Source: Roseiflexus sp.
Lineage (GTDB): Bacteria > Chloroflexota > Chloroflexia > Chloroflexales > Roseiflexaceae
NCBI GenBank assembly: GCA_025062325.1
Contig: JANXAL010000076.1
Span: forward strand, 1-64,000
DNA: 64,000 nucleotides
Direction of reading: 5' to 3'
Of this stretch, positions 1 to 64,000 are shown in pieces (positions within the stretch are counted from its first letter, which is position 1; each line of letters opens with the position of its first letter). Below the pieces are notes generated by a model that did no database searches, was not told where the DNA came from, and was given only the letters and a program-made list of their open reading frames with translations. A program made the translations under genes and the position numbers.

Positions 1-1
1 G

Positions 2-1903
2 CCTGAACCGCCGTCCGGGCGACCCGGTGGGGCCTCCCAACCTGCCAGCGACCTGCCCGACTGGTTGCGCGATCTCGCCGCTGCGCCGCCCGAACCGCCG
101 TCGGGGCGACCCGCGGCGGCGACCCACCCTCCCACGGACATCCACGAGTGCGTCAGCGATCTCGACGCTGCGCCGCCCGGACGCTCGTCCGCGCGAGCGG
201 GAGGCTCGGGGGCCCAGCAACCTGCCAGCGACCTGCCCGACTGGTTGCGAGAGATTGCCGCCGCGCCGCCCGAACCTCCCGCCGCGCCGCCCGAACCGCC
301 GTCTGGGCAACCTGCCGGATCGCCCCATCTGCCACCTGCCAGCGACCTGCCTGACTGGTTGCGCGATCTCGCCGCTGCGCCGCCCGAACCGCCGTCTGGG
401 CGACCGGCCGGATCGCCCCATCTGCCACCTGCCAGCGACCTGCCTGACTGGTTACGTGAGATTGCTGCCGCGCTGCCCGAACCTCCCGCCGCGCCGTCCG
501 AACCTCCGCCCAGGCGACCCAGCGGAGCGCCCCAACCTGTCAGCGATCTGTCTGATCAGCTTCAGACAACTGCTCCGTTATCACAGGAGACGCCGCCATG
601 GCTCGAGAGTGAGCACAAACAACTTCCTGCTGCCGCTCCAGGAGATGCGCTTTTGCCAGATTGGCCACGCGGCGCCGATGGAGTGCTATCTGACACACGC
701 GATGGGCGTTCTCAGATCTCCCAACCCGCAGCGCCACAAATCTCCAGCGACCTGCTTAGCGGCACGGACCTGCCCGACTGGCTGCGCGGCGAGCCGGAGT
801 CAAAGCCAGAGTCTGTACCGTTCAGTCCACCCAACCTCGACGACTGGCTAGTTCGTCTGAGAAGCGCTACAGACGATGAGGTAGGCGTGGGAGCACTTGT
901 CGCAGCGCCAAAGCTCGCGCCGCCGCCAGCGCCAAAACGTAGTGAAGAGCAACTCAGAGCGCTGAGTCTGTTGAGGCATCTAGCGGCAGAACCAATCCCT
1001 GCCACTACACCGCTGCTGGCGCCAGCGCCGGAAAGCGTTCTGCGACGTGTTGGAGTTGAGCGCCTGCTCTCAATTACTCTGTTGATACTCGCTATTATTG
1101 CTGTGGCGTTTCCGGGAATCGCTCCATTCCTTGAGACACCACCCGTTATGCCCGCTGTCTCCACGGCACATGAGCAGATTGCAGCGCTCGACGCGAACGA
1201 TGTTGCACTCATCGGTTACGAATGGGACGCCAGGCGTGTCGGCGAACTTCGTCCACTTGAACAAGCAGTGATTGGACAGTTGATTGCTCAGAATGTCAAA
1301 CTGATCCTGGTGAGCACCGATCCCCAGGGGACATTGCTTCAGTTCGATCTCCTTGACGCCTTGCGAGATGCCGGTTACCGTCAGCAAGGTGAGGGGTACT
1401 TGCTGTTGGGGTACAAGCCTGGTGGCGAAATAGCGCTTCGGACGCTGGGACGAGATTTTCAAGGAATGTTACGAAGCGATTATCGCGGGGATGATGCAAC
1501 TGGCAGCGCACTGATTGCAGGCATTGACACAGGTCGTCCGATTGCGAGTTTGAACGATCTCTCACTCATTATCGTTCTGGCAGACGACACGTCCGACGTG
1601 CAGGGATGGATGGAACAGGTGTATCCCCAACTCCAGACAGGCAATCGTCCGGTATCGCTGGTCTTTCTGCTGCCGGAAGAGGCTGCCCCTATTGTTCAGC
1701 CGTACATGCGTCAACCCGGCGTTGTTGCCATCGCAGGGCAACGCGGCGCTCTGGCATATATGGCGCTCAACCAGGGTGGCGGAGCGTCAGAAGTGGCGAA
1801 AGCTGCAATACAACACCGATTGACCATTCTCCTCTTTGTTGTTGTGCTTTTGTTTGGTCTGGCAATCAGCGGCATCGATGCAGTGCGCAGGAGGCGCACG
1901 TGA
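2..1903 (+). CDS. DLPDWL-repeat membrane protein, N-terminus outside the window
   Basis: The reading frame is open from the window edge, so the true start lies upstream. The visible first third is Pro/Ala-rich and carries several copies of S-D-L-P-D-W-L-R separated by PPEPPSG-type spacers. A hydrophobic segment follows (about nt 1057-1125, LLSITLLILAIIAVAF), then a soluble region of about 230 residues, then a C-terminal membrane segment (about nt 1819-1880) ending in a basic tail RRRRT. Two flanking membrane segments suggest that the central domain lies outside the membrane. The stop overlaps the next gene's GTG start by four bases, which implies translational coupling. No enzymatic motif was recognised. 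The DWL repeats look like short linear binding motifs, but that is inference. Confidence 0.75.
   Translation, partial: PEPPSGRPGGASQPASDLPDWLRDLAAAPPEPPSGRPAAATHPPTDIHECVSDLDAAPPGRSSARAGGSGAQQPASDLPDWLREIAAAPPEPPAAPPEPPSGQPAGSPHLPPASDLPDWLRDLAAAPPEPPSGRPAGSPHLPPASDLPDWLREIAAALPEPPAAPSEPPPRRPSGAPQPVSDLSDQLQTTAPLSQETPPWLESEHKQLPAAAPGDALLPDWPRGADGVLSDTRDGRSQISQPAAPQISSDLLSGTDLPDWLRGEPESKPESVPFSPPNLDDWLVRLRSATDDEVGVGALVAAPKLAPPPAPKRSEEQLRALSLLRHLAAEPIPATTPLLAPAPESVLRRVGVERLLSITLLILAIIAVAFPGIAPFLETPPVMPAVSTAHEQIAALDANDVALIGYEWDARRVGELRPLEQAVIGQLIAQNVKLILVSTDPQGTLLQFDLLDALRDAGYRQQGEGYLLLGYKPGGEIALRTLGRDFQGMLRSDYRGDDATGSALIAGIDTGRPIASLNDLSLIIVLADDTSDVQGWMEQVYPQLQTGNRPVSLVFLLPEEAAPIVQPYMRQPGVVAIAGQRGALAYMALNQGGGASEVAKAAIQHRLTILLFVVVLLFGLAISGIDAVRRRRT
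44..460 (+). repeat. In-frame tandem repeats encoding (S)DLPDWLR
   Basis: Near-identical copies of the DNA word for SDLPDWLR begin at about 47, 227, 341 and 434. They are spaced 60, 38 and 31 codons apart, always whole codons. The best-matched pair (341 and 434) has a 93-bp period. The spacers are Pro/Glu-rich. The array probably continues upstream of the window. Confidence 0.8.
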
Positions 1904-2547
1904 CTCAGGATATCGTTGTCAATATCATTGCCGCATTGGTAACGCTCATGGCGCTAAGCAGGGTGGCGGGCGACAACCCGTTGTTTCGGATTGCGCAGTA
2001 TCTGTTCGTCGGAACGTCGCTCGGATTAGCATTCGTCGTGGCATACCATCAAGTGTTGCGCCCGGCAGTGCTGAGGCTGCTTGAGGGTTCGACGCCAGCG
2101 CTGTGGTTGTACGGTGTGCCGTTTCTGCTCGGCATGTTGCTCCTGCCGCGCATTGCTGGCGAACAGCGATTGTCATGGCTGGCAAACATTCCATTGGCGC
2201 TCGTTTTCGGCGTTGGTGGAGCGCTGGCAATTGGCGGCGCGATCATCGGTACGCTGCTGCCGCAGATCCGCGATACTGCACGCCCGCTATCAGGAGGAAT
2301 AGGGGAGATCGTCGGAGTCGTAGTGCTGGTCGTCGGCACCGTTCTAACCATCGCCTCCTTCTACTATACCACGCCGCCGGAGAGTCGTAGCGGGCGCATT
2401 GTCAGAGGCGCGGCTGCGGTTGGTCACTGGGTGATTATGGTTGCGTTCGGCTTTTTTTTCGCCAGTGCGCTGCAGAGTTACACAAGCGCGTTAGTTGAAC
2501 GCATAAACTTCGTTCTGGCAACAGTACGCAATTTGTTCGGCATATAG
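1900..2547 (+). CDS. Polytopic membrane protein of unknown function
   Basis: The protein has 215 residues and about six hydrophobic segments (roughly residues 5-20, 32-52, 68-83, 95-117, 130-155 and 175-195). I chose the GTG at 1900 because AGGAGG lies just upstream and the start overlaps the preceding stop as GTGA. The frame is open further upstream to 1606, but that stretch is antisense-like, low in hydrophobicity and lies inside the preceding gene. I do not recognise the family. It sits between the DLPDWL-repeat protein and a MutL-like ATPase, 21 nt before the latter, so the three are probably one operon acting at the membrane. Confidence 0.75.
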   Translation: MTQDIVVNIIAALVTLMALSRVAGDNPLFRIAQYLFVGTSLGLAFVVAYHQVLRPAVLRLLEGSTPALWLYGVPFLLGMLLLPRIAGEQRLSWLANIPLALVFGVGGALAIGGAIIGTLLPQIRDTARPLSGGIGEIVGVVVLVVGTVLTIASFYYTTPPESRSGRIVRGAAAVGHWVIMVAFGFFFASALQSYTSALVERINFVLATVRNLFGI

Positions 2548-2568
2548 CACGAGGAAATCAGTCGCAGC

Positions 2569-4605
2569 ATGTCTGACCCAATCGCACTGCGCGCCCTTCT
2601 AGTCGTCGACATCGGCAGCGCGATGACCCATATCTGGCTGGTTGATGCCGTCGATGGCGAAACGCGCCTTATCGGTTATGCTGAGGCGCCAAGCAGCATA
2701 ACCTTCGCCGGAGACGCGACACACGCTATCCTTGAAGCGACCCGACGCATTGAGGAACAAACTGGTCGTCGCCTGCTCAGTAACGATACGCTAATCACAC
2801 CTAAAAACGCTGAAGGCGATGGGGTTGACGGCGTTCTGGCGTGCACCAGCGCGGCGGGGATAATGAGCCTGATTATCGCTGCAGTCGCTGGCGATATTTC
2901 GGCGCGCAGCGCGCAACGCGCCGCGCGAACGACGTACACTCGCGTGCTCCAAACCATCACGCTTGACGATGCGGCTCGTCAGGATCAGATCGGGGTCATG
3001 GCGGATTCGGGCGCGACCTGGATTGAACGTCAAGTGCAGGCGTTGCTAGGTGTACCAGCAGATGGAGTTCTGCTCGTTGGCGGAATTGAAGGCGGCGCCT
3101 ATGAAGCGCTCGTTCGTCTGGCGCATATCGTCAGGCTGGCTTTGTGGAGCGTTCAGGCCAACTTGCAAGATCAGCAAGCGCGCGGCCCCAATCGACGGCC
3201 AGTCATTTTTGCAGGAAACAGTCAGGTACGTGACAGCGTGGTCGCGGCTCTGGCGGATTACGCAGATCTCGTCCTGGTCGATAATATTCGTCCGACCCTT
3301 GATGTCGAACAGCTCGATCCGGTGCGGCGCGAGATTGTGCGCATATACGGAGAGCGGATTGTGACCCGTTTTGCCCGAACATCTGGACTCCAGCGACTGA
3401 CGCGCGCTCCGATCCAGACATCGTGTAATGCGGCTGGCGTGATGACCCGTTTCCTTGCTGAAGCAGCCCAGTGCAACGTTCTGACCCTGGATGTCGGCTC
3501 GTTGAGCGCCACGGCGCACCTGTGCAGCCAGGGGCGTTACAGCCCGGTCGTGCTGGGCGGCGTCGGCAGCGGGTACGGCATCGGTGCGGTGCTCGTGCAG
3601 CGTGGCGTTGATGCCATTCGCCGCTGGTTGCCGTTTCCCATCAGCGAGCGCGATCTGGTCCACTGGCTGCTCAACAAGATGCTTCGCCCGCACATCCCGC
3701 CCCTAACTCGTGAAGAACTCCTCATTGAGCACGCTGTAGCGCGCGAAGCGCTATCGTGCGTACTGGAAGCGTTGCTGGACGAGCGCCCCGATGCCCAATA
3801 TGATCGCGTCTTGGTCAGTGGCGGAGTGTTGCGTCACGCGCCACATCCCGGACTGGCGTTGTTGACCGTTCTTGATGCGCTGCAACCTACTTCTCGAGAC
3901 AATGTCATGGCGCTTGATGTGCATCTTGATAGTCTAGGGTTGATGAACGCCTGCGGCACACTTGCGTTTTTTGAAGCCGATGCGGCGCTAACGCTGTTCG
4001 AACGCGACTTGATGAACAACACGCCCCTGGCGACGGTAGTCACAACGCTCGGCGAGGGACGAATGGGCGAGGTAGCGGTCGAAGCCGAGTTGCGGGTGGA
4101 AGGCGGAGCAACGCAAACGGCGCGCGTTGCGCATGGCGAAATTGCACGTTTGAGCCTCCCTCCTGGTCGGTATGGCACACTGACGTTGCGACCGAGCGTT
4201 GGCGTTCAGATCGGGCGGAACGCGCCAGGCGCCGAGGTTGCGTCGGAACTGGCAGCCATTCGTGGCAGCGCCCTCGGCGTCGTGATTGATGCGCGCGGAA
4301 GGCCGCTACGCCTGCCGGACGAGCCTCAGACGCGTCAGCAGGCGCTCTGGTCGTGGCTGATGGCGCTTGGGATCGAACGCGAGCCACTCCCCTATCCGGC
4401 GCTCGACAGCGTTGAGGAAGCGCCAGCGCCGGTTCTGTTGTCTGCGGTCAGCGAGCCGCGCGGCAGCCAGGCATCGCTGCCGCGCTCCACTGAGCGTCAG
4501 ACGATGGAAGCCGCTGCTGCAGGCAACATCGAAGATGACCTGGCAAAACTGCGCCAGACGGTCGAGGCCCCGCAGAAGAAGCGGAGCTTCTTCCGCCGCA
4601 AGTAG
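2569..4605 (+). CDS. MutL-like (glutamate mutase L family) ASKHA-fold ATPase
   Basis: The protein has 678 residues. Three nucleotide-binding signatures of the actin/Hsp70/sugar-kinase fold are visible: an N-terminal phosphate-1 loop (VVDIGSAMTHIWLVD, about residues 11-25), a second (LTLDVGSLSATAHL, about 305-318) and a late adenosine-type motif (VLVSGGVLRHAP, about 420). The architecture matches proteins annotated as glutamate mutase MutL, which in clostridia are linked to the B12-dependent mutase. Here no mutase subunit is nearby, and the gene is the third member of a membrane-protein operon, so a glutamate-mutase role is doubtful. The C-terminal 200 residues look like a beta-rich domain plus a low-complexity linker ending in basic KKRSFFRRK. 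It ends two bases from the converging cyclophilin gene. Confidence 0.7.
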   Translation: MSDPIALRALLVVDIGSAMTHIWLVDAVDGETRLIGYAEAPSSITFAGDATHAILEATRRIEEQTGRRLLSNDTLITPKNAEGDGVDGVLACTSAAGIMSLIIAAVAGDISARSAQRAARTTYTRVLQTITLDDAARQDQIGVMADSGATWIERQVQALLGVPADGVLLVGGIEGGAYEALVRLAHIVRLALWSVQANLQDQQARGPNRRPVIFAGNSQVRDSVVAALADYADLVLVDNIRPTLDVEQLDPVRREIVRIYGERIVTRFARTSGLQRLTRAPIQTSCNAAGVMTRFLAEAAQCNVLTLDVGSLSATAHLCSQGRYSPVVLGGVGSGYGIGAVLVQRGVDAIRRWLPFPISERDLVHWLLNKMLRPHIPPLTREELLIEHAVAREALSCVLEALLDERPDAQYDRVLVSGGVLRHAPHPGLALLTVLDALQPTSRDNVMALDVHLDSLGLMNACGTLAFFEADAALTLFERDLMNNTPLATVVTTLGEGRMGEVAVEAELRVEGGATQTARVAHGEIARLSLPPGRYGTLTLRPSVGVQIGRNAPGAEVASELAAIRGSALGVVIDARGRPLRLPDEPQTRQQALWSWLMALGIEREPLPYPALDSVEEAPAPVLLSAVSEPRGSQASLPRSTERQTMEAAAAGNIEDDLAKLRQTVEAPQKKRSFFRRK

Positions 4606-4607
4606 CC

Positions 4608-5354
4608 TCACTGCTCGGTAATCGTTACTCGCAACATCGGCTCGCCGGGCTCGGTTGGATTGGCCTCTGGATCGCGCAACGGGATGCCGTTCACGACCTC
4701 CTGTCCCTCGATCACCTCGCCGAAGATAGTGTACTGACCATTGAGATGCGGTGCTGGCGCAGTTGTGATAAAGAACTGCGATCCGGCGCTGTTGGGCAGA
4801 GCAGTGCGCGCCATTGCAACCAGGCCGGGTCGGTCGAAGACCATATCGGGGGTAAACTCATCTTTGATCGTATAGCCCGGTCCTCCCGTACCGGTTCCAG
4901 TCGGATCTCCCCCCTGCGCCATGAAATTGGGCAGCACCCGGTGCCAGGTGACGCCATTGTAAAACCCTTCCCGCGCCAGGAAGACGAAATTGTTAACCGT
5001 TTCCGGCGCGAGATCGGGGCGCAAGCGGATGACGATGTCCCCGCGCGGAGTCGTAATCGTTGCAATATACGTCTTCGACGGATCGATAGTCATTGGCGGC
5101 GGTGCGGTGTAGAACCCATTACGCGCAGCAACGTCCGTCGGCAAAGGGCCTGGCGCGCCGCCCGATACTGGAGTTGCTGCCGCAAACGGCGGGACCGTCG
5201 GCTCAGAAACCTGCGGCTGGCCGCTGGATTGCGCAAGCATCATGCCTAGGACGATGAGCACTGCAAGAACAACGAGCGCAGCAATGATCCCGGCTGGCGA
5301 GACGCCCTGCGGCGCCGATTCCTGGGCTTTCTTATTCCGTGATGCCTGGCTCAC
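4608..5354 (-). CDS. Membrane-anchored cyclophilin-type peptidyl-prolyl isomerase
   Basis: The protein has 248 residues. A short basic N-terminus is followed by one membrane segment (GIIAALVVLAVLIVLGMML), a Pro/Ala linker and a C-terminal cyclophilin domain of about 160 residues. The domain shows typical blocks: TITTPRGDIVIRL, APETVNNFVFLAREGFYNGVTFHR-like (here GVTWHRV), FMAQGGDPTGTGTGGPGY, NSAGSQFFITTAPAPHLNG and YTIFGEVIEG. It likely catalyses proline isomerisation of extracytoplasmic proteins. I chose the GTG at 5354 because AAGGAGG sits seven to eight bases upstream. An ATG a few bases further upstream is in another frame. A 47-nt palindrome lies immediately upstream of the ribosome-binding site. 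Confidence 0.9.
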   Translation of the reverse strand: MSQASRNKKAQESAPQGVSPAGIIAALVVLAVLIVLGMMLAQSSGQPQVSEPTVPPFAAATPVSGGAPGPLPTDVAARNGFYTAPPPMTIDPSKTYIATITTPRGDIVIRLRPDLAPETVNNFVFLAREGFYNGVTWHRVLPNFMAQGGDPTGTGTGGPGYTIKDEFTPDMVFDRPGLVAMARTALPNSAGSQFFITTAPAPHLNGQYTIFGEVIEGQEVVNGIPLRDPEANPTEPGEPMLRVTITEQ

Positions 5355-5370
5355 ACATGTCCTCCTTGAT

Positions 5371-5417
5371 AGCGCCTTGGCAGAGCTGTTGCAATACAAC
5401 GGCTCTGCCAAGGCGCC
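5371..5417. repeat. Long palindrome in the 5' leader of the cyclophilin gene
   Basis: Two 21-base arms (AGCGCCTTGGCAGAGCTGTTG and its near-complement) match at 19 of 21 positions around a 5-nt loop. It ends directly before the Shine-Dalgarno sequence of the minus-strand cyclophilin gene. The word CAACGGCTCTGCC recurs beside another palindrome at 48.43 kb, so this looks like a dispersed REP-type repeat that could also affect translation here. Confidence 0.75.
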
Positions 5418-5595
5418 TTACTCAAACCCTGTAACCTGCAATCCTTTTCGCCTCTTGCCTCTCGCCTTTTGCTTCGTCTTCCAGACAAGCCCGTATTATA
5501 GCGGATCGGCGCGGCGCTTCCGCCGTCGAACATCCGCTATGCGGCGCGTGAGGTAGATCTGGTATCATGGCAACTACACATCTACGAGGAATCAT

Positions 5596-6633
5596 ATGAG
5601 TGAGTCCGAACAGACGAGCAGTCGCAAACTCGACCACGTGCGCATTGTACTGAACGAAGATGTGGCCGCCAAAGGGGTGACGACCGGTTTCGCCGCCTAT
5701 CGCCTGCCGCACGAGGCGGCGCCAGAGCTTGATCTTGCTGAAATCGACACCAGTACAACGTTTCTTGGCAAGCGGATGCGCGCGCCGCTGCTCATCAGTT
5801 CGATGACCGGCGGAGCACGGGACGTCGCGCGCATTAATCTGGCGCTCGCTGAAGCCGCCGAAATCCTTGGGCTGGCGATGGGGGTCGGTTCGCAGCGTGC
5901 CGCGCTAGTTGACCCGCGCCTGGCAGACACGTATCGTGTTCGACACGTTGCGCCGACGATTCCGCTTTTGGCGAACCTCGGCGCAGTGCAGCTCAACTAT
6001 GGGTTTGGCGTCGATGAATGTCGTCGCGCAGTCGAGATGATCGAGGCGGATGCGCTGGTGCTGCATTTCAACGCGCTGCAGGAGGCAGTTCAGCCTGAAG
6101 GGAACACAAACTTCAAAGGATTGTTGCGTCGGATCGAAGAAGTATGCACCCGCCTTGATGTTCCGGTGATCGCCAAGGAAGTCGGCAACGGAATCGGCGC
6201 GGCGACCGCGCGCCGCCTGGTCGAGGCTGGTGTGAAGGTCATCGATGTAGCTGGTGCAGGCGGCACCAGTTGGAGCGAGGTTGAACGCTTCCGTCACAAA
6301 ACTGAACGTGGCGCGCGGGTAGCGGCGGCATTTGCTGGATGGGGCATTCCGACAACTGAAGCTATCCGTCAGGTGCGCGCCGCGCTTCCTGATATCACCA
6401 TCATCGGCAGCGGCGGTGTACGCAGCGGCGTTGACGTGGCAAAGGCCATTGCACTCGGCGCCGATCTTGCCGCGACTGCCAGACCAGCGCTCATTCCAGC
6501 GGTCGACGAACGTGGCGCAGAAGCGGTTGTCGAGAATTTGCAGATCTATATCGACGAACTGCGCATTGCGATGTTCTGCACAGGTTGCGGCGACCTGTCG
6601 GCGCTGCGGCGACTGCAACTTGAACGGATCTGA
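5596..6633 (+). CDS. fni: Isopentenyl-diphosphate delta-isomerase, type 2 (FMN-dependent)
   Basis: It interconverts isopentenyl and dimethylallyl diphosphate, supplying isoprenoid (carotenoid, quinone, bacteriochlorophyll tail) synthesis in the cytoplasm. The 345 residues match the usual family length. Visible blocks include KLDHVRI near the N-terminus, [17 protein letters not shown] (residues about 72-88), the flavin-phosphate site with [13 protein letters not shown] (about 218-230) and the late [21 protein letters not shown]. The type 2 fold is an FMN/TIM-barrel enzyme, unrelated to the Nudix-type isomerase. The start follows GAGGA. It lies 26 nt before recF on the same strand and may share its transcript. 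Confidence 0.95.
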
Positions 6634-6659
6634 GCGTTGCGCGCCTGATAATCGCCGCC

Positions 6660-7844
6660 ATGTATGTCACATACCTTAGTCTGCGTGATTTCCGCAATTA
6701 CGAACGGCTCGATCTGCGACTCGAACCGGGCGTAACGCTGCTTTACGGTCCGAATGCGGCAGGGAAAACGACGCTGCTGGAAGCGATCTATTTCCTGGCG
6801 ACCACCCGCTCGCCGCGCGCTGGCGCTGATCGTGAGCTGGTACGCTTCGAGGCGCAGGGAGATATTGGCGTTCCGCCATTTGCCCGGCTAGTGTGCGACG
6901 TCCTACGCGCCGATGGGCACGTGCGCCTCGAGGTTGTCGTGCAGCGCCGCGCTGAGGAAGAGGTAGCAACCGGCGCAGCGTCGACGATCAAAACAGTGCG
7001 GGTTGACCGGAAAACAGTGCGTGCGCTCGACCTAGTGGGCAACTTGCGCGTGGTGCTGTTCACTCCTGCCGACATTGCGCTGGTGACCGGCGCGCCGGCT
7101 GAGCGCCGACGCTACCTCGATGTGACCCTCTCGCAGATCGATGGGCGCTACGTGCGCACCTTGGCGCATTATCAGAAGGTTGTGCAACAGCGCAACAGTC
7201 TGCTCCGCGCCTGGCGCGAGGGACGGCGTCCGTTGCGCCATGCCGAGGACGAACTAGCGTTCTGGGATCGGGAACTGGCGATGGCGGGCGCGTATCTCCT
7301 GCGTGAGCGGCTGCTCGCTGTTGTTGACCTCAATGTGCTCGCAGGACCGCTCTACTGTCAGATGTCAGGAAGTGACACACCACTGAGGCTCACCTACCAG
7401 AGCAGCGTGGCAGGCGTCGATCTGGTTGCTGACACTCGTGCCATCGAGCAGGCATTTCTAGCGCACCTGGCACACCTGCGCGACGATGAGATCGGTCGTG
7501 GACAGACGCTGATCGGACCACACCGCGACGATCTGCTGATCGCGACTGACGGCGTGCCGATCGGCGTGTATGGTTCGCGCGGGCAGCAACGCAGCGCTAC
7601 GCTGGCGCTCAAACTCGGCGAGGCGGAGCTGATGCGGATGCGCACGGGCGATGCACCGGTGCTATTGCTCGATGATCTGCTCTCCGAACTGGACGCAGAA
7701 CGACGAGCGCACGTGCAGGAGGTCCTGGAACGTTCTAACCAGCAAACCATCGTGACTGCCACCGGCATTGACGACTTCGATCTGGAGTTCCTCAAACGCA
7801 CACGCCGCTGGCGCGTCGAAAGCGGGCATCTGTATCCGGCATGA
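6660..7844 (+). CDS. recF: DNA replication/repair protein RecF
   Basis: RecF is an ABC-type SMC-like ATPase that helps load RecA at single-stranded gaps. The 394 residues contain the N-terminal [15 protein letters not shown] block, Walker [15 protein letters not shown] (about residues 31-44), an ABC signature region around [16 protein letters not shown] and Walker [17 protein letters not shown] near residue 330. Length and order fit the family. The gene is not next to dnaA/dnaN/gyrB in this window; it follows the IPP isomerase with a 26-nt gap and no convincing ribosome-binding site, so it may be read by coupling or from a leaderless message. Confidence 0.95.
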
Positions 7845-8017
7845 GGCAAGAGGTGAGAGGCAAGAGGCAAGAGGCGAGAGGGGTGCGATGGCGGGACGAT
7901 TGCAGGTTGAAGGGGCGCCAATGCGGGGACGCCGAGGTAGGGGCGCACGGTAGTGCGCCCGTGTACGGCAAAGGCAGAGACATCGCGCCGCATCGTCTCC
8001 GCGCCAGGCGCAACGGA
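7845..8017. repeat. Intergenic purine-rich and palindromic short repeats
   Basis: The gap between the converging recF and radical SAM genes holds iterated AGAGGCAAGAGG-type words (about 7848-7882) and a GC-rich palindrome, GGGCGCACGGTAGTGCGCCC, near 7943-7962. The same kinds of words occur in other gaps of this window, for example at 45.44 kb. I see no gene. Confidence 0.5.
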
Positions 8018-9121
8018 TCACACGAGTGACCCCATGATCCGCACCGGCACAATCCGTCCATTCCAGCGACCTGGCACTGCGTCGAACCGTCCCGGCAGCG
8101 GATGACCGCAGCGCACACACCGACCGGCAGCGTCGAGCCGCCAGCGTTTCAGGCGATGCCAGTCACGCTCGATGACACGCGCCCCGCAACCGGCGCAGTA
8201 CGTTGCCTGCCCATCGGCGTCGTAGACATTCCCGGTGTATACGTAGCGCAGACCAGCGGCAAGCGCCTGCTCGCGAGCGCGTTTCAACGTTGCAGGCGGC
8301 GTCGGCGGCGTGTTGAGCATGCGATAGTCGGGATGGAACGCCGTAAAGTGCAACGGTACGTCAGGGCCAAGTTCGTTCACGAACCAGTCGCACAGGCGCG
8401 CGATGTCGTCCGGCGAGTCATTGGCGCCGGGGATGATCAGGTTGGTCACTTCTAACCAGACGTTAGTTTCGTGGCGCAGCCAGCGCAGCGTATCGAGCAC
8501 CGGCGCCAGCGAGCCGAGACACAGCTTCCGGTAGAACTCCTCGCTGAACCCCTTGAGGTCGATGTTTGCAGCATCGATATGCTCAAAGAAGGCAGGCCGC
8601 GCCTGTGGCGAAATGTACCCTGCCGACACGACGACCGTCGCCAGTCCGCGTTCGTGCGCTGCGCGCGCACAGTCAATCGCGTACTCGGCGAAAATGACCG
8701 GATCGTTGTAAGTAAAAGCCACGCTGCGACACCCCGCGGCAAGCGCCGCCTCCGCAACCTCCTCCGGCGTCGCGCGCGCGTCGAGCAGCGCCATTTCGCG
8801 CGCTTTGGAGATCGACCAGTTCTGGCAGAAACGGCACCCCAGATTGCACCCAGCAGTCCCAAAGGAAAAGACCCCGGTGCCGGGGAAGAAATGAAAGAGC
8901 GGCTTCTTCTCAATCGGGTCGGCGCAGAAACCGGATGCGCGACCGTACGATGTCAGAACGATCCCCTCCTCGCGCGCCTCGCGCACGAAGCAGAAGCCGT
9001 GTTGACCAGGGCGCAGCGTGCAGCCGCGCGGACAGAGATCGCACTGAAAGCGGCCGTCGGCGGTGCGATGCCACCACTCGCCGAGAACGACGCCAGGCTC
9101 AAGCAGTGTGCGTGCGTTCAT
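8018..9121 (-). CDS. amrS: AmmeMemoRadiSam-type radical SAM enzyme (AmrS)
   Basis: The protein has 367 residues. The radical SAM cluster motif is CNLGCRFCQNW (C-x3-C-x2-C). An N-terminal cysteine block (CDLCPRGC, about residue 26) and a C-terminal zinc-ribbon-like pair (YCAGCG ... CVRCGHPLPG) are typical of this pyruvate formate-lyase-activase-like family. The family is named for genomic association with AMMECR1 and Memo proteins, neither of which is adjacent here, so the substrate is unknown. The ATG at 9121 has AAAGGAGG a few bases upstream. It converges with recF. Confidence 0.88.
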   Translation of the reverse strand: MNARTLLEPGVVLGEWWHRTADGRFQCDLCPRGCTLRPGQHGFCFVREAREEGIVLTSYGRASGFCADPIEKKPLFHFFPGTGVFSFGTAGCNLGCRFCQNWSISKAREMALLDARATPEEVAEAALAAGCRSVAFTYNDPVIFAEYAIDCARAAHERGLATVVVSAGYISPQARPAFFEHIDAANIDLKGFSEEFYRKLCLGSLAPVLDTLRWLRHETNVWLEVTNLIIPGANDSPDDIARLCDWFVNELGPDVPLHFTAFHPDYRMLNTPPTPPATLKRAREQALAAGLRYVYTGNVYDADGQATYCAGCGARVIERDWHRLKRWRLDAAGRCVRCGHPLPGRFDAVPGRWNGRIVPVRIMGSLV

Positions 9122-9177
9122 GACGGCCTCCTTTGGTAAACTGTTGCTATCAGAGAGTCTACACCTTTTTGAGAGAG

Positions 9178-9245
9178 AATCAAGAACTAATAATCGAGAA
9201 CCAAGAACCGAGAACTAAGAACTGAGAACCAGGAACCGAGAACCT
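9178..9245. repeat. Simple repeat of GAGAACCAAGAACC words
   Basis: About ten imperfect copies of the 7-mer (C/T)GAGAA(C/T)/AAGAACC run from the upstream side of the radical SAM gene toward 9245. It is low-complexity intergenic DNA with no coding character. The rest of the gap up to 9404 holds only a stem-loop. Confidence 0.65.
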
Positions 9246-9336
9246 TGGCGCCGTACTGCTGCGCTATCGCCAGCGCAAGGACAAATGCGCGTCTTCGTGT
9301 CCTCTCAAGAATCACGATGACCTCCCACAGAAGGAA

Positions 9337-9381
9337 CTGGCGCCGGCGAGCAATGTCCATATCTCAAAGCGCCGGCGCCAG
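9337..9381. terminator. Strong GC stem-loop downstream of the decarboxylase
   Basis: CTGGCGCCGGCG at 9337-9348 pairs perfectly with CGCCGGCGCCAG at 9370-9381 across a 21-nt loop. It lies 24 nt beyond the decarboxylase stop on the minus strand. There is no U-tract, so it may protect the 3' end rather than terminate by itself. Confidence 0.5.
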
Positions 9382-9404
9382 CCTTGCCAACAGGACTTCT
9401 CTGC

Positions 9405-10997
9405 TTAGCTCCGAATCCCGCTTCTCATGCGCATCTCCCGCCTCTCGGCGCCATAGCGCAGCAGCGGTGTGTGACGCGGCGCGTTGCGGCGGCGCGCCGG
9501 GCGTTGTGGACGAATTGGTTCACGCGGCGCGCGGCGATCCACCGGTACGCGCTCTGGTTGAGACGCTGGAAATTCTAGCGTTCCGCAGGCGTATCCCAGC
9601 AGACCCATGATCTGCCCCAGGTTCTGCGGCGCAATTTCGCGCACCACCAGTGCATCCTCGTCCCGCTCGATGATGACCCGCCGCATTTCAGGCGTCAGGC
9701 AATGGTGCGCACCACCGCGACCGGCAATCATCTGCTGGTACGCGCCGACGCCAAAGAACGCCAGTTTTTGCCCGGGATACGGATCGGGCAAAAGCAGCGG
9801 CGGCGAACCCGGTCGTGGAAAGAAGTCGTCGCTATCGCAGGTCAACCGGCCTGCCAGCCGCACCGAACGCACCGGCCGGTCCCAGCCGTCGAGCGGCAGG
9901 ATGATGAATTCCTGCCCCGGTACGATCAGGCTGTCTGGCAACGAGACCATCAGGCTGCCATTGAGCAGCGCCCAGTCTGGCGCATCACCCTGCCCGCGCT
10001 TGACCCTCCCGACCTCCATGATGAACACGTTGTGCGACGCAACCGTGTAGCGACCAAATTCGCCAACCAGCGTCGGCTGCGGAATATCGCAGGTGTTGCA
10101 CACTGATGCGAGTGTGTTCATTAGGCGCTCAAGGAAGCCGAGATAGTCGAAACGAAAGTCGAGCGAGTAGGCGGACGTCGGCATACCGCCGCCAAAGTTG
10201 AACAGCCAGAGCGATGGCGCGCGCTGCCGCAGGCGGGCATACGCCTCCGCCGAGCGCGCCAGGCGCCTGTTCCAGCGATCAGGATCCTCGATCTGGCTCC
10301 CTACCATTGCATGGTACATGACCAGGCGATGCGGCGTATGTCGCAGCCGCTCAACCACATGCCCGATCTCCTCTGGCGTCAGTCCAAACCGCTCACCGCC
10401 AGGATGGTTGACATCGATATCCGCAGGAGCGTGGCGCTCGCGGACGCCAAGGAGCAATGGTTCACGGCACGTTGTCAGCAAGGTTTCGAGTTCGTCGAGA
10501 TCGTCGATGACCGGTACAACGCGCGTAAACCCTGCATGGCGCAACGCAACGATTGCGGCAATGTAGGCGTCATCCTTCGAGCCATTGCAGAAAATGAACC
10601 GCTCCGGCGACAGGATGCCCTGCTGCCAGAGATAATGCGCAATAGCGACATCCGCTGCCGCAGACGTCTCGTAGTGCGCACCGGAATTGAGAGCGGTACG
10701 CACAACTTCTTCCGCAAAATTAGCCTTTGTCGCATAGGCGTAGATAAAGCCGCCAGCGTACCCGCTGCGCGCACGCGCTGTTTCCGCCCACTCACGCATG
10801 CGCTCGATCTGCACGGTGATCTGCGGGCAGTAGACAACTTCAAGCGGCGCTCCATAGCGCGCCACCATTGCGTTGAGATCGATTTGATCCGCCAGAAGCA
10901 AGCGGTCGCCGCGGCGACTGATAAAATCGTTGATCTGTCCTTCGGGGCCGACCCCATAACGGTCGGTGAACGCGGTGACGTAGGTCTGCCCATTCAA
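9405..10997 (-). CDS. PLP-dependent group IV decarboxylase, probably arginine decarboxylase
   Basis: The protein has 530 residues with an alanine-racemase-like barrel. Lys91 in YAYATKANF is the expected Schiff-base lysine. GGERFGLTPEEI, VMYHAMVGSQI, FNFGGGMP and the later VGEFGRYTV are family blocks, followed by the beta-barrel domain (FFGVGAYQQM). The family includes ornithine, diaminopimelate and arginine decarboxylases; length and motifs are closest to the arginine-type group, so it probably makes agmatine for polyamine synthesis. The last 60 residues are an Arg/Pro-rich tail of doubtful function. I chose the TTG at 10997 because AAGGAGGT lies ten bases upstream; a nearby ATG is out of frame. 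The gene has a long leader with a terminator hairpin. Confidence 0.8.
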   Translation of the reverse strand: MNGQTYVTAFTDRYGVGPEGQINDFISRRGDRLLLADQIDLNAMVARYGAPLEVVYCPQITVQIERMREWAETARARSGYAGGFIYAYATKANFAEEVVRTALNSGAHYETSAAADVAIAHYLWQQGILSPERFIFCNGSKDDAYIAAIVALRHAGFTRVVPVIDDLDELETLLTTCREPLLLGVRERHAPADIDVNHPGGERFGLTPEEIGHVVERLRHTPHRLVMYHAMVGSQIEDPDRWNRRLARSAEAYARLRQRAPSLWLFNFGGGMPTSAYSLDFRFDYLGFLERLMNTLASVCNTCDIPQPTLVGEFGRYTVASHNVFIMEVGRVKRGQGDAPDWALLNGSLMVSLPDSLIVPGQEFIILPLDGWDRPVRSVRLAGRLTCDSDDFFPRPGSPPLLLPDPYPGQKLAFFGVGAYQQMIAGRGGAHHCLTPEMRRVIIERDEDALVVREIAPQNLGQIMGLLGYACGTLEFPASQPERVPVDRRAPREPIRPQRPARRRNAPRHTPLLRYGAERREMRMRSGIRS

Positions 10998-11391
10998 TTG
11001 GAGTGAACCTCCTTCATCTGCACGAGGCTGGCGTTGCCGCCAGCGAAACGAGTCCAGAAAACGCGACCAGACTCGCCCTGCAGATCAATGGGCATACAAA
11101 AGCCCCGCACCCTGGCGGTGCGGGGCGCACAATCAAGAGGTTCGTCAGAGGGGACGATCCGGAACAACGAGCGCCAAACCACACGCCAGAGAGCGCGTCT
11201 GCTCAAGGCGCAACAGGTCGCAGCGGAATAAATTGGCTTTGCCGTCCATACATCATTCCTGAACGCTCTGCCGGGTCCATCGGTTCATCGGTCGATGAAC
11301 GACTCCTGTGATGGCACTCCAAAAACCATAGCGCACCACTGCGCGGGTTTTTGCCGGAGAGCACGGATTCCTTGCGGCGCATAGACGCCGA
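10998..11391 (-). promoter_or_regulatory. Long 5' leader of the decarboxylase gene
   Basis: From the predicted transcription start near 11391 to the TTG start, the leader is about 395 nt. It contains GC-rich pairing segments, a perfect 10-bp terminator hairpin at 11102-11126 and a second structured stretch before the ribosome-binding site. A small ORF (ATG at 11382, 59 codons, no clear ribosome-binding site) starts about ten nt from the predicted 5' end. This layout suits transcription attenuation or a riboswitch, but no known riboswitch consensus was recognised. Confidence 0.5.
11098..11126 (-). terminator. Intrinsic terminator inside the decarboxylase leader
   Basis: GCCCCGCACC and GGTGCGGGGC form a perfect 10-bp stem with a 5-nt loop. 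On the minus strand it is followed by TTTTGT. It sits about 100 nt upstream of the decarboxylase start, so read-through must be possible for expression. Confidence 0.65.
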
Positions 11392-11397
11392 TGCAAT

Positions 11398-11425
11398 ATT
11401 GTAGTGGTTTTTGATGCGATGTCAA
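11398..11425 (-). promoter_or_regulatory. Sigma-70-type promoter reading toward the decarboxylase
   Basis: On the minus strand a perfect -35 box TTGACA (11425-11420) and a -10 box TACAAT (11403-11398) are separated by 16 bp. The predicted start is near 11391. Confidence 0.7.
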
Positions 11426-11504
11426 GAGGGAAATTGCCGCTTTGCCCCGCTGGATCGCGGGGAATGACTTCCTCTCCGCTAATCGCCAATTACATCGCCG
11501 CGCC

Positions 11505-11757
11505 GCAGGCCTTTACGCTGCACCACTCGTTTCCGGCAACGGGACGCCCCAACTCCCCTCTTCCTCACAAGTGTAGATTTTTTGGCGCGCCCTTCTATTG
11601 CATCGCTCGTTTCAGGCAACCGGACGCCCTAACTCCCCCTCCTCCCCTTGCAGGAGAAGGAGGCAGGGGGGATCAGGGGAACACAGGCGTCAGGATGCGG
11701 AAAACGCCTACTACCCCGTTGTAGCGCCCGTTGCGGGGATGAAAACCTCCACTCTAA
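11505..11757. repeat. MITE-like dispersed repeat (one partial and one nearly full copy)
   Basis: A left terminal repeat CTCACAAGTGTAGATTTTTT begins at 11564 and is followed by the conserved internal segment (CATCGCTCGTTTCAGGCAAC, then a CCCCCTCCTCCCC...GGAGAAGGAGG hairpin and GGCGTCAGGATGCGGAAAACGC). The right end is degenerate near 11757. A truncated copy of the internal part precedes it (11505-11563). The element abuts the 3' end of the amidohydrolase gene. Between this repeat and the decarboxylase promoter (11426-11504) I see nothing else. Confidence 0.7.
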
Positions 11758-11760
11758 CAC

Positions 11761-12765
11761 CTACGCTGCCAACCCCAGGCTGCGCTTCTTCTCCTCGACG
11801 TCGATGCCATGGAGGCGTGCCAGGTTCAAGCCCAGGATCTTCTTCTTCGCTTCTTTCGTCAACTGGCCACAGCCATAACCTTGCACAATATCCTCCGGCA
11901 GCTCAAACTCCCAGAACGCCTTCAGCGCGCCGCGCGGATGCCAGATGGGCGTCTCGCCGCCATAGATGATCTTGTCTTCGCCACACCAGAAGAGGAGTTT
12001 CGCCATGGTTTCAGCGAAGACGCGCGGCGAACGCACAACGAAGTTGACCGTCGCCGCAATGGAGGCATAGAGGTTCGGGTAGCGCACCAGTTGCCAGCAG
12101 ATTTCATCGATGAACGGCAGCCCGACGTGGAAAATGATGAAATTGATCTCTGGGAAGTTGGCCGCTGCGCCGTCCATGTCCCACGCCTGCGTGTGCTCAA
12201 TAGGCTGAGGTCCAAGCGGTACGCCTTTGTGGACGCCGATTAGGTTCACGCCCAGCTCCAGCGCCTTCTCGAAGACCGGAAACGCAACCCGCGGATCGTC
12301 CATCCGCCACGGGAATGGTTGTCCGTAGTCGTAACGTAAATTGTAGAGCTTGAAGCCTCTGGCGCCATACTCCTTAACCTGAACCTCCATCAGATCGAGC
12401 GCTTTCTTCCCCTCAAGCGGATTGATCGACCCCCAGAAGATAGCCCGATCCGGATATTTGCGCGCCATTTCAGCGCACTTCTCCCAGCTCGACAACCCAT
12501 CTTTGAACAGGTCAGTCAGCGGCAGCGGCTGCGCAACGATCATATCGGTGGGACTTTCGTCGAAAACCATGCGCGCAATCTCGTCAACTGTCCACTCGCG
12601 CATGTACTCTTCGCGGGTGAGGGTTTTCTCGCCGGGGGCATTGAGCACCTGATGGAAGGCGTACAGGTGCTCGATGAACATTTCTCCTGGCTTCCCGAAG
12701 GCATTGGACTTATCGAAGTTGAATATGTGGCAGACACCGTCGAACACGAATACATCGTCGATCAT
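11761..12765 (-). CDS. Amidohydrolase-2 family metal-dependent hydrolase
   Basis: The protein has 334 residues with the (beta/alpha)8-barrel layout of the amidohydrolase-2/ACMSD-like group. It starts directly with DVFVFDGVCHIFNFD in place of the usual DxHxH. Later blocks are IFWGSINPLEGKKA, GVHKGVPLGPQP, FPEINFIIFHVGLPFIDE and YGGETPIWHPRGALKAFWEF, the last resembling the metal-binding aspartate region. The first metal motif appears changed (one His seen in GVCHIF), so activity and substrate are uncertain; decarboxylation or hydrolysis are both possible for the family. GGAGG precedes the ATG. It is 27 nt downstream of the DUF59 gene, so they form an operon. Confidence 0.75.
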   Translation of the reverse strand: MIDDVFVFDGVCHIFNFDKSNAFGKPGEMFIEHLYAFHQVLNAPGEKTLTREEYMREWTVDEIARMVFDESPTDMIVAQPLPLTDLFKDGLSSWEKCAEMARKYPDRAIFWGSINPLEGKKALDLMEVQVKEYGARGFKLYNLRYDYGQPFPWRMDDPRVAFPVFEKALELGVNLIGVHKGVPLGPQPIEHTQAWDMDGAAANFPEINFIIFHVGLPFIDEICWQLVRYPNLYASIAATVNFVVRSPRVFAETMAKLLFWCGEDKIIYGGETPIWHPRGALKAFWEFELPEDIVQGYGCGQLTKEAKKKILGLNLARLHGIDVEEKKRSLGLAA

Positions 12766-12792
12766 GGCGATCCTCCTGAGAACGCTGATACG

Positions 12793-13212
12793 CTACCGCT
12801 CCGACTCACGAAGATGCTGCTTACGCGCCAGACGAGCTTCACGCAGCGGGAGAAGTTGTTCCAGCGGGAGACGCAACCGTTCACGCGCCGTTGCCGACAG
12901 ACGCTCCGGGGACCAGGGCGTATTCCAGGTGATCTGGACGTTGACCGCCTCGACTCCCTGGATGCTTTTGACTTCTTCTTCCATCATCTGCAAGAGGTGG
13001 AGCGAAAAGGGGCACCAACCGGTCGTCAGAATAATATCGATATCCACCCGCTTGCCCGATACCCGCACCTGCTCGATCAACCCCATGTCCACCACGCTGA
13101 CCTGCCGCTCCTTGCAGCATGGGTCGTAGCAACGCTGAAGGACCATCATCACGTCATCTACAGACACGGGGGCCTGCGAGGATGAAGAGTCAGCGGTCGC
13201 GGTTTCGATCAT
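12793..13212 (-). CDS. DUF59/MIP18-family Fe-S assembly-type protein
   Basis: The protein has 139 residues. The central part (SVVDMGLIEQVRVSGKRVDI, then LTTGWCPFSLHLLQMMEEEV) matches the DUF59 fold of PaaD/SufT/MIP18 proteins, which assist maturation of Fe-S proteins or phenylacetyl-CoA oxygenase. The conserved Cys in the TTGWCP segment is present, and an extra CYDPCC motif lies nearer the N-terminus. I chose the ATG at 13212, preceded by GAGGAGG, over an in-frame GTG six codons upstream that would place the ribosome-binding site inside the gene. It heads the operon with the amidohydrolase, which may need a metal or Fe-S partner; that link is inference. Confidence 0.78.
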   Translation of the reverse strand: MIETATADSSSSQAPVSVDDVMMVLQRCYDPCCKERQVSVVDMGLIEQVRVSGKRVDIDIILTTGWCPFSLHLLQMMEEEVKSIQGVEAVNVQITWNTPWSPERLSATARERLRLPLEQLLPLREARLARKQHLRESER

Positions 13213-13411
13213 AGACACCTCCTCGTGCACAATAATGAATCAAGACTCCACCCATCCTGATGGCCAGGGCGGGCAGAAATGAATGGGCGCTATGGCGCGA
13301 CAGGCGTCACGTTCGTATGTTCCTTGAAGATGAGACTTTTCGTGCGGTGCGGAGATCTGTAGCGCTAAGATAGCATGAATCGGACAGGCATGTCAAGCAG
13401 TCTTTACCAAC

Positions 13412-13442
13412 TTGCGTCACCATCGCCTGGAACTGGTATAAT
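13412..13442 (+). promoter_or_regulatory. Promoter with extended -10 for the small membrane-protein pair
   Basis: TATAAT at 13437-13442 is preceded by TGG (extended -10). A weak -35 TTGCGT lies 19 bp upstream. A small hairpin (GCCCTTT/AAAGGGC, 13456-13481) follows in the leader. The 13231-13411 gap holds nothing else I can support. Confidence 0.55.
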
Positions 13443-13553
13443 CCCGGAGGTTGCAGCCCTTTTACCGGGCGCACAAAGGGCATGTGGGGATAACACTGTT
13501 CAACAGACTAGGATTGCAGCGCAATGAACGAACGACGAGCAGGAGATGGCTTC

Positions 13554-13766
13554 ATGACCGGGATCATCATTGGCGCATTCGCAGGAGCAGTAGCGACAAC
13601 CATCGCGCTACGGCGACGGTTCCCCGCTGGTGCGGGAAGCGATGAGCGTGCACTAGAGCTTCCCCCGCCAGATGATGCAACGTTGGCAGCAGCGCGTGCA
13701 GAAGCAGCGGCAATTGTGTCGCGTCTGCGCCGCGCATTTCCAGATCTCAGACCAGTCGAGGGGTAA
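13554..13766 (+). CDS. Small membrane-anchored protein, unknown
   Basis: The protein has 70 residues. A single N-terminal hydrophobic segment (GIIIGAFAGAVATTIAL) is followed by RRR, so the C-terminal part should be cytoplasmic. The rest is Ala/Arg/Pro-rich with a short amphipathic helix. I chose the ATG at 13554 because AGGAG lies seven bases upstream; the ATG at 13524 has none. It is not recognised as a named family. A second small membrane protein begins 60 nt downstream. Confidence 0.6.
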   Translation: MTGIIIGAFAGAVATTIALRRRFPAGAGSDERALELPPPDDATLAAARAEAAAIVSRLRRAFPDLRPVEG

Positions 13767-13826
13767 TATCACTCTTGGAAGAACGTGGTATACTGCATAG
13801 CGACATCAGCGAGGAGCTTACGCGCG

Positions 13827-13970
13827 ATGAATGCTAGTCTGTTTGACGATGAAATGAAGCGTCGCCTGCTAGTCGGGTTGCTCAGCCTGCTGCTGACGAC
13901 TCTAGCAGCGCGTCTTGCAGTATATATTGCCGATCTAATCCTGGGACCAGAGGAAACCCCGGAGGCATAA
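13827..13970 (+). CDS. Very small membrane protein, unknown
   Basis: The protein has 47 residues with one hydrophobic segment (LLVGLLSLLLTTLAARLAVYIADLIL, about residues 15-40), flanked by KRR and an acidic end. The start follows GAGGAG with normal spacing. Too short for homology-based naming; the clear ribosome-binding site and placement after another small membrane gene support it as real. Confidence 0.55.
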   Translation: MNASLFDDEMKRRLLVGLLSLLLTTLAARLAVYIADLILGPEETPEA

Positions 13971-14016
13971 ATAATGCTGGTTGCCTTTCCAGGCAGTCTG
14001 ACGCACGGAAGGGCGA

Positions 14017-14688
14017 TCAGGAGGGTACAGTCGTCTCCGCCAGCATGCGCTCGCGGTAGTATCCCCAGTATTTCTCCGGCATCAGTGCGGCAATGCGCAG
14101 CATCATATCGTCGGTGAGCTCGCTCATCCGCTCGAAGGGAATTGTACATCCTTCAACTGGCGGGTGGTATGGCTTGCCAAAGCGCACCCGCACCGGACTC
14201 CGCCGCAGGATGGCGCGGAAGCCAGCTTCCGTACCCCAGATCGCAACCGGGACGATCGGGCAACCTGAGCGAATCGCCAGCCGCACTGCTCCGCCGCGTC
14301 CCCGTTGTAACTGCTTCGTGTCGCTGCGGTGACCTTCAGGGAACATGACCAGAACAGCGCCTCGTTTGAGCGCTGCTTCGGCGGCTTCGAGCGCTGCCAG
14401 GTCGCGCTGACCTCGCCGGATCGGAATGACGTGCATCACGCGGAACCACCAGGCGACGATTGGATGATTGAACAGTTCAATCTTGGCGATCCACCAGGGC
14501 CGGTGCGAGAGTGGCAATGACGCTCCAACTGCAACGATGTCGCTCCAGTGCAGGTGGTTGACCGCAAGGATCACGCCCTGCGGGCGCGGCGGCAGATTCT
14601 CACGCCCTTCAACTTTCCAGTCGAACCATATCAATCGTAAGAGATTGATCGGGATCCAGAGCAGTACGTAGAAGAACAGACCAAGCAC
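14017..14688 (-). CDS. plsC: 1-acyl-sn-glycerol-3-phosphate acyltransferase (PlsC family)
   Basis: It acylates lysophosphatidic acid to phosphatidic acid in membrane lipid synthesis. The 223 residues have an N-terminal membrane segment (GLFFYVLLWIPINLLRL), the catalytic NHxxxxD motif as NHLHWSD (about residues 44-50), the second block RRGQRD, the glycerol-phosphate block VMFPEGHRS and the late PIVPVAIWG. The start is GTG at 14688 with AAGGAG seven bases upstream. Substrate specificity within the PlsC/LPLAT family cannot be read from sequence. Confidence 0.88.
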   Translation of the reverse strand: MLGLFFYVLLWIPINLLRLIWFDWKVEGRENLPPRPQGVILAVNHLHWSDIVAVGASLPLSHRPWWIAKIELFNHPIVAWWFRVMHVIPIRRGQRDLAALEAAEAALKRGAVLVMFPEGHRSDTKQLQRGRGGAVRLAIRSGCPIVPVAIWGTEAGFRAILRRSPVRVRFGKPYHPPVEGCTIPFERMSELTDDMMLRIAALMPEKYWGYYRERMLAETTVPS

Positions 14689-14853
14689 AGCGTTCTCCTT
14701 CGCTTATATTAGTGCTGAGTGACGAGTGACGAGTGATGAGCAGGAGGCATGGCATTTCTGAACGATTTAACGTTCATCACGCACAATCTTCCTCTGGTGT
14801 AGCAAACATCTCCCCCTCTTCTCTCGCCTCGCCCCTCTTGCCTCATCCTCATC

Positions 14854-15291
14854 TCACCCCACTCCCAGGCGCAGGGAATAGACCAGTTGCCCTCCCAGCC
14901 ACCCGGTTAGCACGACGAGCGCTGCGCCGATGGCTAGTCGCGCCAGATACCCGCGCCGCGTTCGGGGATCATCCAGAATGGCCGGATTTCGTCGCCTGGC
15001 CTGCCATGCCTGCCAGTACACGACCATCACTGCCAGCCCTGCCAGTGCGTGCGCATTGACCCAGACCAGCGCATCGTCGCGTGGGCGCACCGGATCGAAT
15101 ACCTGACGCGCGGCATCGATCGTTCCACTGGCGATCGCAGGCAAGAGCAACACCCATCCGAGCCACAGGCAGTGATACGCAGCAGTTTCCAGCGAACGGT
15201 CACCGCGCCAGAGGTAGAGCGCCGTCATGATCGCGTTACCGAGCAGCAATCCAATCGGCAGGTGAACGGTGAACGGGTGCAAGGGAGACAT
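14854..15291 (-). CDS. DUF2231-type predicted membrane protein
   Basis: The protein has 145 residues. The opening MSPLHPFTVHLPIGLLLGNAI is characteristic of the DUF2231 family, followed by four hydrophobic segments (about residues 10-27, 43-60, 82-96 and 120-138). Function is unknown; the HP...VH motif suggests a buried heme or metal ligand in some members, which is inference. It lacks a clear ribosome-binding site but has an extended -10 promoter 30 nt upstream. The gap 14689-14853 contains GTGACGAGTGACGAGTGATGAG-like simple repeats. Confidence 0.75.
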   Translation of the reverse strand: MSPLHPFTVHLPIGLLLGNAIMTALYLWRGDRSLETAAYHCLWLGWVLLLPAIASGTIDAARQVFDPVRPRDDALVWVNAHALAGLAVMVVYWQAWQARRRNPAILDDPRTRRGYLARLAIGAALVVLTGWLGGQLVYSLRLGVG

Positions 15292-15320
15292 AGATTGGTT
15301 CGCTTCCAGGACGTAGGATC

Positions 15321-15326
15321 ATTATA
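15321..15326 (-). promoter_or_regulatory. Extended -10 promoter for the DUF2231 gene
   Basis: TGGTATAAT on the minus strand, 30 nt upstream of the ATG, matches an extended -10 element. No good -35 box is present. Confidence 0.5.
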
Positions 15327-15350
15327 CCATGGGTCACCGTTCTGGAAGCG

Positions 15351-18344
15351 CTACCGTGCCACAATTCCCAGCCAGACAACATACGGCGCCGGACGCATTA
15401 CCGCCTCGACCGCAATTGTTGTCCTTCGACGACGCGGATCATTGCTGCTCAGTGTGACGATAGTGCGCAGGCGTGCACCCTGCGGCGGCGCCTGCCAGCG
15501 ATAGGCAAACCGCAGCTCCACGCTGCCACCTGGCGCAACCGTTCCCTGACTCGGCGTCACAGCCAGCCATCCTTCCGGAGGAAACTGCGGTCTAAGTTCG
15601 ATGGCCAACCCCGGAGCGATTGGGGTGTCGGCGCCGCACCCAATGCGTTGAACCTGGGTTAGAGTTTTCTGAACGCCAACACTCAGCCGTTCTGGAAGCG
15701 CACTCAGGCGCGCATACTGAAACACAATCCGGCCATCGCGGTGAAGGAGCGCCTGAAATGTAAAGGTCCGATCAGGGGGACCGTGCGCCAGCGGCACGTC
15801 CTCGAAACTGACGACAAACGTTGTGCCATTATTGACAGTTCCGTAGCGCACCTGCCCGCCGCGCGAGGGGTCAAGGTCGGCGCGGAACGGCGCCAGCAGA
15901 TAGAAGAACGCTTCCGTCGCTGGCAAGCAACGTTCGAGCAGACCGGTGTACGAGTAGGGCCAGCCAAACGAGAGGGTTCCATCTGAAGCGACCGATGTTT
16001 CAGTAACCGGAACAGTGTAGAGCGGGAACTCGAAACCAAGCGGAATGTCATCGATCCTGGTCGTATCGGTCAAATCAAGTGTTGGTGCGTCAATAGGCAG
16101 GTCGATCCATTGGTACACTGGTCCTTCCGGTTCATCGCTGCGGTAGATGCCAAGCGGCGCATATTCCACGTCTGCCTCAAAAGTCAGTGGGCGCGTTCCA
16201 GTATTCGTGATCAGGACCGTTTGCTCAACAGAAGTATTGAAATCGAGCGTAGCTGTGACGTAGTCCGTTGAAAGAGTCAACCGCGGCGCATCGAGCAATA
16301 AGTCGAAATTGACCGGTCCGCTTACTGGTACGGCGACCACACGCTGCTGCGGTGCATACGAGAGCGCAGACGCCGTAAGCGTATAAACGCCTGGCGTCAG
16401 GATGAGCGAGTAAGTCCCATCATCGGCGGTTGTCACGCTGGCGCCGCCGGTGACGCTGACCGTCGCGCGCAGCGCTTCACCGGTCTCAGCATCGCGCACT
16501 CTGCCGCTAACCGTGGTTCCCGAAACAGTCACATTCAGGGTTACCTGGACTGTCATCGGCTGTTGAGTCAGGCTGCCAGCGTAGATCTGAATACGCGCCG
16601 TGTATGTTCCAGGCGCAGCGACTCTGCTCGCGTCGAACGTGACGTTGACGGTTGCGCTTTGTCCTGGATTGAGCGTCAGCGTTGTCGGTGAGAGGTGCAG
16701 CCATGGCACATCAATGCGCGCGCGTGCAACAGCGGCATGCGCATCGATCAATCCCCAACCATAGACGTTGTTGCCGCCGCCAGGCACGACGCCGCACTGC
16801 GAGTCCTCAATTCTCTGCGCCGTGTCGCGTAGCAAGGCGTAAGTTGCCTCATAATCGCCGATCAGCGAGGGGTTGGCGGCGTAGATCAGCGCTACAACTC
16901 CGGCAACGTGCGGCGTCGCCATCGACGTGCCGCGCAGGGCTGCATATCCATCGTTCAGATGAGCCGAGTAAATGCCGCCATCGCCGGGAGCGACGAAGTC
17001 CGGCTTCATGCGACCGTCAGCGGTCGGACCGCGCAGACTGAATGAGGCGATGGTATTGTTACGGTTCGTGGCGCCAACTGCGACAACATCGGCGTAGTCG
17101 CCGGGGGACGCGATCGAGCGGCAGACGCCAACGCCGTTGCCCGCAGCAAAGACCGGAAAGATGCCAGCCGCGCGCCAGGCGGCGGTGTATCCGGCATACC
17201 ATTGATCGTTGCCGCCGCTAGCCCACGAGTTGTTGACAATCATTGGGCGCAGATCAGGGCGTGGGTTGCGGTCGTTGAGATCGGTCGGCGCTAGGATCCA
17301 CTGCGCAGCAGCGATCAGGTCGCTTTCATTACAAAGCGATCCCTCACATCCCTGTGCAGCAATCCAGCGTGCGCCAGGGGCGACGCCAAACCGCTCGCCG
17401 TCGGCGAGCCTGCCAACCATTGTGCCGAGCGTGTGCGTCCCGTGACCATGCTTGTCGGTCGGTGCCGAAAAGGCGCCCTGTGGATCATACCAGTTGTAGT
17501 TGTGATTGTACTCGCCATTGCCGAGCGCGCCGCGATACTGATCCCGCAGCGCGGGATGGTGCACCAGGGCGCCGGTGTCAATTGACGCGACGGTCACACC
17601 CTGACCGGTGATACCGAACTCGTTCCACACGCGATCGGCGCGGATGGCGCGAATATTCCAGCACACCGGATTGCCATCGGTGCTGCATCGGGAGTCAGGA
17701 TTGGCAGAAAGCGTCTGTGATGCAATCATCATGCTGGCGTCGGCGCGCACCAGGGCGACATCAGCGCGCTGCTCCAGCGCCTGAGCATCGGCAAGCGAAC
17801 CTTCTACTCGAATGGCATTGACGATCCAGAAGGGTCGGTACGTTAGACCGCGCGCCGTCAATTCCGCACGCAGCAGACGCTGCGTGCGCTCGGCATGTTC
17901 CACCAGCGTTCGATAGACGAAGCGTCCGCGCTCTGTCCAGTCGGTGATGCTATAGGCTGCGCTCAGATCCGCCTGGTCGTGCAAGTAGACGATGAACGAC
18001 CCTCGCTCTGCGGGTTCATCCAGTTGCTGCGTCAGGCGTGGGTCAAGGGGGTGATCCTGCTGAGGCAGAGACACGCTGGCAGGACCGGTTGCCGCCGTTA
18101 GTGCCAGCGATGGCTGCGCACGCGCTTCGTACAGCAGCACGGTAACGGCGGTTGATCCAGGATTGGTGATCGCCAGCGGTCGCGTGACCCGTTGACCTGG
18201 TAACAATGTTTCACCAATGGTGATGGGAGAAGCCGTGACAACGCCCGACGCCTGAGCAGCGAGTCTGTCTGCGGGAGCGATCAATGCTGCAATCAGCAGA
18301 AACGCAGCAATCAACAGACGTGCACCGGCAGTGCGACCCGACAT
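15351..18344 (-). CDS. Secreted subtilisin-family (S8) serine protease
   Basis: The protein has 997 residues. An N-terminal signal peptide (LLIAAFLLIAALIAPADRLAAQA) is followed by a possible propeptide/inhibitor region and the S8 domain. The catalytic residues are Asp in VASIDTGALVHHP, His in HGHGTHTLGTMVG and Ser in GTSMATPHVAGV. After the protease domain come a carboxypeptidase-regulatory-like beta-sandwich (SGRVRDAETGEALRATVSV), further beta domains and a C-terminal WLAVTPSQGTVAPGGS module. It should be exported and degrade extracellular protein. It has its own promoter 36 nt upstream and is divergent from the large secreted nuclease-like protein. Confidence 0.92.
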   Translation of the reverse strand: MSGRTAGARLLIAAFLLIAALIAPADRLAAQASGVVTASPITIGETLLPGQRVTRPLAITNPGSTAVTVLLYEARAQPSLALTAATGPASVSLPQQDHPLDPRLTQQLDEPAERGSFIVYLHDQADLSAAYSITDWTERGRFVYRTLVEHAERTQRLLRAELTARGLTYRPFWIVNAIRVEGSLADAQALEQRADVALVRADASMMIASQTLSANPDSRCSTDGNPVCWNIRAIRADRVWNEFGITGQGVTVASIDTGALVHHPALRDQYRGALGNGEYNHNYNWYDPQGAFSAPTDKHGHGTHTLGTMVGRLADGERFGVAPGARWIAAQGCEGSLCNESDLIAAAQWILAPTDLNDRNPRPDLRPMIVNNSWASGGNDQWYAGYTAAWRAAGIFPVFAAGNGVGVCRSIASPGDYADVVAVGATNRNNTIASFSLRGPTADGRMKPDFVAPGDGGIYSAHLNDGYAALRGTSMATPHVAGVVALIYAANPSLIGDYEATYALLRDTAQRIEDSQCGVVPGGGNNVYGWGLIDAHAAVARARIDVPWLHLSPTTLTLNPGQSATVNVTFDASRVAAPGTYTARIQIYAGSLTQQPMTVQVTLNVTVSGTTVSGRVRDAETGEALRATVSVTGGASVTTADDGTYSLILTPGVYTLTASALSYAPQQRVVAVPVSGPVNFDLLLDAPRLTLSTDYVTATLDFNTSVEQTVLITNTGTRPLTFEADVEYAPLGIYRSDEPEGPVYQWIDLPIDAPTLDLTDTTRIDDIPLGFEFPLYTVPVTETSVASDGTLSFGWPYSYTGLLERCLPATEAFFYLLAPFRADLDPSRGGQVRYGTVNNGTTFVVSFEDVPLAHGPPDRTFTFQALLHRDGRIVFQYARLSALPERLSVGVQKTLTQVQRIGCGADTPIAPGLAIELRPQFPPEGWLAVTPSQGTVAPGGSVELRFAYRWQAPPQGARLRTIVTLSSNDPRRRRTTIAVEAVMRPAPYVVWLGIVAR

Positions 18345-18386
18345 GAGACGATCCTGACACGAAAGCTGTTGTGTCGAGCGCGATCA

Positions 18387-18415
18387 GGATAACACCTGGC
18401 GATGAAGGGTGTCAA
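18387..18415 (-). promoter_or_regulatory. Promoter of the subtilisin gene
   Basis: On the minus strand TTGACA (18415-18410) and TTATCC (18392-18387) are separated by 17 bp. The predicted start is about 36 nt before the ATG. Confidence 0.6.
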
Positions 18416-18473
18416 GAAATCGTTTTTGAAAATTCTGTAATACCGTTAACCGGGTTTCTTAACAGTTTCGAGC

Positions 18474-18502
18474 TTCGTTCTTAACCGGTCTTTGAGTATA
18501 AT
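18474..18502 (+). promoter_or_regulatory. Candidate promoter reading toward the secreted nuclease gene
   Basis: TATAAT at 18497-18502 has a weak -35 (TTCGTT) 17 bp upstream. It lies 550 nt from the start codon, and the repeat block at 18622-18992 sits between, as if inserted into the leader. Confidence 0.4.
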
Positions 18503-18621
18503 CGCTTTGAGCCGGAATGCGAGGGAATAAAGATACGACCGTCCAGGAGAGACTAGCGCTCGTTCCTGCCGACCCGTCGGCAAGGCGACTGTTCGGGCGC
18601 TGATCGCGTTGCGCTCACTGC

Positions 18622-18992
18622 ACTATAAGCCCTTATATTGCATTGCCCGTTTTGGGCGTTGCGGTGCGCAAACTTCCTCTTCTTCCCCCAACCCCCGCAC
18701 GCGGGGGCGCAAGGGGGGTGGGAGAAGCTCACAAGTGTAGGTTTTTTGGCCCGCTCTCGTGTTGCATTGCCCGCTTCAGGCAGCAGGGCGCCCTAACGCC
18801 CCCTTCTCCCCTTGTGGGAGAAGGGGGTGGGGGGATGAGGGGAAACAGGGCATCAGGACGCGGAAAATTTCCATCGCGCCCAAAAACTCTACCCTTGTGA
18901 GGGTGGGAGAAGGGGGCAGGGAGGATGAAGGGAACACAGGCGTTGGCACGCGAAAAATACCCTGGCATTTCAAAAAATCCACCCATTGTAAG
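18622..18992. repeat. Cluster of MITE-like dispersed repeats
   Basis: A full copy spans 18728-18901 (174 bp), bounded by CTCACAAGTGTAGGTTTTTT and AAAAACTCTACCCTTGTGAG, which are imperfect inverted repeats of each other. The centre holds CCCCCTTCTCCC/GGGAGAAGGGGG. Partial copies flank it on both sides (18622-18727 and 18902-18992). The block fills most of the gap 18503-19053; no gene is seen in it. Confidence 0.75.
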
Positions 18993-19053
18993 GTTCCAAT
19001 GTACCAATAACCGGTTTGGCTACCTGAGGAGAAGGAGCAAGGAGACAATTCGT

Positions 19054-22000
19054 ATGATCCCATCCCGCCCCCGGCCATCGGCGGCGCTGCGCCTGCTGCT
19101 GGCACTGACCACGCTGGCGCTCCTGGTTGCTGGCGCGTTCGTCGCGCCGCAGCGCGCCGCCGCCACATCCACAATCATCACGCAGTGGACGTTCAATTCG
19201 CCGGTTCCAGACAATAACACCACCACCGGTACGACTGACCCCGCCATTGGCAGCGGGACGGCGTCGCTCGTCGGCGGCACAACCGCTACCTTCGCCAGCG
19301 GTGATGTCAACAATCGCAGCTCTGACCCAGCGACTGGCGATGACTCGGCATGGAATACGACGAACTATGCCCCCCAGGGAACCGAGGACCGACAGCGTGG
19401 CGCGCAGTTTGCCGTCAGTACGGTTGGTTATCAGAACATCCGCTTCAGTTTCGATCTGCGCCATAGCAACACTGCTGCGAACACCGTCGCACTTCTCTAC
19501 TCGACCGATGGCGGCGCGACGTTCACCGAAGCGACGACGTTTGTTGCCAATGCTGGCGACACATGGTTCAACGATCGCTCATTCGACTTCAGCGGCATCC
19601 CGGCGCTCAACAACAATCCCAACGTTGTCTTCCGCGTCGTGGCGGCGTTCGCCTCCGGCAGCAACGTCTATGTGGCGTCTAATCCGGGAAGCAGCTACGG
19701 GACGGCTGGCACGCTGCGCTTCGATATGGTAACGGTGCGCGGCGATCCGATCAGCAGCGCCACGCCAACGCCGTCGCCGACGCCTGAGTCGACCCCGACA
19801 GCCACACCGACGCCGTCGCCCACCCTCGAACCGACTCCAACGACCACGCCAACGCCGTCGCCGACGCCGGTTCCGGTGGCGTGCAGCGCCCCCGATACGC
19901 CAATCAACCAGGTGCAAGGGAGCGGCGAAACCTCGCCCCTCAGCGGCACGGTCGTCACCATCCAGGGCGTGGTCGTCGGCGATTACGAGGGTCCTTCCCC
20001 CAATCTGCGCGGCTTCTACCTCCAGGAGATTGCCCAACCCGACGCCGACCCGCTCACTTCTGAGGGCATCTTCGTTTTCAACCGCGACGCCAACTCAGTC
20101 AGTCTCGGGCAAGTCGTTCAGGTCACCGGCAGAGCGACCGAGTTCCAGGGACAGACCCAGGTCAGTGCGACCGCCATCGAGGTCTGCAGCACGACCGCAA
20201 CAGTTACGCCAGTTGATGTCTTCATGCCCTTCCCCAGCGCCGACTACCTCGAACGCTACGAAGGCATGCTCGTGCGCTTCCCGCAGACCCTGTACGTCAC
20301 CGAGCACTTCCAGCTCGGGCGCTTCGGGCAAATCGTGATGAGCTCCGGCGCGCGCCTGCGCCAGCCGACCGACGTCGTCGACCCCGGTCCGGCGGCGCTG
20401 GCGTTGCAAGCTGCTAACGACCTCAACCGCATCATTGTCGATGACGAACTCAACAACCAGAACCCCGACCCGATCCGCTTCGGGCGCGGCGGCAATCCGC
20501 TCAGCGCCAGCAACACCCTGCGCGGCGGCGACACCGCCACCGGGATTGTCGGCGTGCTGACCTTCACCTGGTCCGGCAACGTCGCTAGCGGCAACGCCTA
20601 TCGCCTGCGCCCGGTCAACGCGCTCGGCGGCGGCGTCCCCAACTTCGTTGCCGCCAATCCGCGCCCCGACCTGCCGCGCAACGTCGGCGGCGACCTGCGC
20701 GTGGCGTCGTTCAATGTACTCAACTACTTCAATACTTTCGGCGCTGGCGCGTGTCGGGGCGGCGTCGGCGGCGCGCCGACCGACTGCCGCGGCGCGGAGG
20801 ACGCAACCGAGTTCGAGCGCCAGAACGCGAAACTCCTGGCGGCGCTGCTGCGCCTCGATGCCGATGTGTTCGGGTTGATGGAAATCGAGAACGACGGCTA
20901 CGGACCGACGAGCGCGCTGGCGGAACTGGTCAACCGCCTGAATGCCGCGACCGCGCCGGGGACGTATGCCTTCATCGATGCCGATGCGGCGACGGGGCAG
21001 ACGAATGCGCTCGGCATGGACGCGATCAAGGTGGCGCTGATCTACAAGCCCGCCGTTGTGGAGCCAGTGGGACGGACCGCGGCGCTCAACACGGTCGCAT
21101 TCGTGAACGGCGGTGACGGCGCGCCGCGCAACCGTCCGGCGCTGGCGCAGACCTTCCGCCACCGCGCAACTGGCGAGGATGTGACGGTCGTGGTCAACCA
21201 CTTCAAGTCGAAGGGCAGCCCGTGCGACATACCCGATCAGGGGGACGGCTCCGGCAACTGCAACATCGTACGGCGCAACGCGGCGCAGGAGCTGGTCGCG
21301 TGGCTGGCGACCAATCCGACCGGCACGGGAGACCAGGACATCCTGATCATCGGCGACCTGAACTCCTACGCGCAGGAGGACCCGATCGACGTGCTGCGCA
21401 ACGCAGGGTACACCGATGTAGTGCGGCAGTTCGTTGGCGCAGAGGCGTACTCCTACGTATTCAACGGGCAGTGGGGGACGCTGGACTACGCGCTGGCGTC
21501 GCCATCGGCGCTGGCGAAGGTGAGCGGAGCAACGGTGTACCATATCAATGCCGATGAGCCGAACGCGCTGGACTACAACCTGAACTTCAAGAGCCCCGGT
21601 CAGATTACCAGCCTGTTTGCGCCGGACCAGTACCGCTCGTCAGACCACGACCCGATCCTGGTCGGGTTGAACCTGAACGATCCGGCGGCGCTCTCGGCGG
21701 TGGCGACCTTCGGCGCGGAGCGTGGCATCACCGGCGCCGAGATCATCGACATTCGCGGCAATCGCGCAGTGCTGAGCAACGCCGATGCAGGCACGGTGTA
21801 CGTCCTCGACACGACCGACCTGCTTGACATCCGTGTGCTGGCGACGGTCACCGGTCTGACCGGGCTGAACTCGGTCGCCATTCACCCGACGCAGGATTAC
21901 TTCCTGGCGGTCGCCGGTTCGGCAAAGCCCGCCGCTGCGCCGGTCAACGGCACGGTCTACGCCTACCGGCTGGACGGCACGCTGATTGCCAGCGCAAGCA

Positions 22001-24054
22001 CCGGCATTCAGCCCGATTCGGTCGCTATTTCGCCGAACGGGCAGTATGCGGTGATTGCTAATGAAGCCGAGGGATTTGCTGTTGGCGACAACGGCGGACC
22101 CGGTTCGCTGACAGTAGTGAACCTGAGCGGCTTCGACCCGAATACCTCGACCACCCTGAGCGTGACGCAGATCCCGCTGCCATCGCTAGCGGGCACATCC
22201 GGCTTCACGGTCAACCGCACCGACGATATCGCCCGGTTGCCGATTGATAACACACCAGCGACGCTGGAGCCGGAGTCGGTGACCTTCTCCGCCGACAGCC
22301 AGTTTGCCTACATCACGCTCCAGGAAAACAATGGCGTGGCGCGTCTCTCCCTGGCGGACAACAGCCTGACGTTCTTCGGGCTGGGGAAGACGACCCACGT
22401 GTTCGACACGGTCAACGGCGACGGCTTCAACCCGACCCGCTTGCTGAGCCTCTTCCGCGAACCGGACGGCATCGCGTACATCGAGATCGGCGGCGTCGGC
22501 TACGTTGTGACCGCAGATGAAGGCGACACCCGCGATGACATTCCGTCTGGCGCGATCAGCGGACGGGTGCGCGGCGGGCGTACGGTGAGCGTCTTCAACG
22601 CCGCCACCGGCGCGCTGGTCGGCGATACCGGCAACCAGCTCGACGCGCTGGCGGCGCGCTACGGCATCTACCCCGACGGACGCAGCGACCGTGGCGGCTC
22701 TGAGCCGGAGGTGCTGGACGCGAAGGTCTTCGGCGGGCGCGCGATTGTCGCCGTTGGTCTGGAGCGCGCCAATGCGATTGCGCTGGTGGATATCACCAAT
22801 CCGTCGACGCCGAACGTGTTCCAAATCATCCCGGGTGGTATGGCGCCCGAAGGGATCAAACTGGTCGAGCGCAACGGCGCCCTGTACGCGCTGGCGGCAA
22901 ACGAAGTCAGCAATACCCTGACCGTGGCGCGTGTACCGCTCGGCGATGCGCTCTTCACGCAGACGTATACCGAAGAGACGCCGCTGGCGCTGCACGATCC
23001 GTTCGTGATCGATCCCGACTCGGCGCCGGTGCAGGTGACGCTCGCGGTGGCGCCAGCAACTGCCGGAACGCTCAACACGACCACGTTCAGCGGCGCGCCA
23101 GCAGCAGTGAACGCGGCGCTGGCGAACCTGACCTTCACCCCCGCGCCGAACTATGCCGGTCCGGTGACCATTACGGTCAGCGCCAGCGACGGGCAGACCG
23201 CAACGAGCGGGCGCATTCTGCTCGCTGGCATCCCGGTTCCGCCGGTCACCGCCGCCAGCGTTAGCGGACCGACCACGCCGCGCTGCCCGGCGGATTGCTT
23301 CTTCGGCAGCGCGACGGTCACCCTGACGACCAATCAACCGGCGACCACACGGTACCGCGTGAACGGCGGCGCGTGGCAAACGTACACCGCGCCATTCACC
23401 ATCACAACCGAAGGGACAAACCTGGTCGAATTCTTCTCGACTGACGAGTGGGGCGCGGTTGAGGGAGTAAGGTCGATCACGGTGAAGGTCACGACCTTCC
23501 CGGCGACTGGCGTCCTCGATAATTTCAACCGCAGGAACGGACGGCTCGGCGCTAACTGGACTGGCGCAACCCAACTCGACCAGTATCGCATCGTCAGCAA
23601 CCAGGTCGATGTCGAGAAAGGCGGCGCCGTGCTGTGGACAAAGCAGTTCGGCAACAATCAGGAAGCCTTTGTCACTCTGACGGGCATTGATCCGAACAGC
23701 CCGCACCACACGCTGCTCCTCAAGGGGCGCGGCGCAAACGCGACGCAGGGCGCCATCCTGGTCTCCTACGACGCGGTGAACCGCCAGATCACAGTGGAGG
23801 CGCTGCGCCCCGGTTGGGGCTGGTATCACGTGCAGACCTTTGGGAATATTACGCTCAAGGCAGGCGATGTACTCGGCGCACGCGCCCTGGCGAACGGCTC
23901 GGTGCGGGTCTACGTCAACTGTGAACTGATCGGCGTGGCTGACACAACGACGGTAGTTGGCAACCTGTACGTCAACCGCGGCGGTCGCATCGGTCTGTTC
24001 TACCACCTGGCAAACAACGCCACCCTCGACGACTTCGGCGGCGGCAACCGGTAG
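19054..24054 (+). CDS. Very large secreted protein: ExeM/NucH-like nuclease plus choice-of-anchor I-type domain
   Basis: The protein has 1666 residues. A signal peptide (about 1-36, LLLALTTLALLVAGAFVAP) is followed by a beta-sandwich and a TPTPSPTP linker (about 237-274). Next is an OB-like region (GTVVTIQGVVVGDYEG) and an endonuclease/exonuclease/phosphatase domain (about 547-872). It has ASFNVLNYFN, LMEIENDGYG, VVNHFKSKG, IIGDLNSY and SDHDPILVG, matching the metal and catalytic positions of that fold. A beta-propeller-like choice-of-anchor I/phytase-esterase-like region follows (about 885-1350), then an Ig-like domain and a C-terminal sandwich. It probably degrades extracellular DNA to recover phosphate; that is inference. 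I chose the ATG at 19054 because GGAGAAGGAGCAAGGAG lies just upstream and it opens on a signal peptide. There is no LPxTG sorting motif. Confidence 0.85.
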   Translation: MIPSRPRPSAALRLLLALTTLALLVAGAFVAPQRAAATSTIITQWTFNSPVPDNNTTTGTTDPAIGSGTASLVGGTTATFASGDVNNRSSDPATGDDSAWNTTNYAPQGTEDRQRGAQFAVSTVGYQNIRFSFDLRHSNTAANTVALLYSTDGGATFTEATTFVANAGDTWFNDRSFDFSGIPALNNNPNVVFRVVAAFASGSNVYVASNPGSSYGTAGTLRFDMVTVRGDPISSATPTPSPTPESTPTATPTPSPTLEPTPTTTPTPSPTPVPVACSAPDTPINQVQGSGETSPLSGTVVTIQGVVVGDYEGPSPNLRGFYLQEIAQPDADPLTSEGIFVFNRDANSVSLGQVVQVTGRATEFQGQTQVSATAIEVCSTTATVTPVDVFMPFPSADYLERYEGMLVRFPQTLYVTEHFQLGRFGQIVMSSGARLRQPTDVVDPGPAALALQAANDLNRIIVDDELNNQNPDPIRFGRGGNPLSASNTLRGGDTATGIVGVLTFTWSGNVASGNAYRLRPVNALGGGVPNFVAANPRPDLPRNVGGDLRVASFNVLNYFNTFGAGACRGGVGGAPTDCRGAEDATEFERQNAKLLAALLRLDADVFGLMEIENDGYGPTSALAELVNRLNAATAPGTYAFIDADAATGQTNALGMDAIKVALIYKPAVVEPVGRTAALNTVAFVNGGDGAPRNRPALAQTFRHRATGEDVTVVVNHFKSKGSPCDIPDQGDGSGNCNIVRRNAAQELVAWLATNPTGTGDQDILIIGDLNSYAQEDPIDVLRNAGYTDVVRQFVGAEAYSYVFNGQWGTLDYALASPSALAKVSGATVYHINADEPNALDYNLNFKSPGQITSLFAPDQYRSSDHDPILVGLNLNDPAALSAVATFGAERGITGAEIIDIRGNRAVLSNADAGTVYVLDTTDLLDIRVLATVTGLTGLNSVAIHPTQDYFLAVAGSAKPAAAPVNGTVYAYRLDGTLIASASTGIQPDSVAISPNGQYAVIANEAEGFAVGDNGGPGSLTVVNLSGFDPNTSTTLSVTQIPLPSLAGTSGFTVNRTDDIARLPIDNTPATLEPESVTFSADSQFAYITLQENNGVARLSLADNSLTFFGLGKTTHVFDTVNGDGFNPTRLLSLFREPDGIAYIEIGGVGYVVTADEGDTRDDIPSGAISGRVRGGRTVSVFNAATGALVGDTGNQLDALAARYGIYPDGRSDRGGSEPEVLDAKVFGGRAIVAVGLERANAIALVDITNPSTPNVFQIIPGGMAPEGIKLVERNGALYALAANEVSNTLTVARVPLGDALFTQTYTEETPLALHDPFVIDPDSAPVQVTLAVAPATAGTLNTTTFSGAPAAVNAALANLTFTPAPNYAGPVTITVSASDGQTATSGRILLAGIPVPPVTAASVSGPTTPRCPADCFFGSATVTLTTNQPATTRYRVNGGAWQTYTAPFTITTEGTNLVEFFSTDEWGAVEGVRSITVKVTTFPATGVLDNFNRRNGRLGANWTGATQLDQYRIVSNQVDVEKGGAVLWTKQFGNNQEAFVTLTGIDPNSPHHTLLLKGRGANATQGAILVSYDAVNRQITVEALRPGWGWYHVQTFGNITLKAGDVLGARALANGSVRVYVNCELIGVADTTTVVGNLYVNRGGRIGLFYHLANNATLDDFGGGNR

Positions 24055-24056
24055 TA

Positions 24057-24346
24057 GGGGCAGGTCCCCGTGCCTGCCCCGAAGACGATGGCGCCTCCCG
24101 CAATGGGGCAACCACGGGGGGCGCCTCTCTCTCAAGTGTAGGCTCTTTGGGGTGCGAAGCGGATTTGCCGCATCCTGACGCCTTTTTCCCCTCATCCCCC
24201 TGTTCTCTTCTCCCACCCCCTGCGCCCCCTGCACGCGGGGGGTTGTGAGGGGAGAATGCGACGTAGGGACCTGCTGAAAAATCTACCCTTGTGAGGGGCT
24301 GCCTCTCCAATGGTGCCCTGGTAGGGGCAGGCCCCCGCGCCTGCCC
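24057..24346. repeat. Intergenic repeats, including a MITE-like copy in 24129-24295
   Basis: A 167-bp element is bounded by CTCTCAAGTGTAGGCTCTTT and AAAAATCTACCCTTGTGAG, with the internal arms in the opposite orientation to other copies. Short palindromes of the type GGGGCAGG...CCTGCCCC flank it (about 24059-24078 and 24324-24346), related to one at 43.53 kb. From 24347 to 24644 I see only a weak TATAGA box (24583-24588) that could serve groES. No CIRCE operator was found. Confidence 0.65.
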
Positions 24347-24644
24347 TGCATCGACTCCCCTGACCTGTCGGAGCACCCTGCGATGGGGCAACCAACAGTC
24401 ATCGGTGTCGCATTAGTCTGACCCGTTAACCAATGGGTTAGCTCACCACGCCATCGCCCTTATCGTAGCTGAGGACGTTCAGCTTACTGCGGCATCGGCG
24501 TGAAATTTCCGTTTTCCAGCTTGTCTCTGAAACATTAACACATCACCAACACTCCGCTTACGCTCCTCTAACACTTTCCCGCTATAGAATCTCATGTCAT
24601 TCCCCGACACAAACCGATACGCAATCCGGTAAGGAGGCGCACCT

Positions 24645-24941
24645 ATGCATGTCCAGCCGTTAGGCGATCGGGTGGTTGTCAAACCCAAACCTAAGGAAGA
24701 GAAAACGAAGGGCGGCGTTATCCTGCCCGACACTGCCACCAAGGAACGCCCCATGCAGGGCGAAGTCATCGCTGTAGGACCGGGTCGGCGCACCGATGAC
24801 GGCAAGCTGATTCCGGTCGGCGTTGAGGTAGGTCAGCAGGTCCTGTTCGCCAAATACTCCGGCACCGAATTCAAGATTGATGATGAAGAATATCTGATTC
24901 TCCAGGAACGCGATATTCTTGGCATCATCCAGGAGGCGTAG
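24645..24941 (+). CDS. groES: Co-chaperonin GroES
   Basis: GroES caps the GroEL ring during protein folding. The 98 residues include the opening PLGDRVVVKPKPKEEKTKGGVILPDT (given here only as family-typical; key residues are the GG-VILP mobile loop at about 24-30), VIAVGPGRRTDDG and VLFAKYSGTE, and the end DILGII. The ATG follows AAGGAGG by seven bases. It is 3 nt before groEL. Confidence 0.97.
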   Translation: MHVQPLGDRVVVKPKPKEEKTKGGVILPDTATKERPMQGEVIAVGPGRRTDDGKLIPVGVEVGQQVLFAKYSGTEFKIDDEEYLILQERDILGIIQEA

Positions 24942-24944
24942 CCT

Positions 24945-26585
24945 ATGGCGAAACAGATTATCTTCAACGAGCAGGCGCGCACAGCGCTTAAGCGCGGTGT
25001 AGATACTATGGCGCTCGCTGTCAAGACCACCCTCGGTCCGCGCGGGCGCAACGTTGCGATGGGCAAGAAATGGGGTTCTCCGTCGGTAACGCACGACGGT
25101 GTGACGGTAGCCAAGGAAATCGAACTGAAGGACCCCTTCGAGAACATGGGCGCGCAACTGCTCAAGGAAGCCGCCAGCAAGACGAATGATGTCGCCGGTG
25201 ATGGCACCACGACGGCAACCGTCCTGGCGCAGGCGATGATCGATGAAGGGCTGAAACTGGTGGCGGCTGGCGCCAACCCGATGATCCTCAAGCGTGGTCT
25301 CGACAAGGGGCGCGAGGCGCTGGTTGCGCGCATCAAGGAGCAGGCGATTTCGCTGAAGAGCCGCGACGAGATCCGCCAGGTAGCGACGATCTCTGCGCAG
25401 GACCCGGAGATCGGCGAGCTGCTGGCGACGATCATGGACAAGATCGGGCACGACGGCGTTGTGACGATCGAAGAGGGCAAGGGCACAACCCTAGAGTATG
25501 AGCTGGTCGAAGGTATGCAGTTCGACCGCGGCTACATCTCGCCCTACTTCGTCACCGACTCGAGCCGCATGGAAGCGGTCATCGACGAGCCGTACATCCT
25601 GATCACCGACAAGAAGATCAGCGCCGTCAACGACCTGTTGCCCGTCCTCGAGGCGGTATTGGCGACCGGCAAGAAGGAGCTGGTGATCATCGCCGAGGAT
25701 GTTGATGGCGAGGCGCTGGCGACGCTGGTAGTCAACAAGATGCGCGGCACGCTCAACCCGCTGGCGGTGAAAGCCCCTGGCTTCGGTGACCGCCGCAAGG
25801 CCATGCTGCAGGACATCGCCATCCTGACTGGCGGCACAGTTATCAGCGAAGAGATTGGGCGCAAGCTCGACAGCGCGAAAGTGCAGGATCTTGGGCGCGC
25901 TCGCCGGGTGAAGTCGGACAAAGACAACACCGTGATTGTCGAAGGGTTTGGCGACAAGCAGGCGATCCAGGCGCGCATCAAGCAACTGAAGCAGCAGATC
26001 GAAACCACCACGTCGGACTACGACCGTGAGAAGCTGCAGGAGCGCGTCGCTAAGCTGTCGGGCGGCGTGGCAGTGATCAAGGTCGGCGCACCGACCGAAC
26101 CGGCGCTGAAGGAGCGCAAGGCGCGCGTTGAGGACGCACTGAACGCGACCCGCGCTGCGGTCGAGGAGGGGATTGTGCCTGGCGGCGGCATTGCGCTGCT
26201 GAATGCCATCCCGGCGCTTGACAACGTGCAGACGCAGTTCGAGGAAGAGCGCATGGCGCTGAACCTCCTGCGCCGCGCCCTGGAGGAGCCGCTGCGTCAG
26301 TTGGCCATCAACGCCGGTGAGGATGGCTCGGTAGTCGTGAATCAGGTGCGCGCGCTGCAGCGCGCGCACAACAACCCGCACTACGGGTTTGATGTGATGA
26401 CTGGCCAATATGTTGATCTGATGCAGGCAGGCATCATCGACCCGGCAAAGGTGGTGCGCAGCGCACTGGAGAACGCCGTCAGCGTTGCGGGCATCGTTCT
26501 GACGACCGACGCGCTGATCACTGATGCGCCGGAGCCGAAGAAGAACGGTGCGCGCACGCCGTCGGTGCCGGATGAGGACTTCTAG
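24945..26585 (+). CDS. groEL: Chaperonin GroEL
   Basis: The 546-residue 60-kDa chaperonin forms the double-ring folding chamber. Hallmarks are the ATP-binding [26 protein letters not shown] region, the [16 protein letters not shown] block (Asp near 87 hydrolyses ATP), [13 protein letters not shown] near residue 405 and the C-terminal [12 protein letters not shown]. The usual Gly-Met repeat tail is absent; the protein ends in PSVPDEDF. It is co-transcribed with groES and followed by a strong terminator. Confidence 0.97.
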
Positions 26586-26614
26586 GACCGCGCTTTGCTG
26601 AGCAGCAAAGCCGA

Positions 26615-26651
26615 GGCTGGAGAGTCACCGCTCTCCAGCCTTCTTTTCTTT
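26615..26651 (+). terminator. Intrinsic terminator of groES-groEL
   Basis: GGCTGGAGAG pairs with CTCTCCAGCC around a 6-nt loop and is followed by TTCTTTTCTTT. It lies 30 nt after the groEL stop. Confidence 0.85.
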
Positions 26652-26844
26652 ACGCGGCAGTGTTGCCGCCTGGGTTGTGGCGGAATGAAAGCGCATCGTC
26701 ACGCTTCACCAACCCTGCCGTCCCATGCCCGAACCTCCAGTTTCTTCGCCGGTTCGCCTAACGGGACGCCTAAGGGCGCCCGTGGTCTTGCCAGCGCAGG
26801 AGCGCCGCCCTGTGGACGCTCGCCGCTCCAGAGGCGGATGCGTG

Positions 26845-26952
26845 TATGATAGGAGCGCCCTCCCCGTAGGCAACTGCCGGATAACATCCCAGCAGCGACT
26901 AGATCTAGCGGCATACGCCCTGAGACAGAAACGTTGTTCCGACAACCTTTTT
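26845..26952 (+). other. Gap with a second plus-strand terminator and a possible small transcript
   Basis: The 26652-26997 gap has no gene. GTTGT-TCCG-ACAAC at 26933-26946 followed by CTTTTT resembles an intrinsic terminator on the plus strand, about 350 nt beyond groEL. A TATGAT box at 26845-26850 lies 83 nt upstream of it. Together they could bound a small RNA of about 95 nt, but no -35 box is seen and no known RNA family was recognised. Confidence 0.3.
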
Positions 26953-26997
26953 GCGCGGCATCGGAGTGGAGAAGGGCGTATCAAGAGAGGGGGAGAG

Positions 26998-27072
26998 TGG
27001 TGGGCCGGGTGGGGATCGAACCCACGACCATCGGTTTAAAAGACCGCTGCTCTACCACTGAGCTACCAGCCC
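26998..27072 (-). tRNA. tRNA-Lys (anticodon UUU)
   Basis: The minus strand folds as a cloverleaf: the acceptor GGGCTGG pairs with CCGGCCC, the D arm is AGCTCAGTGGTAGAGC, the anticodon loop is CTTTTAA and the T arm is GTGGGTTCGATCCCCAC. The discriminator is A and CCA is encoded in the DNA. The anticodon UUU reads Lys codons. Confidence 0.95.
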
Positions 27073-27099
27073 ACGCGAAGAACACACTATTCCTCGCAT

Positions 27100-27105
27100 A
27101 TTATA
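27100..27105 (-). promoter_or_regulatory. -10 box for the tRNA-Lys gene
   Basis: TATAAT on the minus strand lies 28 nt before the mature tRNA 5' end. No -35 box is obvious. The gap from 27106 to 27292 also holds an inverted repeat ACGTGAC/GTCACGT at 27174-27194. Confidence 0.5.
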
Positions 27106-27292
27106 GCATGTTTTTGATACGCCCGTGGGAGCGAAGGCAGTGCGCCGGGCAGTGACGAGTGACAGACGGCCACACGTGACAGTGACGGTCACGTCCACCC
27201 GCCTGCCAACGGCGCTGACCTCTCTGGGATTGCTGGTGACGCTCTCGAAATCTGCGCGTCCCACGTGATCGTCACCTTTGCCCGGCCACCAA

Positions 27293-27592
27293 TTACAGAA
27301 TGTACCCCCGTTTGCGCGCAACTTCTTCTTTATGCTTGCGGAAGAGAATATCGCGCTCGGTGCCTTTGATTTCGCGCGAGTAGGTGCTCAGAATGCGCTC
27401 GACCTCGGCATCGATCTCTTCCTCGATCTTCAAGTCGGCAACGATGAAATCGTAGATCGCCTTGACGCGCGCAGCGCGCCCCATCCCTGGCGCCACGCCG
27501 CGCGGATCTTTGTATTTCACCAGGCCGCGCTGCTCTAGTTCATCGTGCAGCCGTTCGGCAATTCGGCGAATCTTGTCTTCGCTCAGGCGCAT
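27293..27592 (-). CDS. DUF507 family protein
   Basis: The 99-residue protein matches DUF507 over its whole length: it opens MRLSEDKIRRIAERLHDEL, has the IKGTERDILFRKHKEEVARKRGYIL-type end (key residues: two conserved Lys/Arg clusters and the terminal GYIL) and a central acidic helix. Largely helical, cytoplasmic, function unknown. It is last in the zinc-ribbon/glgA/pap/DUF507 operon, 9 nt after the previous stop. Confidence 0.85.
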   Translation of the reverse strand: MRLSEDKIRRIAERLHDELEQRGLVKYKDPRGVAPGMGRAARVKAIYDFIVADLKIEEEIDAEVERILSTYSREIKGTERDILFRKHKEEVARKRGYIL

Positions 27593-27601
27593 AGCGGACT
27601 C

Positions 27602-29209
27602 CTACAGTTTCACCCGACCCAACTCCGCCTCCAGCCGCCGCACCAGGGTGCGCAGCGCCTTGATTCGCGCAAACCGCTTGTCCTCGGCTTCAATGATCGT
27701 CCACGGCGCGGCTGGCGTTGAGGTGCGCAGCAGCATCTCGTCTGCCGCCGCCTCGTACTGCGGCCACTTCTCGCGGTTGCGCCAGTCCTCCTCGGTCAGC
27801 TTCCAGGCTTTATATGGAATTGATTGCCGCTCCTCAAAACGCCGCAACTGCTCCTCGGGACTGAGGTGCAACCAGAATTTCACGACAATTGTACCAAACT
27901 CGACCAGTTGCCGCTCGAATTCGTTGATCTCGGCATAGGCGCGTTGCCACTCCTCTGGACGGGCAAACCCTTCGACGCGCTCCACCAACACCCTCCCGTA
28001 CCACGAGCGGTCGAAGATGGCGATCTGTCCACGCGGCGGCAACCGCCGCCAGAAGCGGTAGAGGTAATGGTGCGCTTTGTCCTCGCCGGTCGGTGCGGCA
28101 ATCGCATGCACCACATAACTGCGCGGATCGAGTTTCTCGGTGATGCGCTGGATCGTTCCCCCTTTTCCGGCGGCATCCCATCCCTCAAAGACCACCACGA
28201 CCGGACGCTTCTGCACATAGACCTGAAAGCCGAGGAGACGCAGTTTGGCTTGCAGCTTGTTGAGCTTTCGACTGTACTTCTGGGGATCGAGACGCTGGCT
28301 CAAATCAACGCGCCGGAGGATGCTGATGCCGGTCGGCAACGGCGAGACGCTTGCAGGTGGTCCATTGGGAGCGTCATTGCCGACTGGCGGCATCGGGCGC
28401 GCACCGCGGGTGCGCAACACATCGAGACTGCGGCGGAAGGACGTGCCGCGCGAGTCGAGCAGTTCTTCGCAGGCTTCGGCATTAGCCTCAATGACTGGTC
28501 GCCTCCCGATGCGCGCTTCGAGTGCGCTCAGGATCGCCTCGAACGCCGCCACGCGCGCGTAGCGCCCGCAGGTCGCCGGAATAATGATCCAGGGCGCATA
28601 CGGGGTGTCGGTGCGTGCAATCATGTCTTCGACCACATCGCGCACCCGTTCGTAGTGGCGATGTTGCCACAGGTCCTCCTCGGTCACCTGCCAGGCGGTC
28701 GTCTTGTCGCTGAGCAGCTTCTTGAACCGTCGCTTCTGCTCGCGCTGCGATATGTGCAGCCAGAACTTCAGGATGACAGCGCCATCATCGGCCAGTTGTC
28801 GCTCGAACGCTACAATATCCTCGCACCGCGCGCGCCAGTCGGCGACGCTCAGTTCGCGATGGATGCGCTCTTCGAGCACGTGGCGGTACCATGAGCGATC
28901 AAAAATGGCGATCTGACCATAACTCGGCGTTTTCAGCCAGAAGCGGTAGAGCCACGGGTACTGCATCTCATACGTGCGCGGCGGCGTGATTGAATAGACG
29001 CGCAGGCCGCGCGGATCGAGCCGTCGGGTAATGGCGCTGATCGTGCGCACTTTGGCGGCGCCAGCCCAGCCCTCGAAGGCGAACAGCGCCGGAATACGCG
29101 CCTCGAACAGCGCCTGTTCCATGTCGTAGAGACGCATCTGGAGATCAACAAGGCGCTGACGGTAATCGCGCTTGCTGAGCGAAAGCGTCAGATCGACCTG
29201 TTCGAGCAT
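27602..29209 (-). CDS. pap: Two-domain polyphosphate:AMP phosphotransferase (PPK2 class II)
   Basis: It probably phosphorylates AMP to ADP with polyphosphate. The 535 residues contain two tandem PPK2 domains. The C-terminal one has an intact Walker A (FEGWDAAGKGGTIQRITEKL) and lid/Walker B blocks (IAIFDRSWYGRVLVERVEG, KFWLHLSPEEQ). The N-terminal one has a degenerate loop (FEGWAGAAKVRT) but keeps IAIFDRSWYRHVLEERI. One degenerate and one active domain is the pattern known for class II PPK2. I chose the ATG at 29209, two bases after the glgA stop; the longer frame lies inside glgA. Sharing an operon with glycogen synthase links two energy-storage polymers. Confidence 0.88.
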   Translation of the reverse strand: MLEQVDLTLSLSKRDYRQRLVDLQMRLYDMEQALFEARIPALFAFEGWAGAAKVRTISAITRRLDPRGLRVYSITPPRTYEMQYPWLYRFWLKTPSYGQIAIFDRSWYRHVLEERIHRELSVADWRARCEDIVAFERQLADDGAVILKFWLHISQREQKRRFKKLLSDKTTAWQVTEEDLWQHRHYERVRDVVEDMIARTDTPYAPWIIIPATCGRYARVAAFEAILSALEARIGRRPVIEANAEACEELLDSRGTSFRRSLDVLRTRGARPMPPVGNDAPNGPPASVSPLPTGISILRRVDLSQRLDPQKYSRKLNKLQAKLRLLGFQVYVQKRPVVVVFEGWDAAGKGGTIQRITEKLDPRSYVVHAIAAPTGEDKAHHYLYRFWRRLPPRGQIAIFDRSWYGRVLVERVEGFARPEEWQRAYAEINEFERQLVEFGTIVVKFWLHLSPEEQLRRFEERQSIPYKAWKLTEEDWRNREKWPQYEAAADEMLLRTSTPAAPWTIIEAEDKRFARIKALRTLVRRLEAELGRVKL

Positions 29210-29211
29210 GG

Positions 29212-30744
29212 TCACCCTACTCCCCGTTTGCGTGCAATGGCATCGCGGTACAACTGCACATACTCCTTCGCACTGCGCTCCCACGAGAAGTCCTGCGCCA
29301 TCGCCCTCTGGATCATCTGCTGCATGTGGTGCGGTCGGTCGAAGTAGGTGCTGATCGCCCAACCGATGGTGTAGTAGACCGCATGAGCGCTCGGTTCATA
29401 GAACTTGAAGCCGGTGCCCTCGCCGGTGCGTTCGTCGTACTGCTGCACGGTATCTTCCAGCCCGCCGGTTGCACGCACAATCGGCAGCGTCCCGTAGCGC
29501 AGCGAGTACATCTGGTTCAGCCCACACGGCTCATAGCGCGACGGCATGGCAAAAAAGTCGCTGCCTGCCTCGATCCAGTGCGACAGTTGATTGTCATAGC
29601 CGATGAAACTGCCAATCCGACCAGGGAAACGCAGCGGCAGCAGACCATAGTATCCCTCCAGCCCCTTGTCGCCGGCGCCCAGGATGACGAACTGTACCAG
29701 CGCATTCTGCACCAGACCCTCAATCGCGCCTGCCAGCAGGTCAAGACCTTTCTGGTACGCGAGACGACTGACCACGCCCACGATTGGGATGTTGGGATTA
29801 GGCTCAAGTCCCATCCGCAATTGCAATTCGCGCTTGCAGATCGCCTTGCCCGCCAGGTTACTGGCGCTGTAGCGCGCCGGGATGAGCGGATCGGTCTCCG
29901 GGTTCCACTGCGTATAATCGACGCCGTTCAGGATGCCGCGGTAGGCACTGCCGCGGTCGTTCAGATACATCGCCAGCCCGTGCCCGCCTTCGGGGGTGCG
30001 CGTCTCGTTCGCATACGTCGGGCTGACCGTGTTGAGCATATCGGAGTACTGAATGCCGCCTTTGAGAAAATTGATCCGCCCGTGATCCTCGAACTTGTCG
30101 GGCGTGAAATTGCTCCATTGCAACCCCAGGTACGGGTAGTGGGACGCATCGTACACGCCCTGATAGGCGATATTGTGAATGGTCAGTACGCTAGCTGCGC
30201 CGCCAAGCACCGGATGGTTCCAGTGCCAGATTTTGAGGTACGCCGCTGCCAGCGCCGTTTGCCAGTCGTGGGCATGCACGATGTCAGGGCGAAAGCCCAT
30301 ATCAATGCAGAGTTGCAACCCAGCGCGAGTGAGGAACCCGAAACGACGCGGATTATCGGGATAATCGTTATAATTGGCATCGTGGTACAAGCCAGGACGC
30401 GCAAAATACTTCTCGAACTCGATGAAAAAGATCGGCACACCATCGTGCGTGGTCGTGTGAACGGCGCACCATTCTTCGGTGTCGCCCATCCAGACGCCCA
30501 TCGGCGCCAGGAACGGGCGAATATTGTAGCGTTCGCGGTTGATGATGCCATAGAGCGGCATGATAACAATTACGTCGTGCCCCAGCGCACGCAGCGCCTT
30601 CGGCAGCGAACCCACCACGTCCGCCAGTCCACCAGTCTTGGCAAACGGCGCGCATTCCGATGCGATCATGGCAATGCGCAGCGCCGGCCCCTCTTGTGGC
30701 GCAGAAGCGGCCTGCGCTGCACGGGTGCGTTTGGGTCGTGGCAT
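29212..30744 (-). CDS. glgA: Glycogen synthase (ADP/UDP-glucose type)
   Basis: It extends alpha-1,4-glucan chains. The 510 residues have a short basic leader (MPRPKRTRAAQ) and then the GT5 signature IAMIASECAPFAKTGGLADVVG with the KTGGL nucleotide-sugar loop. HAHDWQTALAA is also visible, as are VVSRLAYQKGLDLL and the GT-B acidic motif in MPSRYEPCGLNQMYSLRYG. It lies 15 nt after a zinc-ribbon gene and runs directly into the polyphosphate phosphotransferase. Confidence 0.95.
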   Translation of the reverse strand: MPRPKRTRAAQAASAPQEGPALRIAMIASECAPFAKTGGLADVVGSLPKALRALGHDVIVIMPLYGIINRERYNIRPFLAPMGVWMGDTEEWCAVHTTTHDGVPIFFIEFEKYFARPGLYHDANYNDYPDNPRRFGFLTRAGLQLCIDMGFRPDIVHAHDWQTALAAAYLKIWHWNHPVLGGAASVLTIHNIAYQGVYDASHYPYLGLQWSNFTPDKFEDHGRINFLKGGIQYSDMLNTVSPTYANETRTPEGGHGLAMYLNDRGSAYRGILNGVDYTQWNPETDPLIPARYSASNLAGKAICKRELQLRMGLEPNPNIPIVGVVSRLAYQKGLDLLAGAIEGLVQNALVQFVILGAGDKGLEGYYGLLPLRFPGRIGSFIGYDNQLSHWIEAGSDFFAMPSRYEPCGLNQMYSLRYGTLPIVRATGGLEDTVQQYDERTGEGTGFKFYEPSAHAVYYTIGWAISTYFDRPHHMQQMIQRAMAQDFSWERSAKEYVQLYRDAIARKRGVG

Positions 30745-30759
30745 GGGTGTGCTTCTCCT

Positions 30760-31830
30760 CTATCCTTCAATCATGGCGATCTGACTGCGGCGGAAGGCGA
30801 TCACGGCTCGACCGCCGCCATACGGATGTGCATCGCGCTCGAACACCGCTCCGTCGTACCCTTCACGATCAAGCCACCACTCGATGATCGCGTCTGTATT
30901 CATATCGAGACCAAGATCCGCCGCTTCCTGAACGATGCGCGGTTTGAGACGCTTCCAGGCAGTCGCGTCGCAGACGAGCGGACGAAACATCTGCACACGG
31001 CAGAGCTGCCCGACTGCGCCGCCGAGCCGCAGCCATGCGCCCAGCGGTGAGACTTCGAGCAGCGGAATGCCGCGCCCGACCGGGGTGCGCTGTTGTGCGC
31101 TGTTGGGCATGCGGAACAGCCCGTGAACTTCCCCCTGCCGCGCCCACGCTTCCGCCTCGCGTGCATTCATGCGGCGCACGGTCTCAGGGAAATCCGACAC
31201 GCGCCCAATGCGCGGCGGCGCCATGATCTGAATCTGCGGCACGGGCAGATCGAAACGCGGCGTAGACCCATCGACCCACCAGGCAGCCGCCACATCCATC
31301 GGCGGGTCGGCGCCGATCCGGTAGCGAAACCCGCGTCGGGTGCGTCCTTCATCGGCATGCGCCACAGCGCTAATCTGCACGATCAGGCGCAGGTTGTGCG
31401 CTGCCCCCGGCGCCGCGAACCACGTGCGCTCGACCACAAAGCGCACCAGCGTGCGGTTGACGCCCTCAGCAGCCCATTCCTGACCGCATTTCTTCCAGCC
31501 GTGTTCGACCAATCCGCTCCATCCGCCGACAATCGCGCGCAGCGGCGCATACACGGCGACGATATCATCAGGACCGGGCAACTCGGGCGCAAACCACAAC
31601 CCCGGTGGCGTCGCCCCTGACGACGGGAGTTTGACCGTGCCGCCAATCACTGCCTGGGCAGTGCGCGCATTCGCTAGGCGCACCGTGGGTCCGGTCGCCG
31701 CAGGAACGGTCTCTTCGCTGAGCGCAAACTGCTCAACCGGTTGACCGCACTCGATACAGAAGCGCGGCTCGCCGGGGGGCAGATCAGCGCCGCAAAAGGC
31801 GCAAAAACGCATCATAGTATGCGAGCTCAT
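30760..31830 (-). CDS. Zinc-ribbon protein of unknown function
   Basis: The 356-residue protein opens with a double-CxxC zinc ribbon (FCAFCGADLPPGEPRFCIEC) and a linker, then a beta-rich domain of about 280 residues with no recognised motif. It is the first gene of the glgA operon. Two ATG options exist (31830 and 31815). A TATAAT lies eight bases before the first, which would give an almost leaderless message, so I use 31830. Zinc-ribbon heads of this kind are common in Chloroflexota; a regulatory or scaffolding role in glycogen or polyphosphate storage is only inference. Confidence 0.72.
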   Translation of the reverse strand: MSSHTMMRFCAFCGADLPPGEPRFCIECGQPVEQFALSEETVPAATGPTVRLANARTAQAVIGGTVKLPSSGATPPGLWFAPELPGPDDIVAVYAPLRAIVGGWSGLVEHGWKKCGQEWAAEGVNRTLVRFVVERTWFAAPGAAHNLRLIVQISAVAHADEGRTRRGFRYRIGADPPMDVAAAWWVDGSTPRFDLPVPQIQIMAPPRIGRVSDFPETVRRMNAREAEAWARQGEVHGLFRMPNSAQQRTPVGRGIPLLEVSPLGAWLRLGGAVGQLCRVQMFRPLVCDATAWKRLKPRIVQEAADLGLDMNTDAIIEWWLDREGYDGAVFERDAHPYGGGRAVIAFRRSQIAMIEG

Positions 31831-31838
31831 ATATATTT

Positions 31839-31844
31839 ATTATA
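31839..31844 (-). promoter_or_regulatory. -10 box of the glgA operon, nearly leaderless
   Basis: Perfect TATAAT on the minus strand ends eight bases before the ATG at 31830. No -35 box stands out. Initiation would place the start codon at or within one to two bases of the RNA 5' end. Confidence 0.5.
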
Positions 31845-31967
31845 CGCTCTGGAAACCCGCATGGAGTCGACCCGGGCGACGATCAGGAGGTGCAGTCGTG
31901 AATTATCAGGACGTGTGAACACCTGGCGGTTCGATGCGCTCACCAAGGGTTTACGCAGTGTATGGAG

Positions 31968-32070
31968 CACACGGATTACACAGATCAAGACGGATGGATA
32001 CGGATCGGTTCTCTTCCACAACGGACGAATCCGCGCGAACCCGTTCCATCCGTGTGAATCCGCGTCCACA
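31968..32070. repeat. ACGGAT-type dispersed repeat
   Basis: Iterated ACGGAT/ATCCGT words form two imperfect inverted arms (CACGGATTACACAGATCAAG ... TCCATCCGTGTGAATCCGCG). The same family appears near 50.1, 54.2-54.4 and 55.7 kb. The gap 31845-31967 shows no gene. Confidence 0.65.
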
Positions 32071-32081
32071 TCCTGTCTCCT

Positions 32082-32603
32082 CTCACAGGTGTGGATTTTT
32101 TAGCAAGCCTTTACGTTGCATTGCCCATTTCGGGCAACAGGATACCCCAACTCCCCCTTCTCTCAAGAAGGGGGATGGGGGGATGCCAGCGCACCCCCAC
32201 CCTCTGCCCCCTCACAAGTGTAGATTTTTCTCAAGCCCTTATGTTGCATCGCCTGTTTTGAGCGCCAGGGTGTGCAACCTCCCCCTTCTCCCCTTATGGG
32301 AGAAGGGGGTAGGGGGGATGAGGGGGAAAAAGGCGTCGGGATGCCGAAAACGCCCCTCGCACCCGGAAAACTCTACCCTTAAGAGCCCCCTGCCCCTCCC
32401 CATCAAGGAGGGGGGGAGAAGCTCGCAAGTGTCGATTTTTGGGCAAGCCCTCATATTGCATCGCCCGGTTTGAGCGTCAGGATGCGTAAACTCCCCCTTC
32501 TCCCCTCGTGGGAGAAGGGGGAAAGGGGGATGAGGGGGAAAAAAGGGGCGTCAGGACGCGCACACACTCCCTTCACCCCTTGTGGGAGAAGGGGGGATGA
32601 GGG
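32082..32603. repeat. Array of three MITE-like repeats
   Basis: Copies begin at 32082, 32211 and 32422, each with a left end close to CTCACAAGTGTAGATTTTT. The middle one is complete (32211-32385, 175 bp) and ends AAAACTCTACCCTTAAGAG. Each contains the CTCCCCCTTCTCCCC...GGGAGAAGGGGG hairpin. The last is cut by the 3' end of the oxidoreductase gene. Head-to-tail stacking is clearest here. Confidence 0.78.
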
Positions 32604-32609
32604 GAAAGC

Positions 32610-33227
32610 CTACTCCTCCGCGTACCGTTCTTCCTTCCAGGGATCGGCGTTATTATGGTAACCGTAGCGCTCCCAGAAACCGGGGCGATCCTCAGCCATG
32701 AACTCAATGCCGCGCAGCCACTTGGCGCTCTTCCAAAAATACTTGCGCGGCGTCAGCAGGCGCAGCGGGTAACCATGCTCCGGCGTCAACTCCTTACCCT
32801 CATATTTGTACGCCAGCAGCGCATCGTCTTCCAACAGCACATCAAGCGGCACATTCGTCGTAAAGCCGTGCTCACAGTGCGCCATCACATACCTGGCAGA
32901 CGGCTTGAGCGGCGGGATGTGCTTAAGAAACTCTCTGAACTGCACGCCTTCCCAGTGGGTATCAAGCTTACTCCAGCGGGTCACGCAGTGGATATCAGTT
33001 GTAATCGCTATTGTCGGCAGAGCGCGGAACTCTGCAAAACTGAAGCGCGCCGGCGCCTCAATTTCACCCCAGACGCGCAGGTCCCAATCCTTTTCGACAT
33101 CGTGGTAGATCGGAACCTCGCCATAGTGAAGAACAGGAAACTTCTCCGTAACGTACTGACCAGGAGGCACACGATCGCGCTTATCGGGAGAAGTGCAGTC
33201 GCGCTTTTTCTTGAACAACTCAGACAT
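32610..33227 (-). CDS. Molybdopterin-dependent oxidoreductase (sulfite oxidase fold)
   Basis: The 205-residue protein is a single oxidoreductase molybdopterin-binding domain. The likely Mo-ligand Cys lies in TDIHCVTRWSKLD, and other blocks are FAEFRALPTI, AHCEHGFTTNVPLDVLL, HGYPLRLLTPRKYFWKSAKW and LRGIEFM. No signal or Tat peptide and no heme or dimerisation domain, so it is the minimal cytoplasmic form. The substrate is unknown. It follows a winged-helix-like gene by 14 nt. The 3' end is buried in a dispersed repeat. Confidence 0.88.
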   Translation of the reverse strand: MSELFKKKRDCTSPDKRDRVPPGQYVTEKFPVLHYGEVPIYHDVEKDWDLRVWGEIEAPARFSFAEFRALPTIAITTDIHCVTRWSKLDTHWEGVQFREFLKHIPPLKPSARYVMAHCEHGFTTNVPLDVLLEDDALLAYKYEGKELTPEHGYPLRLLTPRKYFWKSAKWLRGIEFMAEDRPGFWERYGYHNNADPWKEERYAEE

Positions 33228-33241
33228 ACTGCTCCAGACTT

Positions 33242-33634
33242 CTAGAAGCTCAGGCTTTCAAACGCGATACCCATCTGAACCGCCCGACGATAGGGCGCAT
33301 CTCCGGCTATCTCGCGCAGCGTGCGATGGATCAGATCACGCTCCAGCGGCTCGTTGTAGCACTGTATCAACCGCTGAATAGACTCTGCCAGGTCGCGTGA
33401 CGGGCAGAACGAATACACGGGACCATCCGGCGTGTTCGTTTCGCAAAGCACCCCGCTCTCCGCCAGTTCCCGCAGCGCCTCGCGCGTGCTCCAGATATCA
33501 CGGTAGATCCGGTCTGCCACCTGCGCAGCGGTGGCGCGCAAATGCTGATGCTCAGCAAACATAAGCACCAGTTGCAGTTTGAGAGGCGTATCGATCACTC
33601 CCTCAAGCAGCAAACGCACGCTCTGGTCGATCAT
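33242..33634 (-). CDS. Winged-helix-like protein, possible regulator
   Basis: The 130-residue helical protein has a helix-turn-helix-like middle (ATAAQVADRIYRDIWSTREALRELAESGVL) followed by a short beta hairpin (CETNTPDGPVYSF), the order of a winged helix. Clear AAGGAGG ribosome-binding site. It probably regulates the oxidoreductase gene it precedes in the same operon; no named family recognised. Confidence 0.6.
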   Translation of the reverse strand: MIDQSVRLLLEGVIDTPLKLQLVLMFAEHQHLRATAAQVADRIYRDIWSTREALRELAESGVLCETNTPDGPVYSFCPSRDLAESIQRLIQCYNEPLERDLIHRTLREIAGDAPYRRAVQMGIAFESLSF

Positions 33635-33893
33635 TGACCTGCCTCCTTATTGAACTAAGGGTCGCCAGCGACCTCACCCATCAGCGGCTTGCGCCAAAAA
33701 CAAAAACGCTTCCGCCGACGTCGGCTTCCTGCGCGCGTGGGAGGAGCCTCTCCGGGTCGGCTTCTCTCTTCACTTCGTCCCGTCGATTGTGGATTTTGTC
33801 ACAAGATACGTCTCAACCTTTTTTAGTATACTATAAAAGGCAGGCGATTGCTAGATGTTTTTCAGGCAAAAGTTTCCATCTCACAATCATGAG

Positions 33894-33923
33894 TTGACAT
33901 CCATCCACCTTTAGTGCTACCAT
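33894..33923 (+). promoter_or_regulatory. Promoter of the response-regulator gene
   Basis: TTGACA (33894-33899) and TACCAT (33918-33923) are separated by 18 bp. The rest of the gap 33635-33992 holds a 12-bp palindrome GCCGACGTCGGC (33714-33725) and an AT-rich TATAGTATACTATA-like stretch near 33826-33839 that might act as a -10 region in either direction. No gene is seen there. Confidence 0.5.
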
Positions 33924-33992
33924 CCATTGAACAGACGGTGCATTTGTTCGATGGCGCCGTATGTGCAGCGCGCCTGTGAAGGGGGACATGCT

Positions 33993-34793
33993 ATGAGCCA
34001 GTCAGAGCGGATACTGCTGGTTGATGATGAAGCCAATATTCGGCTGACGCTGGGCGCAATGCTGACCCGCGCTGGCTATGAGGTGACGACTGCTTCCAGC
34101 GGCGCCGAAGCGATTGCGCTCCTTGACGAGCAAACGTTCGATCTCTTGATTGTTGATCTTAAGATGCCCGGCATTGATGGGATGCAAGTTGTGGCAGCCG
34201 CCCGCACCCGTCATCCCGATACGGCAGTCATCATTCTGACAGGGCACGGCTCGCTCGAAACCGCCATCGAAGGGTTGCGCTACGGCATCTTCGACTATTT
34301 GTTGAAGAACACCGAGCCGTCGCAGGTGCTTGAGCGCGTTCGAGCGGCGTTGCAGGCGCATGCTGCCGAGAAGCGCCGCCGCGATCTGCTGAATGCGGTC
34401 GATGCGGCGGTTCAGGAGTTGCGCGGCTCCGTCGCTGCCACGGTTGAGACGCCGCCAGCACCGCAAGCGGAGCGCACAATTGTTATTGGTCAGTTGCAGC
34501 TTGACACATGGCGTCAGGTCGCCACTCTTGGCGGGCGCACGCTGGCGCTGACGCCAACCGAGTTCCGCGTGCTGCTCTGCCTTGCGGAGCACGCCGGTAC
34601 GATGCTATCGTACAGCCAGCTCGTCAAGTGCGCTCAGGGGTACGACGCCAGCGACCTGGAGGCGGGTGAGTTGATCAAACCCCACATCCATCACCTGCGC
34701 CAGAAATTGGAGCCCGACCCCAGTTCGCCGCGCTATATCCTCAACGTGCGCGGGAAAGGGTATCTCCTTGCAATCAACAATGAACCATCCTGA
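33993..34793 (+). CDS. OmpR-type response regulator
   Basis: The 266-residue protein has a receiver domain (residues 1-120) with the acidic pair in LLVDDEAN, phospho-acceptor Asp55 in LLIVDLKMPG, the Thr in IILTGHG and the switch Lys in DYLLKNTEP, where the usual KP is KN. A helical linker (about 120-165) precedes a winged-helix DNA-binding domain (LTPTEFRVLLCLAEHAG ... IKPHIHHLRQKLE ... ILNVRGKGYLL). The ATG follows AGGGGG. No histidine kinase is adjacent, so it is an orphan here. Confidence 0.9.
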   Translation: MSQSERILLVDDEANIRLTLGAMLTRAGYEVTTASSGAEAIALLDEQTFDLLIVDLKMPGIDGMQVVAAARTRHPDTAVIILTGHGSLETAIEGLRYGIFDYLLKNTEPSQVLERVRAALQAHAAEKRRRDLLNAVDAAVQELRGSVAATVETPPAPQAERTIVIGQLQLDTWRQVATLGGRTLALTPTEFRVLLCLAEHAGTMLSYSQLVKCAQGYDASDLEAGELIKPHIHHLRQKLEPDPSSPRYILNVRGKGYLLAINNEPS

Positions 34794-34800
34794 AGTTCAT

Positions 34801-34841
34801 CGGGACGCGGCGCGCCTCAACCGTAGCGCCGCCGCGCCCCG
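34801..34841. terminator. Hairpin between convergent genes
   Basis: CGGGACGCGGCG and CGCCGCCGCGCCCCG form an interrupted GC stem between the response regulator and the converging aminotransferase. A short ATCGTCTTT follows on the plus strand, so termination of the regulator message is plausible. Confidence 0.5.
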
Positions 34842-34848
34842 ATCGTCT

Positions 34849-35937
34849 TTAGAGCAGCGACGCCAGGCGACGCACCCCCTCATCGATCTGCTGCGGCGTC
34901 ACAGCGCAGAATGGCAATCGCACGAAGCGCTCACCATCCGGCGCCGGACCTTCGTCGGGATCGGCGAAGAATGCCTGCCCTTCGGTCAGCACCAGACCGA
35001 TCTCCTTTGCGCGGGCGACGAGGTTGCGGGTATTGGCATCTGCTGGCAGGGTGACGCTCACAAAGAAGCCGCCATCCGGTTCAGAAGCGACAACGCCTTT
35101 CAGATAGCGTCGCACGGCGCTCATCATTGCTTCCCAGCGCGGTCGGTACAGTTCCTTCAGACGCTCAATGTTCGGCGCCATCCAACCGCGCCGGATGAAC
35201 TCGGCAACTGCAGCCTGCGTCGGCAGCACTGGCGACAGGTAAGTGTTCTCGCCTTCTTTCGTCACCGCTGCTACCAGTGACGATGGTGCAACCATATACC
35301 CGACCCGCATACCGGGGCTGAGGAGTTTGCTGAACGACGTGATCGTGATAACCCGGCTCGGATTGATCTCGCGCATCATCGGCACGCTTTCGCCCCGGTA
35401 GCGCAGCAGGCGGTAGGGAATATCCTCAATCACCCAGAATCCGTACCGTTCGGCAATCTCCAGGATGGCGCGTCGTTTCTCCAGAGATGTCGTGACGCCA
35501 GCCGGATTCTGGAAGTCGGGCACAGTGTAGAGGAACGCCGGCGTCTGACGCTTGACCTCGGCTTCCAGGCGCATGACGTCGAGCCCGTCCGCTTCAAGAG
35601 GAATGCCGACAACCCGCGCACCGCGCCGCCGGAATGTTGTGATAGCGCGATCATAACTGGGCTGCTCCGTGAGGACGGTCATGCCAGGGCGAACCAGATG
35701 CGCTGCCAGCAGATCCTGCAGTTGCAGCGATCCATTGGCAACCATAATTTCGTTGTCTTTGACCCCGTACTCGGCGGCGAGCAACGACCGCAACGGCGCG
35801 TAGCCAGCTTGCTGACCGTACTGCAACACGACTGCCGCATCGCTTTCGACCGCCGCTGCCAAACATTCGGCGATCTGCGCTGTCGGAAATGCTTCGGTTG
35901 GCGGAACGCCCCGGGTGAAAACGATTGTGTCTTGCAT
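34849..35937 (-). CDS. PLP-dependent class I/II aminotransferase
   Basis: The 362-residue fold-type I enzyme resembles the MocR-domain/2-aminoadipate aminotransferase group without an HTH. Motifs: YGQQAGYAPLRSLLA, VANGSLQLQDLLA, FLYTVPDFQNPAGVTTS, EDIPYRLLRY and the PLP lysine in TSFSKLLSPGMRVGYM. Clear AAAGGAAGG ribosome-binding site. The substrate cannot be assigned; the nearest family enzymes act on aminoadipate, aromatic or branched-chain amino acids. Confidence 0.88.
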   Translation of the reverse strand: MQDTIVFTRGVPPTEAFPTAQIAECLAAAVESDAAVVLQYGQQAGYAPLRSLLAAEYGVKDNEIMVANGSLQLQDLLAAHLVRPGMTVLTEQPSYDRAITTFRRRGARVVGIPLEADGLDVMRLEAEVKRQTPAFLYTVPDFQNPAGVTTSLEKRRAILEIAERYGFWVIEDIPYRLLRYRGESVPMMREINPSRVITITSFSKLLSPGMRVGYMVAPSSLVAAVTKEGENTYLSPVLPTQAAVAEFIRRGWMAPNIERLKELYRPRWEAMMSAVRRYLKGVVASEPDGGFFVSVTLPADANTRNLVARAKEIGLVLTEGQAFFADPDEGPAPDGERFVRLPFCAVTPQQIDEGVRRLASLL

Positions 35938-36008
35938 GGTCCTTCCTTTGGTTAAGAGATCACCACTCGAGATTGTGAAGAATTTTACAACACATCCGCC
36001 TAGACGTG

Positions 36009-36014
36009 TATACT
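36009..36014 (+). promoter_or_regulatory. Extended -10 promoter for the DUF2892 gene
   Basis: GTGTATACT gives an extended -10 (TGN plus TATACT). A TTTACA lies 19 bp upstream (about 35984-35989). Confidence 0.45.
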
Positions 36015-36086
36015 AGAAGCGTCGGTTCTTTGTGATGAACCGCACAAGGTTGCCGTCAATCAACGACATCCTAGAAGGGGGACATC

Positions 36087-36302
36087 GTGCTGCCTGTCAA
36101 TGAAAGCGTCTTTGATCGCGACATTCGTCTCGGCGTCGGGTTGTTGCTGTTCCTGTTCGGCTTCTTCGGTCTGACCGGCATCTGGCAGATTGCGCTCACA
36201 GTCATCGCCGTGTTGTTGATCATCAGCGCGGTCACCGGTTTTTGCCCGCTCTATGCGCTGCTCCACGTCAACACCGCATCCTCCGGACGCGGCGACAAGT
36301 GA
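36087..36302 (+). CDS. DUF2892 (YgaP-like) small membrane protein
   Basis: The 71-residue protein opens with NESVFDRDIRLGVGLLLFLFGFFGL, then IWQIALTVIAVLLIISAVTGFCPLYALL: two membrane segments and the terminal FCPLYAL, all typical of DUF2892, the membrane part of YgaP. No rhodanese domain here. The start is GTG, preceded by GAAGGGGG. Confidence 0.85.
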   Translation: MLPVNESVFDRDIRLGVGLLLFLFGFFGLTGIWQIALTVIAVLLIISAVTGFCPLYALLHVNTASSGRGDK

Positions 36303-36370
36303 CACTGCAACCTCCACGGAGAGGTGAAGGGGGGCGCATGCCCTCCTTTTATTCTGCTCCGAGGAGCCCT

Positions 36371-37189
36371 CTAGCCCCACCGCGCAATGATCGCATCGAT
36401 CCGCGCCGGAGGCTCATGCACTGCATCGGGATCGGGATGACTCTCAACCCAGCGCTGTAACCGCCGCGCCGCCTCCGCGTGGGTCTCGTCGGGCAATATC
36501 CAGCAACTGCTGTACATCCGCTCCTGGTAGCGCTGCGCTACAGCACGCACCGTCTGAGGAGACTGACGATACGTGAGCAACGTCAGGCGTTGCACGTTTG
36601 CGCCAGATGTCTCCAGGTGCTTCTGGAACCGTTCGTCCAGAGTGTGCGGCGCGCCGTCTCGCCGCTGCTCCGGCGGAACGTTCAGCTCGTCTAAGATTGC
36701 CGACCATGCGCTCTGCACCTGCGCACGCGGCGTCGGGAGATCGTCGTCCTGCCCGTCGCGCTCATCGCTGGCAAGCACAATAGCGCCTCCCGGACGCAAT
36801 ACGCGCTGCGCTTCGTCTAGCGCCTGCCGCCAGTCCTCTACCAGATGCAGAACGTGGACCATAATCACCACATCGAAAGCAGCATCGGACACCGGCAGCC
36901 GCATAACGTCGCCGCACACCAGGTGCGCCTGATGGGTGCGCCCATTGAGTTTCTGGCGTAGTCGTCCCATCATGCGTCGTGAGAGATCGATGCCGACATA
37001 GAAATACCCTGCCTCAATAAAAGGGAGCGCAACTCGTCCTGTTCCAACGCCCGCTTCGAGCAACCGCGCGTTCTGGCTCAGTTGGAGCGTTGCAACCATC
37101 GCATCTCGCAAACGTTCTGCAATGCCTGGCGGATAACCGCGAGTTGCGTCGTAGTAATCGACTGCGCGATCGAACGAAATGCCCGGCAT
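36371..37189 (-). CDS. Class I SAM-dependent methyltransferase
   Basis: The 272-residue protein carries the SAM-binding motif I LLEAGVGTGRVALPF (about residues 43-57), an acidic motif II (YVGIDLSRRMM), motif post-I VCGDVMRLPVSDAAFDVV and HVLHLVEDW. It opens GISFDRAVDYYDATRGYPPG, as in UbiE/methyltransferase-11 proteins. The acceptor is unknown. It is monocistronic between short intergenic repeats and converges with the DUF2892 gene. Confidence 0.85.
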   Translation of the reverse strand: MPGISFDRAVDYYDATRGYPPGIAERLRDAMVATLQLSQNARLLEAGVGTGRVALPFIEAGYFYVGIDLSRRMMGRLRQKLNGRTHQAHLVCGDVMRLPVSDAAFDVVIMVHVLHLVEDWRQALDEAQRVLRPGGAIVLASDERDGQDDDLPTPRAQVQSAWSAILDELNVPPEQRRDGAPHTLDERFQKHLETSGANVQRLTLLTYRQSPQTVRAVAQRYQERMYSSCWILPDETHAEAARRLQRWVESHPDPDAVHEPPARIDAIIARWG

Positions 37190-37298
37190 AGCGAATGGGT
37201 CAACGAATAAACGAATGGGTCAACGAGTAAACGAATGGTCCCCTCTGTGTTCTCTGGCCTCTGTAGTTGTGCTGACGGGCAAACGAATGCATTGGGCG

Positions 37299-37382
37299 TA
37301 CACGTCAGCAAGGACACGAATGATCTACACACCTCTTGCCGCGCACCTCTTGCGGCGCATACACGTCAGCAAGGACACGAAT
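37299..37382. repeat. Pair of 23-bp direct repeats upstream of the methyltransferase
   Basis: TACACGTCAGCAAGGACACG (extended by AAT) occurs at 37299-37321 and 37360-37382, 61 bp apart. Shorter AAACGAATGGGTCAACGA words repeat at 37195-37235. No coding character is visible in this gap. Confidence 0.6.
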
Positions 37383-37450
37383 AATCCACGCTCTGTGTTC
37401 GCTGTGCCTCCGTGGCTCTATCAAACGAATGCGTCAGCGTGTCCCAACGG

Positions 37451-40804
<3,354 letters not shown>

Positions 40805-41055
40805 GTTTCCCTCATTCGTATGTGGCGTCAGCGCCTGTGCCTTCCAAGCGCGGTGTGCGCCTGCTGCGCCCTTCTACGCTCGTGAGCAGTGTAGCACATG
40901 TAGCGCGCAGCGAGATCGCACGCCTTCTGGCGCGGGCGGGACAGGCCGCCCAGGTGGCAGGCGGATCCGTCTGCCGCTAACCACAGAGGCATGGCGCGCT
41001 GCACCCCCGCACCGCCACACAGGGGATATCGGGCCTTACTGGGTTCTCCGGTACG

Positions 41056-41215
41056 CCTGTGCATTGCATCGTTCGTTTCAGGCATCAGGCCGCCCTCCCG
41101 CCCCCTTCCCCCCTGGTAGGAGAAGGGGGAAGGGGGGATGAGGGGCAAAAAGAGCGTCAAGACGTGGCAAACCTGCTTCGCACACTAAAAGCCCACATTC
41201 GAGAGAGAGGAATGA
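41056..41215. repeat. MITE-like dispersed repeat, left end lost
   Basis: The internal segment (GCATTGCATCGTTCGTTTCA, then CCCCCTTCCCCCC...GGAGAAGGGGG, ATGAGGGG and GCGTCAAGACG) is conserved and the right end is AAAAGCCCACATTCGAGAG. The left terminal repeat is missing. In the rest of the gap 40805-41607 I see only the promoter at 41323-41351. Confidence 0.6.
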
Positions 41216-41322
41216 GAGGAGACAAGACATCGGAATACGAACAAGATGCTTACATTTCTCCTCCTATAAGGAATAGCAGGCGATCGCCCTTAGAGCGCGA
41301 GCAGTTATCCCTTGACCTGGCA

Positions 41323-41351
41323 TTGACAAGCGATCCAGGTAATGTTATCAT
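41323..41351 (+). promoter_or_regulatory. Promoter of the peptide ABC transporter operon
   Basis: A perfect TTGACA (41323-41328) and TATCAT (41346-41351) are 17 bp apart. The leader to the first start codon would be about 250 nt. Confidence 0.65.
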
Positions 41352-41607
41352 TTTTCTTAATTACTCTATACTTCAGGTGAATGTTCCCGACACCGATAAT
41401 TCCAGCCTAATCCTGCGACGTCCAGGAAGCCGTCAATACGCCGCATAGGCGTAGTTTTGACGCACCCATGACCACGAACCGCAGAACAGACTCCTCCTCG
41501 CTCTTCACGTTGCGGCGTATCAGCCGCAGTGCAAAGGAAACGTTGCGCTTCGGCGCGCAGCGTGATAGATTCCCCGCGTTTCAGCATACGGAAAGGAATG
41601 ACAGCTT

Positions 41608-43500
41608 ATGGACAACAACTCCAGGACCCGGTTAACGCGGCGCGCGTTTCTGCGCGCCGCTGCCGTTGGCGTCGGCTCAGCAGCGCTTGCCGCCTGCGGC
41701 GGCGGAGTGACCACTGCCCCCACCTCGTCGCCCTTACCCCTCCCGACGCCAACAACCGCTCCAACATTGGCGCCGGTCCAGCCGACGCCGCCTCCCACCA
41801 CGGCGCCAGCGCCGACTGTAGCGCCAGCGGGCGCGGTTAAGAACTCGCTTGGAGTGACCCTGCCAGCAGATGCTGCACCTCTGGAGCATCAGGCATTTGT
41901 CGTCTACTTCGACATTACCGCCGATTTTACCAGCCCCAACCAGATGGAAACGATTTACAAGTCGGGCGGTTTCGGCAGCATTACGAATCTGACCGGCGAT
42001 ACGCTGGTGCGCCTGAACAAGGACTTCCAGGTGCAACCGGGCGCTGCGCTTTCATGGTCGTCGGACGAGACCGGTAAGGTCTGGACGTTTAACCTGGATC
42101 CCAACCTTGTCTGGAGCGATGGCACGCCGGTGACGGCGGAAGACTTCGTAGCGACCTTCCGTTATGCCGCCGATCCGAAGCACGCCTGGGACTTTGCCTG
42201 GTACTACAGCGCGCCAGGAGCGATCAAGAACTGGGACAAGTGCGTTGCCGGCGAACTGCCGCTGGAGCAACTGGGGGTCACTGCCAAAGACAAGCACACG
42301 CTGGTGATCGAAACCGAAACGCCAGCGCCCTTCCTGCCTGCAAAACTGATCTACAGCGAAGTGCTGAGCGCCGCAAAACTGAAGGAATTCGGATCCGGCC
42401 TTTACACCGCCGATCCGGCAAAAGCGATTTCGTGCGGACCGTATCTGCTGAAAGAGTTCAAGCCTGGCGAGCGGGTGGTGTTTGAGATCAATCCAACCTA
42501 CAGAGGAACAAACCGCCCGCGCGTTGAGCGCGTTATCCAGATTGCGGCGCGACCGGAAGCGATGTTCGCCGGGTACCAGGCAGGCGAGGTGGACCGCGTG
42601 ACCGGCGAGCAGTTGCAGACCGCTGACAACGAAATCATCGCCCGCGATCCCGAACTGTTGAAGCAGGTGCGCCTGACGACGGGCGACTTCCGCACCGATT
42701 ATCTCTTCTTCGACTGCCAGAATCCGCCGTTCAACGACGTGCGGGTGCGCAAGGCGTTTAGCCACATTGTGGATCGTGACACGCTGATCAAGACAATCAT
42801 CACGCCGTTGCAGGGCATCCCGGCATATTCGTTTTTGATGCCCGGCTTCCCAGGGTCGAATTCCGAAGGGTTGAAGGATATCCAGCGGTATGATCCAGAA
42901 CTCGGGCGCAGGCTGTTGAAGGAGGCTGGCTATGAGGGAGGGAAGGGCTTCCCCAAGCTGACCCTCTGGCTGCGCAACGAGCCGCAGATTCGGCAGGCGC
43001 TCGCAGCAGCGATTGCGGCGGCAATCACGCAGGAGTATGGCATCGAAGTCGAGGTCTCGAACAAAGAGTTCAAGACCTTCATGGACGCGCTCAACGCTAA
43101 GCCGACGCAGATCCAGTTTGGCATGGTGTCGTATGGCATCGACTTTCTCGATCCGTCGAATATGCTTGGCGTTTGGCTCAGCACCGGACGACACAACTGG
43201 TTCAATAAGACATATGACGAGATGGTGCTGAAGGCATCAGAGATGACCGATCAGGAAGAGCGCATTAAGATCTTCCAGGAAGCCGAACGGTTGCTCTGCG
43301 AGGAGGCGCCGGCGGTCTTCATTTACCACCGCACCGTTGCCGACATCTACAAGCCGTATGTGGTCGGCGAGTGCTTCGAGCCGAATATCGCAGGATTCTC
43401 TGGGCTGCAATGGCCTGGCTTCTCGTCAATGAGCGACTCGCTGCAGACGCTGTATATTAGCAAAGAGGTCACGAAATATCGCAAGGCGCCGCCGAAGTAG
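41608..43500 (+). CDS. ABC transporter solute-binding lipoprotein, peptide/nickel family 5
   Basis: The 630-residue protein has a Tat-type signal (TRRAFLRAAAVGVGSAALAAC) ending in a lipobox with Cys30, so it is likely exported folded and lipid-anchored. A Pro/Thr linker follows, then the family 5 fold: VWTFNLDPNLVWSDGTPVTAEDF, FEINPTYRGTNRPRVERV, NDVRVRKAFSHIVDRDTLIK. Start preceded by GGAAAGGA. It is followed by two permeases. Family ligands are oligopeptides, nickel or opines; context beside a tricorn-like protease favours peptides. Confidence 0.9.
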   Translation: MDNNSRTRLTRRAFLRAAAVGVGSAALAACGGGVTTAPTSSPLPLPTPTTAPTLAPVQPTPPPTTAPAPTVAPAGAVKNSLGVTLPADAAPLEHQAFVVYFDITADFTSPNQMETIYKSGGFGSITNLTGDTLVRLNKDFQVQPGAALSWSSDETGKVWTFNLDPNLVWSDGTPVTAEDFVATFRYAADPKHAWDFAWYYSAPGAIKNWDKCVAGELPLEQLGVTAKDKHTLVIETETPAPFLPAKLIYSEVLSAAKLKEFGSGLYTADPAKAISCGPYLLKEFKPGERVVFEINPTYRGTNRPRVERVIQIAARPEAMFAGYQAGEVDRVTGEQLQTADNEIIARDPELLKQVRLTTGDFRTDYLFFDCQNPPFNDVRVRKAFSHIVDRDTLIKTIITPLQGIPAYSFLMPGFPGSNSEGLKDIQRYDPELGRRLLKEAGYEGGKGFPKLTLWLRNEPQIRQALAAAIAAAITQEYGIEVEVSNKEFKTFMDALNAKPTQIQFGMVSYGIDFLDPSNMLGVWLSTGRHNWFNKTYDEMVLKASEMTDQEERIKIFQEAERLLCEEAPAVFIYHRTVADIYKPYVVGECFEPNIAGFSGLQWPGFSSMSDSLQTLYISKEVTKYRKAPPK

Positions 43501-43595
43501 AGGATTGAGACCAGAAGCCCTGTCGGGGCAGGTCTAAGACCTGCCTCGACGAGGCATTTGAACTGCTTTCCTGACTCCCGATAACGGAGTAGCAT

Positions 43596-44519
43596 ATGGT
43601 CGCGTATGTTGCCCAGCGGCTGGCAGGGCTCGCGTTCGTGTTCATTCTAGTGTCGATAGTTGCGTTTCTGCTCATGCACGCCACGCCGGGCGGACCGTTC
43701 GATGAGCCGAATATGCCGTTGCCGCCCGCTGCAAAAGAAAATATTTTGCGTAAATATGGTCTTGATCAACCGCTGCATATTCAGTACATCAACTACATGG
43801 CAAATGCGCTGCGTGGCGACTTCGGGTATTCATTCTCCAGTCCGACTGAAACCGTCGCACAGGTGATCGGGCGCACCTGGCCTGTCAGCATGACCTTGGG
43901 CGGCATTACGGTCATCGTGGCGCTTGGGAGCGGCATCCTGCTCGGCATTCTGGCGGCGGTGCAACAGAACAGCATCCTGGATTATGTCGTGACCTTCATC
44001 GCCACGCTTGGTCTAACGGTGCCAAACTTTGTGATTGCGCTGTGGCTGATCCTCGTCTTTGCGGTTGAACTGCAGTGGTTGCCGCTTGGCGGATGGGGCG
44101 AGGACTGGCGGCAGGTCATTATGCCAATGATCGCATTAGGACTGGGACCGATGGGTATTGCCGCCCGTTACACTCGCGCAAGTCTGGTCGATGTCCTCAC
44201 GGCGGATTATATTCGGACAGCCCGCGCCAAAGGGCTGGCTGAGCGCATGGTGGTCATGCGCCACGCCATCAAGAATGCGCTCATTCCGATTATTACGGTG
44301 CTTGGTCCGCGCATTCCAGACCTGATCACCGGCACGATCTTCGTCGAAACAATGTTCCGCGTGCCAGGACTGGGCAAGTTTTTTGTCGAAAGCGTCCTCG
44401 ACCGCGATTACCCGATGATCATGGCGTTAGTGCTGCTGATTGCCGTGCTTTGGGGACTGGTCTACCTAATAACCGATCTGCTCTACACTGTTATTGATCC
44501 ACGGGTGAAACTCACCTGA
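43596..44519 (+). CDS. ABC transporter permease, DppB type
   Basis: The 307-residue protein has about six membrane segments. It opens with [33 protein letters not shown], the family start, and carries the EAA loop [28 protein letters not shown], which contacts the ATPase. ACGGAG precedes the ATG. A 95-nt spacer from the binding-protein gene contains a palindrome GGGGCAGGTCTAAGACCTGCC (about 43526-43546) that may cause differential expression. Confidence 0.92.
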
Positions 44520-44538
44520 ACCACGACACAAGCAGGCT

Positions 44539-45441
44539 ATGAGTGCAGTTATCTCGAAGGACGCCGTCACTGCCGTTGACTCGATCATTTCGCGCCCTCC
44601 CAGCAATCTCTGGCGCGACGCCGCCATCCGCTTCTCCAAAAACAAATTGGCAATGGGAGCACTGATCGTGGTTGGGGTATTGGTATTTGTCGGCGTGTTT
44701 GCCGACATTCTGGCGCCGCAACCGAACTTTGCCCGCCCCATCGACGCACGCAAGTTCCCCGGCGAAGCGGGATACATCCTAGGCACCGACGATGTCGGGC
44801 GTGATATGCTGAAGCGCTTGATTCACGGCGTGCGCACCTCGCTAATCGTCGGCATCTCAGTGCAGGCGATTGCACTGGTCATCGGTGCGACCCTGGGGCT
44901 GTGCGCGGGTTTCCTGGGGGGATGGGTCGATTTCTTCGTGATGCGCACGGTTGAACTGTTCACCGCTATCCCGCAGTTGTTGTTTGCGTTGTTCCTGATC
45001 TCGATCCTTGGCGGTGGTGTGTTCAATGTCATTCTGGCGATCGCGCTGATTGGATGGGTCGATATCTGCCGCCTTACCCGCGCTCAACTCTTCGCGCTGC
45101 GCGAGAAAGAATTCATCGAAGCTGCGCGCGCTCTGGGCATTCCGCCGTTCCAGATTGCCTGGCGCCATCTGTTGCCGAATGCGCTCACCCCCCTGATCAT
45201 CGCCGTCACTCTCGGCATCCCTACCGCTATTTTCACCGAAGCCGGGCTGAGCTTCCTGGGTCTTGGCATTAATGAGCCAACTGCCAGCCTTGGCAAGATG
45301 GTCGGCGCTTCCTTCGCCTACATCCGCGTCTACTGGCACATGGGATTGCTTCCTACCCTCATGATTGCCCTGATCATGCTCAGTTTCTCGTTCGTCGGCG
45401 ATGGGCTGCGCGACGCGCTTGATCCGCGGTTGAGAAAGTAG
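44539..45441 (+). CDS. ABC transporter permease, DppC type
   Basis: The 300-residue protein has an N-terminal OppC-type segment (WRDAAIRFSKNKLAMGALIVVG), the LGTDDVGRDMLKRLIHGVRTSL block and the EAA loop EFIEAARALGIPPFQIAWRHLLPNAL. It follows the DppB-type gene by 19 nt. No ATPase gene follows; the ATPase subunits must be encoded elsewhere. Confidence 0.92.
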   Translation: MSAVISKDAVTAVDSIISRPPSNLWRDAAIRFSKNKLAMGALIVVGVLVFVGVFADILAPQPNFARPIDARKFPGEAGYILGTDDVGRDMLKRLIHGVRTSLIVGISVQAIALVIGATLGLCAGFLGGWVDFFVMRTVELFTAIPQLLFALFLISILGGGVFNVILAIALIGWVDICRLTRAQLFALREKEFIEAARALGIPPFQIAWRHLLPNALTPLIIAVTLGIPTAIFTEAGLSFLGLGINEPTASLGKMVGASFAYIRVYWHMGLLPTLMIALIMLSFSFVGDGLRDALDPRLRK

Positions 45442-45563
45442 ATGAGAGGCGAGAGGCAAAGGTCAAGCGGCGAGAGAGTAGCAGGTGAGAAGGTTAACGG
45501 CGGGAGCGTTTCGTGTTGAACGTTGAACGCGGAAGGTGCGAAATCCCCCCACGATTATGCCCG

Positions 45564-45592
45564 TTGCAGATTTTCTGAGACTGAGGTAACAT
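45564..45592 (+). promoter_or_regulatory. Promoter of ppdK
   Basis: TTGCAG (45564-45569) and TAACAT (45587-45592) are 17 bp apart. The predicted start gives a leader of about 100 nt. The preceding part of the gap (45442-45540) contains purine-rich GAGAGGCGAGAGG and GTTGAACGTTGAACG repeats. Confidence 0.5.
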
Positions 45593-45696
45593 TTTGGATA
45601 AGCTCCAAAGGTTGTGACGCAGCCTGTACTCCGCGTCCTTGTTTTGCGCCGCAATCTGCCGGAACACAGGCAATTTCGACAAAGGGGGAAACATTT

Positions 45697-48366
<2,670 letters not shown>

Positions 48367-48378
48367 TCGTTAATCCCC

Positions 48379-48415
48379 CATGGTAGAGACGTTGCCCCGC
48401 AACGTCTCTACCATG
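48379..48415. repeat. Perfect 16-bp palindrome between convergent genes
   Basis: CATGGTAGAGACGTTG and its exact complement flank a 5-nt loop. It lies 12 nt after the ppdK stop and before the converging glycosyltransferase. There is no T-tract, so it resembles a REP-like palindrome that could stabilise both 3' ends. Related fragments (GCAACGGCTCTGCC, GGGCAACGTCTTCACG) follow to 48478. Confidence 0.75.
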
Positions 48416-48473
48416 CACGCGACAGTGCACCGCAACGGCTCTGCCGCGCATGCAGCGTTGCAGGGCAACGTCT

Positions 48474-49721
48474 TCACGGCCCATACACCCCCGCGAATTG
48501 CAACGGCGCAGTGGTATGGGCATTGCGCTGCGCCTCGCGCCATTCTTCATAGGCCTGCCGGTAGACATCCAGCGTCGAATGGGCAATGGCATGCCAGTTG
48601 TAGCGGGTACAGACCTCATGGAATGCATTGGAGGCGCGCTGCCGTGACCAGTCGGGATGCGCCAGGGTATGCAGAATGCCCCAGGCGAGCGAGTCCGCGT
48701 TGTTTGGGTAGACTGTCAACCCTGTTTCGTGCAATTTCACCACCTCGGCAAGCCCGCCAGCATGCGCCACAACCACCGGGCACTTTGCTGCCATCGCTTC
48801 CAGCGCTACAATGCCGAACGGCTCGTAGAGCGACGGGAACACCGCGGCATCCGCTGCGTGGTACAGCCGATCACGCTCATCATCGCTGATGCGACCAGTG
48901 AAGAGAACGAAATCCGTCAGACCAGTGCGATGCGTGCGATCGCGCAATGCATCGAGGTAGTCGCCAGCCCCGGCGATCACCAGGCGCGCCTGCGGGAACT
49001 GCGTCAGCACCTGCGACCAGGCGTCGACCAGGACGTGGAAGCCTTTTTCGTATACAACCCGCCCGACCGAAAACACCAGCGGCTGATCATCTCGCGCAAA
49101 GCGGCGACGAAAAGCCAACCGCTCCTCATCGCTTCCGAACGGGGACGGTTTGACCACCACGCCGTTCGGAACAACATTGATCTTTTCCCGCGGCGCGTTG
49201 AAGGCGACATGTATTTCGTGCGCCATGAAGTGCGAACAGGCAATCACCCGGATCGCCTCGCTCACCAATAACCGCTCCAGACGATCAATCTGAACCGAGA
49301 GGTCGGTTGTCAGATGTCCCTGTTGCCGTCCCCGTTCTGTTGCATGGATCGTCGCCAGCAGCGGTAGGTGGCAGGAACGCTTGAGCGTCATGCCAGCAGA
49401 CGCAACCAGCCAGTCGTGCGCGTGGATCAGATCAAATCCGCCGACTCGACGGCGCAGCTCAAGCGCAGCATGCCGCAGTGCAACATTCAGTTCCTGCGTA
49501 AGCGGGAAGAATGTGCGGTCAGCGACCGGCGGAACAGCCACCCGGTGGACATGAACACCCTGAGCCGTGATTTCGTACCTGTCGCCGTGGTGGAGATTGG
49601 GAGTGACAACATGAACCTCAACGCCGATCTGCGCCAGCGCATCGGTCAGATCGGTCACGTGACGCCCCAGGCCCCCTATGAGGTGCGGCGGGTACTCCCA
49701 GGACAACATCAAAATCCGCAT
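48474..49721 (-). CDS. GT4-type (GT-B fold) glycosyltransferase
   Basis: The 415-residue protein opens ILMLSWEYPPHLIGGLGRHVTDL, with HAHDWLVASAGM, VVPNGVVVKPS, FSVGRVVYEKGFHVL and the E-x7-E motif FPSLYEPFGIVALEAM. It resembles the starch/glycogen-type GT4 enzymes of Chloroflexota and other bacteria, so it may transfer glucose to an alpha-glucan or a glycolipid; the acceptor is unknown. I chose the ATG at 49721; the frame runs 27 codons further but crosses the leader hairpin. Confidence 0.88.
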   Translation of the reverse strand: MRILMLSWEYPPHLIGGLGRHVTDLTDALAQIGVEVHVVTPNLHHGDRYEITAQGVHVHRVAVPPVADRTFFPLTQELNVALRHAALELRRRVGGFDLIHAHDWLVASAGMTLKRSCHLPLLATIHATERGRQQGHLTTDLSVQIDRLERLLVSEAIRVIACSHFMAHEIHVAFNAPREKINVVPNGVVVKPSPFGSDEERLAFRRRFARDDQPLVFSVGRVVYEKGFHVLVDAWSQVLTQFPQARLVIAGAGDYLDALRDRTHRTGLTDFVLFTGRISDDERDRLYHAADAAVFPSLYEPFGIVALEAMAAKCPVVVAHAGGLAEVVKLHETGLTVYPNNADSLAWGILHTLAHPDWSRQRASNAFHEVCTRYNWHAIAHSTLDVYRQAYEEWREAQRNAHTTAPLQFAGVYGP

Positions 49722-49739
49722 AGACCCTCGACAAAGAAA

Positions 49740-49814
49740 CCCGGCTGCTGTTTTGCAGCACGCGATAACACACAGTCTGGTGCGCGTCATCACGCGATGC
49801 AAACAACAGCCGGG
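49740..49814 (-). promoter_or_regulatory. 75-nt leader hairpin upstream of the glycosyltransferase
   Basis: On the minus strand CCCGGCTGTTGTTTGCA at the 5' side pairs with TGCAAAACAGCAGCCGGG at the 3' side, with further pairing inside (CGCGTGATGACGCG, ATCGCGTG). The stem is followed by TTTCTTTG and ends 18 nt before the start codon. The order promoter, hairpin, U-rich run, start codon resembles an attenuator or a translation-masking structure. Confidence 0.6.
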
Positions 49815-49851
49815 ACGATCATCGCACCAAGGCGAATTTGTGTTGTTAAGG

Positions 49852-49857
49852 ATTATA
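49852..49857 (-). promoter_or_regulatory. -10 box of the glycosyltransferase gene
   Basis: A perfect TATAAT on the minus strand gives a predicted start near 49845 and a leader of about 124 nt containing the hairpin. A TTGAAA lies 23 bp upstream, too far for a normal -35. Confidence 0.5.
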
Positions 49858-50133
49858 GCATAACCGGTTTAGAATGTTGCTTTCAAACAAATGACAATAT
49901 CAGGACAGAAGTCTTAAGTAATTTGTCATTTTTTTGCTGTGACTTTACTTGCGCTTAGTCAGGCGTTCATACGTCTACTGTCGTGCGGTGCATGCCGGAC
50001 CCAGTCGTGCAGCAAGTCTTCGTCGGCGGTCGGTTCGTCTACACCCGGGCGGAGCGGGTGGAAAGTTTCAGCGATCCCTTCGCCTGAGTCGAATGCACAC
50101 AGAGGCACAGAGAGCTAATCACATATGAGAGCA
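49858..50133. other. AT-rich intergenic region without a gene
   Basis: The stretch is AT-rich compared with its surroundings. It contains CAAATGACAA and TTGTCATTTTTTT (about 49887-49937), inverted arms around about 29 nt, followed by seven T on the plus strand. No plus-strand gene precedes it. The rest to 50133 shows no coding character. Confidence 0.45.
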
Positions 50134-50235
50134 CATGGATCGCGACGGATCGCTATGGATGATGATCTCTTCTCCTGATCCGTGAACCTCCGTCGCATCC
50201 GTATCAATCCGTGTCCTATTCAATCCGCGTCCCAT
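50134..50235. repeat. ACGGAT-type dispersed repeat
   Basis: Inverted arms of GGATCGCGACGGATCGCTAT and ATCCGTGAACCTCCGTCGCA words match the family at 54.2-54.4 kb. It ends about 30 nt before the STAND gene stop. Confidence 0.6.
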
Positions 50236-50262
50236 TCCAGATCGCGCGCGCCGTGTCTTCCC

Positions 50263-52551
50263 TCACCCCCAGCACTGCCCCGTCTCCACAATCGCCTGCG
50301 CCAGCGCCGCCACCGCTGGCTGGCCGCTGCGCTCGCCGAGCGCCACGATCCATGGTGCCAGCGCAGTGAGATCGCGCAGCAGCGCCGGGCGACCGTGGCG
50401 GGCAAGGCGGCGCAGGGTCTCGGCGAACAGCCCGGCGGCGTCACCGCACGCTTCAGCGAGGCGCGGCGCCAGCGCCCCCAGCGCTGCAGCGCGGTGCCAC
50501 TCCTTAGCAAGGGCGTCGGCGGCCTGCAGCGCCTGGTCCAGCAGGGCAGGCGGCAGGTGCGGCGCCAGCGCTACCAGCGCCGCGGCGCGGTGCCTCTCTT
50601 CGGCAATGGCAGCGGCGGCCTGCAGCGCGGCGGTGAGCGCCTGCGTCTGGCGGGGCTCGGACAGGTGCGGCGCCAGCGCCCCCAGCGCTGCGGCGCGGGC
50701 CCACTCCCAGTCAATGGCGGCGGCGGCCTGCAGCGCGGCGGTGAGCGCCTGTGTCCGCTGGGGCTCCGACAGGTGCGGCGCCAGCGCCCCTAGCGCCCAC
50801 ACGCGGGCTTCCTCATCAGCAAGGGCAGCGGCGGTCTGCAGCGCGGCATCCAGCAGGGGTGGCGGCAGGTGCGGCGCCAGCACCTCCAGCGCCGCGGCGC
50901 GGGCTTCCTCATCGGCAATTGCCTGCGCCACCTCCAGCGCCCGTTCCCACGGCAGCGCGATGCCGTGTTCGACCAGCGCCTCGAGGCATGCCGCCTGCTT
51001 CGCCGCATCTGGCATTTGCGCCACGTGTTCCAGCGCTGCGGCGGCGCTCCATTTGCCCGCCGTCGTGCCGGTGGTCACCAACTGCACCAGCAACTCCGGG
51101 AACAGGTTGCCAGCCCGGCTGCGCAGGCTGGCGGCGATCAGCGCGCAGCGCAGCATCAACCCCAGATCACCCTGCTCTTCGGCGTGGCGCCAGAGGACGT
51201 CGAGGTCGCTCAGGTAGCCGGTGTCGCTCCCCTCGGCGGCGTGGCGCGCCGCCTGCCACGGCTGGATGAAGTGCTGTCCATCAGCGTCCGGTACGATCTC
51301 GGTGACCACCTGCCGTACCCGCTCCCATTGCCCGGCGGCGACCAGGTGCGCCACCCAGAACTGGCGCAGGTAGTCGGGCAGCGGCTGGCGGCGGTCAGCG
51401 TACCACGCCTCGCCGTAGGCGATCAGTCGCTGCTGGAGCCGCTCGCGATCCTTTGGCGGGTAGATCTGTTCGAGAAAGACTTCGCGCAGGCGCTGGTGGC
51501 TGAAGACGTAGGTGTGCTCGCCGACGGTAATAATGAAGCGGGCCACCTGGTCGTCGCTGACCGCATCCACGATGTCGCTCTGTTCGCCGAAGACCTCCGG
51601 CGCCAGCGCCTGCAGATCGTCGGCGGTCAGCGGCCCGTAAGCTGCCGCGCACAGCGCCAGCAGTTCGCGGATCGTCCGGCTGGCCTGCCGGCGCTGCCGC
51701 AGCGTCTCCACCCAGTCTTTGAGGAAGGCTTCGAGACCGGGCGGCCGCCGGGTCATTGACTCCGGCGTGATCTGGCCGCTGATGAGCGCCTTGATCAGCA
51801 GGTTGGCAGTCAATGGGTCGCCTTCGCTGACGCGATAGAATTGCTCGACAAACGCCGGGTCATCGGCAAATGGCGCCAGCGCCGGGCCGCTCTGGCGGAG
51901 CAGGGCGGCGATCGCGGGCTTTGCGAGCGCATGCAGGTCGAGATGCTGCACCGCCGCGGCGTTCCAGCCCAGATGGTGCAGCCAGTCCTCACGGGTGGCA
52001 TTGGCACGCTGCCGCGCCGAGACGACGATCTTGAGCCCGGTCTGTGGCGGCGCGACGCAGAGCGGTCCCACCGTCCAGCCAACCGCTTCGTCAATGCCGT
52101 CGAGGACGACCAGCGCCTGTGCGCTGGACGGCAGCGGGCGGCGCAGGTAGTCGGCGATCAGGGCGCGCAGGCTGGTGGGTGACTGGTCGTAATTGCGGAA
52201 CTGCTCCAGATCGTCGTGCAGGTCGGCAAGGCTCTGCGCAAGCAGGCTCAACGCCGTCTGCTCGCTGGCGGTCTGGTAGCGAATGCTGATCGGCGCGAAG
52301 ATGATGCGCCATTGCGGGTGCTGCTGCTGCACGCGGGCGATCCAGCGGACGAGCAGGGCGGTTTTGCCGATGCCGGTCGGCGCGACGAGCAGACCGAACG
52401 GGTAGCGCGGGTCGGCCAGGAAGGCGTCGAGCGCAGCCAGTTCGGCATCGCGCCCGCCGAAGACATCGGCGGCGTAGTGCTCGATCAGCGGGCGCACCAG
52501 CGCGCTGAGCCTGACCGGCAGCGGGCGCAGGATCTCTTGATAGATGGCCAT
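50263..52551 (-). CDS. STAND/NACHT-type ATPase with C-terminal helical repeats
   Basis: The 762-residue ORF has an FGGRDAELAALDAFL entry region, Walker A in LLVAPTGIGKTALLVRWIA (about 53-71) and a Walker B-like acidic strand ALVVLDGIDEAVGW. Helical winged regions follow (RFIITVGEHTYVFSHQRLREVFL). The last 250 residues are repeats of about 36 residues with ALQAAAAI...RAAALGALAPHL, spaced 96 or 108 bp. It is a signalling switch-type NTPase; repeats probably sense or bind a partner. It lies 20 nt after the caspase-like gene if its original start at 52644 is counted. An in-frame stop interrupts the natural N-terminus; this ATG may be a secondary start without a ribosome-binding site. Confidence 0.8.
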   Translation of the reverse strand: MAIYQEILRPLPVRLSALVRPLIEHYAADVFGGRDAELAALDAFLADPRYPFGLLVAPTGIGKTALLVRWIARVQQQHPQWRIIFAPISIRYQTASEQTALSLLAQSLADLHDDLEQFRNYDQSPTSLRALIADYLRRPLPSSAQALVVLDGIDEAVGWTVGPLCVAPPQTGLKIVVSARQRANATREDWLHHLGWNAAAVQHLDLHALAKPAIAALLRQSGPALAPFADDPAFVEQFYRVSEGDPLTANLLIKALISGQITPESMTRRPPGLEAFLKDWVETLRQRRQASRTIRELLALCAAAYGPLTADDLQALAPEVFGEQSDIVDAVSDDQVARFIITVGEHTYVFSHQRLREVFLEQIYPPKDRERLQQRLIAYGEAWYADRRQPLPDYLRQFWVAHLVAAGQWERVRQVVTEIVPDADGQHFIQPWQAARHAAEGSDTGYLSDLDVLWRHAEEQGDLGLMLRCALIAASLRSRAGNLFPELLVQLVTTGTTAGKWSAAAALEHVAQMPDAAKQAACLEALVEHGIALPWERALEVAQAIADEEARAAALEVLAPHLPPPLLDAALQTAAALADEEARVWALGALAPHLSEPQRTQALTAALQAAAAIDWEWARAAALGALAPHLSEPRQTQALTAALQAAAAIAEERHRAAALVALAPHLPPALLDQALQAADALAKEWHRAAALGALAPRLAEACGDAAGLFAETLRRLARHGRPALLRDLTALAPWIVALGERSGQPAVAALAQAIVETGQCWG

Positions 52552-52644
52552 GGCGCCGTGACCAATGGCAATGCCTTTGCCACTGACATCGTCAACATTG
52601 ATGGCGCCACTGCCTGATGGTTCAGGGATGTGCTACTGCGTCAT
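52552..52644 (-). pseudogene. Original 5' end of the STAND gene, broken by an in-frame TAG
   Basis: Reading from the ATG at 52644 in the frame of the STAND protein gives M-T-Q-stop-HIPEPSGSGAIN and then VDDVSGKGIAIGHGA, running without another stop into the ATG at 52551. The last motif is nearly the one in the upstream caspase-like protein. GAGAGG precedes the ATG closely. The TAG at 52635-52633 is the only lesion seen. Confidence 0.65.
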
Positions 52645-52664
52645 AGCCTCTCTATGGCGTCACG

Positions 52665-53969
52665 TCATTCACGAGTAGCGGAATCCTGCCTGGCCTTCTC
52701 CGCCACTTTGCGCGCAACAGTTGCGAAGGCGGCCTGTGGTCCCGTCAGCGCAGCCACGGTGACCTCGAAGATATCTTCAGCCATACCGGCGAGATTGCGC
52801 AGCCAGCGGGTCAGCTTGTGCTCGTTTGCCTGCTCGCCCTTCGCCGCCTCCTGCTCGATCTTCTTGACTGTCTCAACGATCTCTTCTTTGTCCACGTGCG
52901 GGTCGTCCGGTCGGGCTGTGATGGCGGCATAGATCTGCGCAAACGCACGAACAAATGCGTCGTGATCGCCGCCGCTCTGCTGCACGTGAGCCTGCGCGCC
53001 GCGCCCAATCGCAATCCCTGTGCCGCTGACGTCGCCGACGCTGATCTTGTCGCCGCCAACATAATCGCCGCCGGTCTGGATCACGTCGCCGCCCGCCTGA
53101 ATAGTGTCGCGCCCGGACTGGATCGCAGTGTTACGGTTGCCGGTGATGATCACGCTCTCGCTGACCGACCCGCCGATGCCGACCGCTCGCGCGCCGCTGA
53201 CCGACTGCTCCAGCGCCCACTGGCTACGCTCCGGGGTCACCTGGCGCAGCGCAACCCCCTCCGGCGGCGCGTGGTCGGTCGGGAAGGCGCCGGGGGCTGT
53301 GACGCCGCGGAACAGCGCGATGGGGAACGGGCCAACCCCCTTGAGCACGGTCAGCTCCGGTTCCTGCGTTTCGCCGTAGCGACGGCGCAGTTCAGCCGAG
53401 ACGCGCTGCGCCACCGCGTCGCCGACAGCAAAGTAGAGGTGCGTGTAGAGGTCGAAGACGCTGATGTACCCGGCTCTCCCGCTCAGCCCCTGCCCGCGCA
53501 GCCCGTCGGTGAGCGCCTGCGCAAAGAGGGTGAGCGGGCCGGGACCAATGTAGGCGACCTGATTCTCGCGGCAGGCGGTGATGATGATCCGCCCGCTGCC
53601 GGTGGCGAGGATGGCGTCCGCCGCCTGCTGTGGCAACTGCTGACCGATGAAGGGTTGGTTGCTCTCCCCCAGGACGGGCGAGATCTCCCCGGCGTGACAG
53701 GCGTTGATCAGCAGGATGAGCCGCCGCGCCGGAATCGCGCGCAGTTTGTCGAGCAACTCGGGCTGGCTGATCCCTGTGCCAGCCACGACCTTGCGCCCCG
53801 CCAGCCGGGTGTCGTGGGTGGTCAACTGGTAGACGCCGTCGGCGCTGTACTCGCCATGACCGCTGTAGAAGAACAGTACCGTATCGTCGGGCGTCGTGCG
53901 CGCCGCCAGGTCAGTGAGCGCAGCGAGGATGCCGGCGCGGGTCGCGCCCGCATTGGAGAGGAGCGTCAC
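52665..53969 (-). CDS. Caspase-like (C14) protease with glycine-rich beta motif, N-terminally damaged
   Basis: The 434-residue ORF (GTG start) holds most of a caspase p20 fold: VTLLSNAGATRAGILAAL, the catalytic His38 in FFYSGHGEY and Cys91 in LLINACHAGEI. A middle region of short beta repeats (GNRNTAIQSGRDTIQAGGDV ...) ends in VGDVSGTGIAIGRGAQAHV. The C-terminus is a helical domain (KEEIVETVKKIEQEAAKGEQ, then RWLRNLAGMAEDIFEVTVAAL). The domain's first beta strand is missing from this frame but present in another frame directly upstream, so the gene is frameshifted. It is followed at once by the STAND ATPase gene. A role in regulated proteolysis or cell suicide is inferred from family. Confidence 0.75.
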   Translation of the reverse strand: MTLLSNAGATRAGILAALTDLAARTTPDDTVLFFYSGHGEYSADGVYQLTTHDTRLAGRKVVAGTGISQPELLDKLRAIPARRLILLINACHAGEISPVLGESNQPFIGQQLPQQAADAILATGSGRIIITACRENQVAYIGPGPLTLFAQALTDGLRGQGLSGRAGYISVFDLYTHLYFAVGDAVAQRVSAELRRRYGETQEPELTVLKGVGPFPIALFRGVTAPGAFPTDHAPPEGVALRQVTPERSQWALEQSVSGARAVGIGGSVSESVIITGNRNTAIQSGRDTIQAGGDVIQTGGDYVGGDKISVGDVSGTGIAIGRGAQAHVQQSGGDHDAFVRAFAQIYAAITARPDDPHVDKEEIVETVKKIEQEAAKGEQANEHKLTRWLRNLAGMAEDIFEVTVAALTGPQAAFATVARKVAEKARQDSATRE

Positions 53970-54019
53970 CTGCGCCTCGGGGTAACCGCGATGAGGGCAT
54001 AACCGTGAGCGAAGGACAT
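53966..54019 (-). pseudogene. Out-of-frame start of the caspase-like gene
   Basis: An ATG at 54019, preceded by AAGGAAGGAAAGG, encodes MSFAHGYALIAV, the expected first beta strand of bacterial caspases, and then runs into TGA. The catalytic-domain frame resumes at RGYPEAQVTLL within the same DNA. Roughly 30 residues that normally lie between these segments are absent, so a frame-changing deletion near 53985-53998 is the simplest reading. Confidence 0.65.
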
Positions 54020-54149
54020 ACGCAATCCTTTCCTTCCTTACCGGCGTGTTCGGGTGGGTTTACGCGGGTCGAGGGCTGGAATGCGCGTCTCATTGCCAGC
54101 TTATCGCAGCATAGTTTGGCGCAGCTGGGGAGATGGGAGCGCGTGGAAG

Positions 54150-54440
54150 CCCACAGATTGCCACGGATCATTGCTCCCATCCCCGCCGATCCGTGCCCAT
54201 CCGTTGCATCCGCGCCAATCCGTGTCCTATTTGATAGGACGCGGATTGCCACGGATCGAGACGGATTGCCACTGATGACCTCCCCCTGATCCGTGAACAT
54301 CCGTCGCATCCGTGTGGATCCGTGTCCCATTCAAGAGTACACGGATTGCCACGGATCGAGACGGATTGCCACGGATGATCATCCCTCCCCCACATCCGTG
54401 AACATCCGTCGCACCCGTGTGGATCCGTGTCCTATTCTCA
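54150..54440. repeat. Tandem ACGGAT-type repeats between the caspase and MFS genes
   Basis: Two nearly identical blocks (about 54237-54330 and 54341-54432) each contain GGATTGCCACGGATCGAGAC, then GGATTGCCAC, and the inverted arm CCGTGAACATCCGTCGCATC. A partial inverted arm precedes them (54150-54235). They fill most of the gap 54020-54525. A TATAAT at 54466-54471 may serve the MFS gene. Confidence 0.7.
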
Positions 54441-54525
54441 CCTCACCCGAATTGCCGCGATCCGGTATAATCGTTCATCCGTATCAGCCTATTAGTTCAT
54501 CGCGATTGTTCCCAAGGACTTCGCC

Positions 54526-55701
54526 GTGCTCAAAAATCGTCTTCTGATCTCGATCAGCGCTGGTCACTTCGCCATAGACGTGCTCAACAGCGTTGTTCCT
54601 GTGCTGCTGGCGGCGTTGGCGACGCCGCTGGCGCTCACGAATGCGCAGATCGGTTTTGCGCTCACGCTCCACATTTTCGCTGGCTCGCTCTCGCAGCCGC
54701 TCTTCGGCTGGCTGGCGGATCGTTTCAGCACTCGTCCGGCAGCCCTGGCAGGCGCTGGCGCCGCGTGGATGGCCGTCTGCCTGGCGGCGATTGCGCTTTC
54801 GACGAACTGGACGCTGATTGTGCTGCTGGTCGGCTTGATGGCGCTGGGGTCGGGTCTCTTCCACCCGATTGGCACCGCGAGCGCAGCGGCGTCCGCCCCG
54901 GCGCGCGCCGCGAGCGCCACCGCCATATTCTTCTTCAGCGGGCAACTCGGATTGTCGCTGGGTCCGTTCCTGGGAGGCGCGCTGCTCGGCGCTGCGAACA
55001 GCGCGTATGCGATCCTGGCGCTGACGGCGCTGGCGCTTGTGCCTGCCGCTTTCCTGTTCGCTGCACCGCGACCAGTGATACCGGTGGGGGGAACGGCGCG
55101 CGCGGCGCACGCAGCCGTCCGCGTCGGGGTAGCGATCCTGGCGGCGTTTATCGTCCTGGTGGCGCTGCGGTCATCGATCCAGTCGGTGTTTATGTCATTT
55201 TTGCCGAAACTCTTCGCCGATCGCGGCTGGGAACCAGTCGCCTACGGCGCGATCGCGGGCACGTTTATGTTCACCGCCGCTATCGGCAATATCATCGCCG
55301 GGGACATCGCCGACCGCTTCGGCATGCGCGCTGCGACAATCTGGCCCCTGCTGATCAGCGTCCCTGCCGGGCTGATCTGCCTCTGGTCGCCCTCGCCGCT
55401 GACGGCCTTCATCGCCTGCGGCGTCGCCGGGATGGTCATCGGCGGGCAGCACAGCGTGCTGGTGGTGCACGCACAGCGGCTGCTGCCGGTGCGCCAGGGG
55501 TTCGCCGCCGGGCTGATCCTGGGGTTCACCTTTGCGACCGGCGGTATCGGCACGGCGCTGGTCGGGGCGCTGGCAGACACAATGGGGTTGCTGTCTGCCA
55601 TGCAGGGCACGGTGCTGCTCGCAATCCCCGCCGCCGCCCTGGCGCTCACCCTGCCAGGGCGCGAATCGGCGACGGCGGTGGCGGCAACGGCTGAGGCCTA
55701 G
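54526..55701 (+). CDS. MFS transporter, fosmidomycin-resistance-like
   Basis: The 391-residue protein has about 12 membrane segments. ISAGHFAIDVLNSVVPVLLAALA and the loop FGWLADRFSTRPAALAGAG correspond to the MFS motif A region; the start SAGHFxxD is typical of the Fsr subgroup. Second-half motif ADRFGMRAATIWPLL. The start is GTG, preceded by AAGGAC. The substrate is unknown; drug efflux is the family precedent. Confidence 0.85.
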   Translation: MLKNRLLISISAGHFAIDVLNSVVPVLLAALATPLALTNAQIGFALTLHIFAGSLSQPLFGWLADRFSTRPAALAGAGAAWMAVCLAAIALSTNWTLIVLLVGLMALGSGLFHPIGTASAAASAPARAASATAIFFFSGQLGLSLGPFLGGALLGAANSAYAILALTALALVPAAFLFAAPRPVIPVGGTARAAHAAVRVGVAILAAFIVLVALRSSIQSVFMSFLPKLFADRGWEPVAYGAIAGTFMFTAAIGNIIAGDIADRFGMRAATIWPLLISVPAGLICLWSPSPLTAFIACGVAGMVIGGQHSVLVVHAQRLLPVRQGFAAGLILGFTFATGGIGTALVGALADTMGLLSAMQGTVLLAIPAAALALTLPGRESATAVAATAEA

Positions 55702-55741
55702 CCTCAATACTTCCCGGCTTGTGAGCACAGGATGCAATAAA

Positions 55742-55939
55742 TAGCACACGGATACACACGGATTGAGACGGGTTCGCACGGATGAGGCTGCGCCAGCCAC
55801 CGGAAAAGGAGAAGGGCTGCTTTCGTGCTTCTTCGCGCCCTTCGTGGATAGTGATATAGGCAGAGCTGCGCACGCCTTTCGCAGCAGCCGCTAGAAATAG
55901 GAACGTCCGCCTTCGTGCTTCTTCGCGCCCTTCGTGGAC
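55742..55939. repeat. Short dispersed repeats between convergent genes
   Basis: CACGGATACACACGGATTGA (55745-55764) belongs to the ACGGAT family. TTCGTGCTTCTTCGCGCCCT continued by TCGTGGA occurs at about 55823-55849 and again at about 55912-55938. No gene is seen in 55702-55981. Confidence 0.55.
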
Positions 55940-55981
55940 GAATCATCCCTTGAGAAAGTCTGGCGTTCCTGCTTCCACACT

Positions 55982-57259
55982 CTAATGAATGATCGGCGCG
56001 TGCCCTGCTGCGACGCGCTGGAAGCTCTCGTCAGGTGAGCAGCCCTCCAGCCGCAGGTAGGTGTACTTGAAGAGGTCGCGCGCGGTGGCGACCGCTGGCG
56101 CTGCCAGAATGATGCCGAGTAGTCCGAACAGCGTACCCATCACAATCATCGCCACTGTCAGCACTGCCGGGTGAACGCCAACGCTTTCGCCGATGATGCG
56201 CGGCACCAGCAGACTGTTCTCGAGTTGCTGGACGGCAATATACAGCAAAAGCACGGCGATGCCTGCCGTCGGCGAGATGCCAAACCCCAGAATCACTCCC
56301 GGAATGGCGCCGATCGTCGGGCCAAGCACCGGAATAAACTCGGTGACGCCAGCGATCAATGCTAGCACCAGAACATAATCGCCGAGCGGGAAACCGAGCA
56401 TTTCCAGTACCACCAGCCCGATGCCGACCGCCAGACCAACCGAAACGCACAGAATAATTTGCCCGCGAATGTAGCCGCCGAGCACGCGGTTAAAAATGTC
56501 CCACACATTCCAGAAATCGGCGCGGGCGCGCGGGTGCACCAGTTGATTGAAAAAGACCCGTCCCTGATTCTTATCGTAGAGCACGTAGAACAGCCAGATC
56601 GGCAGCGAAATGAAGCCCAGGATGAACGTGACAGTGTTGAGCAGTTGAATGAGCTGGTTCAGAAGAAATGCGCCGCCGCGTTGCAGATAGGTGTCAATGT
56701 TGTTCTGCAATGAACGCAGAAGATTTGCCAGGCTATTTTCAATGGGTTGCTGTAGCGAGGGAGGCACCTGATCGCGGTACTGCCGAACGATCGAGTCAAC
56801 GAACATCTGAATCTCGCTGAATGTCGGCAGGCGACGGATCAACCGTTCAACTTGTTCGACCAGCGGCGGAATGATCAGCGCAAAGGTCGCCGCTATCCCC
56901 AGAAAACCCAGCACGTAGACGGCAAGAATCGACAGCCAGCGCGGCATCCAGCGGTCGAAAAAATCCACGGCTGGCGCCATCAGATATGCCAGCACCAGAC
57001 CAATCACAAATGGGATCAGCACCGGTCGCGTCGCCCAGAGCATCCATCCGATGCTGTACACTGCCAGCGCCACCAGCGACCAGCGCGCGATCAGGCGCCA
57101 CGAGATGCCTGGCAGTGTCGTCGCTGGCGCAACCGGTGCGGCTGGCACGGACTCATCTGCGCTACGCTCCGTTTCTCTGGCGTCGCTGCCTGGCGCCTGA
57201 GCATCAACGTGAGGCGGCGCTTCTCCTGCCGTTTCTTCCTGTAGCTCGACTGTTTTCAT
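55982..57259 (-). CDS. AI-2E (UPF0118) family transporter
   Basis: The 425-residue protein has a 60-residue acidic, Ala/Pro-rich N-terminal tail and then about eight membrane segments. Typical blocks are VLAYLMAPAVDFFDRWMPRW, RVLGGYIRGQIILCVSVGLA and LALIAGVTEFIPVLGPTIGAIPG, with LVPRIIGESVGVHPAVLT near the end. Members export small molecules such as autoinducer-2 or act as Na+/H+ antiporters; the substrate here is unknown. Confidence 0.88.
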   Translation of the reverse strand: MKTVELQEETAGEAPPHVDAQAPGSDARETERSADESVPAAPVAPATTLPGISWRLIARWSLVALAVYSIGWMLWATRPVLIPFVIGLVLAYLMAPAVDFFDRWMPRWLSILAVYVLGFLGIAATFALIIPPLVEQVERLIRRLPTFSEIQMFVDSIVRQYRDQVPPSLQQPIENSLANLLRSLQNNIDTYLQRGGAFLLNQLIQLLNTVTFILGFISLPIWLFYVLYDKNQGRVFFNQLVHPRARADFWNVWDIFNRVLGGYIRGQIILCVSVGLAVGIGLVVLEMLGFPLGDYVLVLALIAGVTEFIPVLGPTIGAIPGVILGFGISPTAGIAVLLLYIAVQQLENSLLVPRIIGESVGVHPAVLTVAMIVMGTLFGLLGIILAAPAVATARDLFKYTYLRLEGCSPDESFQRVAAGHAPIIH

Positions 57260-57350
57260 AGCAGGTCATTGTGCGACGATCAACACGGCGCGGTCATACG
57301 TTACAATGGAGAAAACGCGATGTCAAGGCGTTTCGATACGGAGCAACAGT

Positions 57351-58277
57351 ATGATTCGTCTCATTCTCGATACCGACATCGGCACCGATGTCGATGATTG
57401 TCTGGCGCTGGCGCTCATTCTGACGTCGCCTGAATTCCACCTCGAAGGTGTGACGTGCGTATACGGCGATGTGTTGCTCCGCAGCCGCATGGTTCGGAAA
57501 TTGCTGAACCTGCGCGGACGCACAACCATCCCTGTGTTCGCTGGCGCGATCCAGCCGCTCCTGGGGCTGCTGCCAGTCTACTGGGCAGGACACGAAGGAG
57601 TCGGGCTGCTCGACGAAGCCGATCATGCGCTTGCACCGGAAGCAGACCACGCCGTCGATTATCTGGTGCGCACCGTGATGAGCAATCCGGGACAGATCCA
57701 CCTCGCTGCAATCGGTCCGCTGACGAATGTTGCGCTGGCGCTGAAACGCGAGCCGCGCATGGCGCAGGCGCTTGCCGGTCTGACCATCATGGGAGGCGCG
57801 TGCCGGGGATACGAGTCGCTGCACATCAATTACGTCGAGCACAATATCCGCTGTGACCCGGAAGCGGCGCACATCGTCTTCACTTCCGGCGCGCCGATCA
57901 CGCTTGTTCCGCTCGACGTCACGCTGCAAACCCGCATTCGTCCCGCTGATGTTGAACGCATCCGGGCAGCCGGCACGCCATTTCACGCCGCTGTTGCCGA
58001 TCAGGTCGAACGCTATCCGCCGTTCCGCTCGCGGGGTTTCACCTATCTGCACGATCCGCTGGCAGTGGCGACCATTCTGGCGCCTGATCTGGTCGTCTGG
58101 CGCACGCTGCATGTCGATGTCGAGACTGGCGGACGATTGACTGCCGGTATGACGCTCATGCGCGAACCTTCTGAGTCGACGCCCGCCAATGCCCGGGTCG
58201 CCCTGAGCGTTGATGCGGCGCGCTTCGAGGAGTGGTTTCTTACGCGGGTCGCGGCTGGCGACGCGATGCAGACATAG
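57351..58277 (+). CDS. Inosine/uridine-preferring nucleoside hydrolase
   Basis: It hydrolyses the N-glycosidic bond of ribonucleosides for salvage. The 308 residues open with the Ca2+-binding DTDIGTDVDD (residues 7-16). AIGPLTNVALALKREPRM, TIMGGACRG and FTYLHDPLAVATIL with the late Asp are family blocks. I chose the ATG at 57351 after GGAGCAACAG. The earlier ATG at 57306 overlaps a TACAAT (57302-57307) that looks like the -10 box. Confidence 0.9.
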   Translation: MIRLILDTDIGTDVDDCLALALILTSPEFHLEGVTCVYGDVLLRSRMVRKLLNLRGRTTIPVFAGAIQPLLGLLPVYWAGHEGVGLLDEADHALAPEADHAVDYLVRTVMSNPGQIHLAAIGPLTNVALALKREPRMAQALAGLTIMGGACRGYESLHINYVEHNIRCDPEAAHIVFTSGAPITLVPLDVTLQTRIRPADVERIRAAGTPFHAAVADQVERYPPFRSRGFTYLHDPLAVATILAPDLVVWRTLHVDVETGGRLTAGMTLMREPSESTPANARVALSVDAARFEEWFLTRVAAGDAMQT

Positions 58278-58289
58278 TCCGGCGCGGCG

Positions 58290-58964
58290 TCATTCTTCCC
58301 GCAGGATGTATCCAACGCCGCGTACAGTATGAATCAGGCGCGGTTCGCCGCGCGCCTCGAGTTTCTGGCGCAGGTAGCGGACGTAAACTTCGATGATGTT
58401 GCTTTCGCCGCCAAAGTTGTATCCCCACACGCGGTCGTAGATGACGTCGCGTGTCAGCACCTGCTGCGGGTGGCGCATGAAGAGTTCGAGCAGATCATAT
58501 TCCTTTGCCGTGAGGTCCACCCGTCGGTCACCGATGGTAACTTCGTGAGCGGCAAGATCCATCGTCAGCGGACCGTAGCGCAGCACTGTCGTTGTATCTC
58601 CGCGCTGACGACGGCGCAACTGGACACGAATGCGCGCCAGCAACTCTTCGAAGGCGAACGGTTTGATCAGGTAATCATCGGCGCCAGCTTCGAGACCGGC
58701 AACCCGATCCGGCACAGCGTCGCGCGCCGTGAGCATGATGATTGGCACATCCGAGGCGGCGCGGAGGCGACGCGCCACTTCCAGCCCGTCGATGCCCGGT
58801 AGCATCAGGTCAAGCACCACCAGATCGGGCGGACGTTCGCGCGCAATGTCGAGCGCCTGACGTCCATCAGTGGCAATTTCGACGTTGTACCCTTCGAATG
58901 TCAACCCGCGCCGGAGATACCCGGCAATCTCCGCTTCATCTTCGACGATTAAAATAGTGCTCAT
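58290..58964 (-). CDS. OmpR/PhoB-type response regulator
   Basis: The 224-residue protein has a receiver ([18 protein letters not shown], phospho-acceptor Asp52 in [13 protein letters not shown], Thr/Ala in IIMLTARD, Lys in YLIKPFAF) and a winged-helix DNA-binding domain ([20 protein letters not shown] ... [11 protein letters not shown] ... [12 protein letters not shown]). All canonical switch residues are present. It has no adjacent kinase. A longer open frame (to 59402) lies antisense to the next gene and is not used. Confidence 0.93.
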
Positions 58965-59051
58965 AAGGCGGCGCAGAAATCGATGGCAACCAGATGTTCG
59001 AGAACGCCGTGCATTGTAACAGACTGCTCCGGGTGTTGCAAGGAAATGAGA

Positions 59052-59807
59052 ATGATCGGTAATGATTTGCAGGATCAGGTCGCGCTTGTCACTGGCGCAT
59101 CGCGGGGGATTGGACGAGCGATTGCACTGGCAATTGCGGCGCGTGGCGGGCGCGTCCTCGTCAACTATCAGCGCAACGCCGCCGCCGCGCGGGAAGTTGT
59201 GAGCGCCATTGAGGCGATGGGACGCGAGGCGATGGCGTTTGCCGCCGATGTCGCCGATGAGTGCGCCGTTCAGGCAATGGTGGACGCCTGCCTCGAACGC
59301 TGGCGCCGGCTCGATGCGCTGGTCAACAATGCCGGTCTGACCGACGATGCGCCGTTTGTGCGGATGCGTCCTGATCAGTGGCGCACCGTCATTGATGTTC
59401 ATCTAACTGGCGCCTTCCTCTGCAGTCGCGCGGTGCTGGCGCCAATGCGCGCACAGAGGTACGGACGGATCGTCATGATTGGCTCTCTGGCAGGGCTGGC
59501 GGGCAATGTCGGTCAGGCAAACTATGCCGCCGCCAAGGCCGGGCTGGTTGGTCTGGCGCGCGCGCTGGCGCGCGAAACGGCGCGTGACGGAATTACTGTG
59601 AACGTGGTTGCGCCAGGATACATCGAGACCGATATGCTCGCCACACTACCGGCGGCGCGACGACGGTGGGCGCTCGACGCGATTGCCATGGGTCGCTTCG
59701 GCACGCCGGAGGAAGTCGCGGCGGCCGTCGTTTTTCTTCTCTCGCCAGCGGCATCGTACATCACCGGTCAGGTGCTGGCGGTCGACGGCGGATGGGTGAT
59801 GCCGTAG
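59052..59807 (+). CDS. SDR-family oxidoreductase, FabG-like
   Basis: The 251-residue protein has the NAD(P) motif [13 protein letters not shown] (about 13-25), [15 protein letters not shown] (about 93-96), the catalytic Ser in MIGSLAG, Tyr/Lys in [16 protein letters not shown] and the C-terminal [13 protein letters not shown]. Arginine in NYQRN suggests NADPH preference, as in 3-oxoacyl-ACP reductases, but isolated FabG-like genes often act on other substrates. I chose the ATG at 59052 because AAGGA lies seven bases upstream. Divergent from the response regulator. Confidence 0.88.
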
Positions 59808-59903
59808 CAGGTGTAAGCATGTTGTCATGCACGAGGGCGCTTTCTTGCGCTATGCTCTGCACAGGCATTCGCGTAAACCCTGAACAATCACGTCACACCC
59901 CGT

Positions 59904-60914
59904 ATGAGCGCCGCATTACGATCCCTGCGCCGCAGCCGCGGGCTGACCCTGACCGAGCTGGCGATCCTTAGCGGCATTCCAGCACGCAACCTTGGCGCCA
60001 TTGAACTCGGCATTCTCTCCCTCGACGGATCAACACGCACACACCTTGCAGCCGTTCTGGCTGTCACACCAAATGCAATCCCTTCCGCTCCGCTACATGT
60101 TGCTCTCCCCTCGCACCCGATCCATGTGCAGCGACTAACGTTGCCGTTTGCCATCGCACTGACGACGACCGCCCTGGTGACGTCCCTCCTGTCGCTGCGA
60201 AGCACACCGGTTGACCCATCGCCAGCGCCGCAGTCCGTTGTCGTTGCGCTGGCGGATCGTCCATCCGAGGCGGCGCTCCTCAACGGGACAATCAACGTCG
60301 CAGCGTTCAAGACAGCGCTCTTGAATACTATCGCTTTCCCACCGGTTCAGCAAACACTGCCAGGTGTTACACCAATCGAAACGACATCTAGTGTGAGCAA
60401 GCAACCGGCTGATCCCCTGGCCCCACCGACCTTGACCGCGCCCGCGACGACTGTTGGGTCAAAATGTATTGACCGCACTGCGCCGCGCGGCTACCCGTTG
60501 ATCGCACCGATCGGTCAGATCGTGGTGACTCAGGGATACAGCGAAGGTACTCACGCACCGGCAGCCGTGTGGGGCGCCCTCGACTTCGCCATCGACGTGG
60601 ATGGCGACGGCTACGCCGAACCAGGACCGACACGCGGCGTGGCGGTGATCGCCACTCACGACGGGACGGCGCGCGTCTACCCCGGCAGTTGGCCCGGCGG
60701 CAACTTCGTGCGTATCGAGAATCAGGCGACCGGCTGGACGACCGCTTATGGTCATCTAGACGCCGTCCTGGTCAGCGATGGGCAGGAAGTGCAGCGCGGC
60801 GCTCAGATCGGTACGGTCGGCAGCACCGGCTACGCCACCGGACCTCACCTGCACTACGAAGTCTGGCGACACGGAGTTAATGTTGATCCAACGCCCTTCG
60901 TAAGCTCGCAATAG
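59904..60914 (+). CDS. HTH-membrane-M23 peptidase fusion
   Basis: The 336-residue protein has three parts: an N-terminal Xre-like HTH (LRRSRGLTLTELAILSGIPARNLGAIELG, about residues 8-36), a membrane segment (LPFAIALTTTALVTSLLSL, about 79-97) with a Pro/Thr linker, and a LytM-type M23 domain (about 200-336). GHLDAV and the HxH motif in GPHLHYEVWRHG are present. The first metal ligand is not in the usual HxGxD position; His in GTHAPAAVWGALDF may replace it. The topology puts HTH inside and peptidase outside. No ribosome-binding site is evident. Confidence 0.75.
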   Translation: MSAALRSLRRSRGLTLTELAILSGIPARNLGAIELGILSLDGSTRTHLAAVLAVTPNAIPSAPLHVALPSHPIHVQRLTLPFAIALTTTALVTSLLSLRSTPVDPSPAPQSVVVALADRPSEAALLNGTINVAAFKTALLNTIAFPPVQQTLPGVTPIETTSSVSKQPADPLAPPTLTAPATTVGSKCIDRTAPRGYPLIAPIGQIVVTQGYSEGTHAPAAVWGALDFAIDVDGDGYAEPGPTRGVAVIATHDGTARVYPGSWPGGNFVRIENQATGWTTAYGHLDAVLVSDGQEVQRGAQIGTVGSTGYATGPHLHYEVWRHGVNVDPTPFVSSQ

Positions 60915-60975
60915 TAGCCCTGTGTCGAAAGGTCGCGCGCTCTGAGCCGCGGGATAATGATTATAAATCCAGTAC

Positions 60976-60993
60976 AGCCCGCCTACGCGGGCT
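60976..60993 (+). terminator. Stem-loop after the M23 gene
   Basis: AGCCCGC-CTAC-GCGGGCT is a perfect 7-bp hairpin 61 nt after the stop. No U-tract follows, and GTAGCCCGC repeats nearby, so it may be a dispersed palindrome rather than a terminator. Confidence 0.4.
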
Positions 60994-61091
60994 TCGCAAC
61001 CGTAGCCCGCAACTTTAGGCGCCGGGCAAGCTCAATACAAAGATGCAAAGGCAAAAAAACGTCCCCCCATCCAAACCTCTTGAGCATATCG

Positions 61092-61097
61092 TATAAT
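61092..61097 (+). promoter_or_regulatory. -10 box of the malic enzyme gene
   Basis: TATAAT lies 39 nt before the start codon. No -35 box is seen at normal spacing. Confidence 0.45.
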
Positions 61098-61135
61098 CAG
61101 GCAACCGCGACACTCCAAGAGGACAGGAGCGCCTG

Positions 61136-62557
61136 ATGACTGGAGCAAATCAAGGGATTGCCTATACGCTGACCATCCGCTGTCAGATCGAGAATCGCCC
61201 CGGTATGCTGGGCGCCATCGCCACCGCCATTGGCGAGAACGGCGGCAATATTGGCGCTATCGACATTGTACGCGTCGACCGCAAACACATTGTGCGCGAC
61301 ATCACTGTTCGCGTTCAGGATGAACTCCATGGCGACCGGATCGTTCGCCGCGTCAACGCAATCCCCGGCGTTGTCGTCACGAATGTGAGCGACCGGGTGT
61401 TTTCGCTGCATCAGGGAGGCAAGATTTCCATTCACAGCCGCACACCGCTCAAGAGCCGCGATGATCTCTCGCTCATCTACACACCCGGCGTTGCGCGCGT
61501 CTGCCGGGCGATCGCGCGCGACGAAGAGAACGCCTTCTCCCTGACGATCAAGAAAAATAGCCTGGCAGTCGTCAGTGATGGCAGCGCTGTCCTGGGGCTG
61601 GGCAACCTCGGCGCTGCGGCAGCCATCCCGGTGATGGAAGGGAAAGCAGTGCTTTTCAAAGAACTGGCGGATATCGACGCCTTTCCGATCTGCCTGAAAA
61701 GCCAGGACCCCGACGTGATTGTGGCGACAGTCGAACAGATTTCACCAGTATTCGGGGCTATCAATCTTGAGGATATTGCCGCGCCCAAATGCTTCGACAT
61801 TGAAGAGCGCCTGATAGAACGCCTCGACATCCCGGTGATGCACGACGATCAGCACGGTACGGCAGTGGTCGTACTGGCAGGTCTGCGGAACGCAGCAACG
61901 CTGGTTGGCAAGCGTCTCGATCAGATGCGTGTGGTCGTCAATGGCGTTGGCGCGGCAGGCACAGCAATCATTCTCAGTCTCCTCGATGCAGGAGTAGGCG
62001 AAATCACCGCTGTGGATCGGATTGGCATTCTGAATGCCGACGAAGATCAGCCGATTTCCCCCGTCCAGCGACAGATCGCTGCCCGCACCAACCGCGAACG
62101 ACGACGCGGCGGGTTGGCGGAGGCCCTCGTTGGCGCTGACGCCTTTATTGGCGTTTCAACCGGGAATATCCTCACTGCCGAGATGGTGCGGAGCATGGGG
62201 AGCGACCCGATTGTTTTCGCGCTTGCCAACCCCATCCCTGAAGGGGACCCGGAGATGTTGCAGCACTATGCCCGCGTGGTCGCTACCGGACGTTCCGATT
62301 TTCCCAACCAGATCAACAATGCGCTCAGTTTTCCGGGCATTTTCCGTGGGGCGCTCGATGTCCGCGCTGCAAAGATCACTCCGAGGATGCGCCTGGCAGC
62401 CGCTGAAGGGCTGGCAAGCGTCATCAGTCGGGAGGAACTGAACGAGGAATATATCATCCCCAGCGTCTTCAACCGTGATGTCGTGCCGACTATTGCCGCA
62501 GCGGTGGCGCGCGCAGCACGGGCTGAAGGCGTTGCGCGGGCAGACAACGGGATTTAG
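61136..62557 (+). CDS. NAD(P)-dependent malic enzyme with N-terminal ACT domain
   Basis: It oxidatively decarboxylates malate to pyruvate and CO2. The 473 residues have an ACT domain (about 8-82, IRCQIENRPGMLGAIATAIG and the GNIGAID loop) and the malic fold: the Tyr in SLIYTPGVA, the Lys in FPICLKSQDPD, metal ligands in INLEDIAAPKCFDIE and MHDDQHGTAVV, and the nucleotide motif VVNGVGAAGTAI. ACT fusion implies allosteric control, perhaps by an amino acid. GGACAGGAG precedes the ATG. Neighbouring PPDK at 45.7 kb could recycle the pyruvate. Confidence 0.93.
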   Translation: MTGANQGIAYTLTIRCQIENRPGMLGAIATAIGENGGNIGAIDIVRVDRKHIVRDITVRVQDELHGDRIVRRVNAIPGVVVTNVSDRVFSLHQGGKISIHSRTPLKSRDDLSLIYTPGVARVCRAIARDEENAFSLTIKKNSLAVVSDGSAVLGLGNLGAAAAIPVMEGKAVLFKELADIDAFPICLKSQDPDVIVATVEQISPVFGAINLEDIAAPKCFDIEERLIERLDIPVMHDDQHGTAVVVLAGLRNAATLVGKRLDQMRVVVNGVGAAGTAIILSLLDAGVGEITAVDRIGILNADEDQPISPVQRQIAARTNRERRRGGLAEALVGADAFIGVSTGNILTAEMVRSMGSDPIVFALANPIPEGDPEMLQHYARVVATGRSDFPNQINNALSFPGIFRGALDVRAAKITPRMRLAAAEGLASVISREELNEEYIIPSVFNRDVVPTIAAAVARAARAEGVARADNGI

Positions 62558-62876
62558 GGGAAGCTCTCGCAGGCCGCAGCGCGCGAAACCGTCATCGCTG
62601 CGGTGCAGCGTCAAGAACTCGAAGGTTAGGCGCCTGCCGAAAAGTAATCCGCACCCACCGGCATCAATTGGAGCAGGAAGCGCGCATCGGTTGTATGCCC
62701 ATGCTCCTGCGGCATGATACAGGGTGCGCACTGGTCGGTGACCGTCGAGTGCCACTGCTCTGCGGTGGCTTCGCGGTCGCTGAAGTCGTCCCTGACCGGC
62801 GCTCATCTTATGACTAAGAAGATAGCCTGGCATTCCTGGCGGCACAGGTTTACCGAATTCATTTCTTAATCCTCAT
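62558..62876. other. Gap with no supportable gene
   Basis: Several short frames have coding-like codon use but none has a start, ribosome-binding site and recognisable product together. A remnant of a decayed gene is possible. Confidence 0.3.
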
Positions 62877-63290
62877 CTATTCGAGCCGCTCAAGCCTCAG
62901 AGTCAGGATCAGGCTTACCCCAATGCGCGGAATGTCGCTGATCCTATTGTCAATGATCACGACGTTTTCGACAAGCAACACGCTGTTGACATGCAGCATG
63001 CGGCGCTGAATGTTGGTGCAATCGTCCATCACGGCTAGAGGCGCCGCGCTCGATTTCAACGGTTGTCGCTTTGTCGCCAGCAGCATCAGGTTCACCTTGC
63101 CCAGGCGACGCTGCACTTGATGCAGTCCAGCGCCTTCCAGCGCGCCAGCAGCTTCTCCGGCTCGCTCCACAACGTCAGCCATCCGAACCTGTCCGCTACC
63201 GCAAGCAAGTTGATCGCAATTTGCAACCGTCTTGTTACGTCCGGCAGCGCCTGATCGCGTATGATGAGACATAAATAATGCCAACTTTTC
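62877..63290 (-). pseudogene. Probable decayed gene, unidentified
   Basis: A minus-strand open frame (to 63308, with possible internal ATG at about 63181) reads MADVVERAGEAAGALEGAGL and ends in a hydrophobic SVLLVENVVIIDNRISDI segment. In the next frame, just upstream, the stretch RRLQIAINLLAVADRFGWLT (then LWSEPEKLLARWKALD) has equally good codon use and is cut by a stop. Two coding-like frames in tandem suggest a frameshifted relic. I cannot name the family. It overlaps the start of the sensor gene. Confidence 0.3.
63235..63265 (+). promoter_or_regulatory. Candidate promoter of the sensor gene
   Basis: TTACGT (63235-63240) and TATGAT (63260-63265) are 19 bp apart. The predicted start is a few bases before the ATG at 63278. 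Confidence 0.35.
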
Positions 63291-64000
63291 TGAAAGAACC
63301 GCCAGCATCGCCTATGGCCACGTCTGTCCGCACAATCAAACCTCCCTCAATCGGACGCGAGATGTCCCTGCGCGCGCGGCTCATCCTAGGATATGGCATC
63401 GTCGTCTCGCTAACGCTGGTGTTTGGTCTCTTCACCCTCTTCCATCTGCGCAACATTCGCGATCGTCTGGAAACACTGAGCGCTGACGTGACAGTTGACA
63501 CGCGTTACAGCATCGAAGCAGTCACCGCAATTGCCGACGCACAGCGCGCGGTTGATCGCTATCTCCAGCAGCCGAATAAACGCACCTATCAAGATGCCGA
63601 GCGCCAGCTCGACGTGTTACAGCAAACAATTGAACGCCTGGAGCGCGACGCTCGCAACCTGGCAATGAGCAGTCATTTGCGCCAGATTGGCCAACAGGCG
63701 GCTACATATCGGCAGATCTTCAACGACATCCACGCCAGCATCGTCATTCAGCAACGCACACGCGATGATCTCTATACTACGTTTTCGCAGCAGCATCAGA
63801 CGATTGAAGAAGCGATCACTAATGCAAACCCAACAACAACGTCCGATTACCTGACGCTCATGGAGCTGAGCCGCGCCAGCGCTCATCTGCAACTCGCATA
63901 CGTCTGGATTGGGAGAATGCACAGTAACGATACAAGAGTTGCATTAGGCAATGCGTTGGCAGAATTGCGCCAGGCGCGCACATTTTTGCGACTCTATCTC
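63278..64000 (+). CDS. Membrane sensor protein, probably histidine kinase, cut by the window end
   Basis: The 241 visible residues have a basic N-terminus and one membrane segment (LILGYGIVVSLTLVFGLFTLF, about 35-55). A helical extracytoplasmic sensor of the four-helix-bundle type follows (RDRLETLSADVTVDTRYSIE, AQRAVDRYLQQPNKRTYQDA and later helices). The frame is open at 64000, so HAMP and kinase or chemoreceptor domains would follow. Start choice is uncertain: in-frame ATGs lie at 63278, 63314 and 63362. It could be a chemoreceptor instead. Confidence 0.7.
   Translation, partial: MPTFLKEPPASPMATSVRTIKPPSIGREMSLRARLILGYGIVVSLTLVFGLFTLFHLRNIRDRLETLSADVTVDTRYSIEAVTAIADAQRAVDRYLQQPNKRTYQDAERQLDVLQQTIERLERDARNLAMSSHLRQIGQQAATYRQIFNDIHASIVIQQRTRDDLYTTFSQQHQTIEEAITNANPTTTSDYLTLMELSRASAHLQLAYVWIGRMHSNDTRVALGNALAELRQARTFLRLYL

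What the first reader, a model, noticed from the sequence alone, without database searches (positions are those of the whole stretch)
50263..54019. Caspase-like protease and STAND ATPase joined by a shared DVSGxGIAIGxGA motif
The sequence shows a His/Cys-dyad caspase fold followed at once by a Walker A/B STAND-type ATPase with tandem helical repeats. Both reading frames contain the same glycine-rich motif (VGDVSGTGIAIGRGA in the caspase; VDDVSGKGIAIGHGA at the STAND N-terminus). Caspase and STAND proteins are known components of bacterial conflict and regulated-death systems, especially in filamentous bacteria. A shared motif at the two partners suggests an assembly tag, such as beta-strand pairing, through which the ATPase recruits the protease. 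That last step is inference.
Basis: partly seen in the sequence, partly recalled or inferred. Interest (0 to 1): 0.75.

Follow-up and report, generated by a model that had tools for sequence, protein, structure and literature searches.

The report
Matched tags link caspase and STAND
Two neighbouring bacterial genes, a cell-death-type protease (caspase) and an immune-receptor-type ATPase (STAND), carry matching short glycine-rich tags; comparable matched pairs recur in other bacteria, so the tag probably lets the receptor recruit the protease, although the copy in this particular genome looks damaged.

Summary
The motif is real in both reading frames and is conserved protein sequence, not low complexity: omega is 0.043 in the caspase motif segment versus 0.118 in the catalytic domain. 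Corrections to the finding: the STAND copy lies before the first ATG, behind an in-frame TAG; the caspase has a 100-nt deletion and frameshift near its start, so this copy is probably decayed.

A profile search of 158 related genomes gives 46 motif-bearing frames: 19 caspases (motif always C-terminal to the catalytic domain), 11 STANDs (always N-terminal), 4 CHAT proteases, 12 others. Adjacent caspase/partner genes carry matched tags of several types, better matched than re-paired genes (12 pairs, stratified p = 0.001). Relatives of this STAND carry a CHAT protease fused where the tag sits.

Best reading: a short homotypic coupling tag that recruits a caspase to a STAND sensor. It works like Kaur's effector-associated domains or BASS amyloid motifs. 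No Pfam domain covers it. Amyloid nature is untested; AlphaFold was uninformative. New variant of a known kind.

The parts
53990..54019 (-). Stub of the caspase start, MSFAHGYALI, cut off from the rest by a 100-nt deletion (junction 53990/53989) and frameshift
   Evidence: DNA alignment with the intact L039 caspase; reading frames
52665..53969 (-). Caspase (Peptidase_C14) open frame, GTG start, 434 aa, lacking the N-terminal strand/helix of the fold
   Evidence: Pfam C14 E 1e-13, profile positions 46-212 of 233; intact relative matches 2-212
53856..53858 (-). Catalytic His codon (SGHG)
   Evidence: Sequence; invariant in alignment A4
53697..53699 (-). Catalytic Cys codon (NACHAG)
   Evidence: Sequence; invariant in alignment A4
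52977..53168 (-). Gly/Asp/Asn-rich tag of the caspase (units VSESVIITGNRNTAI, QSGRDTIQAGGDVIQTGGDYVGGDKI, VGDVSGTGIAIGRGAQAHVQQ)
   Evidence: Shared with neighbouring genes in relatives; motif segment omega 0.043
52995..53039 (-). Motif copy 1, VGDVSGTGIAIGRGA
   Evidence: Pattern match; profile hit 7e-19
52686..52949 (-). TCAD2 domain (PF19971) at the caspase C-terminus
   Evidence: Pfam E 3.3e-43
52633..52644 (-). Apparent original STAND start ATG ACG CAG followed by an in-frame TAG stop
   Evidence: Sequence; frame translation
52552..52596 (-). Motif copy 2, VDDVSGKGIAIGHGA, in the STAND frame but before its first ATG and behind the TAG
   Evidence: Pattern match; same position in the STAND of G003 (L044), G034 (L049) and G073 (L096)
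50263..52551 (-). STAND ATPase ORF, 762 aa: NTPase about 51022-52506, then helical repeats about 50266-51015
   Evidence: Pfam AAA_16/AAA_22; relatives in 15 of 158 class genomes; helical repeats diverge fast

Best explanation
The motif is the core of a short, modular, homotypic coupling tag that occupies the adaptor slot of a two-gene caspase/STAND system: C-terminal to the protease domain in the effector and N-terminal to the NTPase in the sensor. When the STAND protein is triggered through its variable C-terminal sensor (helical repeats here; FGE-sulfatase or WD40 in other members) and oligomerises, its N-terminal tags would gather the tags of the neighbour-encoded caspase, bringing caspase domains together and activating them, probably for regulated cell death or phage defence. 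Shown here: the tag, its constraint, its fixed position, its association with caspase/CHAT/STAND proteins, its pair-specific matching in adjacent genes, and direct CHAT-STAND fusions in the same STAND family. Inferred: physical tag-tag binding, oligomerisation, caspase activation and the biological outcome. The copy in this window is probably a recently damaged locus (caspase start deleted and frameshifted, STAND start interrupted by TAG).
For: Motif present with 0 mismatches in both frames, 0.10 expected by chance. Constraint: 13 of 24 synonymous but only 3 of 75 nonsynonymous sites changed, omega 0.043. The two copies in the window differ by 9 synonymous codons over 26, so they are not a recent DNA duplication. 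Position rule in 46 frames: 19/19 caspases C-terminal, 11/11 STANDs N-terminal, 4/4 CHAT N-terminal. Adjacent motif+motif pairs in four loci: the window, L044, L049 and L053. Own-pair tag similarity exceeds composition shuffles (window Z 9.7) and exceeds re-pairing: 12 pairs, free p 5e-6, stratified by partner type p 0.0011; pair-specific letters such as GHQAQA in both G034 partners and GGDYAEGTLDKR in both G057 partners. Other tag types are matched the same way in Nostoc, Calothrix and Tolypothrix, where the partner's tag lies in or next to Pfam EAD10. Fusion: STAND-family members L179 and L186 carry a CHAT protease in the N-terminal slot. Literature frame: EAD principle (PMC7159879).
Against: No direct evidence of binding; AlphaFold uninformative. 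12 of 46 motif frames have no caspase/CHAT/STAND domain in frame, though several are fragments at contig ends or in broken genes. In G009 and G050 the STAND partner shares only the QSGRDTI...GDK unit, and in G047 the match is weak (own score 40, not best). Within the six closest pairs alone the test is weaker (14 of 720 permutations, p about 0.02). Profile hits were seeded from caspase and STAND sequences, which favours finding them.
Confidence: 0.62

Rival explanations
1. The tag is bound by a common third component (another conflict-system protein, or TCAD2 acting with it), so both proteins carry it to join the same hub rather than each other.
For: TCAD2 proteins without caspase or STAND also carry a related Gly/Asp-rich segment just before TCAD2 (L152-L155); CHAT proteins and some others carry the motif without an obvious matched neighbour found here; the Pseudanabaena relative belongs to a MoxR/VMAP-type neighbourhood.
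Against: No conserved third gene in the Chloroflexota caspase/STAND loci listed; pair-specific matching of different tag types favours direct homotypic matching.
Confidence: 0.17
2. The tag is a flexible or structural spacer spread by domain shuffling and recombination between neighbouring genes; similarity within pairs reflects shared ancestry or gene conversion, not interaction.
For: Glycine-rich and repeat-like; unit number varies between relatives; adjacent genes could exchange sequence by recombination.
Against: Very low omega in the motif segment; strict position rule; silent-site divergence between the two window copies; several unrelated tag types obey the same pairing rule.
Confidence: 0.13
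3. The tag is specifically an amyloid-type (HET-s/BASS-like) motif: activated STAND templates a cross-beta fold that propagates into the caspase tags and polymerises the protease.
For: Same genomic set-up as BASS and HET-s/NWD2: effector-side motif after the effector domain, receptor-side motif at the N-terminus of the NLR, adjacent genes (described in PMC7889193). Short, G/N/D-rich units with alternating hydrophobics such as GIAIGRG. BASS motifs are reported also on CHAT and TIR effectors.
Against: No significant sequence similarity of the window tags to three published signalling-amyloid peptides (caspase vs BASS3 Z -0.4, STAND Z 4.1). BASS1-10 profiles and amyloid predictors were not available. 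The caspase motif is internal, followed by TCAD2, not at the very C-terminus.
Confidence: 0.3

Closest known systems
Effector-associated domains (EADs; Kaur et al. 2020, PMC7159879), especially EAD10 (PF19954)
   Same: One copy on a core/sensor protein and a second on an adjacent effector, often a caspase; copies in adjacent genes are more alike than others; the same effector can be fused directly to the core. In cyanobacterial relatives the partner's tag lies in or next to an EAD10 match.
   Different: No EAD model matches the tag in the window protein or the intact relative. The tag is Gly/Asp-rich and repeat-like rather than a helical domain, and its partner is an ATPase with an intact Walker A rather than VMAP or iSTAND.
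BASS bacterial amyloid signalling motifs (Dyrka et al. 2020, via PMC7889193 and PMC8086366)
   Same: Short motif shared by the N-terminus of an NLR/STAND protein and the effector encoded next door; described in filamentous bacteria; occasional CHAT effectors.
   Different: Effector is a C14 caspase with TCAD2 rather than a Bell domain; the effector-side motif is internal; no significant similarity to the published BASS3 peptide; amyloid formation untested.
HET-S/NWD2 amyloid signalosome of fungi
   Same: Adjacent genes; receptor-side N-terminal motif and effector-side motif after the effector domain.
   Different: Effector is a protease, not a pore-forming HeLo domain; no sequence relation tested.
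CHAT-STAND fusion proteins
   Same: Caspase-clan protease coupled to the same STAND family (L179, L186).
   Different: Protease is covalently fused; here it is encoded separately and the slot holds a tag.
TCAD2 (PF19971, ternary complex associated domain 2)
   Same: C-terminal domain of the window caspase; stand-alone TCAD2 proteins carry a related Gly/Asp-rich segment before the domain.
   Different: TCAD2 is not found on the STAND partner in these loci.

Membership tests
Peptidase_C14 caspase | C14 fold with His/Cys dyad | tested here: met
   Pfam E 1e-13 over profile 46-212; SGHG and NACHAG present. The first about 45 profile positions are missing because of a deletion, so the fold of this copy is incomplete.
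STAND NTPase (AAA_16-like) | P-loop NTPase with Walker A and a C-terminal repeat/sensor region | tested here: met
   AAA_16 E 1.6e-7, AAA_22 5.5e-7; APTGIGKT; helical repeats.
EAD coupling domain (Kaur) | Copies on core protein and on adjacent effector, most alike within adjacent pairs | tested here: met
   12 pairs, stratified permutation p 0.0011; position rule.
EAD coupling domain (Kaur) | Matches a described EAD family | tested here: not met
   Pfam scans of the window proteins (E up to 1) and of the intact relatives (E up to 10) list no EAD. Hence filed as 'works like an EAD', not as an EAD.
BASS amyloid motif | Motif shared by NLR N-terminus and effector encoded by the adjacent gene | tested here: met
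BASS amyloid motif | Sequence matches one of BASS1-10 | tested here: inconclusive
   Only one BASS3 peptide was available for comparison; no significant match on the caspase side, Z 4.1 on the STAND side. BASS profiles not available.
BASS amyloid motif | Forms amyloid / cross-beta | not testable with these tools
   AlphaFold models had pLDDT 35 and 38; needs peptides.
MoxR-vWA ternary system | MoxR ATPase and vWA protein next door | not tested
   No family scan was run on the neighbouring genes of the window locus. A MoxR ATPase is annotated near the Pseudanabaena relative, whose neighbourhood also has a VMAP-C protein.

The most novel reading that the evidence does not exclude
A modular code of short Gly/Asp/Asn-rich tag units, gained, lost and re-matched between neighbouring genes, wires caspases to STAND, NACHT, VMAP and FGE partners in Chloroflexota and Cyanobacteria, acting as amyloid-type adaptors that give each pair its own specificity; the DVSGxGIAIG unit would be a signalling-amyloid family for bacterial caspases not covered by the family libraries used here.
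Probability: 0.25. Interest if true: 0.75.

Novelty: new variant of a known kind. Interest (0 to 1): 0.52.

Why it matters
Bacterial caspases are widespread but how they are switched on is mostly unknown. A short tag, matched within each gene pair, that wires a caspase to a STAND receptor would be a minimal bacterial parallel to the apoptosome or inflammasome. It gives a directly testable handle (tag swap or deletion) and a search principle, tag matching between neighbours, for finding receptor/effector pairs that domain libraries miss.

Tried and rejected
AlphaFold on the intact L039 caspase (2-row alignment) and on its tag+TCAD2 fragment (3 rows): pLDDT 35 and 38, not used; deeper alignments were not possible under the rule on admissible sequences. 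Searches of solved structures with the tag, the caspase and the motif profile: nothing significant. tblastn of a 32-aa motif consensus in plasmids and phages: no match, a weak test because the query is short. Caspase relatives in viral contigs: none; the motif profile could not be used there. Cyanobacterial genomes could not be surveyed because the centre must be a genome handle; plasmid records were used instead. The idea that the two copies are a recent DNA duplication was rejected (9 silent differences over 26 codons). Low complexity without conservation was rejected. BASS3 identity by sequence was not supported. Family-wide motif search: outside the window's own order no hit at E <= 1e-3 in 400 phylum genomes, so the exact unit looks lineage-restricted, with the caveat that a 30-residue profile is insensitive.
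Full report
What is in the window. On the minus strand lie two adjacent genes. The upstream one (52665-53969, GTG start) encodes a caspase (Pfam C14, E 1e-13, with SGHG and NACHAG) followed by a Gly/Asp/Asn-rich tag and a TCAD2 domain (E 3e-43). The downstream one (50263-52551) encodes a STAND-type ATPase with helical repeats. The motif occurs at 52995-53039 and 52552-52596; a degenerate pattern finds exactly these two sites, with 0.10 expected.

The locus is damaged. Compared with the intact caspase of L039 (a Chloroflexi MAG, the same contig as G009), the window sequence keeps the first 10 codons (54019-53990), lacks exactly 100 nt, and resumes out of frame. The open frame therefore misses the first strand and helix of the fold (profile 46-212, against 2-212 in L039). 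In the STAND gene, ATG ACG CAG at 52644 is followed by TAG; the motif is in frame behind this stop, and the first usable ATG comes just after it. In relatives, a STAND of this family carries the motif at its very start (G003: MEVGDSISTGDVTGQAIAIGHGARAVYQAILRPLPV). So the motif belongs to the N-terminus of the STAND protein, but in this genome it is probably not translated from a normal start. Whether these lesions are real or assembly errors cannot be decided here.

The motif is conserved protein sequence. Between the window and L039 caspases, the 33-codon motif segment has 13 changes over 24 synonymous sites and 3 over 75 nonsynonymous sites (omega 0.043); the catalytic domain gives 0.118, the rest of the tag 0.32, TCAD2 0.089. 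The two copies inside the window have 6 identical, 9 synonymously different and 11 nonsynonymously different codons of 26, so they are not a recent duplication. The STAND helical repeats diverge fastest (dN 0.54), as expected for a sensor (inference).

Where the motif occurs. A profile of 15 sequences found 45 matches in 24 of 158 class genomes; a broader profile found 43 matches in 18 of 400 phylum genomes, all in the window's own order. Scanning the fetched loci gave 46 motif-bearing frames: 19 with a caspase domain (motif always C-terminal to it), 11 with a STAND, NACHT or NB-ARC domain (always N-terminal), 4 with a CHAT protease domain (N-terminal), 1 with TCAD2 only, and 11 with no such domain in frame, several of them fragments. 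The profile was seeded with caspase and STAND sequences; the CHAT, NACHT-FGE and WD40-NB-ARC proteins were not seeds of the first profile.

The tag is modular and matched between neighbours. The caspase tag consists of units resembling VSNSTIITGDGNTV, QSGRDTIQAGGDVxQxGGDYVxGDK, GDVSGxGIAIGxGAQAxV and, in other members, NTGGGDYAEGNIDKR. Neighbouring partner genes carry one or more of the same units: the last in G052 and G057, the second in G009 and G050, the third in the window, G003, G034 and G049. In cyanobacterial plasmids quite different tags are matched the same way: Nostoc NQRGKYNINIGQGNGLRIGD against TQLGKYNISIGQGQNIQIGD, Tolypothrix HGKFITNINEAHSIHIGD against LGKYITNIEEGKDIHIGD, Calothrix SGDQNVEQSGSDNINIGQIG against SGDQTVLQLGNGNVNLGDIG. 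Those partners match Pfam EAD10 over a stretch that includes or borders the tag. A test on 14 pairs gave free-permutation p 2e-5 and stratified p 0.0016. Two of those pairs (Herpetosiphon and Pseudanabaena) had partners picked after seeing the similarity; without them, 12 pairs give free p 5e-6 and stratified p 0.0011. Within the six closest pairs the exact result is 14 of 720. The number of pairs is small and shared ancestry is not fully removed by stratification.

Fusion evidence. Two more distant members of the same STAND family carry a CHAT (caspase-clan) protease directly in the N-terminal slot: L179 from G055 (CHAT E 9e-27) and L186 from G072 (CHAT E 3e-31). The slot that holds the tag in this family can thus hold the protease itself, which is what the coupling model predicts.

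Most likely mechanism. The STAND sensor, once triggered, oligomerises and presents N-terminal tags that gather the tags of the neighbour-encoded caspase, activating it by proximity, probably in regulated cell death or phage defence. Shown: sequence, constraint, position, association, pair matching, fusion. Inferred: binding, oligomerisation, activation, outcome. I give 0.62 to homotypic coupling. The amyloid version is a sub-case at about 0.3, with no sequence match to the published BASS3 peptide on the caspase side and no structural evidence.

Relation to what is known. Kaur et al. describe effector-associated domains with this same logic: a copy on the core protein, a copy on an adjacent effector, closest relationship within adjacent genes, and direct fusions in other cases (PMC7159879). 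Dyrka and colleagues describe BASS motifs shared by NLR N-termini and effectors of adjacent genes, mostly Bell domains but also CHAT and TIR (PMC7889193; PMC8086366). The window element fits this logic but matches no EAD model in Pfam, has a C14 caspase with TCAD2 as effector, and places the effector-side motif internally. I therefore file it as a new variant of a known kind. That caspase-linked tags of this type have not been described elsewhere is not established: the original BASS paper and supplementary tables were not readable here.

Noticed in passing
window 50134-50221, 54153-54231, 54250-54332, 54350-54437: The caspase/STAND cassette is bracketed by copies of a dispersed intergenic repeat of about 88 nt (48 matches in the genome). 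It may mark a mobile or recombination-prone cassette, or be coincidence.
   Followed up: partly
L048 (G049:C10) about 8795-11626: A close relative of the window STAND carries the full tag at its N-terminus but is interrupted by an in-frame TAG inside the ATPase region, so this STAND family shows a second interrupted gene.
   Followed up: no
L152-L155: Small stand-alone TCAD2 proteins (142-184 aa frames) in other Chloroflexota carry a related Gly/Asp-rich segment (for example SIAIGGDVNNSNIVMGDNNV) just before TCAD2.
   Followed up: partly
L039 629-1849 and L062 7909-9117: An NB-ARC-like gene begins with MDSDQPQQNQDISGAGAAGVGGDATNSPITTGDNN..., nearly the same tag segment as the L039 caspase. In L039 it is divergently transcribed next to the caspase; in G003 it lies far from its caspase.
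   Followed up: no
L053 3709-9829; L057 1-4525; L104: A second type of pair: caspase with tag plus a NACHT protein with a C-terminal FGE-sulfatase domain, matched by tag units in the same way.
   Followed up: partly
L118 (Pseudanabaena sp. ABRG5-3 plasmid): A caspase 50% identical over most of its length sits in a MoxR/VMAP-type neighbourhood; the VMAP-C protein and the caspase share a GGGD(Y/F)xxGxxDK tag.
   Followed up: partly
L180 (G006:C17 46500-66400): Three STAND homologues of this family lie in tandem in one region of about 15 kb, with a helical N-terminus instead of the tag in the copies read.
   Followed up: no
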